A stretch of 64,000 nt of DNA, from contig JAFGAL010000020.1 of the NCBI GenBank assembly GCA_016933695.1, forward strand, positions 1 through 64,000. Reading direction: 5' to 3'. Shown here one piece after another: positions 1-64,000 of the stretch. The translations under genes and the position numbers were made by a program. Below the pieces are notes generated by a model that was given only the letters and a program-made list of their open reading frames with translations, made no database searches and was not told the DNA's origin. This DNA is from Candidatus Zixiibacteriota bacterium. GTDB lineage: Bacteria; Zixibacteria; MSB-5A5; GN15; PGXB01. Numbering within the stretch: position 1 is the first letter of the stretch; each line of letters begins with the position of its first letter.

Positions 1-228
1 ATTCCATGACTTACCCCATAATCAATGACATAGTATCGGCATCTTCGTGATGACTCAAAAAACGGCGCTTTATCAACAAGCCCCGGATGGTGGGCCACCC
101 AGTCCCATGTCTATCAAGGCATCTTGCGGTGGCGGGGGGATTTTTGTATATTTGCGAACGGATCGCCATCCGTATTGGATTGTTGCCAAAGTGAATCGAA
201 CATAAACACACTGTATGGAGATATACGC

Positions 229-1080
229 ATGTTCACAAAAATCGGTGTCGTGGGATTCGGCCAGATGGGTGGGGGAATCACCCAGGTGGCCGCGCAGTCG
301 GGATTTCCGGTGACGACCATGGAGGTTTCCGACGAGCTGATCGCCAAGGGAATCGGGTTTATCACCAAACTGCTCGACCGTGCGATCGAAAAAGGCAAAC
401 TGGATCAGGCCGCCAAAGAAAAGACGCTCGGGAATATCACCGGGACGACCGATCTCAAGGATCTCGCCGAGTGCGATATCGTGATCGAGGCGGTGACCGA
501 GGATATGGTTGCCAAGAAAGAGATTTTCTCGGAGCTGGAGCGAATCTGCAAACCGGAGACGATTTTCGCGTCGAATACGTCGTCGCTTCCCATCAGCGAT
601 CTCGCGGCCGCGACCAAACGTCCGGACAAGTTTCTGGGTCTGCACTTTTTCAACCCGGTGCCGGTGATGAAACTGGTGGAGGTGGTGCGGACGATTGACA
701 CATCGGATGCGGCGTTCGATGCGGCGTTCGAGTTCGCAAAGTCTTTAGGCAAGTCGCCGGTGAAGGCGAAAGACACGCCGGGGTTTATCGCCAATGTGCT
801 GTTAGTGCCGTATCTGCTCGATGCGATCCGTCAATACGAACACGGTCTGGCCAGTCGCGAGGATATCGACGACGCCATGAAGCTCGGGTGCGGTCATCCG
901 ATGGGGCCGTTGACGCTGACCGATTTTATCGGACTCGACACGATTCTGTATATCGCGGATATCATGTTCGAGGAGTTCAAGGACAGCCATTATGCCGCGC
1001 CGCCGTTGTTGCGCCGGATGGTCAACGCCGGGTATCTCGGCAAGAAAAGCCGTCGCGGTTTTTACGATTACACTGCATAA
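229..1080 (+). CDS. hbd: 3-hydroxybutyryl-CoA (3-hydroxyacyl-CoA) dehydrogenase
   Basis: NAD-dependent oxidation/reduction of 3-hydroxyacyl-CoA to 3-oxoacyl-CoA in the cytoplasm, a beta-oxidation or butanoate step. The 283-residue length is that of the stand-alone family. An N-terminal Rossmann motif GFGQMG lies at residues 9-14, the catalytic His is in GLHFFNP (about residue 139), and the C-terminal dimerisation domain carries GHPMGPLTLTDFIGLD. The track ORF begins at 124, but the 35 extra residues are unlike the family; ATG 229 follows GGAG at suitable spacing and opens directly into the Rossmann fold. A crotonase gene follows 24 bp downstream, probably co-transcribed. Whether it works in fatty-acid breakdown or butyrate-type metabolism cannot be told from sequence; the acyl-CoA genes at the other end of the window favour oxidation. 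Confidence 0.93.
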   Translation: MFTKIGVVGFGQMGGGITQVAAQSGFPVTTMEVSDELIAKGIGFITKLLDRAIEKGKLDQAAKEKTLGNITGTTDLKDLAECDIVIEAVTEDMVAKKEIFSELERICKPETIFASNTSSLPISDLAAATKRPDKFLGLHFFNPVPVMKLVEVVRTIDTSDAAFDAAFEFAKSLGKSPVKAKDTPGFIANVLLVPYLLDAIRQYEHGLASREDIDDAMKLGCGHPMGPLTLTDFIGLDTILYIADIMFEEFKDSHYAAPPLLRRMVNAGYLGKKSRRGFYDYTA

Positions 1081-1104
1081 TTATCATACAAGGGAGAACG
1101 GGAC

Positions 1105-1884
1105 ATGGAATTTCAGAATATCGAAATCAAACGCGAGGATAAAGTCGCGATCGTGACGATCAACCGCGAGAAAGCGCTCAATGCACTCAATGCCGAGACG
1201 ATCAGGGAACTGCAGACCTTTTTCGAGAATCACTGGGAGGATGATTCAATCGGGTGTGTGATTATCACCGGCGCGGGTAAGGCGTTTATCGCGGGCGCAG
1301 ATATCACCGAGCTGGCTAAGCTTGATGTGAAAGGTGCGGTGCACACGTCGCGGATCGGGTTGTACCTGATGAAAACGATCGAAAATTTCCCCCGCCCGGT
1401 GATCGCGGCGGTGAACGGGTTCGCGCTCGGCGGCGGGTGCGAGCTGGCAATGGCCTGCGATATCCGTCTGGCGTCGGAGAAGGCGAAATTCGGTCAGCCG
1501 GAAGTGAATCTCGGACTCATTCCGGGGTACGGCGGGACGCAACGTCTGGCGCGGCTGGTCGGGCGCGGGAAGGCCAAACAGTTGGTGTTCACCGGCGATA
1601 TGGTCAATGCGCAGGAGGCGTATCGGATCGGGTTGGTCGATGAAATGTATCCGCCCGAAGAGTTGATGGACAAGGCGCTTGAGATGGCGAAAAACATTGT
1701 CGCCAAGGCGCCGGTGGCAGTATCGGTCGCGAAAGAGTGTATCAATCGCGGGTTGGATATCAACCTGTCGGCGGGATGCGATTTCGAGAAGACCGCGTTC
1801 GGGACGATTTTCGGCACGGCCGACAGCAAGGAAGGTTTGAGCGCGTTTATCGAAAAGCGCAAGGCGGATTTTCAGGGGAAATAG
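1105..1884 (+). CDS. Enoyl-CoA hydratase (crotonase family)
   Basis: Hydrates trans-2-enoyl-CoA to 3-hydroxyacyl-CoA, the step before the dehydrogenase encoded just upstream. At 259 residues it is a single-domain crotonase. The oxyanion-hole segments AGADI and ALGGGCELAMA are present, and the two catalytic glutamates of true hydratases are both there, 20 residues apart: about Glu113 (GGGCELA) and Glu133 (FGQPEVNLGLIPG). The GGTQRL motif follows. ATG 1105 has GGGAGAACGGG upstream. The gene is the second of a two-gene unit ending in a strong terminator. Retention of both Glu residues argues against an isomerase or dehalogenase relative; chain-length preference is not predictable. Confidence 0.93.
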   Translation: MEFQNIEIKREDKVAIVTINREKALNALNAETIRELQTFFENHWEDDSIGCVIITGAGKAFIAGADITELAKLDVKGAVHTSRIGLYLMKTIENFPRPVIAAVNGFALGGGCELAMACDIRLASEKAKFGQPEVNLGLIPGYGGTQRLARLVGRGKAKQLVFTGDMVNAQEAYRIGLVDEMYPPEELMDKALEMAKNIVAKAPVAVSVAKECINRGLDINLSAGCDFEKTAFGTIFGTADSKEGLSAFIEKRKADFQGK

Positions 1885-1958
1885 TCGATTGGTAGTGGAA
1901 GATGTCGCGGGGTCACACGTTCGACGGGGTCGAGCGCAAGACCCCGCAAAACGATACA

Positions 1959-1989
1959 GCCGGCGGGTGAAAATGTCCGCCGGTTTTTT
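1959..1989 (+). terminator. Rho-independent terminator after the hbd-crotonase unit
   Basis: A 7-bp perfect stem CCGGCGG/CCGCCGG with a 10-nt loop is followed by six T residues, 75 bp after the crotonase stop codon. Confidence 0.8.
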
Positions 1990-2160
1990 GTTGAGTTGTG
2001 ATATTCCCACCGCAAGCAGCGGGGCACCCTGAGACTGCCGCGTTGTTCTCGATACATCTCGAACACCTCGCAATGACTTTTGCAACATACCTAAAGCGGC
2101 GGGGCACCATGTGTCATTCGTAACCACAACCCATATATAACGCATGCCGTTGCGTGTGAT

Positions 2161-2195
2161 CGGTCGATCCTCTGATCGACCGGGTGCAAAGCACC
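2161..2195. repeat. Paired perfect hairpins
   Basis: CGGTCGATC-CTCT-GATCGACCG (9-bp arms, 4-nt loop) is followed immediately by GGTGC-AAA-GCACC. No T-run follows, so this is not a standard terminator; it is probably part of a palindromic intergenic repeat. Confidence 0.5.
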
Positions 2196-2222
2196 TCTTG
2201 TGCGATTTACAGATGCTGACAT

Positions 2223-2244
2223 GCGGCGGGTCTGAGGACCCGCC
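2223..2244. repeat. 22-bp palindromic repeat, copy 1
   Basis: GCGGCGGGTCTGAGGACCCG plus CC; the core GGCGGGTC-TGAG-GACCCGCC is a perfect 8-bp hairpin. A second copy differing by one base is at 10355-10376, and both are followed by a CACA..CGG.GGG segment. Confidence 0.6.
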
Positions 2245-2471
2245 GATCACAAACGGAGGGGAGTTGTTATGGCATTCGGTTTCGATTACCCACGGCAAGC
2301 GGTAGGGCACCCTGGACATGTAATCCTCGTAATGACATTATAAACCCATGTGTCGAAACGCCCTCCCTCACGTTGTTTGGGAGGGGGATTTCGGCCTACG
2401 ATGTAAATCTCTTTTGCATATGATCCTTAATTGTTTTACCTTTCGGAAAAATGTAAATAAGTGAGCAGGTG

Positions 2472-4685
2472 ATGATAGCACGATTGTTTTTGTTTCTTTT
2501 CCTGGCCGTGACGGTATATGGGCAGGGAATGCATGATCAGGTTGCGGCGCTTGCGGAGTATTCCATCGACACCGCGCGGGAGATTGCGGTTAACGATTAT
2601 GATCTCGAATTGACCTACGGCATGATTCATCTGGAAAAAGGGTTGTTGTATCTGACCGGGTATGTCGACAGCACCTCGCCAACGGCGGCGTATTTTCAGG
2701 GGGAGGGAGAGTTCGTGTTTTGGGCGGTCGATGAGATCGAGGCCCAGCAGATCAACCGGTTTTATCGTGCCGATTCGATTTCCGTCCGTTTCGACGAATG
2801 TTATTTCGCGTTTCCGGGCCGCTCCCCGGTGTTCGCGGAGATCCGTGACGACGGACAGGCGCTGACACCGTCGTATCGGGTCAAGACGATGTTCAACGGC
2901 ATCCGGGACATTCCGGGCAGTAAGTTTAAATACAATTTGCCGCTGAATCTGTACGCGGCGATTGCCGAGGGGAAAGAGGATTTTCTCTGGATCGATGTTC
3001 GCAAGGAGCGGTATCAGCACACGGTGTATGTGTACGATCCCGATGCGATCGAGCAGGTGAACGTATATAAGTACACATCTAATTTCAAACGCCCGCAAGT
3101 GGTGTCGTCGGTGCGCGACACGACCGCGCTACGGCCGAGAGACTATGCGGGGCAGTATCATATCGAGTCGTACGCTATCGACGTCGATATCTCGACAACG
3201 GATAAATCATCGTTTGTCTGCACGATGCAGTTGGAAGCGCTTCAGGACAGCATGAAAGTGGCGCGGCTGGTGCTTCCCGAGGCGTTCGAGGTGGATTCGG
3301 TGCGCGGGGATATTGTCGCCGACAGTGTGCCGTTTGTCCGAAATAAAAACCGGACCGAATTGGGAATCGAACTTTCGCGGTATTTCATGCCGGGGGAGAC
3401 GTGCACACTGACGGTGTATTACCGGGGGAATCTGTTCCGTCATTATGTCGATCTGGGGGTGGTGCAGGATTATCTGCTGGATTGGTACCCGACCTCGGGG
3501 CGCAGGCAGCTTTCGGATTATACGGTTCGGTACACGATCGATACGGGGTTTGATTTTTTGGCGGTGGGCAGACTCGTTTCGGATACGATTATCGAGGACC
3601 GCCAGGTGAGCGAGTATCGTTCGCTCCGGCCGCTGGCGTATGTCAGTTTCAACTATGGGGTGTTCAATATCGACACGATCGCCACCAAACCGACCCCGGT
3701 GATTTTATATTCACTCAAGAAAGATAAATCGCCGTTGTTCGGCAGAAGAGGAATCAATAACGTGATCGCCGACGTTACCGAGGCACTGGCGTTTTATTCG
3801 GAACATATCTCGGTGTGTCCGTTCGATACGGTCCGGGTGGATGCGATGGCGACCGGATTCGGTCAGGGATCGCCGGGAGTGATTCATCTGGCGGAGGCCA
3901 CGTTTGATCATGCGGTGAAGGGGATTGACGACAAGTTCCGGGCGCACGAGGCGGCGCATCAATGGTGGGGACATCTGGTTGGGCCCTTTTCGTATCGGGA
4001 TGTGTGGCTGTCGGAGGGATTGGCGGAATATTCGGCGGCCTGGTTTATCCGTGAGGGGAGAGACGATACGGATACGTTCCGGGAAATTCTTCGCGACTGG
4101 CAAAAAAAGATCATGCGGCGGGGCAAATTATACGAGCAGAAATCAATCGGTTTCCGGGCGGGGGCGATTGCGCTGGGGGCGAGGCTCGGCGGCGAAATGT
4201 CGCCGGGGGACCATGTCGCAATTAATTATTACAAAGCGGCCTATATGATGCACATGCTGAGGCTGGAACTGACTTATCTCGAGCGTGATCCCGGGGCGTT
4301 TCAAAACATGCTGAGAGATTTTTTGCATCAACATGCCAATAAACTGGCGACCACATCGGATTTTGTCGAAGTCGCGCGCGATTATCTCGGTGACGTTACC
4401 GACCGGTTTTTCGGGCAGTGGTTATACGACTGGCGGGTGCCGAAAATAAAAAGCACGTGGCAGAAACAAAATGACGGTAGTGCGGAGATAATCATCGACG
4501 TGCAGGAAGTCGGGCCGGAGTTCGAAACACCGTATCCGGTGCGGTTTATGTGCGAGGACGGGACGCGTGCCGAGAAATGGTTTTTAATCAAAGCCGGCGA
4601 GAACCGTCTGGTTTATTCCGCCGGGGTGGGGACACGAATCACCAGGGTTGAATTCAATCCCGAGTATGATATTCTGGAGCAATAA
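2472..4685 (+). CDS. M1-family-like zinc metallopeptidase, exported
   Basis: A 737-residue protein with an N-terminal signal sequence (MIARLFLFLFLAVTVYGQ) and a gluzincin active site: HEAAHQWWGH at about residue 492, with the third zinc ligand Glu 18 residues after the second His (LSEGLAEY, about 515). This HExxH-x18-E spacing is the M1 aminopeptidase signature. The usual GAMEN exopeptidase motif upstream is replaced by GQGSPGVIHL, so aminopeptidase activity is not assured. The N-terminal half has no motif I recognise beyond beta-rich character; a C-terminal beta domain follows the catalytic part. The track starts at GTG 2469; ATG 2472 is the next codon and equally plausible. No operon partner is evident. 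It probably acts in the periplasm or at the cell surface. Confidence 0.8.
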   Translation: MIARLFLFLFLAVTVYGQGMHDQVAALAEYSIDTAREIAVNDYDLELTYGMIHLEKGLLYLTGYVDSTSPTAAYFQGEGEFVFWAVDEIEAQQINRFYRADSISVRFDECYFAFPGRSPVFAEIRDDGQALTPSYRVKTMFNGIRDIPGSKFKYNLPLNLYAAIAEGKEDFLWIDVRKERYQHTVYVYDPDAIEQVNVYKYTSNFKRPQVVSSVRDTTALRPRDYAGQYHIESYAIDVDISTTDKSSFVCTMQLEALQDSMKVARLVLPEAFEVDSVRGDIVADSVPFVRNKNRTELGIELSRYFMPGETCTLTVYYRGNLFRHYVDLGVVQDYLLDWYPTSGRRQLSDYTVRYTIDTGFDFLAVGRLVSDTIIEDRQVSEYRSLRPLAYVSFNYGVFNIDTIATKPTPVILYSLKKDKSPLFGRRGINNVIADVTEALAFYSEHISVCPFDTVRVDAMATGFGQGSPGVIHLAEATFDHAVKGIDDKFRAHEAAHQWWGHLVGPFSYRDVWLSEGLAEYSAAWFIREGRDDTDTFREILRDWQKKIMRRGKLYEQKSIGFRAGAIALGARLGGEMSPGDHVAINYYKAAYMMHMLRLELTYLERDPGAFQNMLRDFLHQHANKLATTSDFVEVARDYLGDVTDRFFGQWLYDWRVPKIKSTWQKQNDGSAEIIIDVQEVGPEFETPYPVRFMCEDGTRAEKWFLIKAGENRLVYSAGVGTRITRVEFNPEYDILEQ

Positions 4686-4725
4686 GCGAGTTTGTCTTCA
4701 TGCTGAGCATGAAGTGTCAACTTGG

Positions 4726-4773
4726 TGTCGGGTTTCTCATGACGCTCTCGCGTCATTCGGAACCACGACCTAC
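4726..4773. repeat. 48-bp palindromic intergenic repeat, copy A
   Basis: Runs from TGTCGGGTTTCTCATGACGC to CGACCTAC, with the central hairpin TGACGC-TCTC-GCGTCA. A nearly identical 49-bp copy is at 11183-11231 in the same orientation. A separate perfect hairpin, CTTCATGC-TGA-GCATGAAG, lies just upstream at 4696-4714 and could end the peptidase transcript, although no T-run follows. Confidence 0.65.
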
Positions 4774-4865
4774 CGCTATTTTATCCTCGTGCGATTGCGC
4801 CGGGCGGGGGAAAGATTTATCTTGTGGGTGGGAACACGTAAATTACCAAAACGGTATTGAATGAT

Positions 4866-5507
4866 ATGGAATTGTTTTCGCTGTTTATCACATCGTTTAT
4901 TGTCGGGTTTTCCGGGGCGATGATGCCGGGGCCGCTGTTAGCGGTGACCGTGGCGCAAACGCCGCTTAGGGGCGCGCGCACCGGTCCGATTCTGACCGGC
5001 GGCCATGCGGTCGCGGAGATCGCGGTGGTGGTGTTGTTGTCGGTCGGTCTGGCGACGGTGGTGAACAATACCACGGTCAGCAGTGTGATCGGGATTGTCG
5101 GCGGGTCGATGCTGGTTTTGATGGGGCTGGGGATGCTGTATGAACTGGTAAAGAATAAAATTACTCCTGGTGCGGCGGAGACAAAATCGAAAAAATCGGG
5201 ACGGCTGGTGCTTGACGGGGTATTGACGTCGCTTTCGAATCCGTACTGGTTTGTCTGGTGGGCTACCACCGGATCGGCGTTTCTGGTGCGGTCGTTGAAA
5301 CATGGCGCAGTCGGTCCGGCGGTGTTTTATGTCGGCCATATATTATCCGATCTGGTATGGTATACCTTTGTCAGTTTTCTGATCTGGAAAGGCCGCCGCC
5401 TGATCGTCGGCACGGGATATAAAATACTGATGGCGGTATGCGCGCTGTTTTTGTTGTATCTCGGTGTCGTGTTTATCCACGACGGGATCAGTGGCGCGAT
5501 CTCGTAA
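4866..5507 (+). CDS. LysE/RhtB-type amino-acid exporter family protein
   Basis: A 213-residue inner-membrane protein with about six hydrophobic segments. The N-terminal signature of the LysE superfamily is visible: FSGAMMPGPLLAVTVAQT in the first helix-loop, followed by the conserved G..A.GH pattern as GPILTGGHAVAEIAVV. A second conserved stretch, SLSNPYWFVWWATTG, marks the second half of the inverted repeat. Members export amino acids or other small solutes; the substrate cannot be named. The ORF track uses TTG 4857; ATG 4866 lies three codons in and is preferred, but no clear ribosome site precedes either. The gene sits alone between the peptidase and dnaE. Confidence 0.82.
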   Translation: MELFSLFITSFIVGFSGAMMPGPLLAVTVAQTPLRGARTGPILTGGHAVAEIAVVVLLSVGLATVVNNTTVSSVIGIVGGSMLVLMGLGMLYELVKNKITPGAAETKSKKSGRLVLDGVLTSLSNPYWFVWWATTGSAFLVRSLKHGAVGPAVFYVGHILSDLVWYTFVSFLIWKGRRLIVGTGYKILMAVCALFLLYLGVVFIHDGISGAIS

Positions 5508-5656
5508 AAAAATCGTATCGTAATGTATTGATATCTCTTGTCTTATAAAAAAGTTTCCGGGGCGATCGGGAAAGCACCGTTTTTTACTTTATTGCGCTTC
5601 GTAATTGTTGTACCATAGTTTTTGCCGCTAACGGAACTAACGGAATAGAACCACTG

Positions 5657-8600
5657 ATGGGAGCCATGAAATTTTCCAACTTCGTTCATTTGCACACCCA
5701 CAGCCAGTATTCTCTTCTGGACGGCGCCTGTAAGCTCGACGCGGCCATTGAGTTGGCCAAAGAGTATAAGATGCCGGCACTGGCGATTACCGATCATGGC
5801 AACATGTTCGGTGCCGCCGAATTCTATAAAAAAGCGACCCGGGCCGGAATCAAGCCGATTATCGGTACCGAAGCGTATGTGGCCGGGGGATCGCGGTTCG
5901 ACAAACGTCCGTCGACCACCAGTCCGGACGGCGGATTTCACCTGGTGCTGTTGGCCCGCAACCAGACCGGATATAAAAACCTGATCAAGTTGTCGTCGGC
6001 GGGATATCTCGAAGGTTTTTATCATCGCCCGCGAATCGACAAGGAGTTGCTGCGGGAACACGCCGAGGGGATTATCGCGCTGTCGGCCTGCCTGAAAGGG
6101 GAGGTCAACTGGCATTTACTGCGCGGTGATCCGGATCGGGCGGTGATGGCGGCGCGGGAGTTGCAGGAAATTTTCGGCGAAGGCAATTTCTTCCTTGAGA
6201 TGCAGAATCACGGTCTCGAAAAAGAACAACTGCTGATTCCGATGATCAACACGATTCATCGCGAGACCGGGATTCCGCTGGTGGCGACCAATGACTGTCA
6301 TTATCTCAAGCAGACCGATGCCGAGGCGCATGACGCCCTGTTGTGCATTCAGACCGGAAAGTTTGTTTCCGATCAGGACCGGATGCGCTACAATACCGAC
6401 CAGATTTATTTCAAGTCGCCCGATGAGATGCGGGAGCTGTTCGCCGATTTCCCGGAGGCGCTGGAGAACACGGTGAAAATCGCCGAGCGGTGCAATCTCG
6501 AAATCAAGATGGACAAGCTGTACCTTCCCCATTTTCCCATTCCCGAGGAATACGAAAACGCTGACGATTATCTGCGCAAGCTGGCGGAACAGGGCATGGA
6601 GAAGCGCTATCCGAAAATCACCTCGGAGATTCGCGAGCGTCTGGATTATGAACTTGGCATTATCAAGCAGATGGGGTACGCCGGGTACTTTCTGATCGTT
6701 CGGGACTTTATTCAGCATGCCAACGAAGTCGGTGTGCCGGTCGGTCCGGGGCGCGGTTCGGCGGCGGGATCGCTGGTATCGTACTGCATCGATATCACCA
6801 AGATCGATCCGATTCGCTACTCGTTATTGTTCGAGCGGTTTTTGAATCCGGAACGCATTTCGATGCCGGATATCGATATCGATTTCGCCGACCGCGGCCG
6901 AGAAAAGATTATCGATTATGTCGTCAAAAAATACGGCAAGGACAATGTCACGCAGATTATCACGTTCGGGCGGATGGCCGCGCGGGCGGTGGTGCGCGAC
7001 GTGGGCCGTGTACTCGGAATGCCGTATGCCGAGGTCGACAAGATTGCCAAGATGGTGCCGTTTGCCACCGACATGACGCTGGAAAAGGCGCTGGTGCTCA
7101 ACAAGGATCTCAAGGAGTTGTACGATTCCGACGGCCGGGTGCACAAGCTGATCGATTTGTCCAAGACGCTGGAGGGGCTGGCCCGTCACGCGTCGACCCA
7201 CGCCGCGGGTGTGGTGATCGCGCCGTCGGCGCTGACCGATTACGTGCCGCTGTTTCGGGGGTCACGGGACGAAATCACGACGCAGTTCGACATGAAGATG
7301 GTCGAGGAGATCGGTCTTTTGAAAATGGATTTTCTCGGACTGCGCACGCTCACCGTGATCAAGGACTGCCTGGCGATGATCGAGCAGAATCACGGCGTGC
7401 AAATCGATCTGGACAATGTCGATCTCAAGGATAAGAAAGTGTTCAAGCTGTTTTCGCGCGGGGACACGATCGGCATTTTCCAGTTTGAATCCAGCGGGAT
7501 GCGCGATTACATGCGCAAACTCAAACCGGAACGGTTTACCGATTTGATCGTGATGAACGCGCTGTATCGTCCGGGGCCGCTCGATTCGGGAATGATTGAC
7601 ACGTATATCAAGCGGAAATACGGCTCCGAAAAAATCGTGTACGAACATCCCAAGCTGGAAAAAATTCTCGAGGAGACGTACGGGGTTATCGTGTTTCAGG
7701 AGCAGGTGTTGCATATCGCCAACAGTCTGGCTGGGTACACGATGGGCAAGGCCGATATCCTGCGCAAGGCAATGGGCAAGAAGCAGGCCGAGTTGATGGC
7801 CGAACAGAAAAAGGCCTTTCTCGAGGGATGCGCCAGGAACAAGATCGATGACAAAATCGCCGCGACCGTGTTCGAGCATATCGAAACCTTCGCACGGTAC
7901 GGATTCAACAAGGCGCATTCCACCGGGTACGCGTTCGTTGCATTTCAGTGCGCTTTTCTGAAGGCGCATTATCCGCTGGAATTCATGGCGGCCAACATGA
8001 CCTCGGAAATCGATTCCTCGGATCGCATTTATGTCCTGATGGAAGAATGCCGCCGGATGAACATCACGGTGCTTCCGCCCGACGTCAACGAATCGGAAAT
8101 GGCATTCAGTGTCCGTGACGAAAAAATCCGGTTCGGCCTGCTCGGCGTGAAAAATGTCGGCGTCAATGCGGTGGAAGCGATTATCGCGGCCCGCAACGAG
8201 GGCGGAAAGTTCACCGGTTTCGCCGATCTGGTCAGCCGGGTCAATCTCAAACAGCTCAATCGTCGCACCGTGGAATCGCTCATCACCGCCGGTGCGTTCG
8301 ATTCTCTTCCGGGGAATCGCGCGCAGAAGACGGCGATCGTGGAGGAGATGCTGGAATTCGGGCAGAAAGTGTCGGCATCGGTCAACGCCAATGACCTGTT
8401 TATCGGCGAGGGCGGCAAGGTCGAACGGGTGGAACCAACTTATCCCGATATCCCGGACTGGTCGGTCTCGCGTCGCCTGGCCGGAGAAAAGGACATGCTC
8501 GGGTTTTACGTGTCGGGACATCCGCTGGATCGGTTCCGCGCCGAATTGCAGGCGTTCGGGACGGTCGACACGGAACGGTTGCAGGACGTGCGCGATGGCC

Positions 8601-9100
8601 GTGAGGTGCGTTTGGGCGGGATCGTCTCCGCGCTGAGTCTCAAAACCGACAAACGGGGCAATCAGATGGCGTTCGCGACGGTGGAGGATTTCAAGGGGAC
8701 GGTGGAATTGATCGTGTTTTCCGACTGCTATGAGAAGGGCAAGGCGTTTCTGGCGGAGGATAATATTATCATGCTGAGCGGGCGGGTATCGACCCGCGAA
8801 AACGAGGCGCCGAAAATCGTGGTGTCGGATTTATTCCCCCTGGACTCGATTGCGGAACGCTTTAAATGCCAACTGGTTATCAAGGTCGACGAGGATACGT
8901 CGGAAAAGAAACTGGCCGCGATACAGAGTACTCTGACCAAGAACGAGGGAAACACACCGGTGATTGTCGCGGCCCGCAAGAACGGCGAGGAATATCTGAT
9001 TCGTTCCCGGAAATTCGCCGTGGAGCCAAAAAGTCGATTATTGTTGAGACTGAAGGAGATTCTCGGGGATTCGGCGGTGTATCTGCAACCGCCGAATTAG
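5657..9100 (+). CDS. dnaE: DNA polymerase III alpha subunit
   Basis: Replicative DNA polymerase catalytic subunit, 1147 residues, the DnaE1 length. Domains in order: N-terminal PHP domain with metal-type motifs (HLHTHSQYSLLDGA, TDHGNMFG, NDCHYL); family C polymerase palm with catalytic PDIDIDFADRGREK near residue 404 and the GPGRGSAAGSLV finger motif; beta-clamp/HhH region with FNKAHSTGYAFVA; and a C-terminal OB fold. The PHP residues look intact, as in DnaE proteins that keep proofreading potential. ATG 5657 has no clear Shine-Dalgarno site; a second in-frame ATG at 5666 follows GGGAG too closely to decide. Monocistronic by position. Confidence 0.97.
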   Translation: MGAMKFSNFVHLHTHSQYSLLDGACKLDAAIELAKEYKMPALAITDHGNMFGAAEFYKKATRAGIKPIIGTEAYVAGGSRFDKRPSTTSPDGGFHLVLLARNQTGYKNLIKLSSAGYLEGFYHRPRIDKELLREHAEGIIALSACLKGEVNWHLLRGDPDRAVMAARELQEIFGEGNFFLEMQNHGLEKEQLLIPMINTIHRETGIPLVATNDCHYLKQTDAEAHDALLCIQTGKFVSDQDRMRYNTDQIYFKSPDEMRELFADFPEALENTVKIAERCNLEIKMDKLYLPHFPIPEEYENADDYLRKLAEQGMEKRYPKITSEIRERLDYELGIIKQMGYAGYFLIVRDFIQHANEVGVPVGPGRGSAAGSLVSYCIDITKIDPIRYSLLFERFLNPERISMPDIDIDFADRGREKIIDYVVKKYGKDNVTQIITFGRMAARAVVRDVGRVLGMPYAEVDKIAKMVPFATDMTLEKALVLNKDLKELYDSDGRVHKLIDLSKTLEGLARHASTHAAGVVIAPSALTDYVPLFRGSRDEITTQFDMKMVEEIGLLKMDFLGLRTLTVIKDCLAMIEQNHGVQIDLDNVDLKDKKVFKLFSRGDTIGIFQFESSGMRDYMRKLKPERFTDLIVMNALYRPGPLDSGMIDTYIKRKYGSEKIVYEHPKLEKILEETYGVIVFQEQVLHIANSLAGYTMGKADILRKAMGKKQAELMAEQKKAFLEGCARNKIDDKIAATVFEHIETFARYGFNKAHSTGYAFVAFQCAFLKAHYPLEFMAANMTSEIDSSDRIYVLMEECRRMNITVLPPDVNESEMAFSVRDEKIRFGLLGVKNVGVNAVEAIIAARNEGGKFTGFADLVSRVNLKQLNRRTVESLITAGAFDSLPGNRAQKTAIVEEMLEFGQKVSASVNANDLFIGEGGKVERVEPTYPDIPDWSVSRRLAGEKDMLGFYVSGHPLDRFRAELQAFGTVDTERLQDVRDGREVRLGGIVSALSLKTDKRGNQMAFATVEDFKGTVELIVFSDCYEKGKAFLAEDNIIMLSGRVSTRENEAPKIVVSDLFPLDSIAERFKCQLVIKVDEDTSEKKLAAIQSTLTKNEGNTPVIVAARKNGEEYLIRSRKFAVEPKSRLLLRLKEILGDSAVYLQPPN

Positions 9101-9131
9101 GCGAAAAAAGAGAACCAATTTCTCCCGAATA

Positions 9132-9140
9132 TGTTATAAT
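9132..9140 (+). promoter_or_regulatory. Predicted extended -10 promoter for the thioredoxin-fold pair
   Basis: TGTTATAAT is a perfect TGn-TATAAT extended -10 element 32 bp before the ATG at 9173. No good -35 hexamer is visible, which is tolerated by extended -10 promoters. Confidence 0.5.
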
Positions 9141-9172
9141 ACGTAATTAAACGACAACCCCAGGATAAAGGC

Positions 9173-9742
9173 ATGCCAGTCATGAAAATGGTCTCAATAG
9201 TGTTATTGTCTGTTTTTCTTCTGTTCCCCGCATTGCTGCTCGCGGATCAAACCGATCACAAAAAGCAGAATCCGAAAGACGTCCCGGTCGACACCACGGC
9301 CGTTACCTGGATGAGTTATGACACGGGCATGGCGCTGGCACAGGAAACCGGCAAGCATGTTATGGTCAATTTCACGACCAAATGGTGCGGGTATTGCAAG
9401 AAAATGAACCAGACGACGTTTGTCGATCCGGAAGTGATTAGATATCTGAACCGGCATTTTGTTTCGATCAAAGTCGACGGGGATTCGCCGAGGGAACTTG
9501 ATGTCAACGGGTATAAGATTTCGGAGAAAAACCTGGCTCGCGCCGAGTACCGGGTGACCGGCTATCCCACGTACTGGTTCTTGAAATCGGGCGGTGACAA
9601 AATCGGCCCCGCACCGGGATATAAATCCAGCGACCAGATGCTTGACTTGCTGTCGTTTGTCAAAGACGATTTGTACGACGCGATGTCTTTTTCCGACTAC
9701 GTAAAAAAGGGCGGCTATAAAAGCCAGAAAGAGAAGCCCTGA
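9173..9742 (+). CDS. Exported thioredoxin-fold protein (thioredoxin_7/DUF255-like)
   Basis: A 189-residue protein with an N-terminal signal sequence (VSIVLLSVFLLFPALLLA) and a thioredoxin-like domain. The redox motif WCGYCK is at about residue 70, followed by MNQTTFVDPEVIRYLN, which is typical of the thiol-disulfide interchange group that includes the DsbD C-terminal domain. The cis-proline loop is present as VTGYPTYWFL. It probably acts in the periplasm on disulfides, for example cytochrome c or envelope protein maturation. AGGA seven bases before ATG 9173 supports that start, although ATG 9182 is possible. A TlpA-like lipoprotein follows 24 bp downstream, so the two likely form a redox pair. 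Confidence 0.85.
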   Translation: MPVMKMVSIVLLSVFLLFPALLLADQTDHKKQNPKDVPVDTTAVTWMSYDTGMALAQETGKHVMVNFTTKWCGYCKKMNQTTFVDPEVIRYLNRHFVSIKVDGDSPRELDVNGYKISEKNLARAEYRVTGYPTYWFLKSGGDKIGPAPGYKSSDQMLDLLSFVKDDLYDAMSFSDYVKKGGYKSQKEKP

Positions 9743-9766
9743 TTCCACCACGGAGGTTATGCATTC

Positions 9767-10297
9767 ATGAAACGCCTGCTATTATTATCACTGTGTGTCC
9801 TGATTGCCATGATCATCGGCTGTTCCTCGTCGGACAATGACCAGACCAGGACGGGTGACTCCGGACCGTCCGCCCAACAGGCCGCAACCGCCGCCGGCGC
9901 GACGTTTGCCGTGTATGATATCGACGGCAAGGTGCGGCGGTTCGAGGAGTTCAAAGGTCAGCACCCGCTTATTATCAATTTCTGGGGGACCTGGTGTCCG
10001 CCGTGCCGTCGGGAGATTCCCGATCTGAAGCGGATTTATGATGAGTACAAAGGCCAGGGACTGGAGATTCTGGGGATGGCGGTCAATGATAATCCGGGCA
10101 ATGTGAAGAAATTCGCCGAGCAAATGGAATTGGGCTGGGTGATGTTGATCGCGAACGGTCAGGCGGTGCAGTCGTTCCGGGTCGGGACCGGGATACCGGT
10201 CAGTATTTTTATCGACCGGACCGGCAAGGAAGTCGGACGAATCACCGGTGCGCGCGATTATGAAACCTTCAAAAAATATGTCGAGCAGATAATTTAG
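9767..10297 (+). CDS. TlpA/ResA-like thiol-disulfide oxidoreductase lipoprotein
   Basis: A 176-residue membrane-anchored thioredoxin-fold protein. The N-terminus is a lipoprotein signal ending in the lipobox IIGC, so the mature chain starts at about Cys20. The AhpC-TSA/redoxin fold has the active site WGTWCPPCRREIPDL at about residue 75 and the later GIPVSIFIDRTGKEVGRITG segment typical of TlpA/ResA proteins. These keep periplasmic cysteines reduced, often for cytochrome c biogenesis; no ccm or res genes are nearby, so the client is unknown. GGAGG eleven bases before ATG 9767 supports the start. Probably co-transcribed with the preceding thioredoxin-fold gene and terminated just downstream. 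Confidence 0.9.
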   Translation: MKRLLLLSLCVLIAMIIGCSSSDNDQTRTGDSGPSAQQAATAAGATFAVYDIDGKVRRFEEFKGQHPLIINFWGTWCPPCRREIPDLKRIYDEYKGQGLEILGMAVNDNPGNVKKFAEQMELGWVMLIANGQAVQSFRVGTGIPVSIFIDRTGKEVGRITGARDYETFKKYVEQII

Positions 10298-10323
10298 TAT
10301 ACAATTTTATTGTGATGATGTCG

Positions 10324-10350
10324 ACGGCGGCCGTGATGGCCGCCGTTTTT
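10324..10350 (+). terminator. Rho-independent terminator after tlpA-like gene
   Basis: Perfect 9-bp stem ACGGCGGCC/GGCCGCCGT with a 5-nt loop, followed by TTTTT. Confidence 0.85.
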
Positions 10351-10354
10351 GTTC

Positions 10355-10376
10355 GCGGCGGGTCTGAGGATCCGCC
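10355..10376. repeat. 22-bp palindromic repeat, copy 2
   Basis: GCGGCGGGTCTGAGGATCCG plus CC, one base different from the copy at 2223. In the 299-bp gap 10298-10596 it is followed by a short direct repeat, GGAGTTTCGA at 10450 and 10462, and by a promoter; no gene is seen. Confidence 0.6.
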
Positions 10377-10479
10377 AGCCACATGCGGGGGGATTATATA
10401 AAAGAAGAAGATGTCGAATCCGCCCTTCGAAAACCCAGGTCCTTCGGCAGGAGTTTCGATGGGAGTTTCGACCTCAACC

Positions 10480-10508
10480 TTGACATCCTATTGCAATATT
10501 CGTAGATT
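10480..10508 (+). promoter_or_regulatory. Predicted sigma70-like promoter for the AT-rich lipoprotein gene
   Basis: Perfect -35 TTGACA, 17-bp spacer and -10 TAGATT (4/6), giving a 5' leader of about 80 nt before ATG 10597. Confidence 0.5.
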
Positions 10509-10596
10509 GATATATCTAACTGTCTGATTACTTAAGGGGAATAGAACATTTTGATTTGATTACATTTTCATCAATTATGCCAAAAAGGGAGAAAAT

Positions 10597-11112
10597 ATGC
10601 GTAAGATAATAACTCACTTTCTATTAATAGGTACCCTAATTCTTTTAGTTGCTTTAACTGGGTGTGGTACATTATTCAATGGCTCTTTAGAGGCGGTTAA
10701 GGTCGATGCAAATCCTTATAATACCAAAGTTACGACACAACCCGAATCTGGTGACCATAAAACGCCAACTATTTTAAGACTGGAAAGGAAAAATAGCTAT
10801 TTGCTTACATTTTCAAGGAACGGTTATGAATCTAAGCAAGTCTTAATCACAAGAAAGGCTGATGTTGGAATAGTAATATTAGATGTGCTGTTTACTGGAT
10901 TAATTGGCGTCATTGTTGATGCAACCACCGGCGCATGGTATAACCTTGATCCAACTTTTATTAGCGTTACGCTTGATAGGAAAAGCAATACTGATGTTAT
11001 TGGACCAGATTCAATTCTGGTCACAATAAAGACTAATGACATCGACAAGACATATAGACAGACGGTTATCGAATCGGATGAAAAGATCGATATCGATGTG
11101 AAGTGTCAATAG
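10597..11112 (+). CDS. AT-rich lipoprotein with PEGA-like beta domain, function unknown
   Basis: A 171-residue predicted lipoprotein: the signal peptide ends in the lipobox LTGC. The following VKVDANPYNTKVTTQP and LRLERKNSYLLTFSRNGYES segments resemble the short beta-sandwich PEGA/carboxypeptidase-regulatory type repeats that coat cell-surface lipoproteins. A hydrophobic glycine-rich stretch (VILDVLFTGLIGVIVDATTG) and GAWYNLDP follow, a pattern seen in small lipoproteins of unknown role. Base composition differs from its neighbours: two 60-nt lines count to 33% and 42% GC against 55% for a line of the tlpA-like gene. This suggests acquisition or weak codon selection. GGGAG before ATG 10597 supports the start. 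No operon partner; it has its own promoter. Confidence 0.65.
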   Translation: MRKIITHFLLIGTLILLVALTGCGTLFNGSLEAVKVDANPYNTKVTTQPESGDHKTPTILRLERKNSYLLTFSRNGYESKQVLITRKADVGIVILDVLFTGLIGVIVDATTGAWYNLDPTFISVTLDRKSNTDVIGPDSILVTIKTNDIDKTYRQTVIESDEKIDIDVKCQ

Positions 11113-11182
11113 TTAGCAGGTTGGGTTTTGATTGAAGTCTTCCGAGCGAAAAAATCGACTTCGATTGTCATGGGCGTTTTCA

Positions 11183-11231
11183 TGTCGGGTTTCTCATGAC
11201 GCCGTCGCGTCATTCGGAACCGCCGACCTAC
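11183..11231. repeat. 48-bp palindromic intergenic repeat, copy B
   Basis: Matches 4726-4773 in the same orientation over its whole length with a few substitutions and one inserted base near the right end. The hairpin core is TGACGC-CG-TCGCGTCA here. Confidence 0.65.
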
Positions 11232-11244
11232 ATCCTGCTTCGGT

Positions 11245-11544
11245 TCAGTCTAGCAAATGCGGGGGGATCAGAGCGCGGTGGATGGTGATTTTCTCCCAGA
11301 CTTTGCCGGTGACATACGGTTCGTCGTACAGCCATTGCCGTTGCATTTCCTCGCGGGAGTTGAAATCGCAGACAATCATCGAACCGATCAGTTTGTCATG
11401 ATCGTCCATGATACCGACCGCATACAGCCATTTGCCGCTTTTAAAGAATTCCTCGGCCTGTTGCAGATGCGATTCGCGCACCGCCATGCGGCGGTCGTAT
11501 GCTTTCTCGTCGGTATAATCATATGCTATGACGATAAACTGCAT
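11245..11544 (-). CDS. YciI-like protein
   Basis: A 99-residue protein of the YCII (ferredoxin-like alpha+beta barrel) family: MQFIVIAYDYTD opening strand, R..VRESHLQQAEEFFKSGKWLYAVGIMDDHDKLIGSMIVCDF, in which the conserved His and Asp of the putative active site are retained, and a C-terminal WLYDEPYVTGKVWEKI segment typical of the family. Biochemical roles are established for few members, including dehalogenase-like and muconolactone-isomerase-like relatives, so no reaction is assigned. It starts 14 bp after the stop of the TudS/DUF1722 gene and is probably the last cistron of a minus-strand group that also includes GNAT and DUF116 genes. Confidence 0.82.
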   Translation of the reverse strand: MQFIVIAYDYTDEKAYDRRMAVRESHLQQAEEFFKSGKWLYAVGIMDDHDKLIGSMIVCDFNSREEMQRQWLYDEPYVTGKVWEKITIHRALIPPHLLD

Positions 11545-11558
11545 GGCTCGTCTCGCTT

Positions 11559-12527
11559 TTATACGTGGTTTCGCAACATCAACTCTTTCGGGTGCGGGGT
11601 GAGATAGACCTGATCGGCCAGATAGTCGATGTTGAATTTACTGACGTACTGCTTTATCAATGTGATCGGGACAATCAACGGTACCAGTTCGCGGTGGTAG
11701 TCGTCGATCACGCTCAGGAAGTACCGTTTATCGCCGGAATCGAGATGTTTCTTGAAAAACCCGACCATGTGATGCAGGACGTTGACATTTTTTTTGACCG
11801 TGGTTTTGAAAGCCAGCGCTTCCATAAACAATGCGCAGTAGCGGTCGCGGAATTCTCCCGGCGAGTACCGCTTGATATTCGCGACCAGTTGTCCCAGTTC
11901 GGTGTAATGTTTGGCACTGTGCGCGAGGATCAGGTATTTTTGCGCGGTGTGGAACGCGACCGCATCGCGGCGGTGGTATGTGCCGTCAAAGACATTCCGG
12001 AAGCGATGATAGGCAAACACCCGCGTGATGAAGTTTTCGCGGATACGGATATCGTGCAGACGTCCCTCGTCCTCGACCGGAAGCAGGGGGTATTGATGCT
12101 GGATTTCGCGGGCGAACAGCCCCACGCCTTTATAGTCAGCCGGGTGGCCGGGCTTTTTAAATACCTTGACGCGCTGGATACCGCAACTGGGGGATTTGGC
12201 CTTGAAGATGTACCCCGCGAGATTGTGTTGCGCCAGTTGTCCGGCGCGAATGCGGCTGAAGCGCTCCATGCGGACGGTCCAGTCACGGCGGGTTTGCCGT
12301 CCGATCATGCGGGGGCGGTCGGTGTCGCCTGCCAGTTGCACCGCTTCGCGCGGGACACCCATCCCGAGTTCGACTTCGGGGCACACCGGGACAAACTGAA
12401 AGAATTCCCCGAGCAGGTCGGCGACAAAGGGATCGCGTTTGTGCCCGCCGTCGTAGCGGACGTTCTCGCCCAGAAGGCAGAGACTGACGCCGACGTTGAT
12501 GGTGGTGATGTGCTCAGTTTGTTTCAT
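11559..12527 (-). CDS. TudS-like DUF523 domain fused to DUF1722 (YbgA-like)
   Basis: A 322-residue two-domain protein. Residues about 10-155 form a DUF523 domain, the family that includes the [4Fe-4S] enzyme 2-thiouracil desulfurase (TudS); the three cysteines expected for cluster binding are visible in VSLCLLGENVRYDGGHKRD, PVCPEVELGMGVPRE and KSPSCGIQRVKV. Residues about 200-322 match DUF1722 (E. coli YbgA), ending with DYLADQVYLTPHPKELMLRN. The fusion is common in bacteria. Desulfuration of thiolated pyrimidines or tRNA breakdown products is the family-based proposal, not shown here. The large plus-strand ORF across it is a shadow. GNAT and DUF116 genes lie upstream on the same strand. Confidence 0.88.
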   Translation of the reverse strand: MKQTEHITTINVGVSLCLLGENVRYDGGHKRDPFVADLLGEFFQFVPVCPEVELGMGVPREAVQLAGDTDRPRMIGRQTRRDWTVRMERFSRIRAGQLAQHNLAGYIFKAKSPSCGIQRVKVFKKPGHPADYKGVGLFAREIQHQYPLLPVEDEGRLHDIRIRENFITRVFAYHRFRNVFDGTYHRRDAVAFHTAQKYLILAHSAKHYTELGQLVANIKRYSPGEFRDRYCALFMEALAFKTTVKKNVNVLHHMVGFFKKHLDSGDKRYFLSVIDDYHRELVPLIVPITLIKQYVSKFNIDYLADQVYLTPHPKELMLRNHV

Positions 12528-12616
12528 ACAATTCGTTTATTGTTCCGCATTGGCGACGTTTGATAATATAGATGTAAGAAAGCGATGTTTGTTCGCGATG
12601 GCAAGGGAAAAGACGA

Positions 12617-13051
12617 TCAGTCATCCCAGGAGGGGCGCTTGGAAAAATACACGATACCCTCCCAGGCCTCGTATCCGGCCTTGGCCAGCGCCGCCATGGA
12701 GGGGGTGTTTTCATCCTCCACCAGCGCCGCAATGACGGTTATCCCCTGATCGTTGAGATACTGTTCGGCCGATGCGATCAACTGCGCGGCCAGTCCGTGT
12801 CCGCGATAGTCGGGATCGACGGCCAGGCGATTGATCCATCCCTTGCGCCCGTCGTGGGAGCCGATAATCGAGCCGATCAAGCGGTCGTTGTCGAACATGC
12901 CCAGAAAGCACATATTGGCCGACCCGAACTGCTCGGTTATGGCCTCGCGGGAATCGCGCCCTTTGGGGCGATGAGTCAGGCCGCAGATATTCCAGAGCCG
13001 GACCAGTTTGTCGTATGCATCGGGTTTAAGATGTCGAATCGGGTAAGCCAT
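12617..13051 (-). CDS. GNAT-family N-acetyltransferase
   Basis: A 144-residue single GNAT domain. The acetyl-CoA binding motif A is clear: WINRLAVDPDYRGHGLAAQLIASAE, with the R/Q-x-x-G-x-G/A pattern as YRGHGLA, followed by motif B around DENTPSMAALAKAGYEAWEGIVYFSKR. The substrate is unknown. It overlaps the 3' end of the DUF116 gene by 26 bp and has a strong GGAGG seven bases before its ATG, inside that gene, which indicates translational coupling. The family acetylates amino groups of many small molecules and proteins; the neighbouring metal-cluster proteins do not identify a target. Confidence 0.87.
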   Translation of the reverse strand: MAYPIRHLKPDAYDKLVRLWNICGLTHRPKGRDSREAITEQFGSANMCFLGMFDNDRLIGSIIGSHDGRKGWINRLAVDPDYRGHGLAAQLIASAEQYLNDQGITVIAALVEDENTPSMAALAKAGYEAWEGIVYFSKRPSWDD

Positions 13052-13715
13052 ATTTTTCCTCCAGGATCGCTTGCACGCGGTCGACCGCGGTTTCGGTCGG
13101 GAAGGGATGGTCGGCCCAGTGCTCGCATCCGGTGAAATTCAGAAAGACTCCTCGTGACGGGACGCCGGCTTCTTTGGCCGAGCGCATCCCCGACGCCAGG
13201 GTCAGGATGCACGAAATGCCGATTACCGCCAGCGACGGTTTGTCTTTTTTTATGTTCGCGAGTTGTTCGGTCAGTGCTCGTTTCGAAAAGTACCCCTCGA
13301 GATGATACCGGTCGGCGATTTGCATGATTTTGTTGATCTGGCAGTTGGGCACGCATCTCATGCAGATTTTGCCGTGGGGGGTGCGTTCGCGTTTGCACCT
13401 GTCCATCATCAACGACATGCAGTCGGGCAGAATCAGCACCGTGTCTTTGGCGCGATTGAACGCCTCGCGGTTGACCTGTTCCATGACGCGGTAATACACC
13501 GCTTCGAGCAGGTACATCTCTATCGGATTGCGCCGGAATGAGGCATCGGCGCGATCATCGGGATCATCCAATGCCCGTTGGCGGAAAGCATCGATACTGG
13601 CGAATTCTTTTGCGAAAAGCTCCAGTCCGTCTTTCAGGAACCGATCGGTGAAGGCGTCGAGTTTGTCATAGAAATCATCGCCGAGGCGAAAAGTTATGGT
13701 GGGTTTGTCTTTCAT
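13026..13715 (-). CDS. DUF116 cysteine-rich protein
   Basis: A 229-residue protein of the DUF116 family. The characteristic cysteine cluster CMRCVPNCQI follows an upstream C (LPDCMSLMMDRCKRE), and further conserved elements are VIGISCILTLASGM and FTGCEHWAD near the C-terminus. The cysteines suggest iron-sulfur or metal binding; no reaction is established for the family as far as I know. In other bacteria DUF116 genes sit beside radical-SAM or tRNA-related genes, but here the neighbours are a GNAT protein and the TudS-like protein. No Shine-Dalgarno is evident; TATACT nine bases before the ATG could be a -10 element, so the mRNA may have almost no leader. Confidence 0.85.
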   Translation of the reverse strand: MKDKPTITFRLGDDFYDKLDAFTDRFLKDGLELFAKEFASIDAFRQRALDDPDDRADASFRRNPIEMYLLEAVYYRVMEQVNREAFNRAKDTVLILPDCMSLMMDRCKRERTPHGKICMRCVPNCQINKIMQIADRYHLEGYFSKRALTEQLANIKKDKPSLAVIGISCILTLASGMRSAKEAGVPSRGVFLNFTGCEHWADHPFPTETAVDRVQAILEEKYGLPDSTS

Positions 13716-13763
13716 GTGTCAGATAGTATACGATAATTTGTCGAATTCCTCCACCATCGCAAT

Positions 13764-13792
13764 AAAAAAACCGGCCGACCTGAGTCGACCGG
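13764..13792 (-). terminator. Terminator of the TPR lipoprotein gene
   Basis: Reading on the minus strand, CCGGTCGAC-TCAG-GTCGGCCGG (one internal mismatch) is followed by seven T residues. It lies 20 bp after the TPR gene stop and just before the DUF116 gene. Confidence 0.75.
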
Positions 13793-13812
13793 TTGATCAT
13801 GTTGACAACCGC

Positions 13813-14364
13813 TTACCCTTCGTAATCAATATTCTTTTGTTTTCCCCAGTTTTTCAGGGTCTTTTCGATTTTAATACGATTTTTCGCCTGTTGCGCCGAA
13901 TGGTTTTCGGGATTGAACGCGAGTGCGGTCGTGTAGGCTGTCTTGGCATTATCAAGTTTGCCCAGCTTTTCCCAGCTATAGCCGATAGCGTAATGCAGTT
14001 CCGATTTGACAAAATTGTTCTGGGGGCTGTGGTTCAGTCCGTTTTGCAGCATGTCAATGGCGTCGGCATATTCCCGGCGCTTTTGCATGCTCAGACCGAT
14101 ATAGTAATAGGCTTCCCAGTTCTGGCGGTTGAACATGATTGCCTTTTCGCAATGCTGGATGGCCTGTTTGTATTTGTCTTTTGAATACGCGACTTTCGCT
14201 TGCTGCAGATGCTGGTTCGATGCGGTTTCGTTCACCTGTTGATTACCGGGATGATTTGCCTGATCCCATTGCTCGGCCGGCACGGTAAGTGAAGTTTCCT
14301 TCTTTGAGCATCCGGTAATCACCAACAGTATGATACACAATAGGGCAAGGGTGATCTGTCTCAT
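13813..14364 (-). CDS. TPR-repeat lipoprotein
   Basis: A 183-residue predicted lipoprotein with lipobox VITGC followed by about three tetratricopeptide repeats: YSKDKYKQAIQHCEKAIMFNRQNWEAYYYIGLSM, RREYADAIDMLQNGLNHSPQNNFVKSELHYAIGYSW, and KLGKLDNAKTAYTTALAFNPENHSA. TPR lipoproteins of this size usually act as periplasmic adaptors in outer-membrane biogenesis or secretion complexes; no partner is evident here. GGAGG six bases before ATG supports the start. It is transcribed divergently from coaX with 137 bp between the starts and has its own terminator, so it looks monocistronic. Confidence 0.85.
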   Translation of the reverse strand: MRQITLALLCIILLVITGCSKKETSLTVPAEQWDQANHPGNQQVNETASNQHLQQAKVAYSKDKYKQAIQHCEKAIMFNRQNWEAYYYIGLSMQKRREYADAIDMLQNGLNHSPQNNFVKSELHYAIGYSWEKLGKLDNAKTAYTTALAFNPENHSAQQAKNRIKIEKTLKNWGKQKNIDYEG

Positions 14365-14466
14365 GATATCCTCCGGCTTTTATTGACTCGATAATATCAT
14401 TAGTATCGGCAGACAGATCGATATTCTTTCCCGGTTTGTGCAATAGTTGCACAGTGGTGCGGGTGA

Positions 14467-14495
14467 TTGACAAAGTCCTGCCCGTTGGATATATT
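14467..14495 (+). promoter_or_regulatory. Predicted promoter of coaX, leaderless arrangement
   Basis: Perfect -35 TTGACA, 17-bp spacer, -10 TATATT (5/6). Only six bases separate the -10 from ATG 14502, so the expected start of transcription falls on the A of the start codon. Confidence 0.65.
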
Positions 14496-14501
14496 CCTCC
14501 C

Positions 14502-15272
14502 ATGCTTCTGGCGATAGATATCGGCAATACGGCCGCCACGTTCGGCGTTTTCGACGGACCCCGGCTGATCGGGACTTTCCGGTTCAGCTCACGCCAACGG
14601 CCCGGCCTGGATGAGTGCGACCGGCAGGTTCGGACGGAACTTGAAGGTCTGTCGGTCAGGCCCGGGGATATCGACCGGGTGGTGATCGGCTCGGTGGTTC
14701 CCAGGCTGACGGAATCGTATACCAATGTGGCGGACCGTCGTTTCGGAACCATGCCCTTGGTTGTGACCGGGGCGATGTCTCTGCCGATCAAGCTGGCCTA
14801 TGATGATCCCGTGACGCTCGGGGCGGACCGTATCGCCAATGCCGTTGCGGCTTTTGCCAAACTCGGCGGTCCGATTATTGTGGTCGATTACGGGACGGCG
14901 ATCACGTTCGATGTGGTCACCGGCGACGGGATTTTCTGGGGTGGGATTATTATCGCCGGGCCGGAACTGGCGGGAAAGAGCCTGGCCCAAAACACCGGGC
15001 AATTGCCTGAAATCACGCCGGAAAAACCATCGCGGATTATCGGCCGCAACACCGGTGATGCAATCAAATCCGGCATCTATTATGGAATTGCCGGGCAGGT
15101 CGATACGCTGATTACGATGATCCGCCAGGAGTTGAATTCCGACACGCGGGTAATCGCAACCGGCGGATGGGCGGAGATGTTTGCGCCACTTTCGGATTTT
15201 ATTGAATCCTCCTATAAACCGCTGACTCTTGAGGGGCTTCGTCTTATTGCCGAATATCAAGAACGGCAATAA
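14502..15272 (+). CDS. coaX: Type III pantothenate kinase
   Basis: Phosphorylates pantothenate in the first step of coenzyme A synthesis; type III enzymes need a monovalent cation and are not feedback-inhibited by CoA. The 256-residue length and ASKHA-fold motifs agree: DIGNTAATFGVF phosphate loop at the N-terminus, GADRIANAVAAF, VVDYGTAITFDVV (second phosphate motif with the catalytic Asp region), and GGIIIAGPELAGKSLAQNTGQLP. The track ORF begins 22 codons upstream, but that stretch is the promoter; ATG 14502 opens directly into the family N-terminus. There is no Shine-Dalgarno site, consistent with a leaderless transcript. It is followed by the heat-shock groESL operon, which has its own promoter. 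Confidence 0.95.
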   Translation: MLLAIDIGNTAATFGVFDGPRLIGTFRFSSRQRPGLDECDRQVRTELEGLSVRPGDIDRVVIGSVVPRLTESYTNVADRRFGTMPLVVTGAMSLPIKLAYDDPVTLGADRIANAVAAFAKLGGPIIVVDYGTAITFDVVTGDGIFWGGIIIAGPELAGKSLAQNTGQLPEITPEKPSRIIGRNTGDAIKSGIYYGIAGQVDTLITMIRQELNSDTRVIATGGWAEMFAPLSDFIESSYKPLTLEGLRLIAEYQERQ

Positions 15273-15326
15273 GTTAGATCACACCTCCCCATTTTTCTCT
15301 TAATTTATATTTTTTTTTGAAACCCC

Positions 15327-15354
15327 TTGACAATTTCGGGTTTATATATATATT
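15327..15354 (+). promoter_or_regulatory. groESL promoter
   Basis: -35 TTGACA, 16-bp spacer, -10 TATATT, placed so that transcription starts within the first CIRCE arm. Confidence 0.75.
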
Positions 15355-15358
15355 CACG

Positions 15359-15395
15359 TCCTGTTAGCACTCACCCTATTTGAGTGCTAACAGGA
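15359..15395 (+). promoter_or_regulatory. CIRCE operator (HrcA binding site)
   Basis: TTAGCACTC-N9-GAGTGCTAA is a perfect CIRCE match, and the symmetry extends to 14-bp arms (TCCTGTTAGCACTC / GAGTGCTAACAGGA). It covers the predicted start of groESL transcription, the standard position for HrcA repression relieved on heat shock. hrcA itself is not in the window. Confidence 0.96.
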
Positions 15396-15450
15396 TATGG
15401 AGAAGTTTTAAAAGATAATTTAATAAAAACCTATATGAGGAGGATGGAAC

Positions 15451-17393
<1,943 letters not shown>

Positions 17394-17418
17394 AACATCC
17401 CGCCTCGGATTATTATCC

Positions 17419-17452
17419 CGGCCTCTGTCAATTTCGGCAGAGGCCGTTTTTT
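17419..17452 (+). terminator. groESL terminator
   Basis: Perfect 9-bp stem CGGCCTCTG/CAGAGGCCG with a 10-nt loop and TTTTTT. Its end touches the stop codon of the convergent minus-strand gene, so it may also serve that gene. Confidence 0.9.
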
Positions 17453-19172
17453 ATGGATTGAGTCGTTCGATAAACGGGGCCTGACGCAAAGAATCGTCAT
17501 TGTGGTCGAAATAGTATTGTTTCAGAAAGTCATAATCTTCACGGAGACGATGTATTGGAATGCGGTTGATCTGCGGGATATACCAGTCCAGAAATTCCGG
17601 TAAGACTACGAACCGAACTTCGGAATATTGCCGGAGCGGATCCATCACCCGGTTTTGATAGGTGACAATATGCGCCGGCGCGCCGTCAAAGGAGATGACC
17701 TCCAGCTGATCGGGGCTGGGATTTCTCGCGATTGTCCCGCCGATAATAAAATTGACCTTTCGTTCGATCATGTCCTCGTACTGCACCCGTTTTTCATGGC
17801 CGGGGCGGCCGCGTTTTTCGACGGGGCGATGGGCGATGACGGTATCGGTCAGACCGGTGTTGCATTCCAGCGCCCAGGGCAGTCCGGCATAGTACGCCAG
17901 CATGGCCTTGGTCCCCGAGAAGGCCACGCGCACGTCGCGTCCATCGAGATATGTTTTCAGTTTCGCGGCTTCGTCCCTGGCCTGTTCCAGTTTTCTCTCG
18001 GGATATGCCGTGCGTTCATCGGCGACGCCGTGAATCATTACCATCTCGCCAAACTGATTCCATCGCAGAAGAACGGAGACGACGATCAACAAGGCCGCGG
18101 CGATCCGCACTGTTGGTTTGAGATTGATCGCCGCGAGAGCACATTCCAGACAGAAGAACACAATCGGCGTGACCGGGATGAGAAAGCGCGCGAACATGAA
18201 ATCTCCCCCCACGCGGACCACATAGAACACGAACGGAATCGCCCACAGAAGCCCCAGAAGCAGGCCGCGAAGCGGCAGGATCGCAGCGAAGTGGTCGGTG
18301 TTTTTATATCGGACGAACATGATCACCGCGATGAGTGCCAGCGGGATCACCAGAAAGAGGGCATAATAGGTTTTCAGATACATCCAGAGATATACCAGCC
18401 CCTGCGAATAATATGGCAGGTAAGCCGATTTGGCGTAGTACGAATTGGGAAAGGGAAATCCATAGTACGAATATCGCCAGAGCCAGTAGGGGAGATACAG
18501 CACCACCGCCGGCAGAAGATACCACAGGAGGTTTTTCAGCCGGGGGGAATCGGTAACAAACAGATACGGGATGGTTATGACGAAAAGCACCGCCGTGTCG
18601 GGACGCGACATCACCGCCAGCGTGAGAATCAACCCGGCCCAGAACCGACTTCGCGCGGTCGTGCCGACAAGGATAATCGCGAATCCGGCGGCCACCAGCG
18701 CCATGGCCCAGGCGGTTTCCAGACCCGAGGTGGCGAAAACGTGCATGTCATGATGCACCAGAAGCGCCAGCGCCGTAAGCGGAAAAAACCCCGCGTGATT
18801 GTGATGTTCCTGTCGGGCGAGGATATAAGACAGATAACCGAAAATCGCGACAGCCGCGATGTATGACGCGATACTCACTATCTGCGACAAAATGACCGGA
18901 TCGCGATGCACCACCATGCCCGCGGCCATAAGGATAGTCCAGAGGAAATTGGTGTATACCTCGACTCGTTCGCCGATGTTGTACACCAGTCCGTGGCCGT
19001 TGACCAGATTCAGCGCGCACCGAAACGAGAGAAAGGCATCATCGCAAACCCAGGCAAGTGTGAATACCCGGTAGACGGCATATATCGTCGCCGGAATCAG
19101 AAGCCACTTTGCGATATGTCGCAGGGGACTTTGGGATACTGCCGTGGTATCGTTCATGGGATGAGCTTTCAT
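17451..19172 (-). CDS. GT-C-type polytopic membrane protein (AftB/ZomB-like N-terminus)
   Basis: A 573-residue protein with roughly ten hydrophobic segments in the first two thirds and a soluble C-terminal domain. The first extracytoplasmic loop carries VCDDAFLSFRCALNLVNGHG followed by YNIGERVEVYTNFLWT. This DD...R...L..G.GLVYN.GE.VE.YTNF pattern is shared by GT-C glycosyltransferase-like proteins such as mycobacterial AftB and Caulobacter ZomB, in which an Asp pair in the first loop is catalytic. Transfer of a lipid-linked sugar outside the inner membrane is therefore a reasonable inference; the acceptor is unknown. Its ATG overlaps the stop of the upstream gene in an ATGA junction. Third gene of a coupled three-gene operon. 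Confidence 0.75.
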   Translation of the reverse strand: MKAHPMNDTTAVSQSPLRHIAKWLLIPATIYAVYRVFTLAWVCDDAFLSFRCALNLVNGHGLVYNIGERVEVYTNFLWTILMAAGMVVHRDPVILSQIVSIASYIAAVAIFGYLSYILARQEHHNHAGFFPLTALALLVHHDMHVFATSGLETAWAMALVAAGFAIILVGTTARSRFWAGLILTLAVMSRPDTAVLFVITIPYLFVTDSPRLKNLLWYLLPAVVLYLPYWLWRYSYYGFPFPNSYYAKSAYLPYYSQGLVYLWMYLKTYYALFLVIPLALIAVIMFVRYKNTDHFAAILPLRGLLLGLLWAIPFVFYVVRVGGDFMFARFLIPVTPIVFFCLECALAAINLKPTVRIAAALLIVVSVLLRWNQFGEMVMIHGVADERTAYPERKLEQARDEAAKLKTYLDGRDVRVAFSGTKAMLAYYAGLPWALECNTGLTDTVIAHRPVEKRGRPGHEKRVQYEDMIERKVNFIIGGTIARNPSPDQLEVISFDGAPAHIVTYQNRVMDPLRQYSEVRFVVLPEFLDWYIPQINRIPIHRLREDYDFLKQYYFDHNDDSLRQAPFIERLNP

Positions 19173-21220
19173 CGGTTGGATTCCAGTGTCTTCATGGATT
19201 GCCGGAGTTCGACCAGCCGTTGTTCATAGAACGGTTCGTTTGTGCCGAACTGCTCATACTGCGCGGCGTATCGTTCGGCCTCGCCAAGATCGCCTATTTT
19301 GACGTATGCCCGCGCCAGTGTCAGAAGAGCGGGTGCATAGTTGGGTTGAAGATCGAGAAGCAGTTTTGCGAAATATATGCTTGAGTCCGTTTGTTCTTTC
19401 ACAAGATAAATGCCCGCCAGTTCCTGAAGAATCCGCGGATTTTGGCGGTTGAGTCGGAAGCCGGTACCGAGCGCGTCCAGGGCGCTGTCATAGCGTTGCA
19501 GGCGGCCGTAAATCATCCCGAGATACAGCCAGGAGTCATCGAAATAACTTTGCACCTGTACGGATTTTTTGGCGGACACCAGGGCTTTTTCGAGATCGTT
19601 GTGGATGAAATAGACACAGGCCCACATGTTGTGATAATCCTTGGAAAAACGGTCCGGCATGATCCGGTTGGCCTGTTGCAGGGCCAGATCGCGTCGCCCC
19701 TGCTTAATATGGGAAAAAACGTCACTGTACTGCCAGACATGCGGATAGTACTGCCCGTAGAGTGTGTTGAGCGAATCGGCCTGGAATGTGTCACCGCGAT
19801 CCACGTGGAATTTTTTGACAAGAAGCATGGTGCCGCGCGAGCGCATGCGGTCGGTATCGACAATGTGTTTGGCGTATTCGACGGAGTTTTCGGTATTCAG
19901 ATTAACTGCCAGATAGGGCAGAGGGGCGGATATCAGGAAAAAGACCATTGGCAGAATCAGTCGTTCGGGAAGGCGCGGTCTTTTGTTGTCAAGCGTAAGG
20001 ATCAGCGCCAGGGTCAGACCATAGGCGCACAGCGAGAACAGGTCCCAGTCGCGCGGCATGGCCAATTGCGGGTCGATCGCCAGCAAGAAGACAATTCCGG
20101 CGACCGCATTGAGACCGAGAAAGACGATCAGCCGCGATTTTGCCGATCGGAAGACCCGAAAGCCCGCCAAAATAACCAACAGCGGCAACAGCGGTGATAA
20201 CAATACCAGCTCGTTGAGCATATCCGCGATATGCGGCACACTGATCAGGCTGTATTCGGGCGAGGCGGGTTTGCCGGCAAACAGAGGGAGGAAGATATTC
20301 TCGAAATAGAGATTCGAGGCATACAAGCGGAAAAGCGCGATTGCCCCGGCGATGATGGCAATCGCCGCCAGGAACCACCAGAGATATTTCAAGCGCTGAT
20401 ATGCCGCGCGACCCTTGTCGCCGGAAAACAGCACATAAATGAAGGCCGGGATAAACATGGCGGCCTGGAGATGCACGGCAATACTCAGCAGGAGAAAAAC
20501 CAAAACCGGAAGAAAGCTTTTGCCGTTTCGAACACTGCGAATGCCGAAATACACGAATCCGGCGTATACCGCCCAGAGCAGCGGGTAATTTTCCACGTAA
20601 CCGAAAAACAGCAGGACCACGCCGGAACCGATCGATGAGAAAAACACCAGCAGGCGTATGGTCGGCGAGTCGCTGACGGTTCCCGTAATCAGATAAAAGA
20701 ATACCATTGTCACCATCCCGGCGATAACCGCCACGATCCGAAACGCCAGCAGGGCGTTGGGTTCGCTCGGGGCACCGATGATCGACTGGATTATTTGAAT
20801 GACAGTGATAATAACCGTTTCGGTCCAGAGATAATATGTTCCGGCTGATGACGCCAGGTTGGCCAGAAGCGCATAGCCGTCACCGAGGAAATGTGTCGGG
20901 GCGGAAAAAACCGCGAACAGGATGCCCGCCGCGATAACAGTCACGCCGCGATAGATATACCGACGGGGGTGCTCATACATGATGTCGTTAAAACGGGTGG
21001 TCAGAAAAATCCCGGCGCGGGTACCTGACGGCAGATACAGAAGTGCCAGGGCGCCGATTGTCAGAACGGTATACGCGATGGTCCATCCCAACGGAAGAAA
21101 AAGCAGGTGATTGAATCCCCAGAACCGCCCGTCGGGATACATCAGCGGGATGAACCGCAAAATAAACAGACCGGCAAGCATAATGGCGGCTGACGCACAT
21201 GATTTGGAGGTATCGGTCAT
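19169..21220 (-). CDS. Large membrane protein with C-terminal TPRs, paralogue of its upstream neighbour
   Basis: A 683-residue protein: about 12 hydrophobic segments over residues 10-440, then a soluble tail with tetratricopeptide repeats (SYFDDSWLYLGMIYGRLQRY, YDSALDALGTGFRLNRQNPR and following). Blocks shared with the next gene upstream include WGFNHLLFLP, HFLGDGYALL, LLFFGYVENYPLLW and AMPRDWDLFSL, so the two arose by tandem duplication. The membrane part resembles GT-C/dolichyl-phosphate-sugar transferase-like proteins, but I cannot see a definite catalytic motif. Start and stop overlap the neighbours by four bases (ATGA) on both sides, indicating obligate co-translation of all three genes. 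Confidence 0.7.
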   Translation of the reverse strand: MTDTSKSCASAAIMLAGLFILRFIPLMYPDGRFWGFNHLLFLPLGWTIAYTVLTIGALALLYLPSGTRAGIFLTTRFNDIMYEHPRRYIYRGVTVIAAGILFAVFSAPTHFLGDGYALLANLASSAGTYYLWTETVIITVIQIIQSIIGAPSEPNALLAFRIVAVIAGMVTMVFFYLITGTVSDSPTIRLLVFFSSIGSGVVLLFFGYVENYPLLWAVYAGFVYFGIRSVRNGKSFLPVLVFLLLSIAVHLQAAMFIPAFIYVLFSGDKGRAAYQRLKYLWWFLAAIAIIAGAIALFRLYASNLYFENIFLPLFAGKPASPEYSLISVPHIADMLNELVLLSPLLPLLVILAGFRVFRSAKSRLIVFLGLNAVAGIVFLLAIDPQLAMPRDWDLFSLCAYGLTLALILTLDNKRPRLPERLILPMVFFLISAPLPYLAVNLNTENSVEYAKHIVDTDRMRSRGTMLLVKKFHVDRGDTFQADSLNTLYGQYYPHVWQYSDVFSHIKQGRRDLALQQANRIMPDRFSKDYHNMWACVYFIHNDLEKALVSAKKSVQVQSYFDDSWLYLGMIYGRLQRYDSALDALGTGFRLNRQNPRILQELAGIYLVKEQTDSSIYFAKLLLDLQPNYAPALLTLARAYVKIGDLGEAERYAAQYEQFGTNEPFYEQRLVELRQSMKTLESNR

Positions 21221-23274
21221 TGCGGCAGTTCCTTCAGGAGTGAATCGAACGCGTGCAGGCGGTCTTCATGATACGGATCGGCACTGCAATTGGCACGGTA
21301 TATGTTGACATAATAGTGCATACTGTCGGGTTGCTGACGAATGTAATAATACTCACTTAACAGATACCCGGCATGATAATTGGATGTATCCATGGCATAG
21401 CATTTAAAGGCATATACGCCCATTGAATCATACTCCTTGCAATTGAAATACACCGATGACATTGCCTGTATCAAATCGATATCGTCGGCCTTCAGCGTAT
21501 AGGCGCGCCGGAGACTCACCAGGGCGCTGTCATAGATGTTTTTTTGAAGAAACGCCAGGGCGCGTGTTTTGTGCAGATCGTAAATATAGGGTTTCAGCTG
21601 TAAGGCGCGGTCAATGGATTTTATGGCGCTGTCCGCTCTGCCCTCTTTGATAGCCAGATAGCCGATCAGTTTATGATAATTGACATTGTACTCATCCGGT
21701 TCAATCATGGACAACAGCAATTTGGCACCCTGGAGGTCGCTGCCTTTGGCGGCCCGGAAAGCCCGGTCGATATTGATCTTGTTGGTATAGCGCGTCCGAT
21801 AGAGTTGGGTCAGTCGGTCAAAATCGGCATGATCTTCGATCTGCTCGTAATAATCATGCAAAACCACGAGGGTTGACATGGAGCGGGGAACGTCGGTGTT
21901 CATGATGTATTCGGCGTACTGAATCGAGGATTGTGTCCCAAGGTTGGTGATCAGAAAAGGAATCGGCGCTGTCACCAGGAAAATAACAAACGGGCCGACA
22001 AAGCGTCCGATGCGGTCCAGTTGGTGTTCAGAAATCAATGTCAGGCAGGTTAGTGTCAATGTAAATCCCGACATCGCGAACAGGTCCCAGTCGCGGGGCA
22101 TGGCCAGCTTGGGGTCGACAACCAACAGAAACAGCAGATATCCGGCGGCGGCTATCGCAAGGAAGACGGCCTGGTTGTTTTTTGCATACTGCCGAAGACT
22201 GAACAACGCCATCAGACCGAACGGCAGGATCAACGGTGAAATGAGCACCAGTTCATTACAGATATCGAGAAAATGCACGGCGCTGATTATGGCGTAGCCC
22301 GGGTCGATCGGTTTGCCGGTAATCAGCGGCAGAAAGGCATCTTTGACGAACAAGTCAGTATAATACTTGTAGAGAATCAGTGTCAGGACCACCAATGCGA
22401 CAGTGATCACCCCTGACCAGATCAGCCGCGCATGCTTTCGATAGATGGCAAGGCCCCGTTCGCGACTGAGAATCATATAGAAATACGATGGCAGAAGAAC
22501 CGTACTCTGGACATGGATAAGCATGCCGGCCAGTAAAAACGGCAGGGGCCACGCCGGTCCGTGTCCGGTTTTTATAAATCGCAGACCGAAATACAGGTAT
22601 CCCAATGTTGTCGGCCAGAGCAGGGGATACGTTTCCACATAGCCGAAAAACAGCAACAGCGCGCCGGAACCGACCGCAGAGGTGAAGATCAACACCCGTT
22701 TGATTGGATGTTCCGTGACAACACCGGCCAGAAGAAAAAACAGCCAAACACTGATTGCTCCGGATGTGACGGATACGATTTGAAACGCAGTCAGGGCGTT
22801 TTCCTTACTAACGCCGCCGAGAATCGATTGCAGGCCCAGGATGACATAACTGGCGCCCATCTCACTCGGTTTGATAATCGATCGCATTTCGGAACCGAGA
22901 GTCTTGAGTAAATCATAGCCGTCTCCCAGAAAGTGCATCGGGGAGGCGAATACGATAATAAGCAGAGTCAGGATAACGGTGACCGCCGCGCGCAGGATTA
23001 GTCTGCGGGTTTTTTCGTAAAACAGTGTATTGAATCTGTCCGCCAATGTCACACCGATTGTCTTTCCCCATTTACCGAATGACATCGCGACGGCAGCTAT
23101 CCAGACCAGAGTAAAAAGCATAACCCAAATGTCGGGAAGAAACAGCAGATGATTCATTCCCCATAATCTGATTTCCGGCATGAGAAGGGGAATCAGTCGT
23201 AACAGCACGGTCAGTGCGAAAAACAGGATGAGAAGCGGGGTGAGATCGAATGTTTTACCGGCGGATTTACGCAT
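21217..23274 (-). CDS. Large membrane protein with C-terminal TPRs, first gene of the operon
   Basis: A 685-residue protein with the same plan as the following gene: a short cytoplasmic start, about 12 membrane segments, then TPR-type helices (NYHKLIGYLAIKEGRADSAI, KSIDRALQLKPYIYDLHKTRA and others). Shared blocks are WGMNHLLFLP, MHFLGDGYDLL, LLFFGYVETYPLLW and AMPRDWDLFAM. The conserved acidic loop HFLGDGYDLL might hold the catalytic Asp if these are GT-C enzymes; this is inference. A predicted promoter lies 32-60 bp upstream. The duplication plus a third GT-C-like gene suggests a dedicated envelope glycan or protein-glycosylation step. Confidence 0.7.
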   Translation of the reverse strand: MRKSAGKTFDLTPLLILFFALTVLLRLIPLLMPEIRLWGMNHLLFLPDIWVMLFTLVWIAAVAMSFGKWGKTIGVTLADRFNTLFYEKTRRLILRAAVTVILTLLIIVFASPMHFLGDGYDLLKTLGSEMRSIIKPSEMGASYVILGLQSILGGVSKENALTAFQIVSVTSGAISVWLFFLLAGVVTEHPIKRVLIFTSAVGSGALLLFFGYVETYPLLWPTTLGYLYFGLRFIKTGHGPAWPLPFLLAGMLIHVQSTVLLPSYFYMILSRERGLAIYRKHARLIWSGVITVALVVLTLILYKYYTDLFVKDAFLPLITGKPIDPGYAIISAVHFLDICNELVLISPLILPFGLMALFSLRQYAKNNQAVFLAIAAAGYLLFLLVVDPKLAMPRDWDLFAMSGFTLTLTCLTLISEHQLDRIGRFVGPFVIFLVTAPIPFLITNLGTQSSIQYAEYIMNTDVPRSMSTLVVLHDYYEQIEDHADFDRLTQLYRTRYTNKINIDRAFRAAKGSDLQGAKLLLSMIEPDEYNVNYHKLIGYLAIKEGRADSAIKSIDRALQLKPYIYDLHKTRALAFLQKNIYDSALVSLRRAYTLKADDIDLIQAMSSVYFNCKEYDSMGVYAFKCYAMDTSNYHAGYLLSEYYYIRQQPDSMHYYVNIYRANCSADPYHEDRLHAFDSLLKELPQ

Positions 23275-23305
23275 TGATATTCCGTTGTGTTATACTGGTT
23301 ATTCT

Positions 23306-23334
23306 AATGTATTGACTTCAGGCGGATTTTTCAA
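23306..23334 (-). promoter_or_regulatory. Predicted promoter of the three-gene membrane operon
   Basis: Minus strand: TTGAAA, 17 bp, TACATT. It overlaps the divergent promoter at 23312-23340, so the two probably compete for polymerase. Confidence 0.4.
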
Positions 23335-23340
23335 TAAGAT
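23312..23340 (+). promoter_or_regulatory. Predicted promoter of the FAD-binding gene, leaderless arrangement
   Basis: TTGACT, 17 bp, TAAGAT, then six bases to ATG 23347; the predicted start of transcription coincides with the start codon. Confidence 0.5.
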
Positions 23341-23346
23341 AATGCC

Positions 23347-24111
23347 ATGTCAGAGACCGCCCGTTTTACAGACCGGATTGTCGAGCGGTTCCCCGAGGGA
23401 CGATTGACATTCCAGAAAGCCCTGCCGACCTTTCATCCCGAATCGATCGACGATGCCGCCGCGGTGTTCGCACTGGCCGATGAGTACGATTACAAGCTGT
23501 TTATTTCCGGATTCGGCAACACGATCGATCCCGACGGCGACAAGTTCCGGGATATGCTGATTGTCCGGACCGACCGCCTGAATCAACTGGTGCATCTGGT
23601 TCCGGAGGACTTTTATGTCGTGGTCGGTGCGGGGTATCCTTTGCAGGAATTGAACCGGCATTTGAAAAAGCACGGCCTGTTTTTACCACATGCCGATTTG
23701 CCGTATGTGGGTTCGGTCGGCGGTGCGATTGCCTCGGGGTTGACCGCTGATTACAAGGGGCATGATCTGCCGATCAGCCGGTATTTTATCAAGGCGGAAA
23801 TCGTGATGCCGGATGGCTCGGTTATTCAGTCCGGATCGGCCTGTTTCAAATCGGTGTCGGGGCTTGATATCGTGAAAATATTCTCGCCCTCATGGGGCCA
23901 GTTGGGGCTGATCGTCAACGCCTGCTTGCGGGTGCTTCCGATCAGCATTGCCGATGATTACCGCGGCCTGAAAATGCACGGGCTGGAGTACGCGCGGTTC
24001 GTCTCGACATTCACCGATCCCGGCGACAACGTATCGGCGCAGTATTCGCTGAAAATCAAAGAGAAGTTTGATCCGTCCGGCCGCCTGCCGTTGATCGATA
24101 TTTTTCACTGA
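23347..24111 (+). CDS. Short FAD-binding oxidoreductase (GlcE/FAD_binding_4-like)
   Basis: A 254-residue protein consisting almost wholly of a PCMH-type FAD-binding domain: VRTDRLNQLVHLVPEDFYVVVGAG, PLQELNRHLKKHGLFLPH, and the flavin-pyrophosphate segment VGSVGGAIASGL, then PDGSVIQSG and WGQLGLIVNACLRVLP. Glycolate/lactate-type flavin oxidases carry a separate substrate domain of about 150-200 residues, which is missing here; yet the last residues, LKIKEKFDPSGRLP, resemble the conserved C-terminal tail of that family. It may be a minimal subunit like GlcE that needs partners encoded elsewhere. It has no Shine-Dalgarno but a promoter placed for a leaderless mRNA. Substrate unknown. Confidence 0.75.
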   Translation: MSETARFTDRIVERFPEGRLTFQKALPTFHPESIDDAAAVFALADEYDYKLFISGFGNTIDPDGDKFRDMLIVRTDRLNQLVHLVPEDFYVVVGAGYPLQELNRHLKKHGLFLPHADLPYVGSVGGAIASGLTADYKGHDLPISRYFIKAEIVMPDGSVIQSGSACFKSVSGLDIVKIFSPSWGQLGLIVNACLRVLPISIADDYRGLKMHGLEYARFVSTFTDPGDNVSAQYSLKIKEKFDPSGRLPLIDIFH

Positions 24112-24134
24112 CCGACGGCCGGATCGTTATCGGT

Positions 24135-25328
24135 TTACATGCAGTTATCGAAAATCCTGACAATGTCTTTTTTGTAGAGCGGTCTGGGATTGTCCAGAAA
24201 TTCTTTGTTTCGGGAATAAATCCGGATCGTATCCTCGGCCATTTGCGCGAAGTGGATATCGCTGGAAATGCCCACATCAGGCATGCGCAGGAAACGGTCC
24301 ACCGATTTTAAGAAATCGTTCATGCCGTCGATCGCGGCGCGGGCCAGATCGAGTTCGGATTTCCCGTCGGCGATTTCACCGAACAACTCGGTTGCCATCA
24401 TGGCGAATTTCGCCGGTCGCGCTTCGTAAGTGTATTCCATCAGGCGCGGAAGCAAAAGCGCCAGGCCGCGTCCGTGCGAGATGTCATAGTGCGCCGAGAG
24501 GGCGTGTTCCATGGCATGCAGGGGGAAAGCCCCGCCGCGACCGTTGTTGATCATCCCCGACAGGGCCACCGCCGAACTCCATGACAACTGCGAGCGAGCT
24601 TCGATATCGCCGGGATTCGCGATCGCTTTCGGGAGGTAATCCATGACGGTGCGCATGATCGAAAGCGAAAAGCGATCCTGCACCGGGGTATTGTCGGCAC
24701 CGGTGAAAAATCCTTCGATAACGTGGCTGATAATATCGATCCCGCCGTCGATGGTGTAGTCTTTGGGGACGGTGACGGTCAACTCCGGGTCGACAATGGA
24801 GAATTTGGGAAAGAGCAGGGGACTGCCCAGAACGGCTTTTTCGTGCGACTCCCAGTTGCTGATCACCGCTCCGCTGTTGAATTCCGAGCCGGTTGCCGCG
24901 AGGGTCGGGATTTCCGCAAGATGTAATGCCTTGCGAACCGGTTTCGGCATGGGCTGACCATGCGCGACATAATCCCAGATCGGTTCGCCGGTGGCCGCCG
25001 CGACCGCGACCGCCTTGGCGGCATCCATGGGGGAACCGCCGCCGACACCAAGGATGAAATCACACTTGTTCTGACGGGCCAGTTCGCCGGCCGCGTCGAT
25101 CGTGGTCGTGCGCGGATTCGGTTCGATTTTATCGTACACGATCGCCTGGACACCCTCTTTTTCCAGGTAGTCGGTGATGCGGTTGACGATTCCGTGGGCG
25201 GATGACGACCGTTTGCCGGTGACGATCAGGGCGGTGTCGCCGAGTTGTTTCGCTTCCTTGCCGACCCGGGCGATTTCGCCGGGGCCGAAGATAATTTTGG
25301 TCGGGTTGTAAAAGACGAAGTTTTGCAT
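24135..25328 (-). CDS. Iron-containing alcohol dehydrogenase
   Basis: A 397-residue group III (Fe-ADH) enzyme that interconverts aldehydes and alcohols with NAD(P)H, closest in style to butanol dehydrogenase/YqhD proteins. The N-terminal cofactor domain has LGVGGGSPMDAAKAVA; the C-terminal metal domain has GGIDIISHVIEGFF and PLHAMEHALSAHYDISHGRGLALLLP, providing the Asp and His ligands. Two ATGs are adjacent; GGGAG is six bases before the second (25328), which I prefer. The physiological aldehyde is not predictable. It faces the GT4 gene across 111 bp, where TAACA recurs three times with exact 8-bp spacing (25365-25385), possibly a regulator site. Confidence 0.93.
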   Translation of the reverse strand: MQNFVFYNPTKIIFGPGEIARVGKEAKQLGDTALIVTGKRSSSAHGIVNRITDYLEKEGVQAIVYDKIEPNPRTTTIDAAGELARQNKCDFILGVGGGSPMDAAKAVAVAAATGEPIWDYVAHGQPMPKPVRKALHLAEIPTLAATGSEFNSGAVISNWESHEKAVLGSPLLFPKFSIVDPELTVTVPKDYTIDGGIDIISHVIEGFFTGADNTPVQDRFSLSIMRTVMDYLPKAIANPGDIEARSQLSWSSAVALSGMINNGRGGAFPLHAMEHALSAHYDISHGRGLALLLPRLMEYTYEARPAKFAMMATELFGEIADGKSELDLARAAIDGMNDFLKSVDRFLRMPDVGISSDIHFAQMAEDTIRIYSRNKEFLDNPRPLYKKDIVRIFDNCM

Positions 25329-25439
25329 CATGCACTCCCGTATTTTTATCTTTGCTTTTTAGCGTAACATATTAACATTGTAACAAACGGCAGACGATTA
25401 TGTTCACGCGAACCGGAGAAAACGGGATTATCAGCTTAT

Positions 25440-26648
25440 ATGCCGAATGCAAACACCCATAATGAAACACCGCTGAAAATCCTGTTTGTCACGCACAACT
25501 ATATCCGTTTCGGCGGGGATTTCGCCGGGGTCTTTTTACACCTGCTCGCCCGCAAACTCGGTGAGCAGGGGATCGAGGTGGTGGTGGTGGCGCCGCATGA
25601 CGCGTCGATTCCGGAGACCGAAATAATCGACGGGGTCAAAATCCACCGGTTCCGCTATGCGTCCGACGAGAACGAGACGTTCGCGTATCGCGGGGATATG
25701 CACCGGCAGTTATTTCGTAATCCCTTCAGGATTTTCCGATTGTTGCGTTTTATCCGGAAAGCCACCAGGCTGGCATCGAAGCTGATCGAAGCGGAAAACA
25801 TTTCCATCGTATCGACGCACTGGGTGATCCCCAACGGCATGATTGCGAAACGACTGAAACGGAAATTCGGCGATCGAATCAAACTGGTGTTCAGTTCGCA
25901 TGGCACCGATGTTCGTCTGTTGACCGGGGTTCCGCTGGTGCTGGCCTATTTTAAATCGATTATTCGCCGGGCGGAAGCGTGGACGGTCGTTTCGCGCTTT
26001 CTCCGGGATATCGTTGCGGCCAAGGCACCTTCGCTTGGCGAGAGAATCCGGATTCTGCCGCTTCCCAACGACGAAGCGGTGTTTTATCCCGACGACAGTA
26101 TCGCCAAAGATCCCAACCTGATCGTGGCGACGTCGCGGCTGACAGTGCAAAAGCGTCTGGAGTGTTTAATCGAAGCGGTTAAGCTGGTTTCGAAGGCCAT
26201 ACCGATGATCCGCCTTGAGATTTACGGAACCGGTCCGGAGAAATTCAAGCTGGAACGACTGATCGATGAGAAGGGATTGGCTGGACGGGTGGTGATCAAA
26301 AAGCCGGTGGCGCAGGAAGCTCTGCGCGAGGTGTACAACCGCGCCTCGGTGATGGTACTCAATTCCATCGACGAGGGATTCGGGCTGGGGCTGACCGAGG
26401 CGATGCTGTGTCATACTGCGGTAATCGGCACCGATTCGGGGGGGATTCGGGATATTATCGATCATGACCGGACCGGACTGCTGGTCCCGGTCGATAATGC
26501 CGAGGCGCTGGCGGCGGCAATAGAAAAGCTTCTCACCGATCACACCCTGCGCAATCGTCTTGAAGAGGCGGGGTACCAGAAGGCATTGACGGCGTTTTCA
26601 TCGAAAGCGACGGCTGAAACGTTCGCGAAGTTATTCAGAGAAATATAG
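25440..26648 (+). CDS. Glycosyltransferase family 4
   Basis: A 402-residue cytoplasmic GT-B enzyme. The N-terminal acceptor domain opens with KILFVTHNYIRFGGDFAGVFLHLLARKLGEQG, and SSHGTDVRL follows. The donor-binding C-terminal domain has the family signature ATSRLTVQKRLECLIEAV, YGTGPEKFKLERL, and the E-x7-E motif EGFGLGLTEAMLCHTAVIGT with DIIDHDRTGLLVP. It transfers a nucleotide-sugar residue to a lipid or glycan acceptor with retention, by family precedent; donor and acceptor are unknown. No strong ribosome site is visible before ATG 25440. It lies apart from the main polysaccharide locus and may act with the membrane GT-C proteins just upstream of it in the window. Confidence 0.88.
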   Translation: MPNANTHNETPLKILFVTHNYIRFGGDFAGVFLHLLARKLGEQGIEVVVVAPHDASIPETEIIDGVKIHRFRYASDENETFAYRGDMHRQLFRNPFRIFRLLRFIRKATRLASKLIEAENISIVSTHWVIPNGMIAKRLKRKFGDRIKLVFSSHGTDVRLLTGVPLVLAYFKSIIRRAEAWTVVSRFLRDIVAAKAPSLGERIRILPLPNDEAVFYPDDSIAKDPNLIVATSRLTVQKRLECLIEAVKLVSKAIPMIRLEIYGTGPEKFKLERLIDEKGLAGRVVIKKPVAQEALREVYNRASVMVLNSIDEGFGLGLTEAMLCHTAVIGTDSGGIRDIIDHDRTGLLVPVDNAEALAAAIEKLLTDHTLRNRLEEAGYQKALTAFSSKATAETFAKLFREI

Positions 26649-26659
26649 AAGGCGAGAGA

Positions 26660-28558
26660 TTATTCGGACAGGCGCGCCGTGATTTTCTCAAGCACGTCGG
26701 CGGTGCGATCCGGGTATTCCCGCAGGATTTGCCCGGTGATGTATCGCCGGAACTTGTCGGGTGATCCGTTGGTCTTTGCCGTCGCGAAACCGTTTTCGGC
26801 CTTTTTCCAGAGCGTATCGAAATCGGATGTGCCATAGTGATCGTCGGGAGTGCCGCCGGATTGGCTCAATGCGATCAATGCGGCTTTAATATGCGCGTAC
26901 GGCCAGTCCTCGACCAACGCCCGATGTAAGAGCGTATATAATTTCTTGGCATCGGCGTATTCCAGATGGACGTTTTTCCGTCGCAGACCGACCATGACAT
27001 CGGCGCAGTAATGCGCCGCCTTTTTGGGATTGACGGCGCGATCGGCGGCCAGTCGTTCGAACAGGTCGAGAAATTTCGACAGTGAGAGCGCCGCGACCTG
27101 TTCCTCGTGAAGTCCCAGTTTGCGCCAGCGTTCCTGCTTGACCCAGAGTTGTTCCTGGATGCTGTCGCGATTTTTGGTGACACGCTCTTCGGTGATCTTC
27201 ACGGGAGGATGGTCGGTATCGGGATACATGCGGTCGGGACCGGGAAGAATGCGTTCGAAATCGGTGGAACCGTCCTTGATATCCTGACGGGTTTCGTTGA
27301 TGACGCCGTCGGCAAGTTCGCCGATGCGGATTTTTATTTCATTGATCGCGGTCGCGACATCGGCCGACGGCCCGCAAACCAGGATGATATCATCGTTGGT
27401 TTCGCACGGCAGGGACCTGGTAATCGTATCCCAAAGGGAATCGGGGATGTCGTATCGCTCTTTTTGTGAGAGGAAAAACAGGTTCGGTTTGGTGTCAATA
27501 CAGGCGATCACACGCACCCGGCCGGACAGTTCGAATCCGAAATCCCGTCCCGGTTGCAATGGCGTGTTGATCATGTCGCGCAGATTCGGCGCATAGAGGG
27601 CGACCACTTTCAGCGGCTGGTCGCTTTCCAGGCGACATCCGATGGTGTTGGCGGTTCCGCTGAACAGGGAGGTGATGTTTTCCTCTTTGTAAGAAACAGC
27701 TTCAGGCGAGGTGAACCGCCCGGTAAACATCTTTTTTAAGTCCAGCAGACCGATCTGCCGAACCGCTTCGGTGGCGGTGAGTCTTTTGATATTGCCGACC
27801 TTATAGACGCCCTTGATCTCGACCCGATCGCCGCCGGTGACAGAGACGTTGACATCCTGACGGACGGTGCCGATTCCGCGGCGGACGAATCCGGCGGCTT
27901 TCATCGAATTGCCAAGCAAGCGGCAGACCTCGGCGGCCTCGTCGGGATTTTTCATATCGGCATCGGTGATCACTTCGATCAGTGGAATCGAGAGCCGGTC
28001 GGTGGCGAAGATGATCTGGTGCCCGATATCGGAAACCTCGCGGCAGGAATCCTCTTCGAGATTCAACTGCGAGATCCGAATTTTCCGTCCCTTGTATGGG
28101 ACCCATCCGTCGATACCAATAATCATCGTTCGCTGGAAACCGGTGGGGATCGAGCCGTCGAGATACTGCTTGCGGACGACGTGCAGTTCATCGACGATCC
28201 GGCAGTTGAAATGCAGGGCGACCCGCATGGCCAGGTCGACGGCGTCCTGGTTGACCAGGAACGGGGGTGTATCGTCCATCTCATAGGTGCAGGTGCGATC
28301 GCGATAGAGCCGGTAAATGACCTCTTTTTTGGTCTTGAACTCCATCAGCGCGGTGCCGTCGTATTCGCCCAGCTCCGAGAGGGTCGGACGCATGTGCCGC
28401 AGGATTTCGGCGTCATGGCGACGATTGGTCAGCCCCACCGGACAATGACAAAACAGTTTGCGTTCGGTGTCGATTTGCTGGTGAATCTCCAGGCCGCATT
28501 TGAAGCCCCGGGATTCAAAGAACGATTTGTCGTCGATGTCGATTTCAAGCTCTTTCAT
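26660..28558 (-). CDS. gatE: Glu-tRNA(Gln) amidotransferase subunit E (archaeal-type)
   Basis: A 632-residue protein that matches GatE rather than bacterial GatB. The family start is GLEIHQQIDTERKLFCHCP (GatB proteins have GLEIHVQL), followed by the kinase-like cradle with YLDGSIPTGFQRTMIIG, ISQLNLEEDSCRE and GTVRQDVNVSVTGGDRVEIKG. The GAD-like insertion characteristic of GatE is present (SGRVRVIACIDTKPNLFFLS to residue about 430), then LPGPDRMYPDTDHPPV and the helical and YqeY-like tail. GatE phosphorylates Glu-tRNA(Gln) and, with the asparaginase-like GatD, amidates it to Gln-tRNA(Gln). No gatD, gatA, gatB or gatC is in the window. ATG 28558 is chosen over the track TTG at 28609 by family N-terminus. 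Confidence 0.9.
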   Translation of the reverse strand: MKELEIDIDDKSFFESRGFKCGLEIHQQIDTERKLFCHCPVGLTNRRHDAEILRHMRPTLSELGEYDGTALMEFKTKKEVIYRLYRDRTCTYEMDDTPPFLVNQDAVDLAMRVALHFNCRIVDELHVVRKQYLDGSIPTGFQRTMIIGIDGWVPYKGRKIRISQLNLEEDSCREVSDIGHQIIFATDRLSIPLIEVITDADMKNPDEAAEVCRLLGNSMKAAGFVRRGIGTVRQDVNVSVTGGDRVEIKGVYKVGNIKRLTATEAVRQIGLLDLKKMFTGRFTSPEAVSYKEENITSLFSGTANTIGCRLESDQPLKVVALYAPNLRDMINTPLQPGRDFGFELSGRVRVIACIDTKPNLFFLSQKERYDIPDSLWDTITRSLPCETNDDIILVCGPSADVATAINEIKIRIGELADGVINETRQDIKDGSTDFERILPGPDRMYPDTDHPPVKITEERVTKNRDSIQEQLWVKQERWRKLGLHEEQVAALSLSKFLDLFERLAADRAVNPKKAAHYCADVMVGLRRKNVHLEYADAKKLYTLLHRALVEDWPYAHIKAALIALSQSGGTPDDHYGTSDFDTLWKKAENGFATAKTNGSPDKFRRYITGQILREYPDRTADVLEKITARLSE

Positions 28559-28734
28559 AACAGAGGGGAATATATACGGCAACGCGAAAAAAGAAAGCGA
28601 TTTTTTCAAGAAATCGGGACCGACCGGGGGATCAGCGAGAGCGGGATGTGCGGTCGAAAAAACGGCCGACAGGTATATAATTCATTGACAAGATGTCCGT
28701 CTCTCTCGTATTTTTATGTGTCGGGAGGATTCAC

Positions 28735-29433
28735 ATGCGTTCAATCGAAGAGCTGATCAATCGCCAGCTTAATCGCTGGGAAATGGAACGTCGTCACCGC
28801 GAAGAGGAAATCCAAAATGGTATTGCGCCGGAAATCAAGCCCATTGTCACGGTGAGTCGACAACGGGGAAGTCGGGGCGCATATATCGCCGAACGCCTCG
28901 CCGAGAAACTGGGATACCAATTGCTGTATCGCGAGATCATCGACGAAATCTGCAAGTCGTCGGGATACCGTCGGCGGGTGATCGAGTCGCTTGACAACAA
29001 GGTGCGGTCACGGATGGAACTCTGGTTCGAGGGGTTATTCAAGGGCATGTATATCGACTCCTCGGATTATTTCAAGCAGTTGTATCGGGTGATCATGTCG
29101 GTGTCGGCGCATGGCGGGGTGGTGGTGGTCGGTCGCGCCGCCAATTTCATGCTGTCGCGCGATCAGGGATTTCACCTGCGCGTGGTGGCGGCCCGTCCGG
29201 TGCGAATCGAAAATCTGGTGCGCTATCAGCAGTTGACCCACGAGCAGGCGGAGCAGGAAATCCGTCAATTCGACAGGAGCCGGGCGGAATTCGTCGAGAG
29301 TAATTTCCATATGAACATCGACGACCCGGGCGCCTATGACCTGATTCTCAACACGACGTATGTCGACGTCGACGAAGCGGTGCAAATCGCCGAGCTGGGA
29401 ATGCAGTCGAAGCGGAAGGCGCTGAGTGCCTGA
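28735..29433 (+). CDS. Cytidylate kinase-like family protein
   Basis: A 232-residue P-loop protein of the cytidylate kinase-like group (Cytidylate_kin2 type). The degenerate Walker A is VSRQRGSRGAYIAERLAEKL, in place of the G-x4-GK-S/T of true CMP kinases, followed by GYQLLYREIIDEI. Further family blocks are HGGVVVVGRAANFML, LRVVAARPVRIENL and the lid-type RSRAEFVESNFHMNID with YDLILNTTYVDVDEAV. The reaction is not established for this subgroup; loss of the canonical Lys/Ser suggests altered nucleotide handling. The track ORF begins 14 codons earlier, but a strong GGGAGG sits seven bases before ATG 28735. Transcribed divergently from gatE. Confidence 0.82.
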   Translation: MRSIEELINRQLNRWEMERRHREEEIQNGIAPEIKPIVTVSRQRGSRGAYIAERLAEKLGYQLLYREIIDEICKSSGYRRRVIESLDNKVRSRMELWFEGLFKGMYIDSSDYFKQLYRVIMSVSAHGGVVVVGRAANFMLSRDQGFHLRVVAARPVRIENLVRYQQLTHEQAEQEIRQFDRSRAEFVESNFHMNIDDPGAYDLILNTTYVDVDEAVQIAELGMQSKRKALSA

Positions 29434-29652
29434 GAGGGGACTCCGCCCCGTCGCCCCCGGATGAGACGCGTTGAAAAAAGTTTTTTATGGTGCAAGATTT
29501 ATATTGCATTATAAAATATAAATATCGTTTAATTGTTTGTTGTTTGGCGTTTCATTACGCAAGAAAGGGCATGATTCGGTACTGTATTTTCAAAACGGTA
29601 ACAAGTGTAAAGCTAAAATACCTTTAACCACTGTGGTACTAAGGAGGCACTG

Positions 29653-30192
29653 ATGCCAGTTAAGAAGACGGCCAAGAAGACGACGAAGAAGGCGGCACCG
29701 AAGAAACCCGCCGCCAAGAAACCTGCGGCCAAGAAGACCACCGCGACCAAGAAGAAAGCGGCCCCGAAGAAGAAAGCCGCCCCGAAGAAGAAAGCGGCCC
29801 CGAAGAAGAAAGCCGCCCCGAAGAAGAAAGCGGCTCCGAAGAAGAAAGCCGCCCCGAAGAAGAAGGCGGCTCCGAAGAAGAAAGCCGCCCCGAAAAAGAA
29901 AGTCGCGGCGAAGAAGCCGGCCAAGAAGAAAACGGCACGCAAAGCCAGCCCGGCGTTGATGAAGCCGGTCAATCCCGACAGCACTCTCGGTGCGATCGTG
30001 GGCGACAAGGCAATGCCGCGTGCGCAGATTACCAAAAAGCTCTGGGACTATATCAAGAAGAACAATCTTCAGGACCAGACCAACCGTCGCATGATCAACG
30101 CCGATGACAAACTGAAGGCGGTGTTCGGCGGCAAGGCCAAGGTCAATATGTTTGAGATGACCAAGCTGGTCTCCAAGCATATCAAGTCATAG
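29653..30192 (+). CDS. Histone H1-like Lys/Ala/Pro tail fused to a SWIB domain
   Basis: A 179-residue basic protein. Residues 1-100 are almost only Lys, Ala, Pro and Thr, including eight uninterrupted AAPKKK hexapeptides (residues about 36-83), as in bacterial histone-H1-like nucleoid proteins. Residues about 103-179 are a complete SWIB/MDM2-type domain: STLGAIVGDKAMPRAQITKK, LWDYIKKNNLQDQTNRRMIN, ADDKLKAVFGG and NMFEMTKLVSKHI. The tail should bind DNA non-specifically; SWIB domains mediate protein contacts in chromatin factors and in chlamydial topoisomerase. A perfect AAGGAGG before ATG 29653 suggests high expression. The 219-bp upstream gap is AT-rich and holds no other gene; no convincing -35/-10 pair was found. 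Role in nucleoid packing is inference. Confidence 0.9.
   Translation: MPVKKTAKKTTKKAAPKKPAAKKPAAKKTTATKKKAAPKKKAAPKKKAAPKKKAAPKKKAAPKKKAAPKKKAAPKKKAAPKKKVAAKKPAKKKTARKASPALMKPVNPDSTLGAIVGDKAMPRAQITKKLWDYIKKNNLQDQTNRRMINADDKLKAVFGGKAKVNMFEMTKLVSKHIKS
29758..29901 (+). repeat. Eight tandem 18-bp units encoding AAPKKK
   Basis: Eight in-frame 18-bp units. The first codon alternates GCG, GCC, GCG, GCC..., and units 5 and 7 share GCT as second codon, so the array is really four 36-bp dimers. This indicates growth by 36-bp duplication and likely length variation between strains. Confidence 0.9.
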
Positions 30193-30214
30193 CCTGAGCC
30201 GAAGGTGAGTTTAC

Positions 30215-30240
30215 GGGCCGGATCTCATCCGGCCCTTTTT
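30215..30240 (+). terminator. Terminator of the histone-SWIB gene
   Basis: Perfect 9-bp stem GGGCCGGAT/ATCCGGCCC with a 3-nt loop, then TTTTT. Confidence 0.9.
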
Positions 30241-30282
30241 ATTGGGTGATGCGGGGGCATTCCCATCGGGGGATTTTGCCTT

Positions 30283-30310
30283 TTGATTTCATCGTGAGCG
30301 TCGCTATATT
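30283..30310 (+). promoter_or_regulatory. Predicted promoter at the head of the polysaccharide locus, leaderless arrangement
   Basis: TTGATT, 16 bp, TATATT, then six bases to ATG 30317. The expected start of transcription falls on the start codon. Confidence 0.55.
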
Positions 30311-30316
30311 GCCGTC

Positions 30317-32047
30317 ATGACGTCCCGTTCCAATCATACGAAATCGAAGTATTATCCCCCGGGGATCTTTTTGCTCGTATCGTTGGCTTTCTGCCTGCCG
30401 TTTTTCCGCAAGTGGGAATATATCGGCGTGGGCGACTGGGAGCTGTTTTGCACGATGGCCGCCGTCCCGGCGAAAACGATCACGTATTTCGGACAATTTC
30501 CATTCTGGAATCCGTATCTGGGCGGAGGCAATATCCTGTTTGCGCATCCCGAGGTTGGGATTGCATCGCCGTTCTTCCTCTTGATAATGCTGTTCGGTCC
30601 GGTGGCGGGTTTGAAAGTGCAGATCCTGCTCGCCTATTTCCTCGGTTTTTACGGGACCTATCTTCTGGCGCGCAAGATCGGTCTGGGGAATTTGGCGTCG
30701 TATCTGGTTTCGTTCACGTATTACGGCAGTTCCTATTTTGCCCTGCATTTCAGTATCGGGCATATCCCGTTTACGCATTTTTGTTTTTTGCCGTGGGTGA
30801 TTCTGTTTCTTCTGAAGGCCGAGGGCGACTGGAAGTATATTCTCGGCGCCGCAGGGGCGCTTGCGTTGATAATTCTCGGCAACGGGGCGGCAGTGCCGTT
30901 GTTGTATACCCTGTTTTTCTGTGGTATGCTGATGGTATTGCTTTCCATTGAACAGGGCCATCTGCGCCATGTCCGGCGATTCCTGGTGGCGACGGTACTG
31001 GGCGTGCTTCTGGCAGGGGTGAAATTCTTCCCGATGTATTCCTATCTGTCGCAAAACCGCTGGGAGGGAATGCCGACCGATCAGGTGCCGCTGTCCCTGG
31101 CGTTTACCGGGCTGTTTTCATTTGACCAGTGGATATTCCGCACTGCCGGTTCGGGGCAGTACTGGGGTTGGCATGAGTACGGCGCGTATCTTTCGCCGGC
31201 GGTGCTGATTCTGGCGGTGGTCGGCGCGGTGTGTTGCCTGCGTCGAAGCCGCCTCTGGCTGATTCTCGGGCTGTTTTTTTTCATTTTCGGTCTGGGACAT
31301 TTTTCACCGGTGTCGCTCTGGAACCTGATTGTGCATCTTCCGGGATTTTCATCGGTACGATCACCGGCGCGAGCGTTTCAGTTTGTGGTCCTCGCGTTTG
31401 CGATCATGGCCGGATTCGGCCTTGATTTTTGCCTGAATCGGTTAAAGACAACATTCACTCAGGCACGGTATCTTGCCGTGGTCCTGGTGGCGGCGGTTAT
31501 CGTGGTGAACCTGTTTATCAATTTGCCCAGCCTGCGCACGATCGGATACAAGAAGCCGGAGCCGGTGGTATTCCAGGATGAATTTCGGCAGGAAATCGGT
31601 CGCAAGGACGACATTTACAATCAATTCCGGCGTAATCGCGGCTCGCTCGTGACGCCCTGGCTTTCAGGGTACAAGGAAAGTCGCGGAATGGTTACGCCGA
31701 CCAGTGACGTGCTGATGGAATATGTGGTGGAGGGAAGAGCCCAGGTTCTGTATCGCCGGTATACGCCGAATCGGGTCGAGTACGCGATCCGATCCGACCG
31801 CCCGGGGACGATTGTGTTCGGCATCGGGTACGACGAAGGATGGTATGCCGAGGACGGGCGGCGGCTGTTTGAACGCAATGCTTTAGTGGCGATGCGCTTT
31901 ACCGCACAGGACCATGAGGTGGTCCTGAAATACCGGACGCCGTATTTCTATCTCGGATTAGTGATCAGTCTGCTGACCCTTGCCGTGTGTCTGTTGCTCT
32001 GGCGCCGTCCTCAGCTTGGGAACCGTTGCAAAGCGATATTTGAGTAG
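30317..32047 (+). CDS. Polytopic membrane protein, YfhO/GT-C-like
   Basis: A 576-residue protein with about 12 hydrophobic segments. The first loop reads GVGDWELFCTMAAVPAKTI, then FPFWNPYLGGGNILFAHPEVG; the WNPY..GG.P..A.P pattern is typical of YfhO and related bacterial membrane proteins that transfer sugars from lipid carriers to envelope polymers. SSVRSPARAFQFVVLAFAIM in a later loop is another conserved YfhO-like stretch. The acidic residues of the first loop may be catalytic; the substrate is unknown. There is no Shine-Dalgarno site but a well-placed promoter for a leaderless mRNA. Its last 90 bp overlap the end of the convergent GT2 ORF; the final membrane helix and Arg-rich tail look genuine. 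Confidence 0.75.
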   Translation: MTSRSNHTKSKYYPPGIFLLVSLAFCLPFFRKWEYIGVGDWELFCTMAAVPAKTITYFGQFPFWNPYLGGGNILFAHPEVGIASPFFLLIMLFGPVAGLKVQILLAYFLGFYGTYLLARKIGLGNLASYLVSFTYYGSSYFALHFSIGHIPFTHFCFLPWVILFLLKAEGDWKYILGAAGALALIILGNGAAVPLLYTLFFCGMLMVLLSIEQGHLRHVRRFLVATVLGVLLAGVKFFPMYSYLSQNRWEGMPTDQVPLSLAFTGLFSFDQWIFRTAGSGQYWGWHEYGAYLSPAVLILAVVGAVCCLRRSRLWLILGLFFFIFGLGHFSPVSLWNLIVHLPGFSSVRSPARAFQFVVLAFAIMAGFGLDFCLNRLKTTFTQARYLAVVLVAAVIVVNLFINLPSLRTIGYKKPEPVVFQDEFRQEIGRKDDIYNQFRRNRGSLVTPWLSGYKESRGMVTPTSDVLMEYVVEGRAQVLYRRYTPNRVEYAIRSDRPGTIVFGIGYDEGWYAEDGRRLFERNALVAMRFTAQDHEVVLKYRTPYFYLGLVISLLTLAVCLLLWRRPQLGNRCKAIFE

Positions 32048-32704
32048 GGTCCAGATGGCCTGCAGGCCGTCGTACCAGCGAATCTTTTTCCCTTCCTGGA
32101 ATTTCCTCGGATGGTAGTCGATCGGGATTTCATGTATTTCGATCTTATTGCGTCCCAGTTTGGCGACCACTTCCGGGCAGAATTCAAACCGCTCGCTTTC
32201 CAGATGCATGGCCTTTAAGAGCTCGGTGCGGATCATTTTATAACAGGTCGACTCATCGGTGATCCTGACCCGAAACAGCAAATTGGCAATCAGGGTCAAC
32301 AGTTTTCCTCCCCAGAGATAGCGGGTGTAGGAAATGCCGGATTCAGGATTACGGATTCGGGAGCCGAATACGGCATGGGCCTTGACCTGTTCCGCCTTGT
32401 CAAGCATGCGGATCAGATCATTCGGGTCGTATTCCAGATCGCCGTCCTGTATGACCGTATAGACTCCCTGTGCTGACGGCAGGCCGGTGATGATGGCATG
32501 ACCTTTGCCGATATTGCGTTTTTGATGGACGATGACGACGTCGGGATGTGAACGAAATCGCTCGATAATCCGTCCGGTGGCATCAGTGGAACCGTTGTTA
32601 ATGATAATCAACTGGAGATCGATTTCCAGATTAAGAATACGCTCGATGATTTCGCGGGCGGTTTTTTCTTCGTTATACAGCGGCATGAGAACGGATAATC
32701 GCAT
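31958..32704 (-). CDS. Glycosyltransferase family 2 (polyprenyl-phosphate sugar transferase-like)
   Basis: A 248-residue GT-A enzyme: MRLSVLMPLYNEEKTAREII start, NNGSTDATGRII, KRNIGKGHAIITGL, and the metal-binding DGDLEYDPNDL in place of DxD. The FGSRIR and KLLTLIANLLFRVRITDESTCYK segments are those of dolichol/polyprenyl-phosphate mannosyl- or glucosyltransferases. It probably loads a sugar onto a lipid carrier for the GT-C proteins nearby. The track ORF adds 44 N-terminal codons; ATG 32704 opens at the family start and has a promoter directly upstream. The family usually ends near LLKYRF; the remaining tail continues because no stop occurs, which creates the convergent overlap with the preceding gene. 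Confidence 0.9.
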   Translation of the reverse strand: MRLSVLMPLYNEEKTAREIIERILNLEIDLQLIIINNGSTDATGRIIERFRSHPDVVIVHQKRNIGKGHAIITGLPSAQGVYTVIQDGDLEYDPNDLIRMLDKAEQVKAHAVFGSRIRNPESGISYTRYLWGGKLLTLIANLLFRVRITDESTCYKMIRTELLKAMHLESERFEFCPEVVAKLGRNKIEIHEIPIDYHPRKFQEGKKIRWYDGLQAIWTLLKYRFATVPKLRTAPEQQTHGKGQQTDH

Positions 32705-32709
32705 ATCGC

Positions 32710-32737
32710 AATATATGCCCGGACAGACGAAAGTCAA
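32710..32737 (-). promoter_or_regulatory. Predicted promoter of the GT2 gene, leaderless arrangement
   Basis: Minus strand TTGACT, 16 bp, TATATT, then five bases to ATG 32704. No Shine-Dalgarno is present. Confidence 0.6.
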
Positions 32738-32772
32738 TGGTTGATAATACCTTGCGATATGGCAATACAGCC

Positions 32773-32801
32773 TTGACTTTTGGGGGCCTTTTTCGTATAG
32801 A
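32773..32801 (+). promoter_or_regulatory. Predicted promoter of the export genes
   Basis: TTGACT, 17 bp, TATAGA. The leader to ATG 32831 is about 23 nt and contains GGAGA. Confidence 0.65.
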
Positions 32802-32830
32802 GTAGCGTTAATAAACATGGAGAATCGTAC

Positions 32831-34360
32831 ATGCATACTCCGTCATGGAAGTTATTGACTGTTTTATCAGGACCGGTGGCATCGCGGGGGTTTGTTTATG
32901 CGCTGTTGTGTGCCGGCTGGTGGGTGGGGCTGATGTTTCCAATCCATGCCCCGATGGCGCAGGAGACAGGATTCGGTGCGGTGGTGGAACCTGATCAATA
33001 TCTGATCCAGCCCGGCGATAAATTCCGAATCGACTTCTGGGACGGCGTCACGCCCACGATTAATGTCGAGGTGACACCGGAGGGGGCGGTGCTGATCGCC
33101 GCGATGGGACGTCTGGAAATCGCCGATCTGACCCTGACCAGAGCCAAAGCCGCTTTGCACGAATTGGTTCGCGGGTATTATCCCGATGCCGATTTTTCCA
33201 TCAGTCTGGATGGTATTCGTTCCACCCAGATACTGGTGATCGGAGCGGTGCGCAATCCGGGTTTGTATGACGGATATGTTTCACAACAGGTGTCGGAATT
33301 CATCCGTAAGGCGGGTGGATTGGTTGCCGGGGCCTCGCAGCGCAATATTTCCTTGTGTTGCAACGGCAATACGTCGATTCATGTCGACCTTTTACAATTC
33401 GAGCGGCTTGGTAGCCGTGATGCCAACCCGCTGTGTTATGCCGGCAGTGTTATCAAGGTTCCGCTGTTGAAAGATTCCTCGGCATTCATACAAATTGCCG
33501 GAGCGGTGACTGTTCCGGGCGGCTATGAATACCGCGAAGATGACGATCTCGGAACATTGATCGATCTGGCGTTGGGACTGAACGGACTCGAGGGGGATTC
33601 GGTACTGGTGTATCGCACTACGCCCGGAGGGAGTACCCCGATGGCGGTTGCGCTTGATCATCGTGAGTTCGCAATCCGGGCCGGAGATAAAATTATCGTG
33701 CAACAGCGCACCCAGGGATTTATCCCGGACTATATCGCCGTCACCGGACAGGTCGCAATGCCCGGACGCTACCCGTTTCATGCCAGAAACGATTTGGTGT
33801 CGGCATTGGCCATGGCGGGAGGGATTACCGGGACAGCCGATATGTATGCCCTGACGATTTACCGCCGCCCCGGATACGAAGACCCGGCGGCGATGCAGAA
33901 TCTGGTTGATCCGGCAAGTCGTAATCATATCACGCTGGCCGGTGAACGCATCCCGCTGTCGCTTAATCCCGAGGTGGTCGCCTCAGGCCGGCTGGAATCG
34001 GTGACGCTGGTTGCGGGTGATTCGATTGTGGTGCCGCAGACGACGGGTTCGGTGAGTATTTTCGGACAGGTCCGTCGCCCCGGAGCGGTGCCGTTTGACA
34101 GGCCGATATCCGCCGGAACACTGGCGCGGATGGCGGGGGGGTACGCCCCAAAGGCCGACCAAAACAGTATCCAAATTATTCGCAAGGCGGGCGGACAGAC
34201 CATCACCAGTGATTGTCGTGCGCTGGTGTATGACGGCGACGTTGTGATTATCCCGGAAAAAAGAAATGCCGGCAGTTTCTGGGAGAAGATACGGGATATT
34301 TCGCTGGTGCTGGGTGGTTTGAGTCTGGTCTATTTGGCGGTTGACAACGCGACGGACTAA
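32831..34360 (+). CDS. Wza-like polysaccharide export protein with SLBB domains
   Basis: A 509-residue outer-membrane/periplasmic export protein. After a long N-terminal hydrophobic signal region comes the Poly_export domain (YLIQPGDKFRIDFWDG... VTPEGAVLIAAMGRLEIADLTL), then four SLBB-type repeats beginning GAVRNPGLYDGYVSQQ, GAVTVPGGYEYREDD, GQVAMPGRYPFHARND and GQVRRPGAVPFDRPIS. A C-terminal hydrophobic segment (ISLVLGGLSLVYLAV) may cross a membrane. There is no lipobox, unlike E. coli Wza. Such proteins form the translocon through which capsule or exopolysaccharide leaves the cell. The Wzz-like gene follows six bases after the stop, so the two are co-expressed. Confidence 0.92.
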   Translation: MHTPSWKLLTVLSGPVASRGFVYALLCAGWWVGLMFPIHAPMAQETGFGAVVEPDQYLIQPGDKFRIDFWDGVTPTINVEVTPEGAVLIAAMGRLEIADLTLTRAKAALHELVRGYYPDADFSISLDGIRSTQILVIGAVRNPGLYDGYVSQQVSEFIRKAGGLVAGASQRNISLCCNGNTSIHVDLLQFERLGSRDANPLCYAGSVIKVPLLKDSSAFIQIAGAVTVPGGYEYREDDDLGTLIDLALGLNGLEGDSVLVYRTTPGGSTPMAVALDHREFAIRAGDKIIVQQRTQGFIPDYIAVTGQVAMPGRYPFHARNDLVSALAMAGGITGTADMYALTIYRRPGYEDPAAMQNLVDPASRNHITLAGERIPLSLNPEVVASGRLESVTLVAGDSIVVPQTTGSVSIFGQVRRPGAVPFDRPISAGTLARMAGGYAPKADQNSIQIIRKAGGQTITSDCRALVYDGDVVIIPEKRNAGSFWEKIRDISLVLGGLSLVYLAVDNATD

Positions 34361-34366
34361 AAGCAC

Positions 34367-35572
34367 ATGGATGAACACGAATTCAATCTTTGGAAAATTC
34401 TGGACGTTATCGCCCTGCGGGCGAAATTTATTATCGGTCTGGTGATGGTGGCGACCATAATCAGCGTGGTGGTGTCATTCGCCCTGCCGCGCTGGTATCG
34501 GGCATCGACCTTGTTAATCCCGCCGAAGAGTGATAATACGGGAATCGGCCCGGTCAGCAATCTGAACGCGGTGTTATCGCTGACATCGGGTCTGGAACAG
34601 CCGATCACCGCCACGCCCACGGATATCTATGCCCGGATTCTGAGAAGCCGCACCATGAGTGAACGGGTAATTGATGCCAATAATATGTCGATGCATTTTG
34701 CAACCGAATCGGTGCCGCGTATGCTGGAGCTATTGAAAAAGCGGGCCGAATTCCGAACCACCGATGAGGGTTTGCTTGAGATTTTTTACCAGGACAAGGA
34801 TCCGGTTTTTGCCGCCCGGGTAGCCAATTCGTACGCCGAGCAATTCGACCTGTTGAATCGCGAGTTGTCGGTCTCGCGCGCGCAGACCATGCGGGAGTTT
34901 ATCGAGAAGCGGCTTTCCGATGTCGGCGCCGATCTCGATTCCGCCCGTCGCGAACTGGAGGAGTTTCAGCGCGAGCACAAGGCGGTCGATCTGGACCGTC
35001 AGACGCAGTTGGCGATGGAATCGGCGGTCAGTTTGAAGGTCTCCCTGGCCCAGAATGAAATCGATTTGAATGTCAAGGAACACACGCTTTCGGCGACACA
35101 TCCTGACGTGATCAGTCTCAAGCGGCGGATTAACGAAATCCGCGAGCAGATCAATCGGCTGGAGTTCGGCGGTCAGGACAGTTCGTATTTGAATCTTCCG
35201 GTGGCCAATGTTCCGGGCCTGCGGATCAGATACGCGGAGCTGGCGGCACGGGTGAAGGTTTCCGAAACGCTGTATCAGATGCTGGCCGAGCAGTTCGAAC
35301 AGGCCAGACTGCAGGAAAAGATGACCACTCCGACGATTTCGGTGCTCGATCCGGCCGTCCCGCCTGTCAACCCGTTCAGTCCCCGCAAATCACTGATCGT
35401 GCTGGCGACCTTTGCGATATCGCTTTTGGTCGCGTTGTTACTGGCCTTATTCTTTCACTACCTGGAGCAGTTGCAAACAACGTCGCCCCAGGACTACAAT
35501 CGCGCCCGGAGGTTTTTCGGAACGTTTTTCGGCTGGGTGCCCGGAATTGGAAAATCAACCAAGAATTCATAG
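34367..35572 (+). CDS. Wzz-like polysaccharide co-polymerase / chain-length regulator
   Basis: A 401-residue inner-membrane protein of the PCP family. Two transmembrane helices frame a large periplasmic domain: FIIGLVMVATIISVVVSFALP near residue 30 and IVLATFAISLLVALLLALFFHYLEQ near the C-terminus. The periplasmic part has long coiled-coil stretches (LSDVGADLDSARRELEEFQREHKAVDL, EIREQINRLEFGG) and the conserved Pro-rich VLDPAVPPVNPFSPRK just before the second helix. No Walker-type tyrosine-kinase domain is attached, so it is a PCP-1/PCP-2b-like form. It should set chain length together with the Wzy-like and Wza-like proteins in this locus. Confidence 0.92.
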   Translation: MDEHEFNLWKILDVIALRAKFIIGLVMVATIISVVVSFALPRWYRASTLLIPPKSDNTGIGPVSNLNAVLSLTSGLEQPITATPTDIYARILRSRTMSERVIDANNMSMHFATESVPRMLELLKKRAEFRTTDEGLLEIFYQDKDPVFAARVANSYAEQFDLLNRELSVSRAQTMREFIEKRLSDVGADLDSARRELEEFQREHKAVDLDRQTQLAMESAVSLKVSLAQNEIDLNVKEHTLSATHPDVISLKRRINEIREQINRLEFGGQDSSYLNLPVANVPGLRIRYAELAARVKVSETLYQMLAEQFEQARLQEKMTTPTISVLDPAVPPVNPFSPRKSLIVLATFAISLLVALLLALFFHYLEQLQTTSPQDYNRARRFFGTFFGWVPGIGKSTKNS

Positions 35573-35678
35573 ATCTACCGGTGTATAAGATGTATGCTTT
35601 GCCCCCGGAAACTGCCGCCGGCATTGTTACCGCGTGACAGAACCCGTGGGGATCAGATAACGGAAAATAGAGGATACC

Positions 35679-36437
35679 ATGTCAGATTCCATAATTCATC
35701 GGACGGCCCGACTCGGCGACGGTACCCGTCACGGTCATTTTTGTGTGTTCGGCGACGGAGTCGTGATCGGAAACGGCTGTGTTATCGGCAATAACGTTGT
35801 CATTCACGACGGCGTGACGATCGGTGAAAACGTCCGTATCGACGACAACGCCGTGATCGGCAAAATGCCCATGAAGGCGGCCAATTCGGCGGTAACCAAA
35901 GATCAGGAACTGCCGCCGACGGTGATCGGTTCGGATTGCATTATCGGCACCAGTGTCGTGGTGTATCGGGGATGCGCTGTCGGGCGCAAGGTGCTGATCG
36001 CCGACCTGTCGACCGTGCGCGAAAATGTCACGGTCGGTGATTTCACCATTGTCGGGCGCGGCGTGGCGATTGAAAATTTCTGCACGATCGGCCGGTATTG
36101 CAAGCTCGAGACGAACGTGTATATCACCGCCTATTCGGAGCTTGAAGACCGGGTGTTCGTGGCACCGTGCGTGGCCACGTCGAACGACAACTTCGTCGGC
36201 CGCACCGAGGAGCGGTTCAAACATTTCAAGGGGGTAACGGTCAAGAAGGGAGGGCGGATCGGTGTCAATGCCACGATCCTGCCCGGCAAGACGGTGGGAG
36301 CTGACGGCATGGTCGGTGCCGGGGCCGTGATGACGACCGACTGTCCCCCGAAGAAAATCATCGTGGGGATGCCGGCCAAGGTGTTTCGTGATGTTCCCGA
36401 GGAACAGCTTCTGGAGAATCAGGGCTGGGAAGAGTAA
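35679..36437 (+). CDS. Left-handed beta-helix N-acetyltransferase (WbpD-like)
   Basis: A 252-residue hexapeptide-repeat protein: repeated [LIV]G-x4 turns such as GDGVVIGNGCVIGNNVVIHDGVTIGENVRID, and a typical acyl-donor end GGRIGVNATILPGKTVGADGMVGAGAVMTTDCPPKKIIVGMPAKVFRDV. The NDNFVGRTEERFKHFKG insertion and its position directly before a WbpE-like aminotransferase suggest the acetyltransferase that completes a 3-acetamido sugar, such as UDP-GlcNAc3NAcA in Pseudomonas. Substrate assignment is inference from the pair. AGAGGA lies before ATG 35679; the gap to the next gene is 12 bp. Confidence 0.85.
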   Translation: MSDSIIHRTARLGDGTRHGHFCVFGDGVVIGNGCVIGNNVVIHDGVTIGENVRIDDNAVIGKMPMKAANSAVTKDQELPPTVIGSDCIIGTSVVVYRGCAVGRKVLIADLSTVRENVTVGDFTIVGRGVAIENFCTIGRYCKLETNVYITAYSELEDRVFVAPCVATSNDNFVGRTEERFKHFKGVTVKKGGRIGVNATILPGKTVGADGMVGAGAVMTTDCPPKKIIVGMPAKVFRDVPEEQLLENQGWEE

Positions 36438-36449
36438 AGGAGAGAGCGT

Positions 36450-37550
36450 ATGGCAGTTCCTCTTTTGGATTTAAAACGGCAGTATGCAACGATAAAGAAT
36501 CGGATGGATGCGGCGGTCATGAAGGTGCTGGACCACGGGTTGTTCATCCTGGGCCCGGAAGTGGCCGAGCTGGAAGGCAAGATCGCGGTGCTGTCCGGCG
36601 CGAGATACGGAATCGGTGTGGCATCGGGAACCGATGCGCTTTTGTTGGCCCTGCGGACGGTGGGGGTCGGCGCGGGCGATGAGGTGATCGTGCCGGATTA
36701 TTCGTTCATTTCGACGACTACAGTGGTGTCACGCCTGGGCGCCAAACCGGTGTTTGTCGATATCGAGGCGGATACGTACAATCTCGATCCGAATATCATC
36801 GAAGCGGCGATCACGCCGAAAACCAGGGCGATTATGCCGGTGCACCTGTTCGGGCAAACCGCCGATATGAATCCGATTCTGGCAGTAGCGAAAAAGCACG
36901 GGCTGGCCGTGATCGAAGACGCCGCGCAGGCGATCGGCGCGGGATACAAGGATAAAAAAGCCGGCGCCATCGGCGATCTCGGCTGTTTTTCGTTTTATCC
37001 GTCCAAAAATCTCGGCGGCATCGGCGACGGCGGGATGGTGATCGTGAGTCGTGAGGAGTATCGCGACATGATGAAGATGTTGCGGGTGCACGGCTGGACA
37101 CGCAAGTACGATCCCGACGTGGTGGGGTACAATTCCCGTCTCGCTACGATCCAGGCCGCGGCACTGTGTGTCAAGCTGGATTATCTGGCCGGATGGAGCG
37201 AGGCGCGTCGCGTTCACGCCGCCAAGTATGATGCGGCCTTCGCCGCGACGAACATCAGGATTCCGGTTGCGAAGGATTACGCCTATCATATTTATAATCA
37301 ATACACCATCGCGGTTGAAAACCGCGAGGAATTGATGGCGGCCTTGAAAGAGAAAAATATCGGCTATGATATCTATTACCCGATTCCGTTCCATCAGTTG
37401 AAATGCTATGCCGATATGGGATACCAGGCGGGCGATTTCCCGGCCAGCGAACGCGCCTCGACAAGCGTGGTCTCGATTCCGGTGTTCCCCGAACTGACCG
37501 AGGCGGAGCAGGACGAAGTGATTGCGGTGGTCAAAGCCGTCTCCGCATAA
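36450..37550 (+). CDS. DegT/DnrJ/EryC1 sugar aminotransferase (WbpE-like)
   Basis: A 366-residue PLP-dependent enzyme that aminates a keto nucleotide-sugar. N-terminal VPLLDLKRQYATIKNRM, cofactor segments GVASGTDALLLAL and EDAAQAIGAGYKDKKAG, and the Schiff-base lysine in GCFSFYPSKNLGGIGDGGM are all present. The sequence style (LFILGPEVAELEGKIA, AVLSGARYGIGVASG) fits 3-amino-uronate aminotransferases of the WbpE group better than perosamine synthases, but residue-level proof is lacking. The WbpD-like acetyltransferase lies 12 bp upstream. The dehydrogenase and oxidase that would supply its substrate are not in the window. Confidence 0.9.
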   Translation: MAVPLLDLKRQYATIKNRMDAAVMKVLDHGLFILGPEVAELEGKIAVLSGARYGIGVASGTDALLLALRTVGVGAGDEVIVPDYSFISTTTVVSRLGAKPVFVDIEADTYNLDPNIIEAAITPKTRAIMPVHLFGQTADMNPILAVAKKHGLAVIEDAAQAIGAGYKDKKAGAIGDLGCFSFYPSKNLGGIGDGGMVIVSREEYRDMMKMLRVHGWTRKYDPDVVGYNSRLATIQAAALCVKLDYLAGWSEARRVHAAKYDAAFAATNIRIPVAKDYAYHIYNQYTIAVENREELMAALKEKNIGYDIYYPIPFHQLKCYADMGYQAGDFPASERASTSVVSIPVFPELTEAEQDEVIAVVKAVSA

Positions 37551-37699
37551 GATGCGGTGCGAATCATTTTACGGGCGGTCGGTCTTGTAACAGGCCGCCC
37601 TCTTATACCATGTGCAAAGCGAGACACGACAGTATCACATCCCGGCCGTTACCATTGGTTTCACCTAATCTACCGTTCCAAGATCTGAGAGGGTAGTCC

Positions 37700-39226
37700 G
37701 TGGGCGGATTTTTCACCAGACAGGGTATCAAACAGGCCTCCATTTTGATTGCGGTGGTAACAGTGTCATCGCAACTGCTCGGTGTTGTCCGCGAGGCGAT
37801 TATCGCTAACTTTTTCGGGACCAGCCAGGAATACGACATCATCCTTCTGGCGCTGGCGATTCCCCTGATGGTGGGCGGGTTGTTCTTTCAGGCGATTCCC
37901 GCGGCGGGGATTCCCAGCCTGCAGGGATATGCCGGACGCAAGGGCGTGTTGCGCTCGCCGTTTGTCGGTATCAACAACATCCTGATTTTGGGCATTTCTG
38001 CGATTGTTTTTCTCGTCCTGCCGCTGTTTCGCGGATTGCTGGCGGAGGGGCTGGACAACGCCGCCGCCGATAAGGTGATCCTGTTCGGCCGGATTTTCTG
38101 CCTGATCATACCGCTTCGGGCTTATGAAGCCATGTTTCGCGCGCTGTTGCATCTTCGCCATCATTTTCTCTTCCCGGCGATTGCGATTCTGGGGTTTAAT
38201 CTTTGCACGATAGTCATTCTGTTCATGCTGTTTCCGTCGCTGGCATCGGCGGCATATGTCATCGCGTGGCTGGCCGGTGTTTTGGTGCAGACCCTGCTGG
38301 TGATGATCCCGACCGTTGTTATGTATCGCCGCGCGGAGCATGGAGACGGCAAGGCGGATGGTTTTAATCGCAGTGGCTATTTGCAGTATCTCGGGACGAT
38401 TATCCTGATCGAGGCGATCGGTCTTTTGAACGATCCGTTCGATCGTTTTCTCTGCGGCGTGTATCTCGATCCGGGGTACGTTTCGGCGGCGCATTACGCC
38501 AATATTATCAATCTGGTGCCGGTACGGGTGTTCATGTATTCGCTGGCGACCGCGGTTTTCCCGACGTTCTCGGAGCGCGCGGCCGGTCACAACAAGGCCG
38601 GGCTGGCGGTGTTGTATCATAAGGCACTGGCGATGGGCGTATTGATGCTGGCGCCGGTGACCGCGTTCTTTTTGCTTTTCCGTCAGGAGATTATCGGCAT
38701 TCTGTTTGAGCGGGGAGCGTTCGTGGCGCAGTCCCGAGTGATGACGTCGGAGATACTCGCGTATTTTGCGGCCGGGATGTTTTTTATCGCGGTCTTTTAT
38801 ATCCAGTCGCGGGTGTACTACGCGTTGAAATCATGGAAAATGCTGTTTGTCGTTCGTCCGCTGACGATGGGAATCAAAGTCCTGATCGGGTTTTATCTGA
38901 TCGGCGACAACTGGGCGATGGCGGTCGGGGGTGGGACGGTCGTGATGTTCGTGGTGTCGTTTCTTCTTCTGGAACTGTTTTTGATTGTCAGAATCGGCCT
39001 GAAATATACCGCCGATGATTTTCATCTGCTCGGCAAGGCAATAATCGGGGCGGCGGTAACGGTATTACTTTTTATCGTCGTGCAATGGTTTGGAGTGTCA
39101 GTGCTTGGTATTGACGGATTCGGTCTGATGTTTCTGGCCGGGGTGGTCGGTTTCGGGGGGCTGGCTGTTCTCGATCAGGTGTTCGGCATTTCGGGAATCA
39201 GGCTGTTCAAAGCCAAAAGGGGCTGA
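37700..39226 (+). CDS. MurJ/MviN-like lipid flippase (probable Wzx role)
   Basis: A 508-residue MOP-superfamily transporter with about 14 hydrophobic segments. The start FTRQGIKQASILIAVVTVSSQLLGVVREAIIANFFG is the MurJ/MviN signature (S.LLG..R...IA..FG). Later blocks include FQAIPAAGIPSLQGY, FVRQEIIGILFERGAFVAQS-type text (RQEIIGILFERGAF), characteristic of the family. Position in the polysaccharide locus suggests it flips the undecaprenyl-linked repeat unit rather than lipid II. The start is GTG 37700 with GAGAGGG seven bases upstream. The 149-bp gap before it contains a GC-rich hairpin at about 37573-37600 without a T-run. Confidence 0.85.
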   Translation: MGGFFTRQGIKQASILIAVVTVSSQLLGVVREAIIANFFGTSQEYDIILLALAIPLMVGGLFFQAIPAAGIPSLQGYAGRKGVLRSPFVGINNILILGISAIVFLVLPLFRGLLAEGLDNAAADKVILFGRIFCLIIPLRAYEAMFRALLHLRHHFLFPAIAILGFNLCTIVILFMLFPSLASAAYVIAWLAGVLVQTLLVMIPTVVMYRRAEHGDGKADGFNRSGYLQYLGTIILIEAIGLLNDPFDRFLCGVYLDPGYVSAAHYANIINLVPVRVFMYSLATAVFPTFSERAAGHNKAGLAVLYHKALAMGVLMLAPVTAFFLLFRQEIIGILFERGAFVAQSRVMTSEILAYFAAGMFFIAVFYIQSRVYYALKSWKMLFVVRPLTMGIKVLIGFYLIGDNWAMAVGGGTVVMFVVSFLLLELFLIVRIGLKYTADDFHLLGKAIIGAAVTVLLFIVVQWFGVSVLGIDGFGLMFLAGVVGFGGLAVLDQVFGISGIRLFKAKRG

Positions 39227-39228
39227 AA

Positions 39229-40299
39229 TCAATCGGTATACAACTGCCAGCGGATTTTAGCGGGGAGCGTCCGCAGGGTGTTGAACCTTCTCTGCAAATA
39301 GCCATTCCAGCGGTCGCGGTATTCACGGAAAATATTTTCGTCAGTCAGGCGGTGCATGATCTCCAACTGGTCGATATGGAGACGGTGATAATGGATCGTC
39401 GCGGGATTTTTCGGACAGTCGGGGATATGATAGCGCGACCAGTACCCGAGGTCGAATCGCGGTAGCCATACTTTAAGGGTCTGCACGCCGCTGTCATACA
39501 ATGTCCGGGCCTCGGCGTGATCGGCAAAGCGCACCAGATCATATAATCCCCACAGGGCATAGATAAAACCGTTGAAGACATGCTTGAACGGATAGGCGGG
39601 GTATTCCTCGAACCAGGTTCGTCCATCATCGTAGCTGGCCACGCCGCCCCCGCGGATTTCCACGTGAAACGGCTTCAACGCGTTTTCTGCAGAATCCCAA
39701 AAACGACGATCTTCGGTCATACTAAAAGCCCTGATAAGGCAGGAGATCGCCAGTCCCTGTGACATGGCCGAGGGAAAACCCGAATCGAGTCCAAAGCGTT
39801 TCATCGGAAAGGGGGTTGGCCAGATGCCGTGATCGTTCTGCGACGACACCAGCCAGTCGGCGGCGGCAAGAAAACATTTGCGATGCGAGATGTCATTGCT
39901 GTTCAGGTACGCCTGTAAATGTCCCAGGGCCCAGAAGGCAATATGCACCGGTAAATGAGTCGTTTTGCCTTTGCCGACATAGAGTGGAAGACCGTTATCA
40001 TCATACGGCCCCGGATAATCGGCGCGCCGGGTCTGATCCAGATAGTACGGCATGGCGTTGTCGGGATGATAGGCTATTTTCGCCAGCGTATGATAATAGC
40101 TTTTGGAGGTGATCCCGATATATTCCAGCAGATTGGCCAGTTTGTCGCTATGCCGTTTCATGTCGGTTGCAATCAGAGGACAACCGGACGGAATGTCAAG
40201 CTGAATCTTGCGCGGCGGGCAAAAGTCGGAAATCCTGTTGACATTTTCACCCAGGACCGTTTCTTCCGTGTAACAGATTCGATCGGATGGAGTGTTCAT
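39229..40299 (-). CDS. D-glucuronyl C5-epimerase family protein
   Basis: A 356-residue protein whose second half matches the C-terminal (alpha/alpha)6 domain of heparosan/heparan glucuronyl C5-epimerases: SAMSQGLAISCLIRAF, WFEEYPAYPFKHVFNGFIYA, LWGLYDLV, LGYWSRYHIP, IHYHRLHIDQLEIMHRLT and FREYRDRWNGYLQRR, with the Tyr-rich active-site strings retained. The family inverts C5 of uronic acid residues in a polymer. No signal peptide is evident, so action on a cytoplasmic lipid-linked oligosaccharide is possible. It is the only minus-strand gene inside the locus. The start is doubtful: ATG 40299 overlaps the divergent ATG 40298 and lacks a ribosome site, while ATG 40161 has TTGACA-16-TCTGAT (40194-40199 to 40172-40177) just upstream. 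Confidence 0.85.
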   Translation of the reverse strand: MNTPSDRICYTEETVLGENVNRISDFCPPRKIQLDIPSGCPLIATDMKRHSDKLANLLEYIGITSKSYYHTLAKIAYHPDNAMPYYLDQTRRADYPGPYDDNGLPLYVGKGKTTHLPVHIAFWALGHLQAYLNSNDISHRKCFLAAADWLVSSQNDHGIWPTPFPMKRFGLDSGFPSAMSQGLAISCLIRAFSMTEDRRFWDSAENALKPFHVEIRGGGVASYDDGRTWFEEYPAYPFKHVFNGFIYALWGLYDLVRFADHAEARTLYDSGVQTLKVWLPRFDLGYWSRYHIPDCPKNPATIHYHRLHIDQLEIMHRLTDENIFREYRDRWNGYLQRRFNTLRTLPAKIRWQLYTD

Positions 40300-41707
40300 G
40301 AATTACGGCATGCCGGAAATGATGTCCGCACAATCCTGGAAAAGGTACATGTACATGTCCCTGGCGCTGGTGTTGTTGGCGCTAGTGCCGGTTCTGCTGT
40401 TGTTGCAAATGGAGCGGATGTCGTTTATTGCGGTATATCTGGCGATTCCGGTCGCACTGGTGGCCGTATCCATGCCGCGTCAGAGCTTTTACCTGTTCAT
40501 GATCGCGAATTATATTTACATGCCGATGCGGATGGCGCTGTTTGCCATTCACCCGGGTGACGTATGCGCGGTGCTGTTTATCGCGGCGGTGTTTATCTCG
40601 TGGGTGTTTCGGTATCAGCCGTATTTCGACCGCACCCGGTTTGATTTTGCCCTGTTGGCGTTGGTGCTGGCGACGGTTATCTCAGGCATCTTTGCATATT
40701 CGCCCCGGCTGTCGATTGTTCCGATCGGCCGGATTATTCTAATTTATATCGCCTATCGGGCGCTGTATACGTTTTCCGGTCAATTCAGTCTTGACCGCAT
40801 GGTGCGGTTGTTTATAAACCTGCATGCCCTGGTTTCGCTGGGGCATACCGTGCTGTTCCTGATTGGTGGCGGACGCTTCCGTGTATTCGGAGTCAGCAGT
40901 GTCGGTTTCGAGATGTTTTCCCTGACGATGGTGCCGCTGACGCTGGCGTATGCGATCTGGGCGCAATCACGGCGGGAACGGGTCAAATTCACGCTGTTTT
41001 TCCTGCTGGGAATACTGGCTGCGATGGCGACCATGTCGCGCGGGCCATTGATTACGATTACCGCGGCCTGTCCGGTCTTGCTGGCGGTTTCGTACGTGTA
41101 CGCCAGGAAACTGCGACATCAACGGGTGCGGCGTTATGTTACAAAACTGGTTATGATAGCTGTGCCGTTGATGCTGGTGATTATTCTCGGCACCGGTTTG
41201 TATACGCAGTTGGGCACACGGGTGGAGCAGATTTTCGCGGAGAAGGCGACCGGGACGATTTTGACCCGGTTCTCGCTGTGGAAATCGGCGATCGAGGCGT
41301 TTATGATCAGCCCGGTGACCGGTATCGGAATCGGCAACTATCATCTGCTCGATTCTCTTCTGCCGCATCTGAAATTCGACCCGGTTCGTATCCGCGTGGC
41401 GCAGTTGTCGTTTCACAATGTCAGTCTGCAGTATCTGGCCGAGACCGGCATTTTGGGAATCTCAGCATTGTTCTGGCTGGCAGGGGCGGTATTTGTCACC
41501 GGACGGCGTATCATTCGCAAGACCACCGACAGCGCGGACATGCAGTTGTCCATGTCCTGTTTTATCTATGCCTTTATTTTTTGCATCACGATTTTTTACA
41601 TGCGGGTCTGGACCTGGGGGCAGGAGGGATTCGTTCTGGCTTTTTGTCTGGCGATGTTGTCGCGCCAGTATCGCCATTTGTATAAACCAGGCAGTGAGAA
41701 ATCCTGA
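40298..41707 (+). CDS. O-antigen ligase/Wzy-like polymerase
   Basis: A 469-residue membrane protein with about 11 hydrophobic segments and a large periplasmic loop. The conserved Wzy_C/WaaL pattern follows that loop: TRFSLWKSAIEAFMISPVTGIGIGNYHLL, with R..W..A...F..SP..G.G.GN, and an earlier Arg-containing AAMATMSRGPLITI. Such proteins polymerise or ligate undecaprenyl-linked repeat units on the periplasmic side; with a flippase, a Wzz-like and a Wza-like protein nearby, a polymerase role is favoured. ATG 40298 has GGATGGAG five bases upstream and is preferred over GTG 40292. The next gene starts on the last base of its stop codon. Confidence 0.85.
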   Translation: MNYGMPEMMSAQSWKRYMYMSLALVLLALVPVLLLLQMERMSFIAVYLAIPVALVAVSMPRQSFYLFMIANYIYMPMRMALFAIHPGDVCAVLFIAAVFISWVFRYQPYFDRTRFDFALLALVLATVISGIFAYSPRLSIVPIGRIILIYIAYRALYTFSGQFSLDRMVRLFINLHALVSLGHTVLFLIGGGRFRVFGVSSVGFEMFSLTMVPLTLAYAIWAQSRRERVKFTLFFLLGILAAMATMSRGPLITITAACPVLLAVSYVYARKLRHQRVRRYVTKLVMIAVPLMLVIILGTGLYTQLGTRVEQIFAEKATGTILTRFSLWKSAIEAFMISPVTGIGIGNYHLLDSLLPHLKFDPVRIRVAQLSFHNVSLQYLAETGILGISALFWLAGAVFVTGRRIIRKTTDSADMQLSMSCFIYAFIFCITIFYMRVWTWGQEGFVLAFCLAMLSRQYRHLYKPGSEKS

Positions 41708-42780
41708 TGGCTGACCGGGTTGTCATTCTCAGCTACGCGCATTCGATTCACACCCTTCGCTGGGCGCGGTCGATCCGTGACACCGGCTTCGACGTGGTCG
41801 TGATCTCCTGCGGCGGACAGCCTATCGAGGGGGTTGAAACGATCATCTACGGTAAAACTCCCGGCGGGACGCGTAATTTTCTGGCGTATACCAATCGTGT
41901 GCGGATCAAACTTCGGCAACTGCAACCGTCGCTGATTCATGCGTTCCAGGCCACCGGTTTCGGTTTGTGGGGCGCGGTGCGCGGGATGTGCCCGAAACTG
42001 CTGACGGCGATGGGATCGGATATATTGATTACCGCTCGCAATAATCGCTGGTATCGCTGGCATGTCGGCTCGGTTGTTAAAAAATATGATTATTTTTCAA
42101 CGTCCAGCCGTTTTTTGCGCGATGCCATGATCGCGTTGTATCCGGATACGCGCCATCGTTTCGAGGTTATTCCGTTCGGGACTCCCATCCCGGAGAAGTG
42201 CAAGGACCATACCGAGATCAAACCGGTGCGGCTGGTATATATGAAGCTGTTGCGTTCGATTTACGGGCCGGACGTGTTGATTGATGCGCTAAAAGAACTG
42301 AAAGATGCGAATGTTCCGGTTCGGCTGGATATGTTCGGCTATGGTAGTGAAACGGGTGCGCTGAAACGTCAGGTAACCGCATACGGGATGGATTCGATGG
42401 TGTCGTTTCAGGGATGGGTTGAACCCGATTTGGTCTTGAAGCGATTGATGGATTATGATATTATGGTGATGCCGTCGCGCTCCGAGTCGTTCGGGGTGGC
42501 GGCGGTGGAAGCCGGAGCGTGCGGATTGCCGGTGGTTGCCAGCAAGGTGGGTGGGATTCCCGAAGTGGTCAAAGACGGCGAGACGGGAATTCTGGTGCCG
42601 CCGGAGGATTCTCATGCGCTGGCTGAGGCGATTCGCCGATTGGCCGAGGATGTGGTATTGCGTAGGAAAATGGGCGAAAACGGCCGGGATTTGGTGGAAA
42701 ACGAATTTTCCTGGGATAAGAGTGTCGAGCAGATGGTGGCATTATATCGACGTTTGATCAAATCGGGGGGACGCGTATGA
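41707..42780 (+). CDS. Glycosyltransferase family 4
   Basis: A 357-residue GT-B transferase. N-terminal SYAHSIHTLRWARSIRDTGFDVVVIS, then HAFQATGFGLWG and TAMGSDILITA in the acceptor domain; the C-terminal donor domain shows MFGYGSETGALKRQV, FQGWVEPDLVLKRLMDYDIMVMPSRSESFGVAAVEAGACGLPVVA and GGIPEVVKDGETGILVPPED, including the E-x7-E pair. It should add one sugar to the repeat unit in the cytoplasm; donor unknown. Start and stop are coupled to neighbours (TGATG with the Wzy-like gene, ATGA with the aminotransferase), so these three genes form one translational unit. Confidence 0.92.
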   Translation: MADRVVILSYAHSIHTLRWARSIRDTGFDVVVISCGGQPIEGVETIIYGKTPGGTRNFLAYTNRVRIKLRQLQPSLIHAFQATGFGLWGAVRGMCPKLLTAMGSDILITARNNRWYRWHVGSVVKKYDYFSTSSRFLRDAMIALYPDTRHRFEVIPFGTPIPEKCKDHTEIKPVRLVYMKLLRSIYGPDVLIDALKELKDANVPVRLDMFGYGSETGALKRQVTAYGMDSMVSFQGWVEPDLVLKRLMDYDIMVMPSRSESFGVAAVEAGACGLPVVASKVGGIPEVVKDGETGILVPPEDSHALAEAIRRLAEDVVLRRKMGENGRDLVENEFSWDKSVEQMVALYRRLIKSGGRV

Positions 42781-43928
42781 AAGTCCCGTTTTTCAGACTG
42801 CGCCTGAGTGCGCAGGAGAAAAAAGAAGTTGCTGACGCGCTGGCATCGGGGTGGATTACATCGGGGCCGAAGGTCAGTGCATTGGAAAAAGGCATTTGTG
42901 CTCTGACCGGGGCGCGCCATGCGGTGGCGGTGTCATCGGGGACCGCCGGTTTGCATCTGGCGCTGGAAGCATTGGGAATTACTGTAGGCGATCAGGTCAT
43001 CACCACGCCTTATACCATGATTGCGACCATAGAAGCGATTCTCTATACCGGCGCGGAGCCGGTGCTGGTGGATATCGATGCCGCCACGCTCAATATTGAT
43101 CCCGCACTGATTGAATCCAAAATCACCCGTAAAACCAAAGCCATTGTCGCGGTCGATATCGCCGGATGTCCCTGCGATTATCGCCGCCTTCGTGCTATTG
43201 CACGGAAATATCATCTGGCACTGATTGCCGACGCGGCGCATTCGCTGGGGGCGGATTATCGGGGACAGGCAGTCGGGACATTGGCCGATGCCACGGTGTT
43301 TTCGTTTTACTCCACCAAGAATCTCACCACCGGTGAGGGGGGGATGGTGTTAACCGGGCGAAAGCGGCTGGCCGATGAGATTCGCCTGCTCGCGCTTCAC
43401 GGGATGACCTCATCCGGGTGGAAACGGTATGCCGGAGGAAGCTGGAAATACGACGTGGTTCGTCTCGGGTACAAGTATAATCTTTCCGATGTTTCCGCGG
43501 CGCTGGGTTTGGGGCAGTTGCGCGGGTTTGAGAAACGTCAGGCCAAACGCGCCGGGCTGGCAAACCGGTACAACCGGAAGCTGGCCGATCTCGGCGGCCT
43601 GCTGGATCTGCCGTTTTGCCCGGACGGAAGCAATCATGCCTGGCATTTGTATGTAATCCGCCCGATACCGGAGCGCTGGGGAATCTCCCGGGATCGTCTG
43701 ATTGTCGAACTGGAAAACCGGGGGGTCGGATGCGGTGTGCATTTTATCCCGATTCACACGTTTACGCATGTAAAAAAGATTCTGCCGGTTGGGCGATATC
43801 ATCTGCCGATCTGCGAACGGGAGGCCGGACGGGCGATCAGCCTGCCGTTATATCCCGACCTGACGCTTCGCGAGGCGGACTATGTCTGCGAGGTTATTCA
43901 CGAACTGGCGAAACGGTTTGTCGGATAA
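42777..43928 (+). CDS. DegT/DnrJ/EryC1 aminotransferase
   Basis: A 383-residue PLP enzyme of the ArnB/PseC/sugar aminotransferase class: PFFRLRLSAQEKKEVADALASGWITSGPKV, the cofactor site AVSSGTAGLHLALEALG, DAAHSLGADYRG and the lysine in ATVFSFYSTKNLTTGEGGMV. The WI(T/S)SGPKV and TPYTMIAT motifs match 4-amino-4-deoxy sugar aminotransferases. It differs clearly from the WbpE-like protein encoded 5 kb earlier, so the polymer probably contains two different amino sugars. Its ATG overlaps the GT4 stop (ATGA). It is the last gene of the polysaccharide locus; secreted-protein genes follow. Confidence 0.9.
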   Translation: MKVPFFRLRLSAQEKKEVADALASGWITSGPKVSALEKGICALTGARHAVAVSSGTAGLHLALEALGITVGDQVITTPYTMIATIEAILYTGAEPVLVDIDAATLNIDPALIESKITRKTKAIVAVDIAGCPCDYRRLRAIARKYHLALIADAAHSLGADYRGQAVGTLADATVFSFYSTKNLTTGEGGMVLTGRKRLADEIRLLALHGMTSSGWKRYAGGSWKYDVVRLGYKYNLSDVSAALGLGQLRGFEKRQAKRAGLANRYNRKLADLGGLLDLPFCPDGSNHAWHLYVIRPIPERWGISRDRLIVELENRGVGCGVHFIPIHTFTHVKKILPVGRYHLPICEREAGRAISLPLYPDLTLREADYVCEVIHELAKRFVG

Positions 43929-43942
43929 AACCGTTTCGGGAC

Positions 43943-43970
43943 TTGACAATTCTCCGGAAAGTCATATCAT
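43943..43970 (+). promoter_or_regulatory. Predicted promoter of the DNRLRE-type secreted protein gene
   Basis: Perfect TTGACA, 16-bp spacer, TATCAT (5/6); the leader to ATG 44027 is about 50 nt. Confidence 0.6.
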
Positions 43971-44026
43971 ATCGCATCATTCTGCTTGTCAGTAATTCAT
44001 AAATCTGTAATCCGACGGAATACACA

Positions 44027-44959
44027 ATGGCAAAGATCAGTATTGCCGGCCTGCTGGCACTATGTATTTGCATGGCGGCTGTACCCGGTGCTCGCTCCGG
44101 CGAAGTTTACTTCATTCCGGTCGATGAATCGGCGGTGACCATCAGCGAAGCATTACCCGATTCGTCTTTCACGGGAATGACGGAACTGGGAATGCGGTCA
44201 TACCTGGCGCACAACAGCCGGGTGGTTATGCGGCTTAATCTTGCGTCGTTTACTCCTCCGGTCGGAGGAGTGCTGGATACCGCTGAAGTCGGCATGTATG
44301 TTATCCGGAACGTAACCGGAGCAAGTGCGTCGTGTGAAATAGACGGATATGCCCTGACGACGGCATACGATGTCACTGTCGCCACCTGGCGATATCCCTG
44401 GAGCAGTCCCGGCGGCGATTATGACACGACCATGCACGTTTCCGCCGTTATTGCGGGGACGCATTGCGGATGGATTGTCTGGGACGTAACCGAGTTACTG
44501 CGTGAAAAATGGGATGATGTGGCGAATGGCGGGATGCTGTTCAGATATCACGAGGAGAACCTGGCCCCGCCCGGCGCGAGTTGCTGGTTCACCCCCGGGG
44601 GATTGAAAGGGACTTCACCGTATGTGCGGTTAATCTATGATTTTCCATCCGGCGTGAACGACCATGTCGATGATGAAAAGGCGGAAAAGGTCCGGTTGCA
44701 CAATGCGCCGAATCCGTTCAACACCGCCACGAAAATCACGTTCGTTTCGGAACGCCGACAACGGTGTGAGTTGAGTATCTACAATCTGCTGGGGCAATGT
44801 CTGGCGGTGCTGTACGACGGGCCGGCATCGCCGGGCGAGCATGTCGTGTATTGGAACGCGGTCGATGATGTCGGGCATGATGTGCCGACGGGGATATATT
44901 TCTGCCGATTCCGCACCGATAATGACAGCGTGGTGCGACGCCTGCTTTTGCTGAAATGA
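44027..44959 (+). CDS. Secreted DNRLRE-like protein with C-terminal sorting domain
   Basis: A 310-residue exported protein. A signal peptide (ISIAGLLALCICMAAVPGARS) is followed by a beta-rich module with the DNRLRE pattern: DSSFTGMTELGMRSYLAHNSR, VVMRLNLASF, LDTAEVGMYV and WDVTELLREKWDDVANGGMLFR. Residues about 225-310 form a FlgD-like/type IX-style sorting domain: LHNAPNPFNTATKITF, LSIYNLLGQCLAVLYDG, GEHVVYWNAVDDVGHDVPTGIYFCR, and the basic end VVRRLLLLK. This tail is typical of FCB-group proteins exported to the surface. Function of the DNRLRE part is structural or adhesive by analogy. It is convergent with a second sorting-domain protein. Confidence 0.85.
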   Translation: MAKISIAGLLALCICMAAVPGARSGEVYFIPVDESAVTISEALPDSSFTGMTELGMRSYLAHNSRVVMRLNLASFTPPVGGVLDTAEVGMYVIRNVTGASASCEIDGYALTTAYDVTVATWRYPWSSPGGDYDTTMHVSAVIAGTHCGWIVWDVTELLREKWDDVANGGMLFRYHEENLAPPGASCWFTPGGLKGTSPYVRLIYDFPSGVNDHVDDEKAEKVRLHNAPNPFNTATKITFVSERRQRCELSIYNLLGQCLAVLYDGPASPGEHVVYWNAVDDVGHDVPTGIYFCRFRTDNDSVVRRLLLLK

Positions 44960-44984
44960 CCCGGATACGTGAGTCGCATATAAC

Positions 44985-45011
44985 GGGCCGCCTTCGTGGT
45001 GAAGGCGGCCC
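44985..45011. terminator. Bidirectional hairpin between convergent secreted-protein genes
   Basis: Perfect 11-bp stem GGGCCGCCTTC/GAAGGCGGCCC with a 5-nt loop. No T-run on either side, so efficiency is uncertain. Confidence 0.55.
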
Positions 45012-45031
45012 GGGCACATGACGGGGCGAGT

Positions 45032-47356
45032 CTATTTGAGGAGGGTCATTTTGCGCGTCTGGGTGAAATTGTCGGCGCGCATAATGTACAGGTAAATGCC
45101 CGATGACACCGAGCGGCCCTCATCGGTTTTGCCGTCCCAGACAATCTCGTACGATCCCGGCGCCATGGTCTGGTCGACCAGCGTGGCGACGTGTTGTCCG
45201 AGAATGTTATGAATATCGATTCGCACCCGTCCGGATGCCGGCACATCGTAGGCGATGGTGGTTGCGGGGTTGAACGGATTGGGATAATTGGTGTGCAGGG
45301 CATAGGCTGTCGGAATCCCGTCGTACTCCTTCGAGATCGGATTCTGGATGGGATCAACCGGATCATAGCCGCCGTCGCAGTAGCCGCGGACGGTTCCGGG
45401 ATTCGTCACCACATGAATTGCATTGCCGCCGGCGTTTTTCATGTAGTAATTGGAAAACGTGACGGCATTGCTGTACCAATGCCCTTCAATACAATATCCC
45501 ATATCATAGTATACCGTGGCGATATGGCAATACCCGTTGTCCGTGGCGTCCCAGATGAATCCCGAATCGCTGGTCAGGCGTCGGCCGTGCGGTATCACGG
45601 AGGCGGTGATGTTTTCTGCGGGAACGATACTGGAGATATGATAGTTCGGTCCGATTTTGACATCCAGCGAGAATTCCGACAGATCGACATTGTGTTTGAC
45701 ATAGATATGCCCGGTCACGTCGATATCGTACTTGGAATATCCGCCGCCGCCGTAAAACAGACCCATCGGCACCTCCAGCGGGTCGGCATCCCAGCTCAGG
45801 GAGACCGGGTATTTGGCCGTGGCATGGTGAGTCGAGGTGTCGGTCACGACCGCCGTATCGCCGTAGACGCTGTACGGATTGGTGTTGGTGAATTCAAACG
45901 TGATAAAGCGATTGTTGTAATTATCCGGCAAATCACCCAGGTATTCAAGCCGGACTTCGATAATATCCTCGAACTCGGATGCCGCCGGAACATAGTCATC
46001 ACCGCCCGACCCGGGGACCTGATACAATGACAACCGGTGATCGCCGTTGGTGTGATCATCGGCCCAGAATTCCAAATCATCGGTCAGTTCGGTGTTCTGT
46101 TCATAATCAAGATCCTCGTCAAGCAGGAGATTCATGACGATCGCGCCGGTATCCGGGCTGGCGTCCCACGGGGCGTATCCCGCCGGGAAGTTGTTTTTCA
46201 TCTTGATCTCATACTTGACCTTCATGTCGCCGCCGAGGCAGATATTGTTTTCCGTCAATTCGGCGTAGTATTCGGCGGTGTAATCGGCCAGGGTGATAAT
46301 GCCATAGTAGTCATAAGCGACCTGATTCTGGACAATTACCTCGTCGTAAAAGGGGATGATATATTCATGGTACGGCCTGATGAGGCAACTATCGGTTACG
46401 AACGCAATCGGCGTTGCCTGTCCCTCCCAGTTACCCTTCACTTTAAAGCGCAGGCTGTAAATGACGGTTTCGGTATCCAGAATGGGAACCGGATCGAATT
46501 CCGGGTAGTTATCCGTTCCCAGTTGCAGAAGCACGTTGATGGGATATGCGCCGGAATCGGGGCACCCGCTCCCCACGCATCCCCCCGGAAAGACATCGTC
46601 GTAATTATCGGCCAGGCCGAGAAATTCCAGTTTCGTGGTGTCATAGACGAGTTGGTGATTAATATGACAGGTATAGAAATTGGTCGTGGCGGAGATGGGG
46701 TATTCGAATACCGTTTCCAGCGCACCGTACAGGGTGGTGTCGTGAAGGTAAAAGGTCGCCTGGTAATCCGCGATCGTGACCGATCCATCGCCCCAGCATC
46801 CGTCGCCGGCGGGGGTGTACACATTGCCGTCCACCTCGACATTGTTGTCATCCGAAACCTGGTTGAATTCCAGATCATTGACGGTGTTTTCCCATTGCTC
46901 GAGCGCGGTGAATTTGACAACGGCAAAACGCGTCAATGTCTCCGGCGCCGGAACCCCATCACCGTTCCAGAATTGCAGAGACAGGGTATTGGTGTCTCCG
47001 TTAAACACGGAATTCGACCAGCTGAATCCCCAGCGCCAGTTGGCGCTGTCCAGTTCCGCTGTTTCGAATACGAGTTTGGAGGCATCGTAGTAGAATTTGC
47101 ATTCGATACGGTCCAGGTCTCCGTCCGGAGCGGAGGTCGTGTCCATATATTCGAATTGCAGGGAGAAATCGACGAAAGCGGTTTCCGCGCTGTCGCCGCC
47201 ATGAGTGTCAAGCACGAATATGGTGGGAGGACTCAGTTCGAAATGCAGACCATTATACCCCGGATAGTCCATGGGGCTGGCAAAAGCGAGACCGCGAAGG
47301 AGAAAACCTGCCATACTCAGGGCAAGGAAAATACCTATAGATTTTTTTCGATTCAT
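45032..47356 (-). CDS. Large secreted cohesin-like repeat protein with C-terminal sorting domain
   Basis: A 774-residue exported protein with signal peptide (SIGIFLALSMAGFLLRGLAFA). The body contains several beta-sandwich modules with cohesin-like strings, IECKFYYDASKLVFETAELD and NHQLVYDTTKLEFLGLADNY, and two recurrences of ITIADYQATFYL / ITLADYTAEYYA at module starts. There are several cysteines and abundant Asp/Asn/Tyr. The last 90 residues are a sorting domain: LHTNYPNPFNPATTIAYDVP, VRIDIHNILGQHVATLVDQ, GSYEIVWDGKTDEGRSVSSG and RKMTLLK. A surface or S-layer-like structural or matrix-binding role is likely; no catalytic motif is seen. AAAGGGA precedes the ATG. The overlapping 450-codon plus ORF is a shadow. 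Confidence 0.82.
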   Translation of the reverse strand: MNRKKSIGIFLALSMAGFLLRGLAFASPMDYPGYNGLHFELSPPTIFVLDTHGGDSAETAFVDFSLQFEYMDTTSAPDGDLDRIECKFYYDASKLVFETAELDSANWRWGFSWSNSVFNGDTNTLSLQFWNGDGVPAPETLTRFAVVKFTALEQWENTVNDLEFNQVSDDNNVEVDGNVYTPAGDGCWGDGSVTIADYQATFYLHDTTLYGALETVFEYPISATTNFYTCHINHQLVYDTTKLEFLGLADNYDDVFPGGCVGSGCPDSGAYPINVLLQLGTDNYPEFDPVPILDTETVIYSLRFKVKGNWEGQATPIAFVTDSCLIRPYHEYIIPFYDEVIVQNQVAYDYYGIITLADYTAEYYAELTENNICLGGDMKVKYEIKMKNNFPAGYAPWDASPDTGAIVMNLLLDEDLDYEQNTELTDDLEFWADDHTNGDHRLSLYQVPGSGGDDYVPAASEFEDIIEVRLEYLGDLPDNYNNRFITFEFTNTNPYSVYGDTAVVTDTSTHHATAKYPVSLSWDADPLEVPMGLFYGGGGYSKYDIDVTGHIYVKHNVDLSEFSLDVKIGPNYHISSIVPAENITASVIPHGRRLTSDSGFIWDATDNGYCHIATVYYDMGYCIEGHWYSNAVTFSNYYMKNAGGNAIHVVTNPGTVRGYCDGGYDPVDPIQNPISKEYDGIPTAYALHTNYPNPFNPATTIAYDVPASGRVRIDIHNILGQHVATLVDQTMAPGSYEIVWDGKTDEGRSVSSGIYLYIMRADNFTQTRKMTLLK

Positions 47357-47674
47357 GATAAAATCCCTTTTGTCTTAATGTGGTGTTAGAAGTTATCGTC
47401 GTTGCGGTCTCTCGCCGCGGGGGTGAACGTGCCCCAATGAGGAAAAGAGCGCATCCCTGTCTCATGCATTCCTCGTGTGTCGGTCAGGTGAAATAATGTC
47501 GTGATGAAGTCGATCAATGACGGCGTGTGCTCGTTTGCAAGATACGGGCGGGCATCCTTTTCGTCAATCGAAATCAGGGCATGTTCGCCTCTTTTTCGTT
47601 TTTTTGACAGATATTGTCACAGATGCGGGTTTGCGGGAGCCGGTCTGGTCCGGCGGTGTTCCCGATGGTACTTC

Positions 47675-47703
47675 TTGATATGACGCCTTTTTTTGATTAC
47701 ATT
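47675..47703 (+). promoter_or_regulatory. Predicted promoter of the DRG-like gene
   Basis: TTGATA, 17 bp, TACATT; leader about 14 nt including GGGAG. The 367-bp gap 47357-47723 otherwise holds only an inverted repeat TGACA-N5-TGTCA at 47605-47619 and no gene. Confidence 0.4.
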
Positions 47704-47723
47704 GTATCGGGAGATTATACGAT

Positions 47724-48719
47724 ATGCCGGCAAATCTGCCTCCACACTATTACGAACTGGAGCGGGAGTACAAACAGGAGCGTGACCCGCACGAAAAACT
47801 GAGGCTGGCCAAAGAGTTGTTGGCCCTGATGCCCAAGCACAAGGGAACCGACAAGCTTCAGGCCGATCTCAAGGCCAAGATCGCCAAACTTCGCAAGGAA
47901 ATCGAGGGCGGGCAGAAAAAACACGGCGCCCGCACGATCAGCCCCTTCGACCATATCGATCGTGAAGGAGCCGCACAGGTCATCCTGATCGGGCCGCCCA
48001 ATTCGGGAAAGTCATCCCTGCTGGACACGCTGACCAACGCCGAACCACTGATCGGGGATTATCCCTATACCACCCGGGAGCCGTTGACCGGGATGATGGA
48101 GTACGAAACGATTCAGATACAATTGATCGACACGCCGCCGATATCAACGGAGGTGTTCGAGAATTATATGCCCAACCTGGTGCGTCAGGCGGATTTGGTG
48201 GTGCTGGTCAGCGACGTGTCAACCCCCGGTTTCGCGGGGCGTCTGGAGACGGTTCGGGCGCGGCTTAAAGAAAAGAGAATTCATCTTGTCCCGCGCCTTC
48301 CCGAAACGGCCGATGATCCACTGATCATCAACAAAAAAACCATATTGGCGGCGCACAAATTCCTGGATGAGGGGGGACAGGAGGGGCTGGAGCATTTGCG
48401 GGCATTGTATCCCGATTTTACCGTGATGCCGACCTCGATTCTCGACGACAAGGTGATGTTCAACATGAAAAGAACGATGTTTGCGGCTCTGGGGATTATC
48501 CGGGTATATACCAAGCCGGTCGGCAAAGATCCCGATTTTAATGATCCGATCATTCTCCCGATCGGCGGTACGGTGGAGGCGGCGGCGCTGACGCTTCACA
48601 AGGATTTCTCCCGCCGCCTGCAATATGCCAAAATATGGGGTCAGGGGAAATTTGAGGGCCAACGCGTTAAGAGCAGTTTTGTGCTTTCGGACGGCGATAT
48701 TATCGAATTTCACATCTAG
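47724..48719 (+). CDS. DRG/Obg-like P-loop GTPase with TGS domain
   Basis: A 331-residue protein. Residues 1-75 are helical and charged, like the N-terminal helices of DRG proteins. The P-loop is VILIGPPNSGKSSLLDTLTNAEP (about 86-108), switch I is YPYTTREPLTGMM, and G3 is QLIDTPPIS. G4 should be NKxD; the only candidate is INKKT, in which the base-specifying Asp is Thr. The C-terminal TGS domain is DRG-type: IRVYTKPVGKDPDFNDPIIL, GGTVEAAALTLHKDFSRRL, YAKIWGQGKFEGQRVKS and LSDGDIIEFHI. Family members bind ribosomes or tRNA-related partners. Altered nucleotide specificity is inference. GGGAG lies before ATG 47724. Confidence 0.82.
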   Translation: MPANLPPHYYELEREYKQERDPHEKLRLAKELLALMPKHKGTDKLQADLKAKIAKLRKEIEGGQKKHGARTISPFDHIDREGAAQVILIGPPNSGKSSLLDTLTNAEPLIGDYPYTTREPLTGMMEYETIQIQLIDTPPISTEVFENYMPNLVRQADLVVLVSDVSTPGFAGRLETVRARLKEKRIHLVPRLPETADDPLIINKKTILAAHKFLDEGGQEGLEHLRALYPDFTVMPTSILDDKVMFNMKRTMFAALGIIRVYTKPVGKDPDFNDPIILPIGGTVEAAALTLHKDFSRRLQYAKIWGQGKFEGQRVKSSFVLSDGDIIEFHI

Positions 48720-48797
48720 GGGCGATTGGGGCCGGGAAAACGACTTTCTTTTATTTTTGAAACTCCGGAAAGGCCGGATTGTTTAGAAATAAAGGGC

Positions 48798-48826
48798 TTG
48801 ACGATTGGGTATGGGCATATTATTAT
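48798..48826 (+). promoter_or_regulatory. tRNA operon promoter
   Basis: TTGACG, 17 bp, TATTAT, ending 16 bp before the first tRNA; the best sigma70-like match to a stable-RNA promoter in the window. Confidence 0.7.
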
Positions 48827-48842
48827 TCTTGATTACGACTTA

Positions 48843-48916
48843 GGGCCCATAGCTCAGTTGGTTAGAGCAGCTGACTCATAATCAGCGGGTCCCAGGTTCG
48901 AGTCCTGGTGGGCCCA
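48843..48916 (+). tRNA. tRNA with CAU anticodon (Ile2 with lysidine, or Met)
   Basis: A full cloverleaf: acceptor GGGCCCA/TGGGCCC, D-arm AGCTCAGTTGGTTAGAGC, anticodon stem GCTGA/TCAGC with loop CTCATAA, and T-arm with GGTTCGAGTCC. The anticodon is CAT. Elongator Met and the TilS-modified Ile2 tRNA both have this loop; the acceptor stem is more like Ile2. Not initiator, since the anticodon stem lacks three G-C pairs. CCA is not encoded. Confidence 0.93.
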
Positions 48917-48945
48917 GAGATGATGTTTGAAAGCTAGAGTGCATT

Positions 48946-49019
48946 GGGCAATTAGCTCAGTTGGTTAGAGCGTTCGGTTCACATCCGAGAGGTCACTGGT
49001 TCGAGTCCAGTATTGCCCA
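48946..49019 (+). tRNA. tRNA-Val (CAC anticodon)
   Basis: Acceptor GGGCAAT/ATTGCCC with discriminator A, D-arm AGCTCAGTTGGTTAGAGC, anticodon stem TTCGG/CCGAG with loop TTCACAT (anticodon CAC, reading GUG), and T-arm GGTTCGAGTCC. CCA is not encoded, so a CCA-adding enzyme is required. It lies 29 nt after the first tRNA and is probably cut from the same transcript. Confidence 0.95.
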
Positions 49020-49120
49020 AATAAGTAAGGCAGGTATGTTGCATACGTGCTTGACATATCGGTTCAGTAAAATGGGAAACGGTAATCCGGGTTATCAGGG
49101 TATGACTCGGATACAAATAC

Positions 49121-49155
49121 ACGCAGTCTCACCACGGGTTGGGACTGCGTTTTTT
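49121..49155 (+). terminator. tRNA operon terminator
   Basis: 8-bp stem ACGCAGTC/GACTGCGT with a 14-nt loop and a run of six T residues, overlapping the falsely extended start of the next ORF in the track. Confidence 0.8.
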
Positions 49156-49186
49156 ATTGCGGGTAATGACTAGACGAGGAGAACAA

Positions 49187-51374
<2,188 letters not shown>

Positions 51375-51415
51375 AGATGAAAAACGTAGTTAACTATAGA
51401 ATGCAACAAGTGCAC

Positions 51416-51795
51416 AGGAAGAGGAAACACGGTCGCGCTTTAGTATGAGTACGTAAAGTGAGGAAAGTCCGAGCTCTCAGAGCCGGGGTGCCCGGTAACG
51501 CCGGGGCGGAGTAATCCGACGGAAAGTGCCGCAGAAAACAAACAGCCAAACCGACGGCCGTATGGCCGGCGGCGGCAATGGTGAAAACGAGGTGTAAGAG
51601 ACCCCGCCCGTGCCTGGTAACAGGTGCGGGGGTAAACCCCACCCGGAGCAAGGTCAAATAGGGGAAGAGGGACCGGCTCGTCCCGTTCGATTCCCGGGTA
51701 GACCGCATGGAACCGGCAGGTAACTGCCCGGTCAAGATAAATGACCGTGACCGCTGATGGCGGGACAGAACTCGGCTTATATTCCTCTTTCTGGC
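51416..51795 (+). ncRNA. rnpB: RNase P RNA (bacterial)
   Basis: The catalytic RNA of RNase P, which matures tRNA 5' ends. Universal core strings are present in order: GAGGAAAGTCCGAGCTC, CAGAAAACAAACAGCC, GGTGTAAGAGACC, GGTAAACCCCACCCGGAGCA followed by AGGTCAAATAGGG, and near the 3' end GATAAATGACCG and GACAGAACTCGGCTTAT. The P1 helix can be closed by AGGAAGAGGAA (51416-51426) with TTCCTCTTTCT (51782-51792), one G-U pair, which sets the ends to within a few bases. TATAGA at 51395-51400 is a suitable -10 site. The RNA gene lies between guaB and recJ and overlaps the false N-terminal extension of the recJ ORF. Confidence 0.96.
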
Positions 51796-51815
51796 TTCTG
51801 AAAAAGGAAGCCGAC

Positions 51816-53558
51816 ATGACAATTTCCACGAAGTCCGTTCCATTAAAATGGGTGGTGGCCCCGGAACCGGACCCGGATTTGGTCCAGAAGGTCAGTTCGC
51901 AGGTTAATCTTGATCCCGCCATTGTCAGGATTTTGTTTAACCGACAAATCGATGATCCGGAACTGATTCGGCAGTTTCTCAATCCCAAGTTGACCGATCT
52001 GTTCGATCCTTTCACCATGTACGGCATGGAGGAAGCGGTCGAACGCATCCTCAACGCCCTCCGGGAAAATGAAAAAATCATGGTCTACGGTGACTATGAT
52101 GTCGACGGTATTACCGCGACCTCGCTGATATATCTCGTCCTCAATAAACTGGGTGCGCAGGTGGTGTACTATTTGCCGAACCGTCTGGTGGAAGGATATG
52201 GACTGTCGGTTGACGGGATCAAGGAAGCGACCGCGCAGAACGTGTCGCTGATCATTTCCGTGGATACCGGGGTCACGGCCGTATCGGAAGTGGAATATGC
52301 CCGTTCTCTCGGGATCGATTGTATCCTGACCGATCATCATGAGCCGGGAGAGATCCTTCCCAAACCGATTGCTCTGGTCAACCCCAAGCAGAAAGAGTGC
52401 AATTATCAATGCGGGGAGCTTTCGGGAGTCGGTGTGGCGTTCAAACTGGCCCAGGCGTTGTATCAACGTTTACAACAGGATGAGCGCGAGCTGGAGGAAC
52501 ATCTCGATCTGGTCGCGCTGGGCACGTCGGCGGATATCGTCCCGCTGATCGGCGAGAACCGCATCCTGACCAAGTTCGGTATCAAGCAGATCGCCCGCAC
52601 CACCAAGCCGGGATTGAAATCGCTGGCCTTCGTGTCGGGATTGATGGGCAAGGAAATCGGCACCGGTCAGGTGGTGTTTATCCTGGCTCCGCGCATCAAT
52701 GCGGTCGGCCGACTCGGCGATGCCGAAATGGCGATCCGGCTGTTGACCACCAAGGATGAACGCGTGGCCGCCGATATCGCACGCAAGCTCGACAAGGAAA
52801 ACCAGCGTCGCAAGGACATCGATGAAAAGACCCTCAACGAAGCGCTCGAGCAAATTCGTCAGCATGTCGATGTCGAAAACGACCGCGCCATCGTGCTGGC
52901 CTCCGAGGGTTGGCATCAGGGGGTGATCGGAATCGTCGCCAGCCGGCTGGTGGAGCGTTTCCATCTGCCGACCGTAATGATCGCCATCGATGGCGGCGAG
53001 GGCAAGGGATCGGCGCGTTCCATTCCGGGATTTCATCTTTGCGATGCGCTCAAGGAATGCGAAGATTTGCTGTTGCGCTACGGCGGACACAAGTACGCCG
53101 CCGGGCTGACAATCGTGCCGGAAAAAATCGACGCCTTCCGGGATCGGTTGAAAGCGGTGTCGGAGCGATTATTGACCACCGAGGACCTGGTGGCCAAACT
53201 CTATATCGACGCCGAGATCGAATTGTCGGAAATCACCCATGCCCTGCTGGATACGATCGAGACGTTCGCGCCGTTCGGGCCCCAGAACATGCGTCCGGTC
53301 TTTTTGACCCGCAACTGCGAAATTCTCGGACAGCCCTATTGTGTCGGGAAAAATCATCTCAAGATGAAAGTGCGCAAGGGCGACGCGGTGTTCGACGTGA
53401 TCGGTTTCGGGTTCGGCGACTGGGTCCGGCATCTTTCCGGGCGGGGTAATCTGGTCGATCTCGTCTACGTGGTGGAATACAACCACTGGAACGATGTCAC
53501 CCGTATACAGCTTCGCCTCAAGGACATGAAACTTGCCGCCGGCAATCTCGGAGCATGA
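51816..53558 (+). CDS. recJ: Single-stranded-DNA-specific exonuclease RecJ
   Basis: A 580-residue 5'-3' ssDNA exonuclease used in recombination and mismatch repair. DHH domain motifs: VYGDYDVDGITATSL, ISVDTGVTA, CILTDHHEPGE and LGTSADIVPLIGENR. DHHA1 region: GWHQGVIGIVASRLVERF, GSARSIPGFHLCDAL and RYGGHKYAAGLTI. The C-terminal OB-like region follows with FAPFGPQNMRPVF. All DHH metal-ligand motifs look intact. The track ORF starts at 51741, but that region is the 3' part of rnpB; ATG 51816 has AAGGAAG six bases upstream. meaB follows nine bases after the stop. Confidence 0.96.
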   Translation: MTISTKSVPLKWVVAPEPDPDLVQKVSSQVNLDPAIVRILFNRQIDDPELIRQFLNPKLTDLFDPFTMYGMEEAVERILNALRENEKIMVYGDYDVDGITATSLIYLVLNKLGAQVVYYLPNRLVEGYGLSVDGIKEATAQNVSLIISVDTGVTAVSEVEYARSLGIDCILTDHHEPGEILPKPIALVNPKQKECNYQCGELSGVGVAFKLAQALYQRLQQDERELEEHLDLVALGTSADIVPLIGENRILTKFGIKQIARTTKPGLKSLAFVSGLMGKEIGTGQVVFILAPRINAVGRLGDAEMAIRLLTTKDERVAADIARKLDKENQRRKDIDEKTLNEALEQIRQHVDVENDRAIVLASEGWHQGVIGIVASRLVERFHLPTVMIAIDGGEGKGSARSIPGFHLCDALKECEDLLLRYGGHKYAAGLTIVPEKIDAFRDRLKAVSERLLTTEDLVAKLYIDAEIELSEITHALLDTIETFAPFGPQNMRPVFLTRNCEILGQPYCVGKNHLKMKVRKGDAVFDVIGFGFGDWVRHLSGRGNLVDLVYVVEYNHWNDVTRIQLRLKDMKLAAGNLGA

Positions 53559-53567
53559 GCCGGTGTC

Positions 53568-54509
53568 ATGACGGTTCTGGATAAATTCTTGCACGGTGAC
53601 CAGTCCGCACTGGCTCGCCTTATCAGTTTTATTGAAAACCGCGAGGACGGCTACAAACGCCTTCTGGCGCGGTTGTACCCCCTGTCGGGAAACGCCCTGC
53701 GGTTCGGGTTTACCGGGCCACCCGGGGCCGGGAAATCGTCACTGGTCAACGCCGTGGCACGGCGGTTGGTCGCCGACGGCAAACGGGTCGGCATTATCGC
53801 CGTCGATCCCAGCTCGCCGTTTACCGGCGGTGCGCTGCTGGGCGACCGTATCCGCATGAATGAACTGCCGACCGACGGCTCGGTGTATATGCGCTCCATG
53901 GCCACGCGCGGTTCGAGCGGCGGACTGGCCGCCGCCACCAACAATGTCGCGGTGGCCCTCGACGCGTTCGGATTCGATTACGTGTTGATCGAGACGGTCG
54001 GGGTGGGGCAGGTGGAACTGGATATTATCGACACCTGTGATACGGTCGTGGTGGTGCTGGTGCCGGAGTCGGGCGATGCGGTGCAGGCGCTGAAAGCCGG
54101 TTTGATGGAAATCGCGGATATTTTCGCGGTCAACAAGGCCGACCGTCCCGGCGCGAGAAACATTATCGCGGCTTTGCAGAATATGCTGGAGATCAAAGCG
54201 GAGCATTCCCCATGGAAATGGCCGGTGGTGCCGACCGAGGCGATTCATGACAAGAACATCGACACTCTTCTGGAACAGATTCTCGCGCACGTGGCATACA
54301 GCCGGGAAAGCGGATTATTTGAACGTCACCGCCGCGAACAGATCAGAAAAAAAATCTTCGCCATTCTGGCAACGCAGTTAAAGGCCGCCATGGAGGAAAA
54401 ACTCAACGTCAAGGCCGATCTTGATCACATCGTAACCAGAATTTATCAGGGGGAAACCGACCCGTATACGGTTGGTGATGAACTGCTCAAACTGACACAG
54501 TCAGAATAG
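53568..54509 (+). CDS. meaB: Methylmalonyl-CoA mutase-associated GTPase MeaB (ArgK family)
   Basis: A 313-residue G3E-family GTPase that gates cobalamin loading and protects methylmalonyl-CoA mutase from inactivation. Motifs: GFTGPPGAGKSSLVNAVARRL (P-loop), IAVDPSSPFTGGALLGDRIRM, MATRGSSGGLA, the family IETVGVGQVELDI switch, and VNKADRPGA (G4). The helical C-terminal dimerisation arm with HIVTRIYQGETDPYTVGDEL is present. It lies 9 bp after recJ and 1.4 kb before the mutase genes, from which it is separated by a convergent membrane-protein gene, so it is not in the mutase operon but clearly belongs to the same pathway. Confidence 0.95.
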   Translation: MTVLDKFLHGDQSALARLISFIENREDGYKRLLARLYPLSGNALRFGFTGPPGAGKSSLVNAVARRLVADGKRVGIIAVDPSSPFTGGALLGDRIRMNELPTDGSVYMRSMATRGSSGGLAAATNNVAVALDAFGFDYVLIETVGVGQVELDIIDTCDTVVVVLVPESGDAVQALKAGLMEIADIFAVNKADRPGARNIIAALQNMLEIKAEHSPWKWPVVPTEAIHDKNIDTLLEQILAHVAYSRESGLFERHRREQIRKKIFAILATQLKAAMEEKLNVKADLDHIVTRIYQGETDPYTVGDELLKLTQSE

Positions 54510-54515
54510 TCTTTG

Positions 54516-55712
54516 TCATCGCGAACGGGATGCCCGGTACGTCCGCATCTTTCGAATCAGAGACAATTCCGCCATGCACAGTATCAATCCGAAATGAACA
54601 CCAAGCCATAGCCGCGCGGCTTTGGCACAACCACGGTAATCGAATTTCGGGAACAGCCAATTGGCGGATTCGATTCCCAGCCATATAAGAAGCAGAAAAG
54701 AAATAAACAGCAGGATTGTACGGAATCGAGTCGAGATTGCACGAATGTCCTGTGATACTCCCCGCAGATAAAAAAGCGCCAGCGGCAGTATGACGACAAT
54801 CGGCGGGAAAAACATCCGCGTCTCGCGGGCGAATCCGCGGCAAAAAACCAGCGCAATCGTCACCGGCGCGAGATACAGCATTGCATGGGTGAGAAAGCGT
54901 TTGAATGGGTTGTTCTTCTCAAAGGTCTCCCGCCATGCCCCGACCGGAGCGGCAACCCAGAGAAAGCCGAATGAGACCAGAAAAGAGAAGATCGAATCAC
55001 TGCCGCGCAGGAAACTCTCGAAATTGTACGAAAACACCAGAAAGGGGTCCTTTGCCATGCCGGAATGATGCGTGCCGTGGATGATGATATAAAACGGCAG
55101 ATAGGCAAGCAGCGGTAAAAGCAGATATATCGCTTTGAAAATGTTCCGGGTGTTGCGGCAGTACCGCCAGCCGCCCGCCAGCAGGATAGGATAATAGAAA
55201 ACAGCCGTTTCGCGGGAATACAGAGTCGGAATAAACAAGAGAACGGCAATCAACAGATTGCCCTGAAACATGTATGTAAATGACAACAGGACAAACAGAT
55301 ACGTCCAGAATTCATCCCAGGTAAAAACCGGCTGAACGAAGGCGGACGCGATCGGGTATGACCAATAAAACACCACCAGTCCCAGCAACGCCGAAGCCTG
55401 GCTGAAGCGGATCGATTTTAAAAATCGATAAAGAGCCGGACCGAGCAGAAACAGCAGCGTAAACTGCACGACCTGAAAGGAATTGAGAATCGAAAGCGAG
55501 GTCAGCCGATGAATATACAGGGTGGCATAATTGGTGAAATATCGTGTCGAGAAAGGGTAGCTGGTCATGCGGATATCCAGCCGTTTATTCCAGATATCAT
55601 CGGTCTGCGACAACATCGAGAAACACCATTTGTGATGCAAAAGGAAAATCAGCACCACGAAAACCAGTGACAGCAGAAGAACCGGAAGATATTCTTTTTG
55701 TTTTGCTGTCAT
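54516..55712 (-). CDS. Polytopic membrane protein, function unknown
   Basis: A 398-residue protein with about ten hydrophobic segments. I do not recognise a family with confidence. The first loop has SQTDDIWNKRLDIRMTSYPF with an Asp pair, then TRYFTNYATLYIHRLTSL, and a later GFARETRMFFPPIVVILPLALFYLRG, a loop arrangement like GT-C-type or DUF-type bacterial membrane proteins. It has its own good promoter (55743-55771) and GAGAG before the ATG. It is transcribed against meaB and away from the mutase operon, and splits an otherwise coherent methylmalonyl-CoA region, which suggests a later insertion. Confidence 0.65.
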   Translation of the reverse strand: MTAKQKEYLPVLLLSLVFVVLIFLLHHKWCFSMLSQTDDIWNKRLDIRMTSYPFSTRYFTNYATLYIHRLTSLSILNSFQVVQFTLLFLLGPALYRFLKSIRFSQASALLGLVVFYWSYPIASAFVQPVFTWDEFWTYLFVLLSFTYMFQGNLLIAVLLFIPTLYSRETAVFYYPILLAGGWRYCRNTRNIFKAIYLLLPLLAYLPFYIIIHGTHHSGMAKDPFLVFSYNFESFLRGSDSIFSFLVSFGFLWVAAPVGAWRETFEKNNPFKRFLTHAMLYLAPVTIALVFCRGFARETRMFFPPIVVILPLALFYLRGVSQDIRAISTRFRTILLFISFLLLIWLGIESANWLFPKFDYRGCAKAARLWLGVHFGLILCMAELSLIRKMRTYRASRSR

Positions 55713-55742
55713 GAAATGTTCTCTCGATCCATATTGCCTCTG

Positions 55743-55771
55743 AGTATATGCGAAATGCGAATTGAAATCAA
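55743..55771 (-). promoter_or_regulatory. Predicted promoter of the membrane protein gene
   Basis: Minus strand TTGATT, 17 bp, TATACT; leader of about 24 nt. Confidence 0.6.
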
Positions 55772-55893
55772 CGCAAATGTCGATCTCAGTCGGCCATTCG
55801 GGATGTGACGCCCGAATCAGACAGGCCGCATTTTCGCGATTTTCATGCTCGTGGACGTATCAACTGCCAAAATCGTATACACATTCGCGGGCC

Positions 55894-55922
55894 TTGATTT
55901 TTCGGGCCGAAGGTGTTATTAT
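55894..55922 (+). promoter_or_regulatory. Predicted promoter of the methylmalonyl-CoA operon
   Basis: TTGATT, 17 bp, TATTAT with TG one base before the -10 (extended -10). The leader is about 22 nt, too short for a cobalamin riboswitch, and no B12-box was seen in the 238-bp gap. Confidence 0.65.
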
Positions 55923-55950
55923 TGTGTCTTAATCCAAAGAGGAGAATTCC

Positions 55951-57624
55951 ATGTTCGAGAAGGGATTTTTGGACAAGTTATCGGATAGAAAGACGCGCTG
56001 GGATGCGGACGCGGAAAAATATCGCGCCCAAAAAACCCGGCCCCGCTTTATCACCGTTTCCGGTGAAGAAATCAATGAGTTGTATACGCCGCAGGATATC
56101 TCCGGAATCGATTACGATGCCGGAATCGGTTTCCCGGGCGAATACCCCTACACGCGCGGTGTGCACCACACCATGTACCGTGGGCGGCTGTGGACAATGC
56201 GGCAGTTCTCCGGCATGGGCACTCCGAAACAAACCAATGCGCGCTATCATTACCTGCTGAAAAACGGCCAAACCGGGCTTTCGGTGGCATTCGATCTGCC
56301 AACGTTGATGGGCTATGATTCCGACCATGCCCGTTCGCTCGGCGAGGTCGGCAAATGCGGGGTGGCGGTCGATTCCCTGGCGGACATAGAAATTATTTTC
56401 GACGGGATCAATCTGGGAGAGGTGTCGACGTCGATGACGATCAACGCTCCGGCGTCGGTGTTATTGGCGATGTATCTGGCGGTCGCGGAAAAACAGGGCG
56501 TGTCGTTTACGAAACTTCGCGGGACATTGCAGAACGACATTCTCAAGGAATATATCGCGCAGAAGGAATGGATTTATCCGCCGGAACCGTCGATTCGTCT
56601 GATCACCGACCTGATGGCGTTTTGTACCGATCATGTGCCGCAGTGGAATACGATCTCCATTTCCGGGTATCATATCCGCGAGGCGGGGTCGACCGCCGCG
56701 CAGGAGCTGGCGTTTACGCTGGCCGACGGATTCACGTATATCGAATCGGCAATCAAAGACGGGCAGGATGTCGACCAGTTCGCCCCGCGCCTGTCGTTCT
56801 TTTTCAATGCGCATCAGGACTTTTTCGAGGAAATCGCCAAGTATCGTGCGGCGCGACGGATATTCGCGCGGCGCATGAAAGAAAAATACAAAGCCAAACA
56901 GGAACGGTCGTGGTTGTTGCGGTTTCATACGCAGACCGCGGGCTGTTCGCTGACCGCGCAACAGCCGGAAAACAATATCATGCGCACCGCGTTCGAGGGA
57001 CTCTCGGCGGTGATGGGCGGCACACAGTCTCTGCACACCAACTCCATGGATGAAACGCTGGCGCTCCCGTCGGAAAAAGCGGTTCTGATCGCGCTTCGCA
57101 CCCAGCAGATTATCGCGCATGAAACCGGTATCACCAACACCATCGACCCGCTGGCGGGATCGTATTTCGTGGAGGCGATGACCGACAAGATGGAAGCCGA
57201 CGCGGAAGCGTACCTGCAGGAGATCGAGGACCGCGGCGGAGTGCTGAAATGTATCGAGGACGGGTATTTCCAGCGCGAGATCGCCAATGCGGCGTATCGC
57301 TACCAGAAAGAGATCGAGAAAAAAGAGCGGATCATTGTCGGGATCAACGAGTATGTGATGGGCAAGGAAAAGATCGATATCCCGATTTTGAAAATCGACG
57401 AACAGGTGGAAAAAGATCAGTGCGCCTTTGTCAAAAAGATTCGCGCCGACCGCGATCATGACAAGGTGAAACGCACGCTCGACGAGCTGGTGACCGTAGC
57501 CAAAGGCAACGGCAACACGCTCAAGGCGATGCTGGACTGTGTGCGGGTGTATGCCACCGAGGGCGAGATATGCGACGCGTTGCGTCCGGTCTTCGGCGAG
57601 TATGTCGAACCGCCGTTTATTTGA
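55951..57624 (+). CDS. Methylmalonyl-CoA mutase, large (catalytic) subunit
   Basis: Interconverts (R)-methylmalonyl-CoA and succinyl-CoA with adenosylcobalamin. The 557-residue chain is the TIM-barrel half only: [85 protein letters not shown] and [20 protein letters not shown] are all family blocks, including the Tyr and His of the active site. The B12-binding domain is a separate gene 57 bp downstream, as in archaeal and many bacterial split mutases. AGAGGAG lies before ATG 55951. It is the first gene of a seven- or eight-gene operon for propionyl-CoA metabolism. Isobutyryl-CoA mutase is the main alternative. Confidence 0.95.
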
Positions 57625-57681
57625 TAGTCTGTTGATTGCGAAACAAGCGGATTGCACTTATAAAGATAACGATAGGACATT

Positions 57682-58101
57682 ATGCCTGACAAAATACGAG
57701 TACTGCTGGCCAAGCCGGGACTGGACGGACACGACCGCGGAATCAAAGTCATCGCGGCGGCGTTTCGCGATGCCGGGTTCGAGGTCATCTATACCGGTCT
57801 GCGGCAGACGCCGGAAATGATTGTCAACGCCGCCATCCAGGAGGATGTCGACGCGGTGGGCGTGTCGATTCTTTCGGGGGCGCACATGACACTGTTCCCG
57901 GCGATCAAGAAACTGCTGGCGGAGCGCAAGGCCGACAATATCGTGCTGTTCGGCGGCGGCATTATCCCCGACGAGGATATCGCCGCGCTGGAGAAGCAGG
58001 GGATTGACCGGCTGTTTACTCCCGGCGCCACCACCGACGAAACGATTGCGTTCGTCCTTGAGGCGGTCGGCAAACGGAAAAAACACGAGGATATCATGTA
58101 A
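57682..58101 (+). CDS. Methylmalonyl-CoA mutase, B12-binding subunit
   Basis: A 139-residue flavodoxin-like cobalamin-binding domain: [20 protein letters not shown] contains the DxHxxG motif whose His replaces dimethylbenzimidazole as lower cobalt ligand; [15 protein letters not shown] is the SxL motif, and [12 protein letters not shown] the GG motif. With the preceding large subunit it makes the holo-mutase. The length and order are those of split mutases. No defect is visible. Confidence 0.96.
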
Positions 58102-58154
58102 GGTCGTTTCGGTCCGGATGGGCGAAACAATCGAAGCAAATCTCTGGAGGAGAA

Positions 58155-59300
58155 ATGAGATATAACGTTGACGAACGGCAACAGGCGGTCCGGGATCGCG
58201 TCAAGGAATTTGCCGAAAAGGAAATCATCCCGGTATTCCAGGAACTGGATCGCAAACCGGAAGCCTTCCCGAAAGACTATTACCGCAAGCTCGGCGCCGC
58301 CGGGTTGATTGGTTTCGCCATGCCCAAGGAGTACGGCGGTGGCGGGTATTCCAATATCGAGTATATCACGCTGATCGAGGAGTTGTCGTACTACGATGCG
58401 CCGACCGCCCTGCTGGCAGCGGTTCCGGAACTGGCGACGTTCCCGATTTACGCCTTCGGCACCGAAGAGCAGAAGAAAAAATACGTCCCGAAATGCGCCA
58501 CCGGCGAAATTATCCCCGCTTTTGCGCTGACCGAGCGCGAGGCCGGCTCCGATGCCGCCAACCAGCAGACGGTGGCGATGATCGAGGGCGACGAGTTCGT
58601 GATCAACGGCGAGAAGATTTTCATCATGCACGGCGACGCCTGCAATATCGCGGTGTTGTTCTGCCGGATCGGTGAAGTCGGCGAGGGTCGTCCGAAGGTC
58701 TCCGCGATCATTATCGAAACCGACAATCCCGGATTCAAGGGATTCACGCTTCAGCACAAGATGGGTATGCGCGCCGCCACCACCGGCCGGATCGAACTGA
58801 AGGATTTCCGCGCCCCGGTGACCAATCAGCTCGGTGAAACCGGCAAGGGATTCCGCTATGCCATGCAGACTCTCGACGGCGCCCGGATCGGCGTCGCGGC
58901 GCAGGGTGTGGGTATGGCCCAGCGGGCGCTGGATGAGTCGGTCGCGTATTCCAAGAAACGGATCGCGTTCGGCGCGCCGATTGCCAAACTGCAGGCGATT
59001 CAGTGGATGATCGCCGATATGGCGACGCGTCTGGAAGCGGCCCGTCTGATGACGTACAAAGCCGCACAGTTGCAGGATAAGGGCGAGAAATTCTCGCTTG
59101 AAGCCGCACAGGCCAAGCTGTTCTCGACCGAAGTCGCCAATTTCTGTGTCGACCGCGCCATGCAGATTCACTCCGGGTACGGCTATATCGGCGAATTCTC
59201 CATGATCGAGAAACTGTACCGCGACCAGCGCGTCACGGAAATCTACGAAGGTACATCCGAAGTCCAGCGGTTGGTCATCGCCGGCAACTATCTGCGATAA
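58155..59300 (+). CDS. Acyl-CoA dehydrogenase
   Basis: A 381-residue FAD flavoprotein that makes 2-enoyl-CoA and passes electrons to ETF. Family blocks: GLIGFAMPKEYGGGGYS, FALTEREAGSDAANQQT, GEKIFIMHGDACNI, MGMRAATTGRIELKDFRAP, and the C-terminal MQIHSGYGYIGEFSMIEKLYRDQRVTEIYEGTSEVQRLVIA, in which Glu of YEGTSE is the catalytic base of short/medium-chain enzymes. GGAGGAG is before the ATG. Its place in a propionyl-CoA operon suggests a substrate leading to propionyl-CoA, for example a branched-chain or odd-chain acyl-CoA; this is inference. Confidence 0.95.
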   Translation: MRYNVDERQQAVRDRVKEFAEKEIIPVFQELDRKPEAFPKDYYRKLGAAGLIGFAMPKEYGGGGYSNIEYITLIEELSYYDAPTALLAAVPELATFPIYAFGTEEQKKKYVPKCATGEIIPAFALTEREAGSDAANQQTVAMIEGDEFVINGEKIFIMHGDACNIAVLFCRIGEVGEGRPKVSAIIIETDNPGFKGFTLQHKMGMRAATTGRIELKDFRAPVTNQLGETGKGFRYAMQTLDGARIGVAAQGVGMAQRALDESVAYSKKRIAFGAPIAKLQAIQWMIADMATRLEAARLMTYKAAQLQDKGEKFSLEAAQAKLFSTEVANFCVDRAMQIHSGYGYIGEFSMIEKLYRDQRVTEIYEGTSEVQRLVIAGNYLR

Positions 59301-59303
59301 TCG

Positions 59304-60137
59304 ATGAAATTCGGTTCTTGTGAAATACATCCCCTCGTCGAGCGCCGTTTCCGGCTCGACGGGGGGACGATGTTCGGGGTGGTTCCACGGAAAATCTGGG
59401 GGCGGTTGATTCCTCCCGATGAAAATAACCTGGTTCCGATGGAGACCAACCTGTTCGTGATCCGCACGGGGGAAAATACTATTCTTTGCGATACCGGGTT
59501 CGGCGACTGTCTGAGTTTGCAGGAGGAAAAAATCTATGCCGTTTCGGGCGAGACCAATATCGAATGCGGACTGGCCGAACTTGGCCTGAGCGTAGACGAA
59601 ATCGACGTGGTGTTTCTGACGCATTTGCACACCGATCATGCCGGCGGAGCGGTGAAGAATTCGGACGGCAACATCGTTCCGCGTTTTCCGCGCGCCCGGT
59701 ATATCGTGCAGAGTATCGAATGGGAGGATGCCATGCATCCCAACGAGCGCACGTCGGCGGTGTATATCCCCGAACGATTGATGCCGCTCGAAAAATCGGG
59801 GCAGTTGGCATTGATCGACGGCGACGTCGAGATTCTGCCCGGCATCAGGGCGGTCCGCACCGGGGGGCATACGCCGGGACATCAGGCGATCGAGGCATAC
59901 TCGGGGGATGACGGTGCGGTGTACTATGCCGATATCGTGCCCTCGTCATATCATGTCCGGGTGCCGTACGTGGCGTCGGTTGACCTGTTCCCGCTTGATA
60001 CCATGACCGTCAAGCGCGATTTGGTCAAACGCCTTCTGGCGGACAACCTGGCGATAGCCTTCGATCATGATACAGAGATAAAAATCGGGCGCCTTGTCGA
60101 ACAGGACGGCAAGGTCGTCGTGAATAAAATCGAATAG
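59304..60137 (+). CDS. Metallo-beta-lactamase-fold hydrolase
   Basis: A 277-residue MBL-fold protein with a complete dinuclear metal site: [13 protein letters not shown] (HxHxDH), [11 protein letters not shown], the bridging Asp in [10 protein letters not shown] and the distal His in AFDHD. The N-terminal [23 protein letters not shown] and insertion [17 protein letters not shown] resemble AHL-lactonase/YtnP-like and thioesterase-like subgroups. In this operon, three bases after the acyl-CoA dehydrogenase, a CoA-thioester or lactone hydrolase is plausible, but no substrate can be assigned. It seems cytoplasmic (no signal peptide). Confidence 0.9.
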
Positions 60138-60157
60138 CACCGTCTCAAGGTGGTTTC

Positions 60158-61708
60158 ATGTCACTTGATGAAAAATTAAAACAGCTTGACCGGATGCGTC
60201 ACGAGGCGCTTCTGGGGGGCGGCAAGGATCGTATTGACGCCCAGCATGAAAAAGGCAAACTGACTGCGCGCGAACGAATCGATTTGCTGCTGGACAAGAA
60301 TTCTTTCGAGGAATTCGATATGTTTGTCACGCACCGCTCATCCGATTTCGGCTTGGCCGACAAGAAAATTCTCGGCGACGGGGTCGTGGCGGGATGCGGC
60401 ATGATCGAGGGGCGCAAGGTGTTCGTGTTTTCGCAGGATTTCACGGTATTCGGCGGATCGCTTTCGCATGCGCATGCCGAGAAAATCTGCAAGATCATGA
60501 ATATGGCGATGAAAGTCGGTGCACCGGTGATCGGTCTGAACGATTCCGGCGGCGCGCGGATCCAGGAGGGGGTGGTTTCGCTCGGCGGCTATGCCGACAT
60601 TTTCCTGCTGAATACGCTGGCATCGGGAGTGGTGCCGCAAATTTCGATCATTCTCGGCCCCTGTGCGGGCGGCGCGGTGTACAGCCCGGCCATTACCGAT
60701 TTCACGATCATGGTGAAGAACACGTCGTACATGTTTGTCACCGGGCCGAACGTGGTCAAGACCGTCACGCATGAAGTCGTGACCTCCGAGGAACTCGGCG
60801 GCGCGGTGACGCATGCCACCAAGTCCGGGGTGGCGCATTTCGCCTGCAACAACGAAGCCGACGCGCTGACGGTTTTGCGCAAATTGCTGGGGTATATGCC
60901 GCAGAACAATCTCGAGGATCCGCCGTTCATGCCGACCGATGATCCGTTCGACCGCGAGGACGACGCCCTGAATACGATCGTGCCGGAAAATCCGAACAAA
61001 TCGTACGACATGAAAGAAGTCATCGCGAAAATTGTCGATGACGGCGAGTTTCTGGAAGTGCACGCCGATTTCGCGACCAATATCATTGTCGGGTTCGCGC
61101 GTCTCGGCGGACGGTCGATCGGGATTATCGCCAATCAGCCGGCGGTGCTGGCGGGATGCCTGGATATCAAATCCTCGCGCAAGGGCGCGCGGTTTATCCG
61201 ATTCTGCGACGCGTTCAATATTCCGATTCTGACGTTCGAGGATGTCCCGGGGTTTCTGCCCGGCACCGATCAGGAGCACGGCGGGATTATCATGCAGGGT
61301 GCGAAACTGCTGTATGCGTACTGCGAGGCGACCGTGCCGAAAGTGACGGTGATCACGCGCAAGGCGTACGGCGGGGCGTACGACGTTATGAATTCCAAGC
61401 ATGTCCGGGGCGACATGAACTATGCCTGGCCGACCGCGGAAATCGCGGTGATGGGACCGAAGGGCGCGGTGGAGATTATTTTCAAGAAAGAGATCAGCAC
61501 GGCGGAGAATCCCGAAACAGCGGTGGAGCAGAAGACCGAGGAGTACCGCGAGAAATTCGCCAATCCGTTCATTGCGGCGTCGCGGGGGTATATCGACGAC
61601 ATCATCGAACCGAAAACCACACGCCCGCGTCTGATCCGCGCGTTCCAGATGCTGGAAACTAAAAAAGACACCAACCCTGCCAAGAAACATGGCAATATAC
61701 CGTTATAG
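60158..61708 (+). CDS. pccB: Propionyl-CoA/methylmalonyl-CoA carboxyltransferase subunit
   Basis: A 516-residue crotonase-fold carboxyltransferase that moves carboxyl from biotin to propionyl-CoA (or the reverse in decarboxylases). Blocks: [81 protein letters not shown], and in the second half [40 protein letters not shown] and [15 protein letters not shown]. The [10 protein letters not shown] and GGA.YSPA forms favour propionyl-CoA over acetyl-CoA. It is followed by separate biotin carboxylase and BCCP genes. No decarboxylase membrane subunit is nearby, so a biotin-dependent carboxylase is preferred. Confidence 0.95.
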
Positions 61709-61722
61709 TACTGCATGATATT

Positions 61723-63252
61723 ATGACCACACCAATCACCAAAATTCTGGTTGCGAATCGGGGCGAGATTGCGATCCGTGTCATTCGCGCCTGTCGCGAT
61801 GCGAAAATTACATCGGTCGCGATCTATTCGGGATGCGACGACACCGCGTACCATGTCCGTCTGGCCGACGAGGCGTACTGGGTCGGGCCGGCGCCGTCAC
61901 GCGACAGCTATCTCAATCAGCGGCGGATCATCGAAGTCGCGAAAATTTCCGGCGCACAGGCGATTCATCCCGGCTACGGTTTTCTGGCCGAGAACGCCGC
62001 GTTCGCGAAGTTGTGCGAAGACAGCGGGATTATTTTTATCGGCCCCAAATCAGAAACGATTGCGCTGTTGGGCGACAAACTGGAAGCCCGTCGCACCGCG
62101 ATCAAGGCGGGTTTGCCGGTAGTACCCGGAACCGACTTTGATATTACCGATATGAGTCAGGTTAAACAAAACGCACAGGAAATAGGATTCCCGATACTGG
62201 TCAAGGCGGCGGCCGGCGGCGGCGGCAAGGGGATGCGGGTGGTGCGCGCCGATGATCCGCTGGAGGAATCGATTGCATCGGCGGTGCGCGAGGCGGGATC
62301 GGCATTCGGCGACGGTCGAGTGTATTTCGAGCGCTATCTGGAACGACCGCGTCACGTGGAAATACAAATTTTGGCGGACATGCACGGCAATGCCATCCAT
62401 CTCGGTGAGCGGGAATGCTCGGTGCAACGCCGCCATCAGAAAGTTATCGAAGAATCCCCGTCGCCGATCATGACCGAGGAGCTTCGATCCCGTATGGGCA
62501 AGGCGGCGGTGGACATTGTCAAAGAGTCCGGCTATATCGGCGCCGGGACAGTGGAGTTTCTGGTCGATCAGGACCGCAGTTTTTATTTCCTCGAAGTCAA
62601 CACGCGTCTGCAGGTGGAGCATCCGGTAACCGAGATGGTGACCGGCATCGACATCGTCCGCGAGCAGTTCCGAATCGCTGAGGGACAGGAATTGTCATTC
62701 CGGCAGGAAGACGTTCGCCCGTACGGCCATGCCATCGAGTGTCGTATCTATGCCGAGGACCCGCATCAGGATTTCATGCCGTCGACCGGCACGATCACCG
62801 AATACCGCGAACCGGCCGGTCCTGGAATCAGGATCGATTCGGGGGTTCTGTCCGGTTCGGAAATTCCCATCTATTATGACCCGATCATCGCCAAGCTGGT
62901 GATCTGGGGACGAACCCGCGAAGAAGCCATGGAACGCACCCTGCGGGCGGTGATGGAATACCGTATTTCCGGGGTACACACCACGCTGGATTTCGCCTGC
63001 GCGGTGATGCGGTCGCGGGGATTCATTCTCGGCGATTACGCCACTGATTTTATCGACCGCGAATTTCCGAAGCGGGATTTCGTCTGCCGCGACGCCACCG
63101 TGGAGGAACGCGCCGCGATTGCCGCGATTCTCTATGAACATCTCAGCCGCCATAAAGTCACCACCACCATGGCACGCACACCGCAGGATGATTCCGGATG
63201 GAAAGCGTATCATCGCGCCCGGGGTGTCAGGCGTTTGAACGGGGGGAGATGA
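61723..63252 (+). CDS. Biotin carboxylase subunit (acetyl/propionyl-CoA carboxylase)
   Basis: A 509-residue ATP-grasp enzyme that carboxylates biotin on the carrier protein with ATP and bicarbonate. Blocks: KILVANRGEIAIRVIRACRD, IHPGYGFLAENAAFA, KAAAGGGGKGMRVVR (ATP-binding glycine loop), EVNTRLQVEHPVTEMVTGIDIV and HAIECRIYAEDP. Unlike fused PccA chains it stops after the biotin carboxylase part, with a 50-residue tail, so biotin is on a separate protein. The stop codon overlaps an in-frame ATGA of the BCCP gene. It may also serve acetyl-CoA carboxylase if no other accC exists. Confidence 0.95.
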   Translation: MTTPITKILVANRGEIAIRVIRACRDAKITSVAIYSGCDDTAYHVRLADEAYWVGPAPSRDSYLNQRRIIEVAKISGAQAIHPGYGFLAENAAFAKLCEDSGIIFIGPKSETIALLGDKLEARRTAIKAGLPVVPGTDFDITDMSQVKQNAQEIGFPILVKAAAGGGGKGMRVVRADDPLEESIASAVREAGSAFGDGRVYFERYLERPRHVEIQILADMHGNAIHLGERECSVQRRHQKVIEESPSPIMTEELRSRMGKAAVDIVKESGYIGAGTVEFLVDQDRSFYFLEVNTRLQVEHPVTEMVTGIDIVREQFRIAEGQELSFRQEDVRPYGHAIECRIYAEDPHQDFMPSTGTITEYREPAGPGIRIDSGVLSGSEIPIYYDPIIAKLVIWGRTREEAMERTLRAVMEYRISGVHTTLDFACAVMRSRGFILGDYATDFIDREFPKRDFVCRDATVEERAAIAAILYEHLSRHKVTTTMARTPQDDSGWKAYHRARGVRRLNGGR

Positions 63253-63254
63253 GT

Positions 63255-63773
63255 ATGCCGCATACACGAGACCGATATATTGTCACGGTCGACGACCGTG
63301 AGTTCGATGTCACGATTTCCCGCGATGTCGAGGGGTACGTGCTCGAGCACAAGGGCGAGAAACGACACGTCGCGGTGCGTCGTCTTTCGGAGAAAAAATT
63401 CCTGTTGAATATTGACGCGGCATCATCCGAGGTCGATATTGCCCGCGACGGCAATAAGCTGGACGTGTTTCTCGAAGGGAAACACATGGACGTCCGGGTT
63501 GAACCGTATGATCTGGCCGAACTGCGCAAGCGCGCCGGGCTGGCGGTCGACGGGCCGGAGGAGAAAGTGATTCGGGCGCCGATGCCGGGGCTGGTGCTGA
63601 CCTCCGAGGTGAAACCCGGAGAAAAGGTTGAAAAAGGAAAAACGTTGATTATCATAGAAGCGATGAAGATGGAAAACATGATCCGCGCGCCATTTCCCGG
63701 GACGGTCAAGGAGATATTCGTCGACGCCGGACAGGCCGTGGAAAAAAACGACAAACTGATGGAGTTGGAATAG
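63255..63773 (+). CDS. Biotin carboxyl carrier protein
   Basis: A 172-residue protein with a C-terminal biotinyl domain: IRAPMPGLVLTSEVKPGEKV, then EAMKMENMIRAPFPGTVKEI, with the biotinylated Lys at about residue 138. The N-terminal 85 residues are a small beta domain (YIVTVDDREFDVTISRD) typical of oxaloacetate/propionyl-CoA carboxylase carriers and not of AccB. The track start 63198 is too early. ATG 63249 overlaps the carboxylase stop (ATGA), but GGGGGAG stands six bases before ATG 63255, which I chose. It completes a three-part carboxylase with the two upstream genes. Confidence 0.93.
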   Translation: MPHTRDRYIVTVDDREFDVTISRDVEGYVLEHKGEKRHVAVRRLSEKKFLLNIDAASSEVDIARDGNKLDVFLEGKHMDVRVEPYDLAELRKRAGLAVDGPEEKVIRAPMPGLVLTSEVKPGEKVEKGKTLIIIEAMKMENMIRAPFPGTVKEIFVDAGQAVEKNDKLMELE

Positions 63774-63777
63774 GACA

Positions 63778-64000
63778 ATGCGCTTTTGTAGACTATTTTT
63801 CGTGGCCATCCTGGCCGTTATATTGATCGGTTGTTCGACAGAGAATCAAACCACCAAGCCGTTGGGTGATCTGTCGGGGTTATCCTATGATCCCGTCGAG
63901 GCGGAAAAAGAAATTCGGGACAACCTGATGGAATTTTTTAAACGCATTCGCGAGGGCGACAAAACGGTCATGTACGAGCAGGAGTTCGATTATTACCATA
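63778..64000 (+). CDS. Lipoprotein, partial (cut by window end)
   Basis: Not in the ORF track because it runs off the window. From ATG 63778, MRFCRLFFVAILAVILIGCS is a lipoprotein signal with lipobox LIGC, followed by a charged helical region (EKEIRDNLMEFFKRIREGDKT). It starts five bases after the BCCP stop, so it is probably in the operon. At least 74 codons are present. I do not recognise the family. Confidence 0.7.
   Translation, partial: MRFCRLFFVAILAVILIGCSTENQTTKPLGDLSGLSYDPVEAEKEIRDNLMEFFKRIREGDKTVMYEQEFDYYH

Follow-up and report, generated by a model that had tools for sequence, protein, structure and literature searches.

The window, a stretch of 64,000 nucleotides from a Candidatus Zixiibacteriota genome, contains on its minus strand an uninterrupted open reading frame (26660-28609) that encodes, from an internal ATG, a full-length GatE with the motifs GLEIHQQ, RKQYLDGSIPTGFQRT, LEED, and LPGPDRMYPDTD (Table 1). 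The gene lies between a glycosyltransferase gene and a cytidylate-kinase-like gene, and one or both of these neighbours are kept at gatE in nine further genera of the same family (both in five). This conservation of the flanking genes indicates that the locus is native bacterial DNA (the preliminary description had noted ordinary bacterial genes around it), and the possibility that the contig is an archaeal chimera or contamination is rejected by the same synteny. The host assembly (33 contigs, 2.75 Mb in total) has a completeness of 82%, and the contig that carries gatE is 164 kb long. Two further features of the window are a pair of similar large membrane proteins encoded in tandem and a SWIB/MDM2-domain protein, the N-terminal repeats of which resemble a DNA-binding histone-like tail.

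Table 1. Features in and around gatE (positions are those of the window)
Feature	Position	Strand	Remarks
Two tandem large membrane proteins	19169..23274	-	683 and 685 aa; TPR repeats C-terminal
Glycosyltransferase group 1 gene	25440..26648	+	Convergent neighbour; conserved in family
gatE	26660..28558	-	632 aa from the ATG at 28558; no stop up to a TTG at 28609
GatE, C-terminal helical and tail part	26663..27160	-	Strongly diverged; reads tRNA in archaeal GatE
GatE, LPGPDRMYPDTD segment	27161..27250	-	C-terminal side of insertion
GatE, AspRS-like (GAD) insertion region	27251..27637	-	Typical of GatE; from alignment to 1zq1_C and 2d6f_C; boundaries approximate
GatE, catalytic part (GLEIHQQ ... 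GDRVEIKGV)	27638..28495	-	PF02934 GatB_N; boundaries approximate
Cytidylate-kinase-like gene	28693..29433	+	Divergent neighbour; conserved in family
SWIB/MDM2-domain protein	29653..30189	+	PF02201, 102 bits; about nine N-terminal AAPKKK repeats

The protein is a bona fide GatE and not a GatB. It scores 472.5 bits against the NCBIfam GatE model NF003107 (cut-off 456) and 397 bits against TIGR00134 (gatE_arch; cut-off 319.6), both at the equivalog level, and lies below the cut-offs of all NCBIfam GatB models (the best of these gives 140 bits, with a cut-off of 338). The closest solved structures in the PDB by sequence are the GatE subunits of P. abyssi (1zq1_C, 302 bits) and M. thermautotrophicus (2d6f_C, 284 bits), and GatB structures reach 90 bits at most. 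The predicted structure (mean pLDDT 86.8) likewise retrieved 1zq1_C and 2d6f first in Foldseek, with GatB below. The protein is thus closer to GatE in sequence, tree, and fold, which confirms the original assignment from GLEIHQQ and LPGPDRMYPDTD and disposes of the objection that it might align with GatB. Both GatE structures align through the AspRS-like insertion, which, together with weak Foldseek matches to AspRS, backs the GAD-like insertion that had been proposed; a GAD domain as such was not among the Pfam matches of the protein. Identity to the GatE of sister genera is 67%. Mean identity to other bacterial GatEs is 57.6% in the catalytic part and 17.7% in the C-terminal helical and tail part, the helices of which were modelled with good confidence and the extreme end with low confidence.

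GatD and the distribution of bacterial GatE

The preliminary description had noted no gatD beside gatE. This is correct locally but not genome-wide, because a strong gatD is present on a different contig, at G000:C25:102920-104122, where it scores 520 bits (cut-off 324), and the suggestion that GatE does another job without GatD falls with it. The encoded protein contains the GatD N-terminal domain, retains the asparaginase-type active-site motifs TGGTIAS, HGTDTM, and VRKMH, and scores 418 bits against P. abyssi GatD versus 143 bits against the best plain asparaginase. The two genes adjoin in other families of the order and are apart in the host family, except in one genus. No conserved third gene was found beside gatDE, no gene family occurring in more than 5 of the 60 bacterial loci. 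The nearest relatives of the two host proteins also differ: GatE (L002) clusters with the GatEs of other families in its phylum, and GatD (L035) shares 72-76% identity with Ignavibacteria-type GatD versus 62% with the GatD of family f16, which suggests that the split genes may have had separate histories.

GatE was detected above the cut-off in 62 of the 111 genomes of the host phylum that are at least 80% complete; several GatE clades coexist in this phylum, and the host family has its own. At least 564 GatE loci were confirmed in the genomes of named species when these were scanned with a probe placed halfway between the bacterial and archaeal forms of GatE. Among the best 80 of these, 60 are bacterial and come from Ignavibacteria, Chlorobiota and other Bacteroidota, Kapabacteria, KSB1, Planctomycetota, Caldisericia, Aminicenantes, WOR-3/Stahlbacteria, Cloacimonetes, Krumholzibacteriota, Fermentibacteria, Neomarinimicrobiota, Myxococcota, and Gemmatimonadetes. 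Most GatE-carrying genomes are metagenome-assembled (MAGs); single-contig carriers among the best 80 are an Ignavibacteria MAG titled as a complete genome (CP054675; L150) and a Phycisphaerales MAG (CP070718). Gene order is gatE-gatD in bacteria (38 adjacent, 2 reversed) and gatD-gatE in archaea (7 adjacent, none reversed). A search of a plasmid collection for archaeal GatE gave a single archaeal match, which was partial. One single-contig relative (G003) has a shortened GatE (L012, G003:C1:1118129-1122319; a 517-aa frame aligned only to residue 399), reflecting either decay or an assembly frameshift, and shows no GlnRS match above the cut-off.

In quick trees with modest archaeal sampling, 44 bacterial GatEs fall on one side of a branch (SH-aLRT 98), which supports a single bacterial clade. 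A lone, recent transfer from archaea is rejected, since the gene sits in this large clade spanning many phyla. In the phylogeny that had been proposed for placing the gene, the origin of the clade can be read in two ways: the GatB-rooted tree nests the bacterial GatEs beside Thermoplasmatota, but a tree that keeps all archaea together has a slightly better likelihood and is not rejected (p-AU 0.61), so that both a transfer and a deep split are compatible with the data.

The GatE family itself is already known and is named in NCBI models. On the sequence evidence, GatDE is real in the host and in many bacterial phyla, and the term ‘archaea-specific’, used in the preliminary description, is too narrow. 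In the literature, a 2022 review confines present-day GatDE to archaea and states that GlnRS is absent from all archaea (PMC9499178), and a 2014 survey of these enzymes in 366 bacterial genomes does not mention GatDE (PMC3927822). We found no paper on bacterial GatDE in the openly licensed text of PubMed Central.

Co-occurrence of GatDE with GlnRS

A search for glnS, as proposed at the outset, recovered a full-length GlnRS (753 bits) from the host genome, and the earlier suggestion that an archaeal gene has replaced the bacterial route is therefore not borne out. An AsnRS (631 bits) is also present. Of the GatCAB subunits, GatB was searched for, and neither a GatB above the cut-off nor a second PF02934 gene was found in the 82% complete assembly. 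Among the 42 relatives in the order that are at least 90% complete, 35 have both GatE and GlnRS, one has GlnRS alone, none has GatE alone, and six have neither; all of these six have GatB, which is also present in 15 of the 35 GatE genomes. The association of GatE with GlnRS has a Fisher p of 1.3e-6, but the GluRS tree indicates only two or three independent changes. A sign test would need more, and the association was therefore examined in a second class, that of CP054675. There, GlnRS occurs in 29 of the 30 genomes with GatE versus 35 of the 89 without it (Fisher p 7e-9, a value that ignores kinship). CP054675 itself carries GatDE and GlnRS and has no GatB above the cut-off. The finding of GatE with GlnRS in two groups indicates that GatDE accompanies GlnRS rather than replacing it, which is puzzling because a sole route to Gln-tRNA(Gln) would be expected to avoid GlnRS.

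The picture is more mixed among the 47 named bacterial GatE genomes, where GlnRS was above the cut-off in 34, matched as a truncated sequence in one, and not detected in 12; GatB was found in 19. Five GatE genomes (G127, G143, G144, G146, and G147), all MAGs of unestablished completeness, have neither GlnRS nor GatB above the cut-off. One of them (G147, locus L176, Neomarinimicrobiota) contains GatDE and two GluRS-like genes and is a candidate for a genome in which GatDE alone supplies Gln-tRNA. Contig C54 of a Heimdallarchaeota MAG (G166, locus L156) carries a GlnRS (676 bits, C54:17088-18686) together with a second GatE-like frame (C54:67516) and is likelier to be a bacterial contaminant. 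In five genomes of family f2 (G015, G018, G024, G029, and G031), AsnRS is of a shorter type (about 430-460 aa) that scores about 490 bits versus about 600 bits in other families, and is possibly of separate origin.

Conservation of GatDE and its probable role

In the GatDE reaction, GatD, an asparaginase-type subunit, frees ammonia, and GatE activates the glutamate attached to tRNA(Gln) and converts it by amidation into glutamine. Mean identities among bacteria are 72.5% for GatD and 49.2% for GatE; among archaea, for which seven gene pairs only were available, they are 50.5% and 48.9%, respectively. The catalytic part of GatE averages 62% identity in bacteria and 52% in archaea; for the C-terminal helices and tail the means are 21% and 32%, respectively. 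At matched catalytic identities of 50-65%, the tail retains 18-21% in bacteria versus 36-37% in archaea. The strong conservation of GatD and of the catalytic core argues that the enzyme is in use, and the asymmetry suggests that the engine is held while the tRNA reader is free to change. In archaea, the GatE tail helps to separate tRNA(Gln) from tRNA(Glu) by the shape of the D-loop (PMC4810234), and GatDE is reported to use the A1-U72 pair and the D-loop of tRNA(Gln) (PMC9499178). The ARAGORN pattern search, which may overlook a second tRNA-Gln if its variable loop or T-arm is atypical, found one tRNA-Gln(UUG) in the host. This has the bacterial-type U1-A72 pair and G73, and the same holds for tRNA-Gln in 19 relatives, whether or not they have GatDE. 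The A1-U72 pair of the archaeal substrate is thus missing from the host tRNA-Gln, although this is a feature of the substrate and not of the GatE family. The diverging tail may either track the tRNA of each lineage or reflect relaxed or redirected selection. The host GluRS has the Arg358 equivalent, but so do GlnRS-less relatives expected to need a non-discriminating GluRS, and this residue is uninformative as a reading of GluRS discrimination.

We slightly favour, by little more than an even chance, the explanation that bacterial GatDE works as in archaea, where it amidates Glu-tRNA(Gln) (PMC9499178), and that it is an accessory enzyme offering a second path to Gln-tRNA(Gln) next to GlnRS, either to clear Glu-tRNA(Gln) or as a back-up. 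The GatD encoded elsewhere in the genome would pair with GatE and supply ammonia; Glu-tRNA(Gln) would arise through imperfect discrimination by GluRS or through scarcity of glutamine; and GatE would activate its glutamate, so that the complex would convert it to Gln-tRNA(Gln) alongside GlnRS. The presence of GlnRS in the same cell makes such an accessory role the most likely one, and equivalog-level scores of both subunits, the presence of AsnRS, and the lack of a GatB above the cut-off in the host agree with it. The U1-A72 pair of tRNA-Gln, a tail far more diverged than in archaea, and the 12 of 47 named carriers without GlnRS speak against it. The broader proposition that GatDE is a companion of GlnRS in many phyla, serving quality control or repurposed, with GatD and the core held and a freely evolving tRNA-reading tail, is tentative, its chance being somewhat below even.

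Repurposing, which ranks next after the accessory route, is rather unlikely. GlnRS would have taken over, and GatD and the GatE core would have been kept as an engine with the tail redirected to another mischarged tRNA or to a non-tRNA carboxylate. The near-restriction of GatE to GlnRS genomes in two groups, the low tail identity at matched catalytic identity, and the bacterial-type tRNA-Gln irrespective of GatDE speak for this explanation, but the family models and the predicted fold are all still those of GatE, tail divergence could equally follow the tRNA(Gln) of each lineage, and no alternative substrate is known. The remaining explanations are less likely than these two. If GlnRS were inactive or specialized, GatDE and GluRS might make all Gln-tRNA(Gln) in the archaeal fashion, as the five MAGs lacking both GlnRS and GatB might do; this is improbable where a full-length GlnRS of about 750 bits is encoded, as in the host and nearly all its GatE relatives, and replacement would have given a negative association of GatE with GlnRS, not the positive one found. 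About as improbable is amidation of Asp-tRNA(Asn) for tRNA-dependent asparagine synthesis, a task that GatCAB performs in bacteria with both GlnRS and AsnRS (PMC4206432) and for which no GatB was detected in the host; AsnRS is present, however, GatB co-occurs with GatE in the 15 genomes of the order noted above, and GatDE is a glutamine enzyme in archaea (PMC9499178). A decaying vestige or archaeal contamination, which the preponderance of MAGs and the shortened GatE of G003 might suggest, is largely refuted by family synteny, intact gatE frames in dozens of genomes, the complete chromosome CP054675, and the conservation of GatD and the GatE core.

The bacterial GatE genomes contradict the restriction of GatDE to archaea and make directly testable the statement of a 2014 paper that bacteria with both Gln-tRNA(Gln) routes are not known (PMC4206432); the companion proposition, if true, would overturn both views. 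These genomes are relevant, too, to the proposal that GatDE and GlnRS are kept apart by the co-evolution of GatDE with tRNA(Gln), and they form a natural set for studying how tRNA reading by an amidotransferase changes. Most of the genomes with bacterial GatDE already possess the usual enzyme for this task, so that the role of GatDE in bacteria becomes a testable question.

Compared with the archaeal systems of P. abyssi (1ZQ1) and M. thermautotrophicus (2D6F), the host GatDE has both subunits at the equivalog level, the GatD N-terminal domain and asparaginase-type motifs, and the catalytic core, AspRS-like insertion, and C-terminal helical part of GatE. It differs in that bacterial GatE forms a separate clade, in the gatE-gatD or split arrangement of the genes, in coexistence with GlnRS and a U1-A72 tRNA-Gln of bacterial type, and in a much more diverged tail combined with a far more conserved GatD. 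With bacterial GatCAB it shares the PF02934 GatB/GatE catalytic domain and probably the chemistry, but GatB lacks the insertion, the host GatE falls below every GatB equivalog cut-off, and its partner is GatD. The GatCAB of Bdellovibrio, Deinococcus, and Thermus offers a parallel in that an amidotransferase is kept despite both direct synthetases, GlnRS and AsnRS (PMC4206432); that enzyme makes asparagine on tRNA(Asn), whereas the host has GatDE and no detected GatB.
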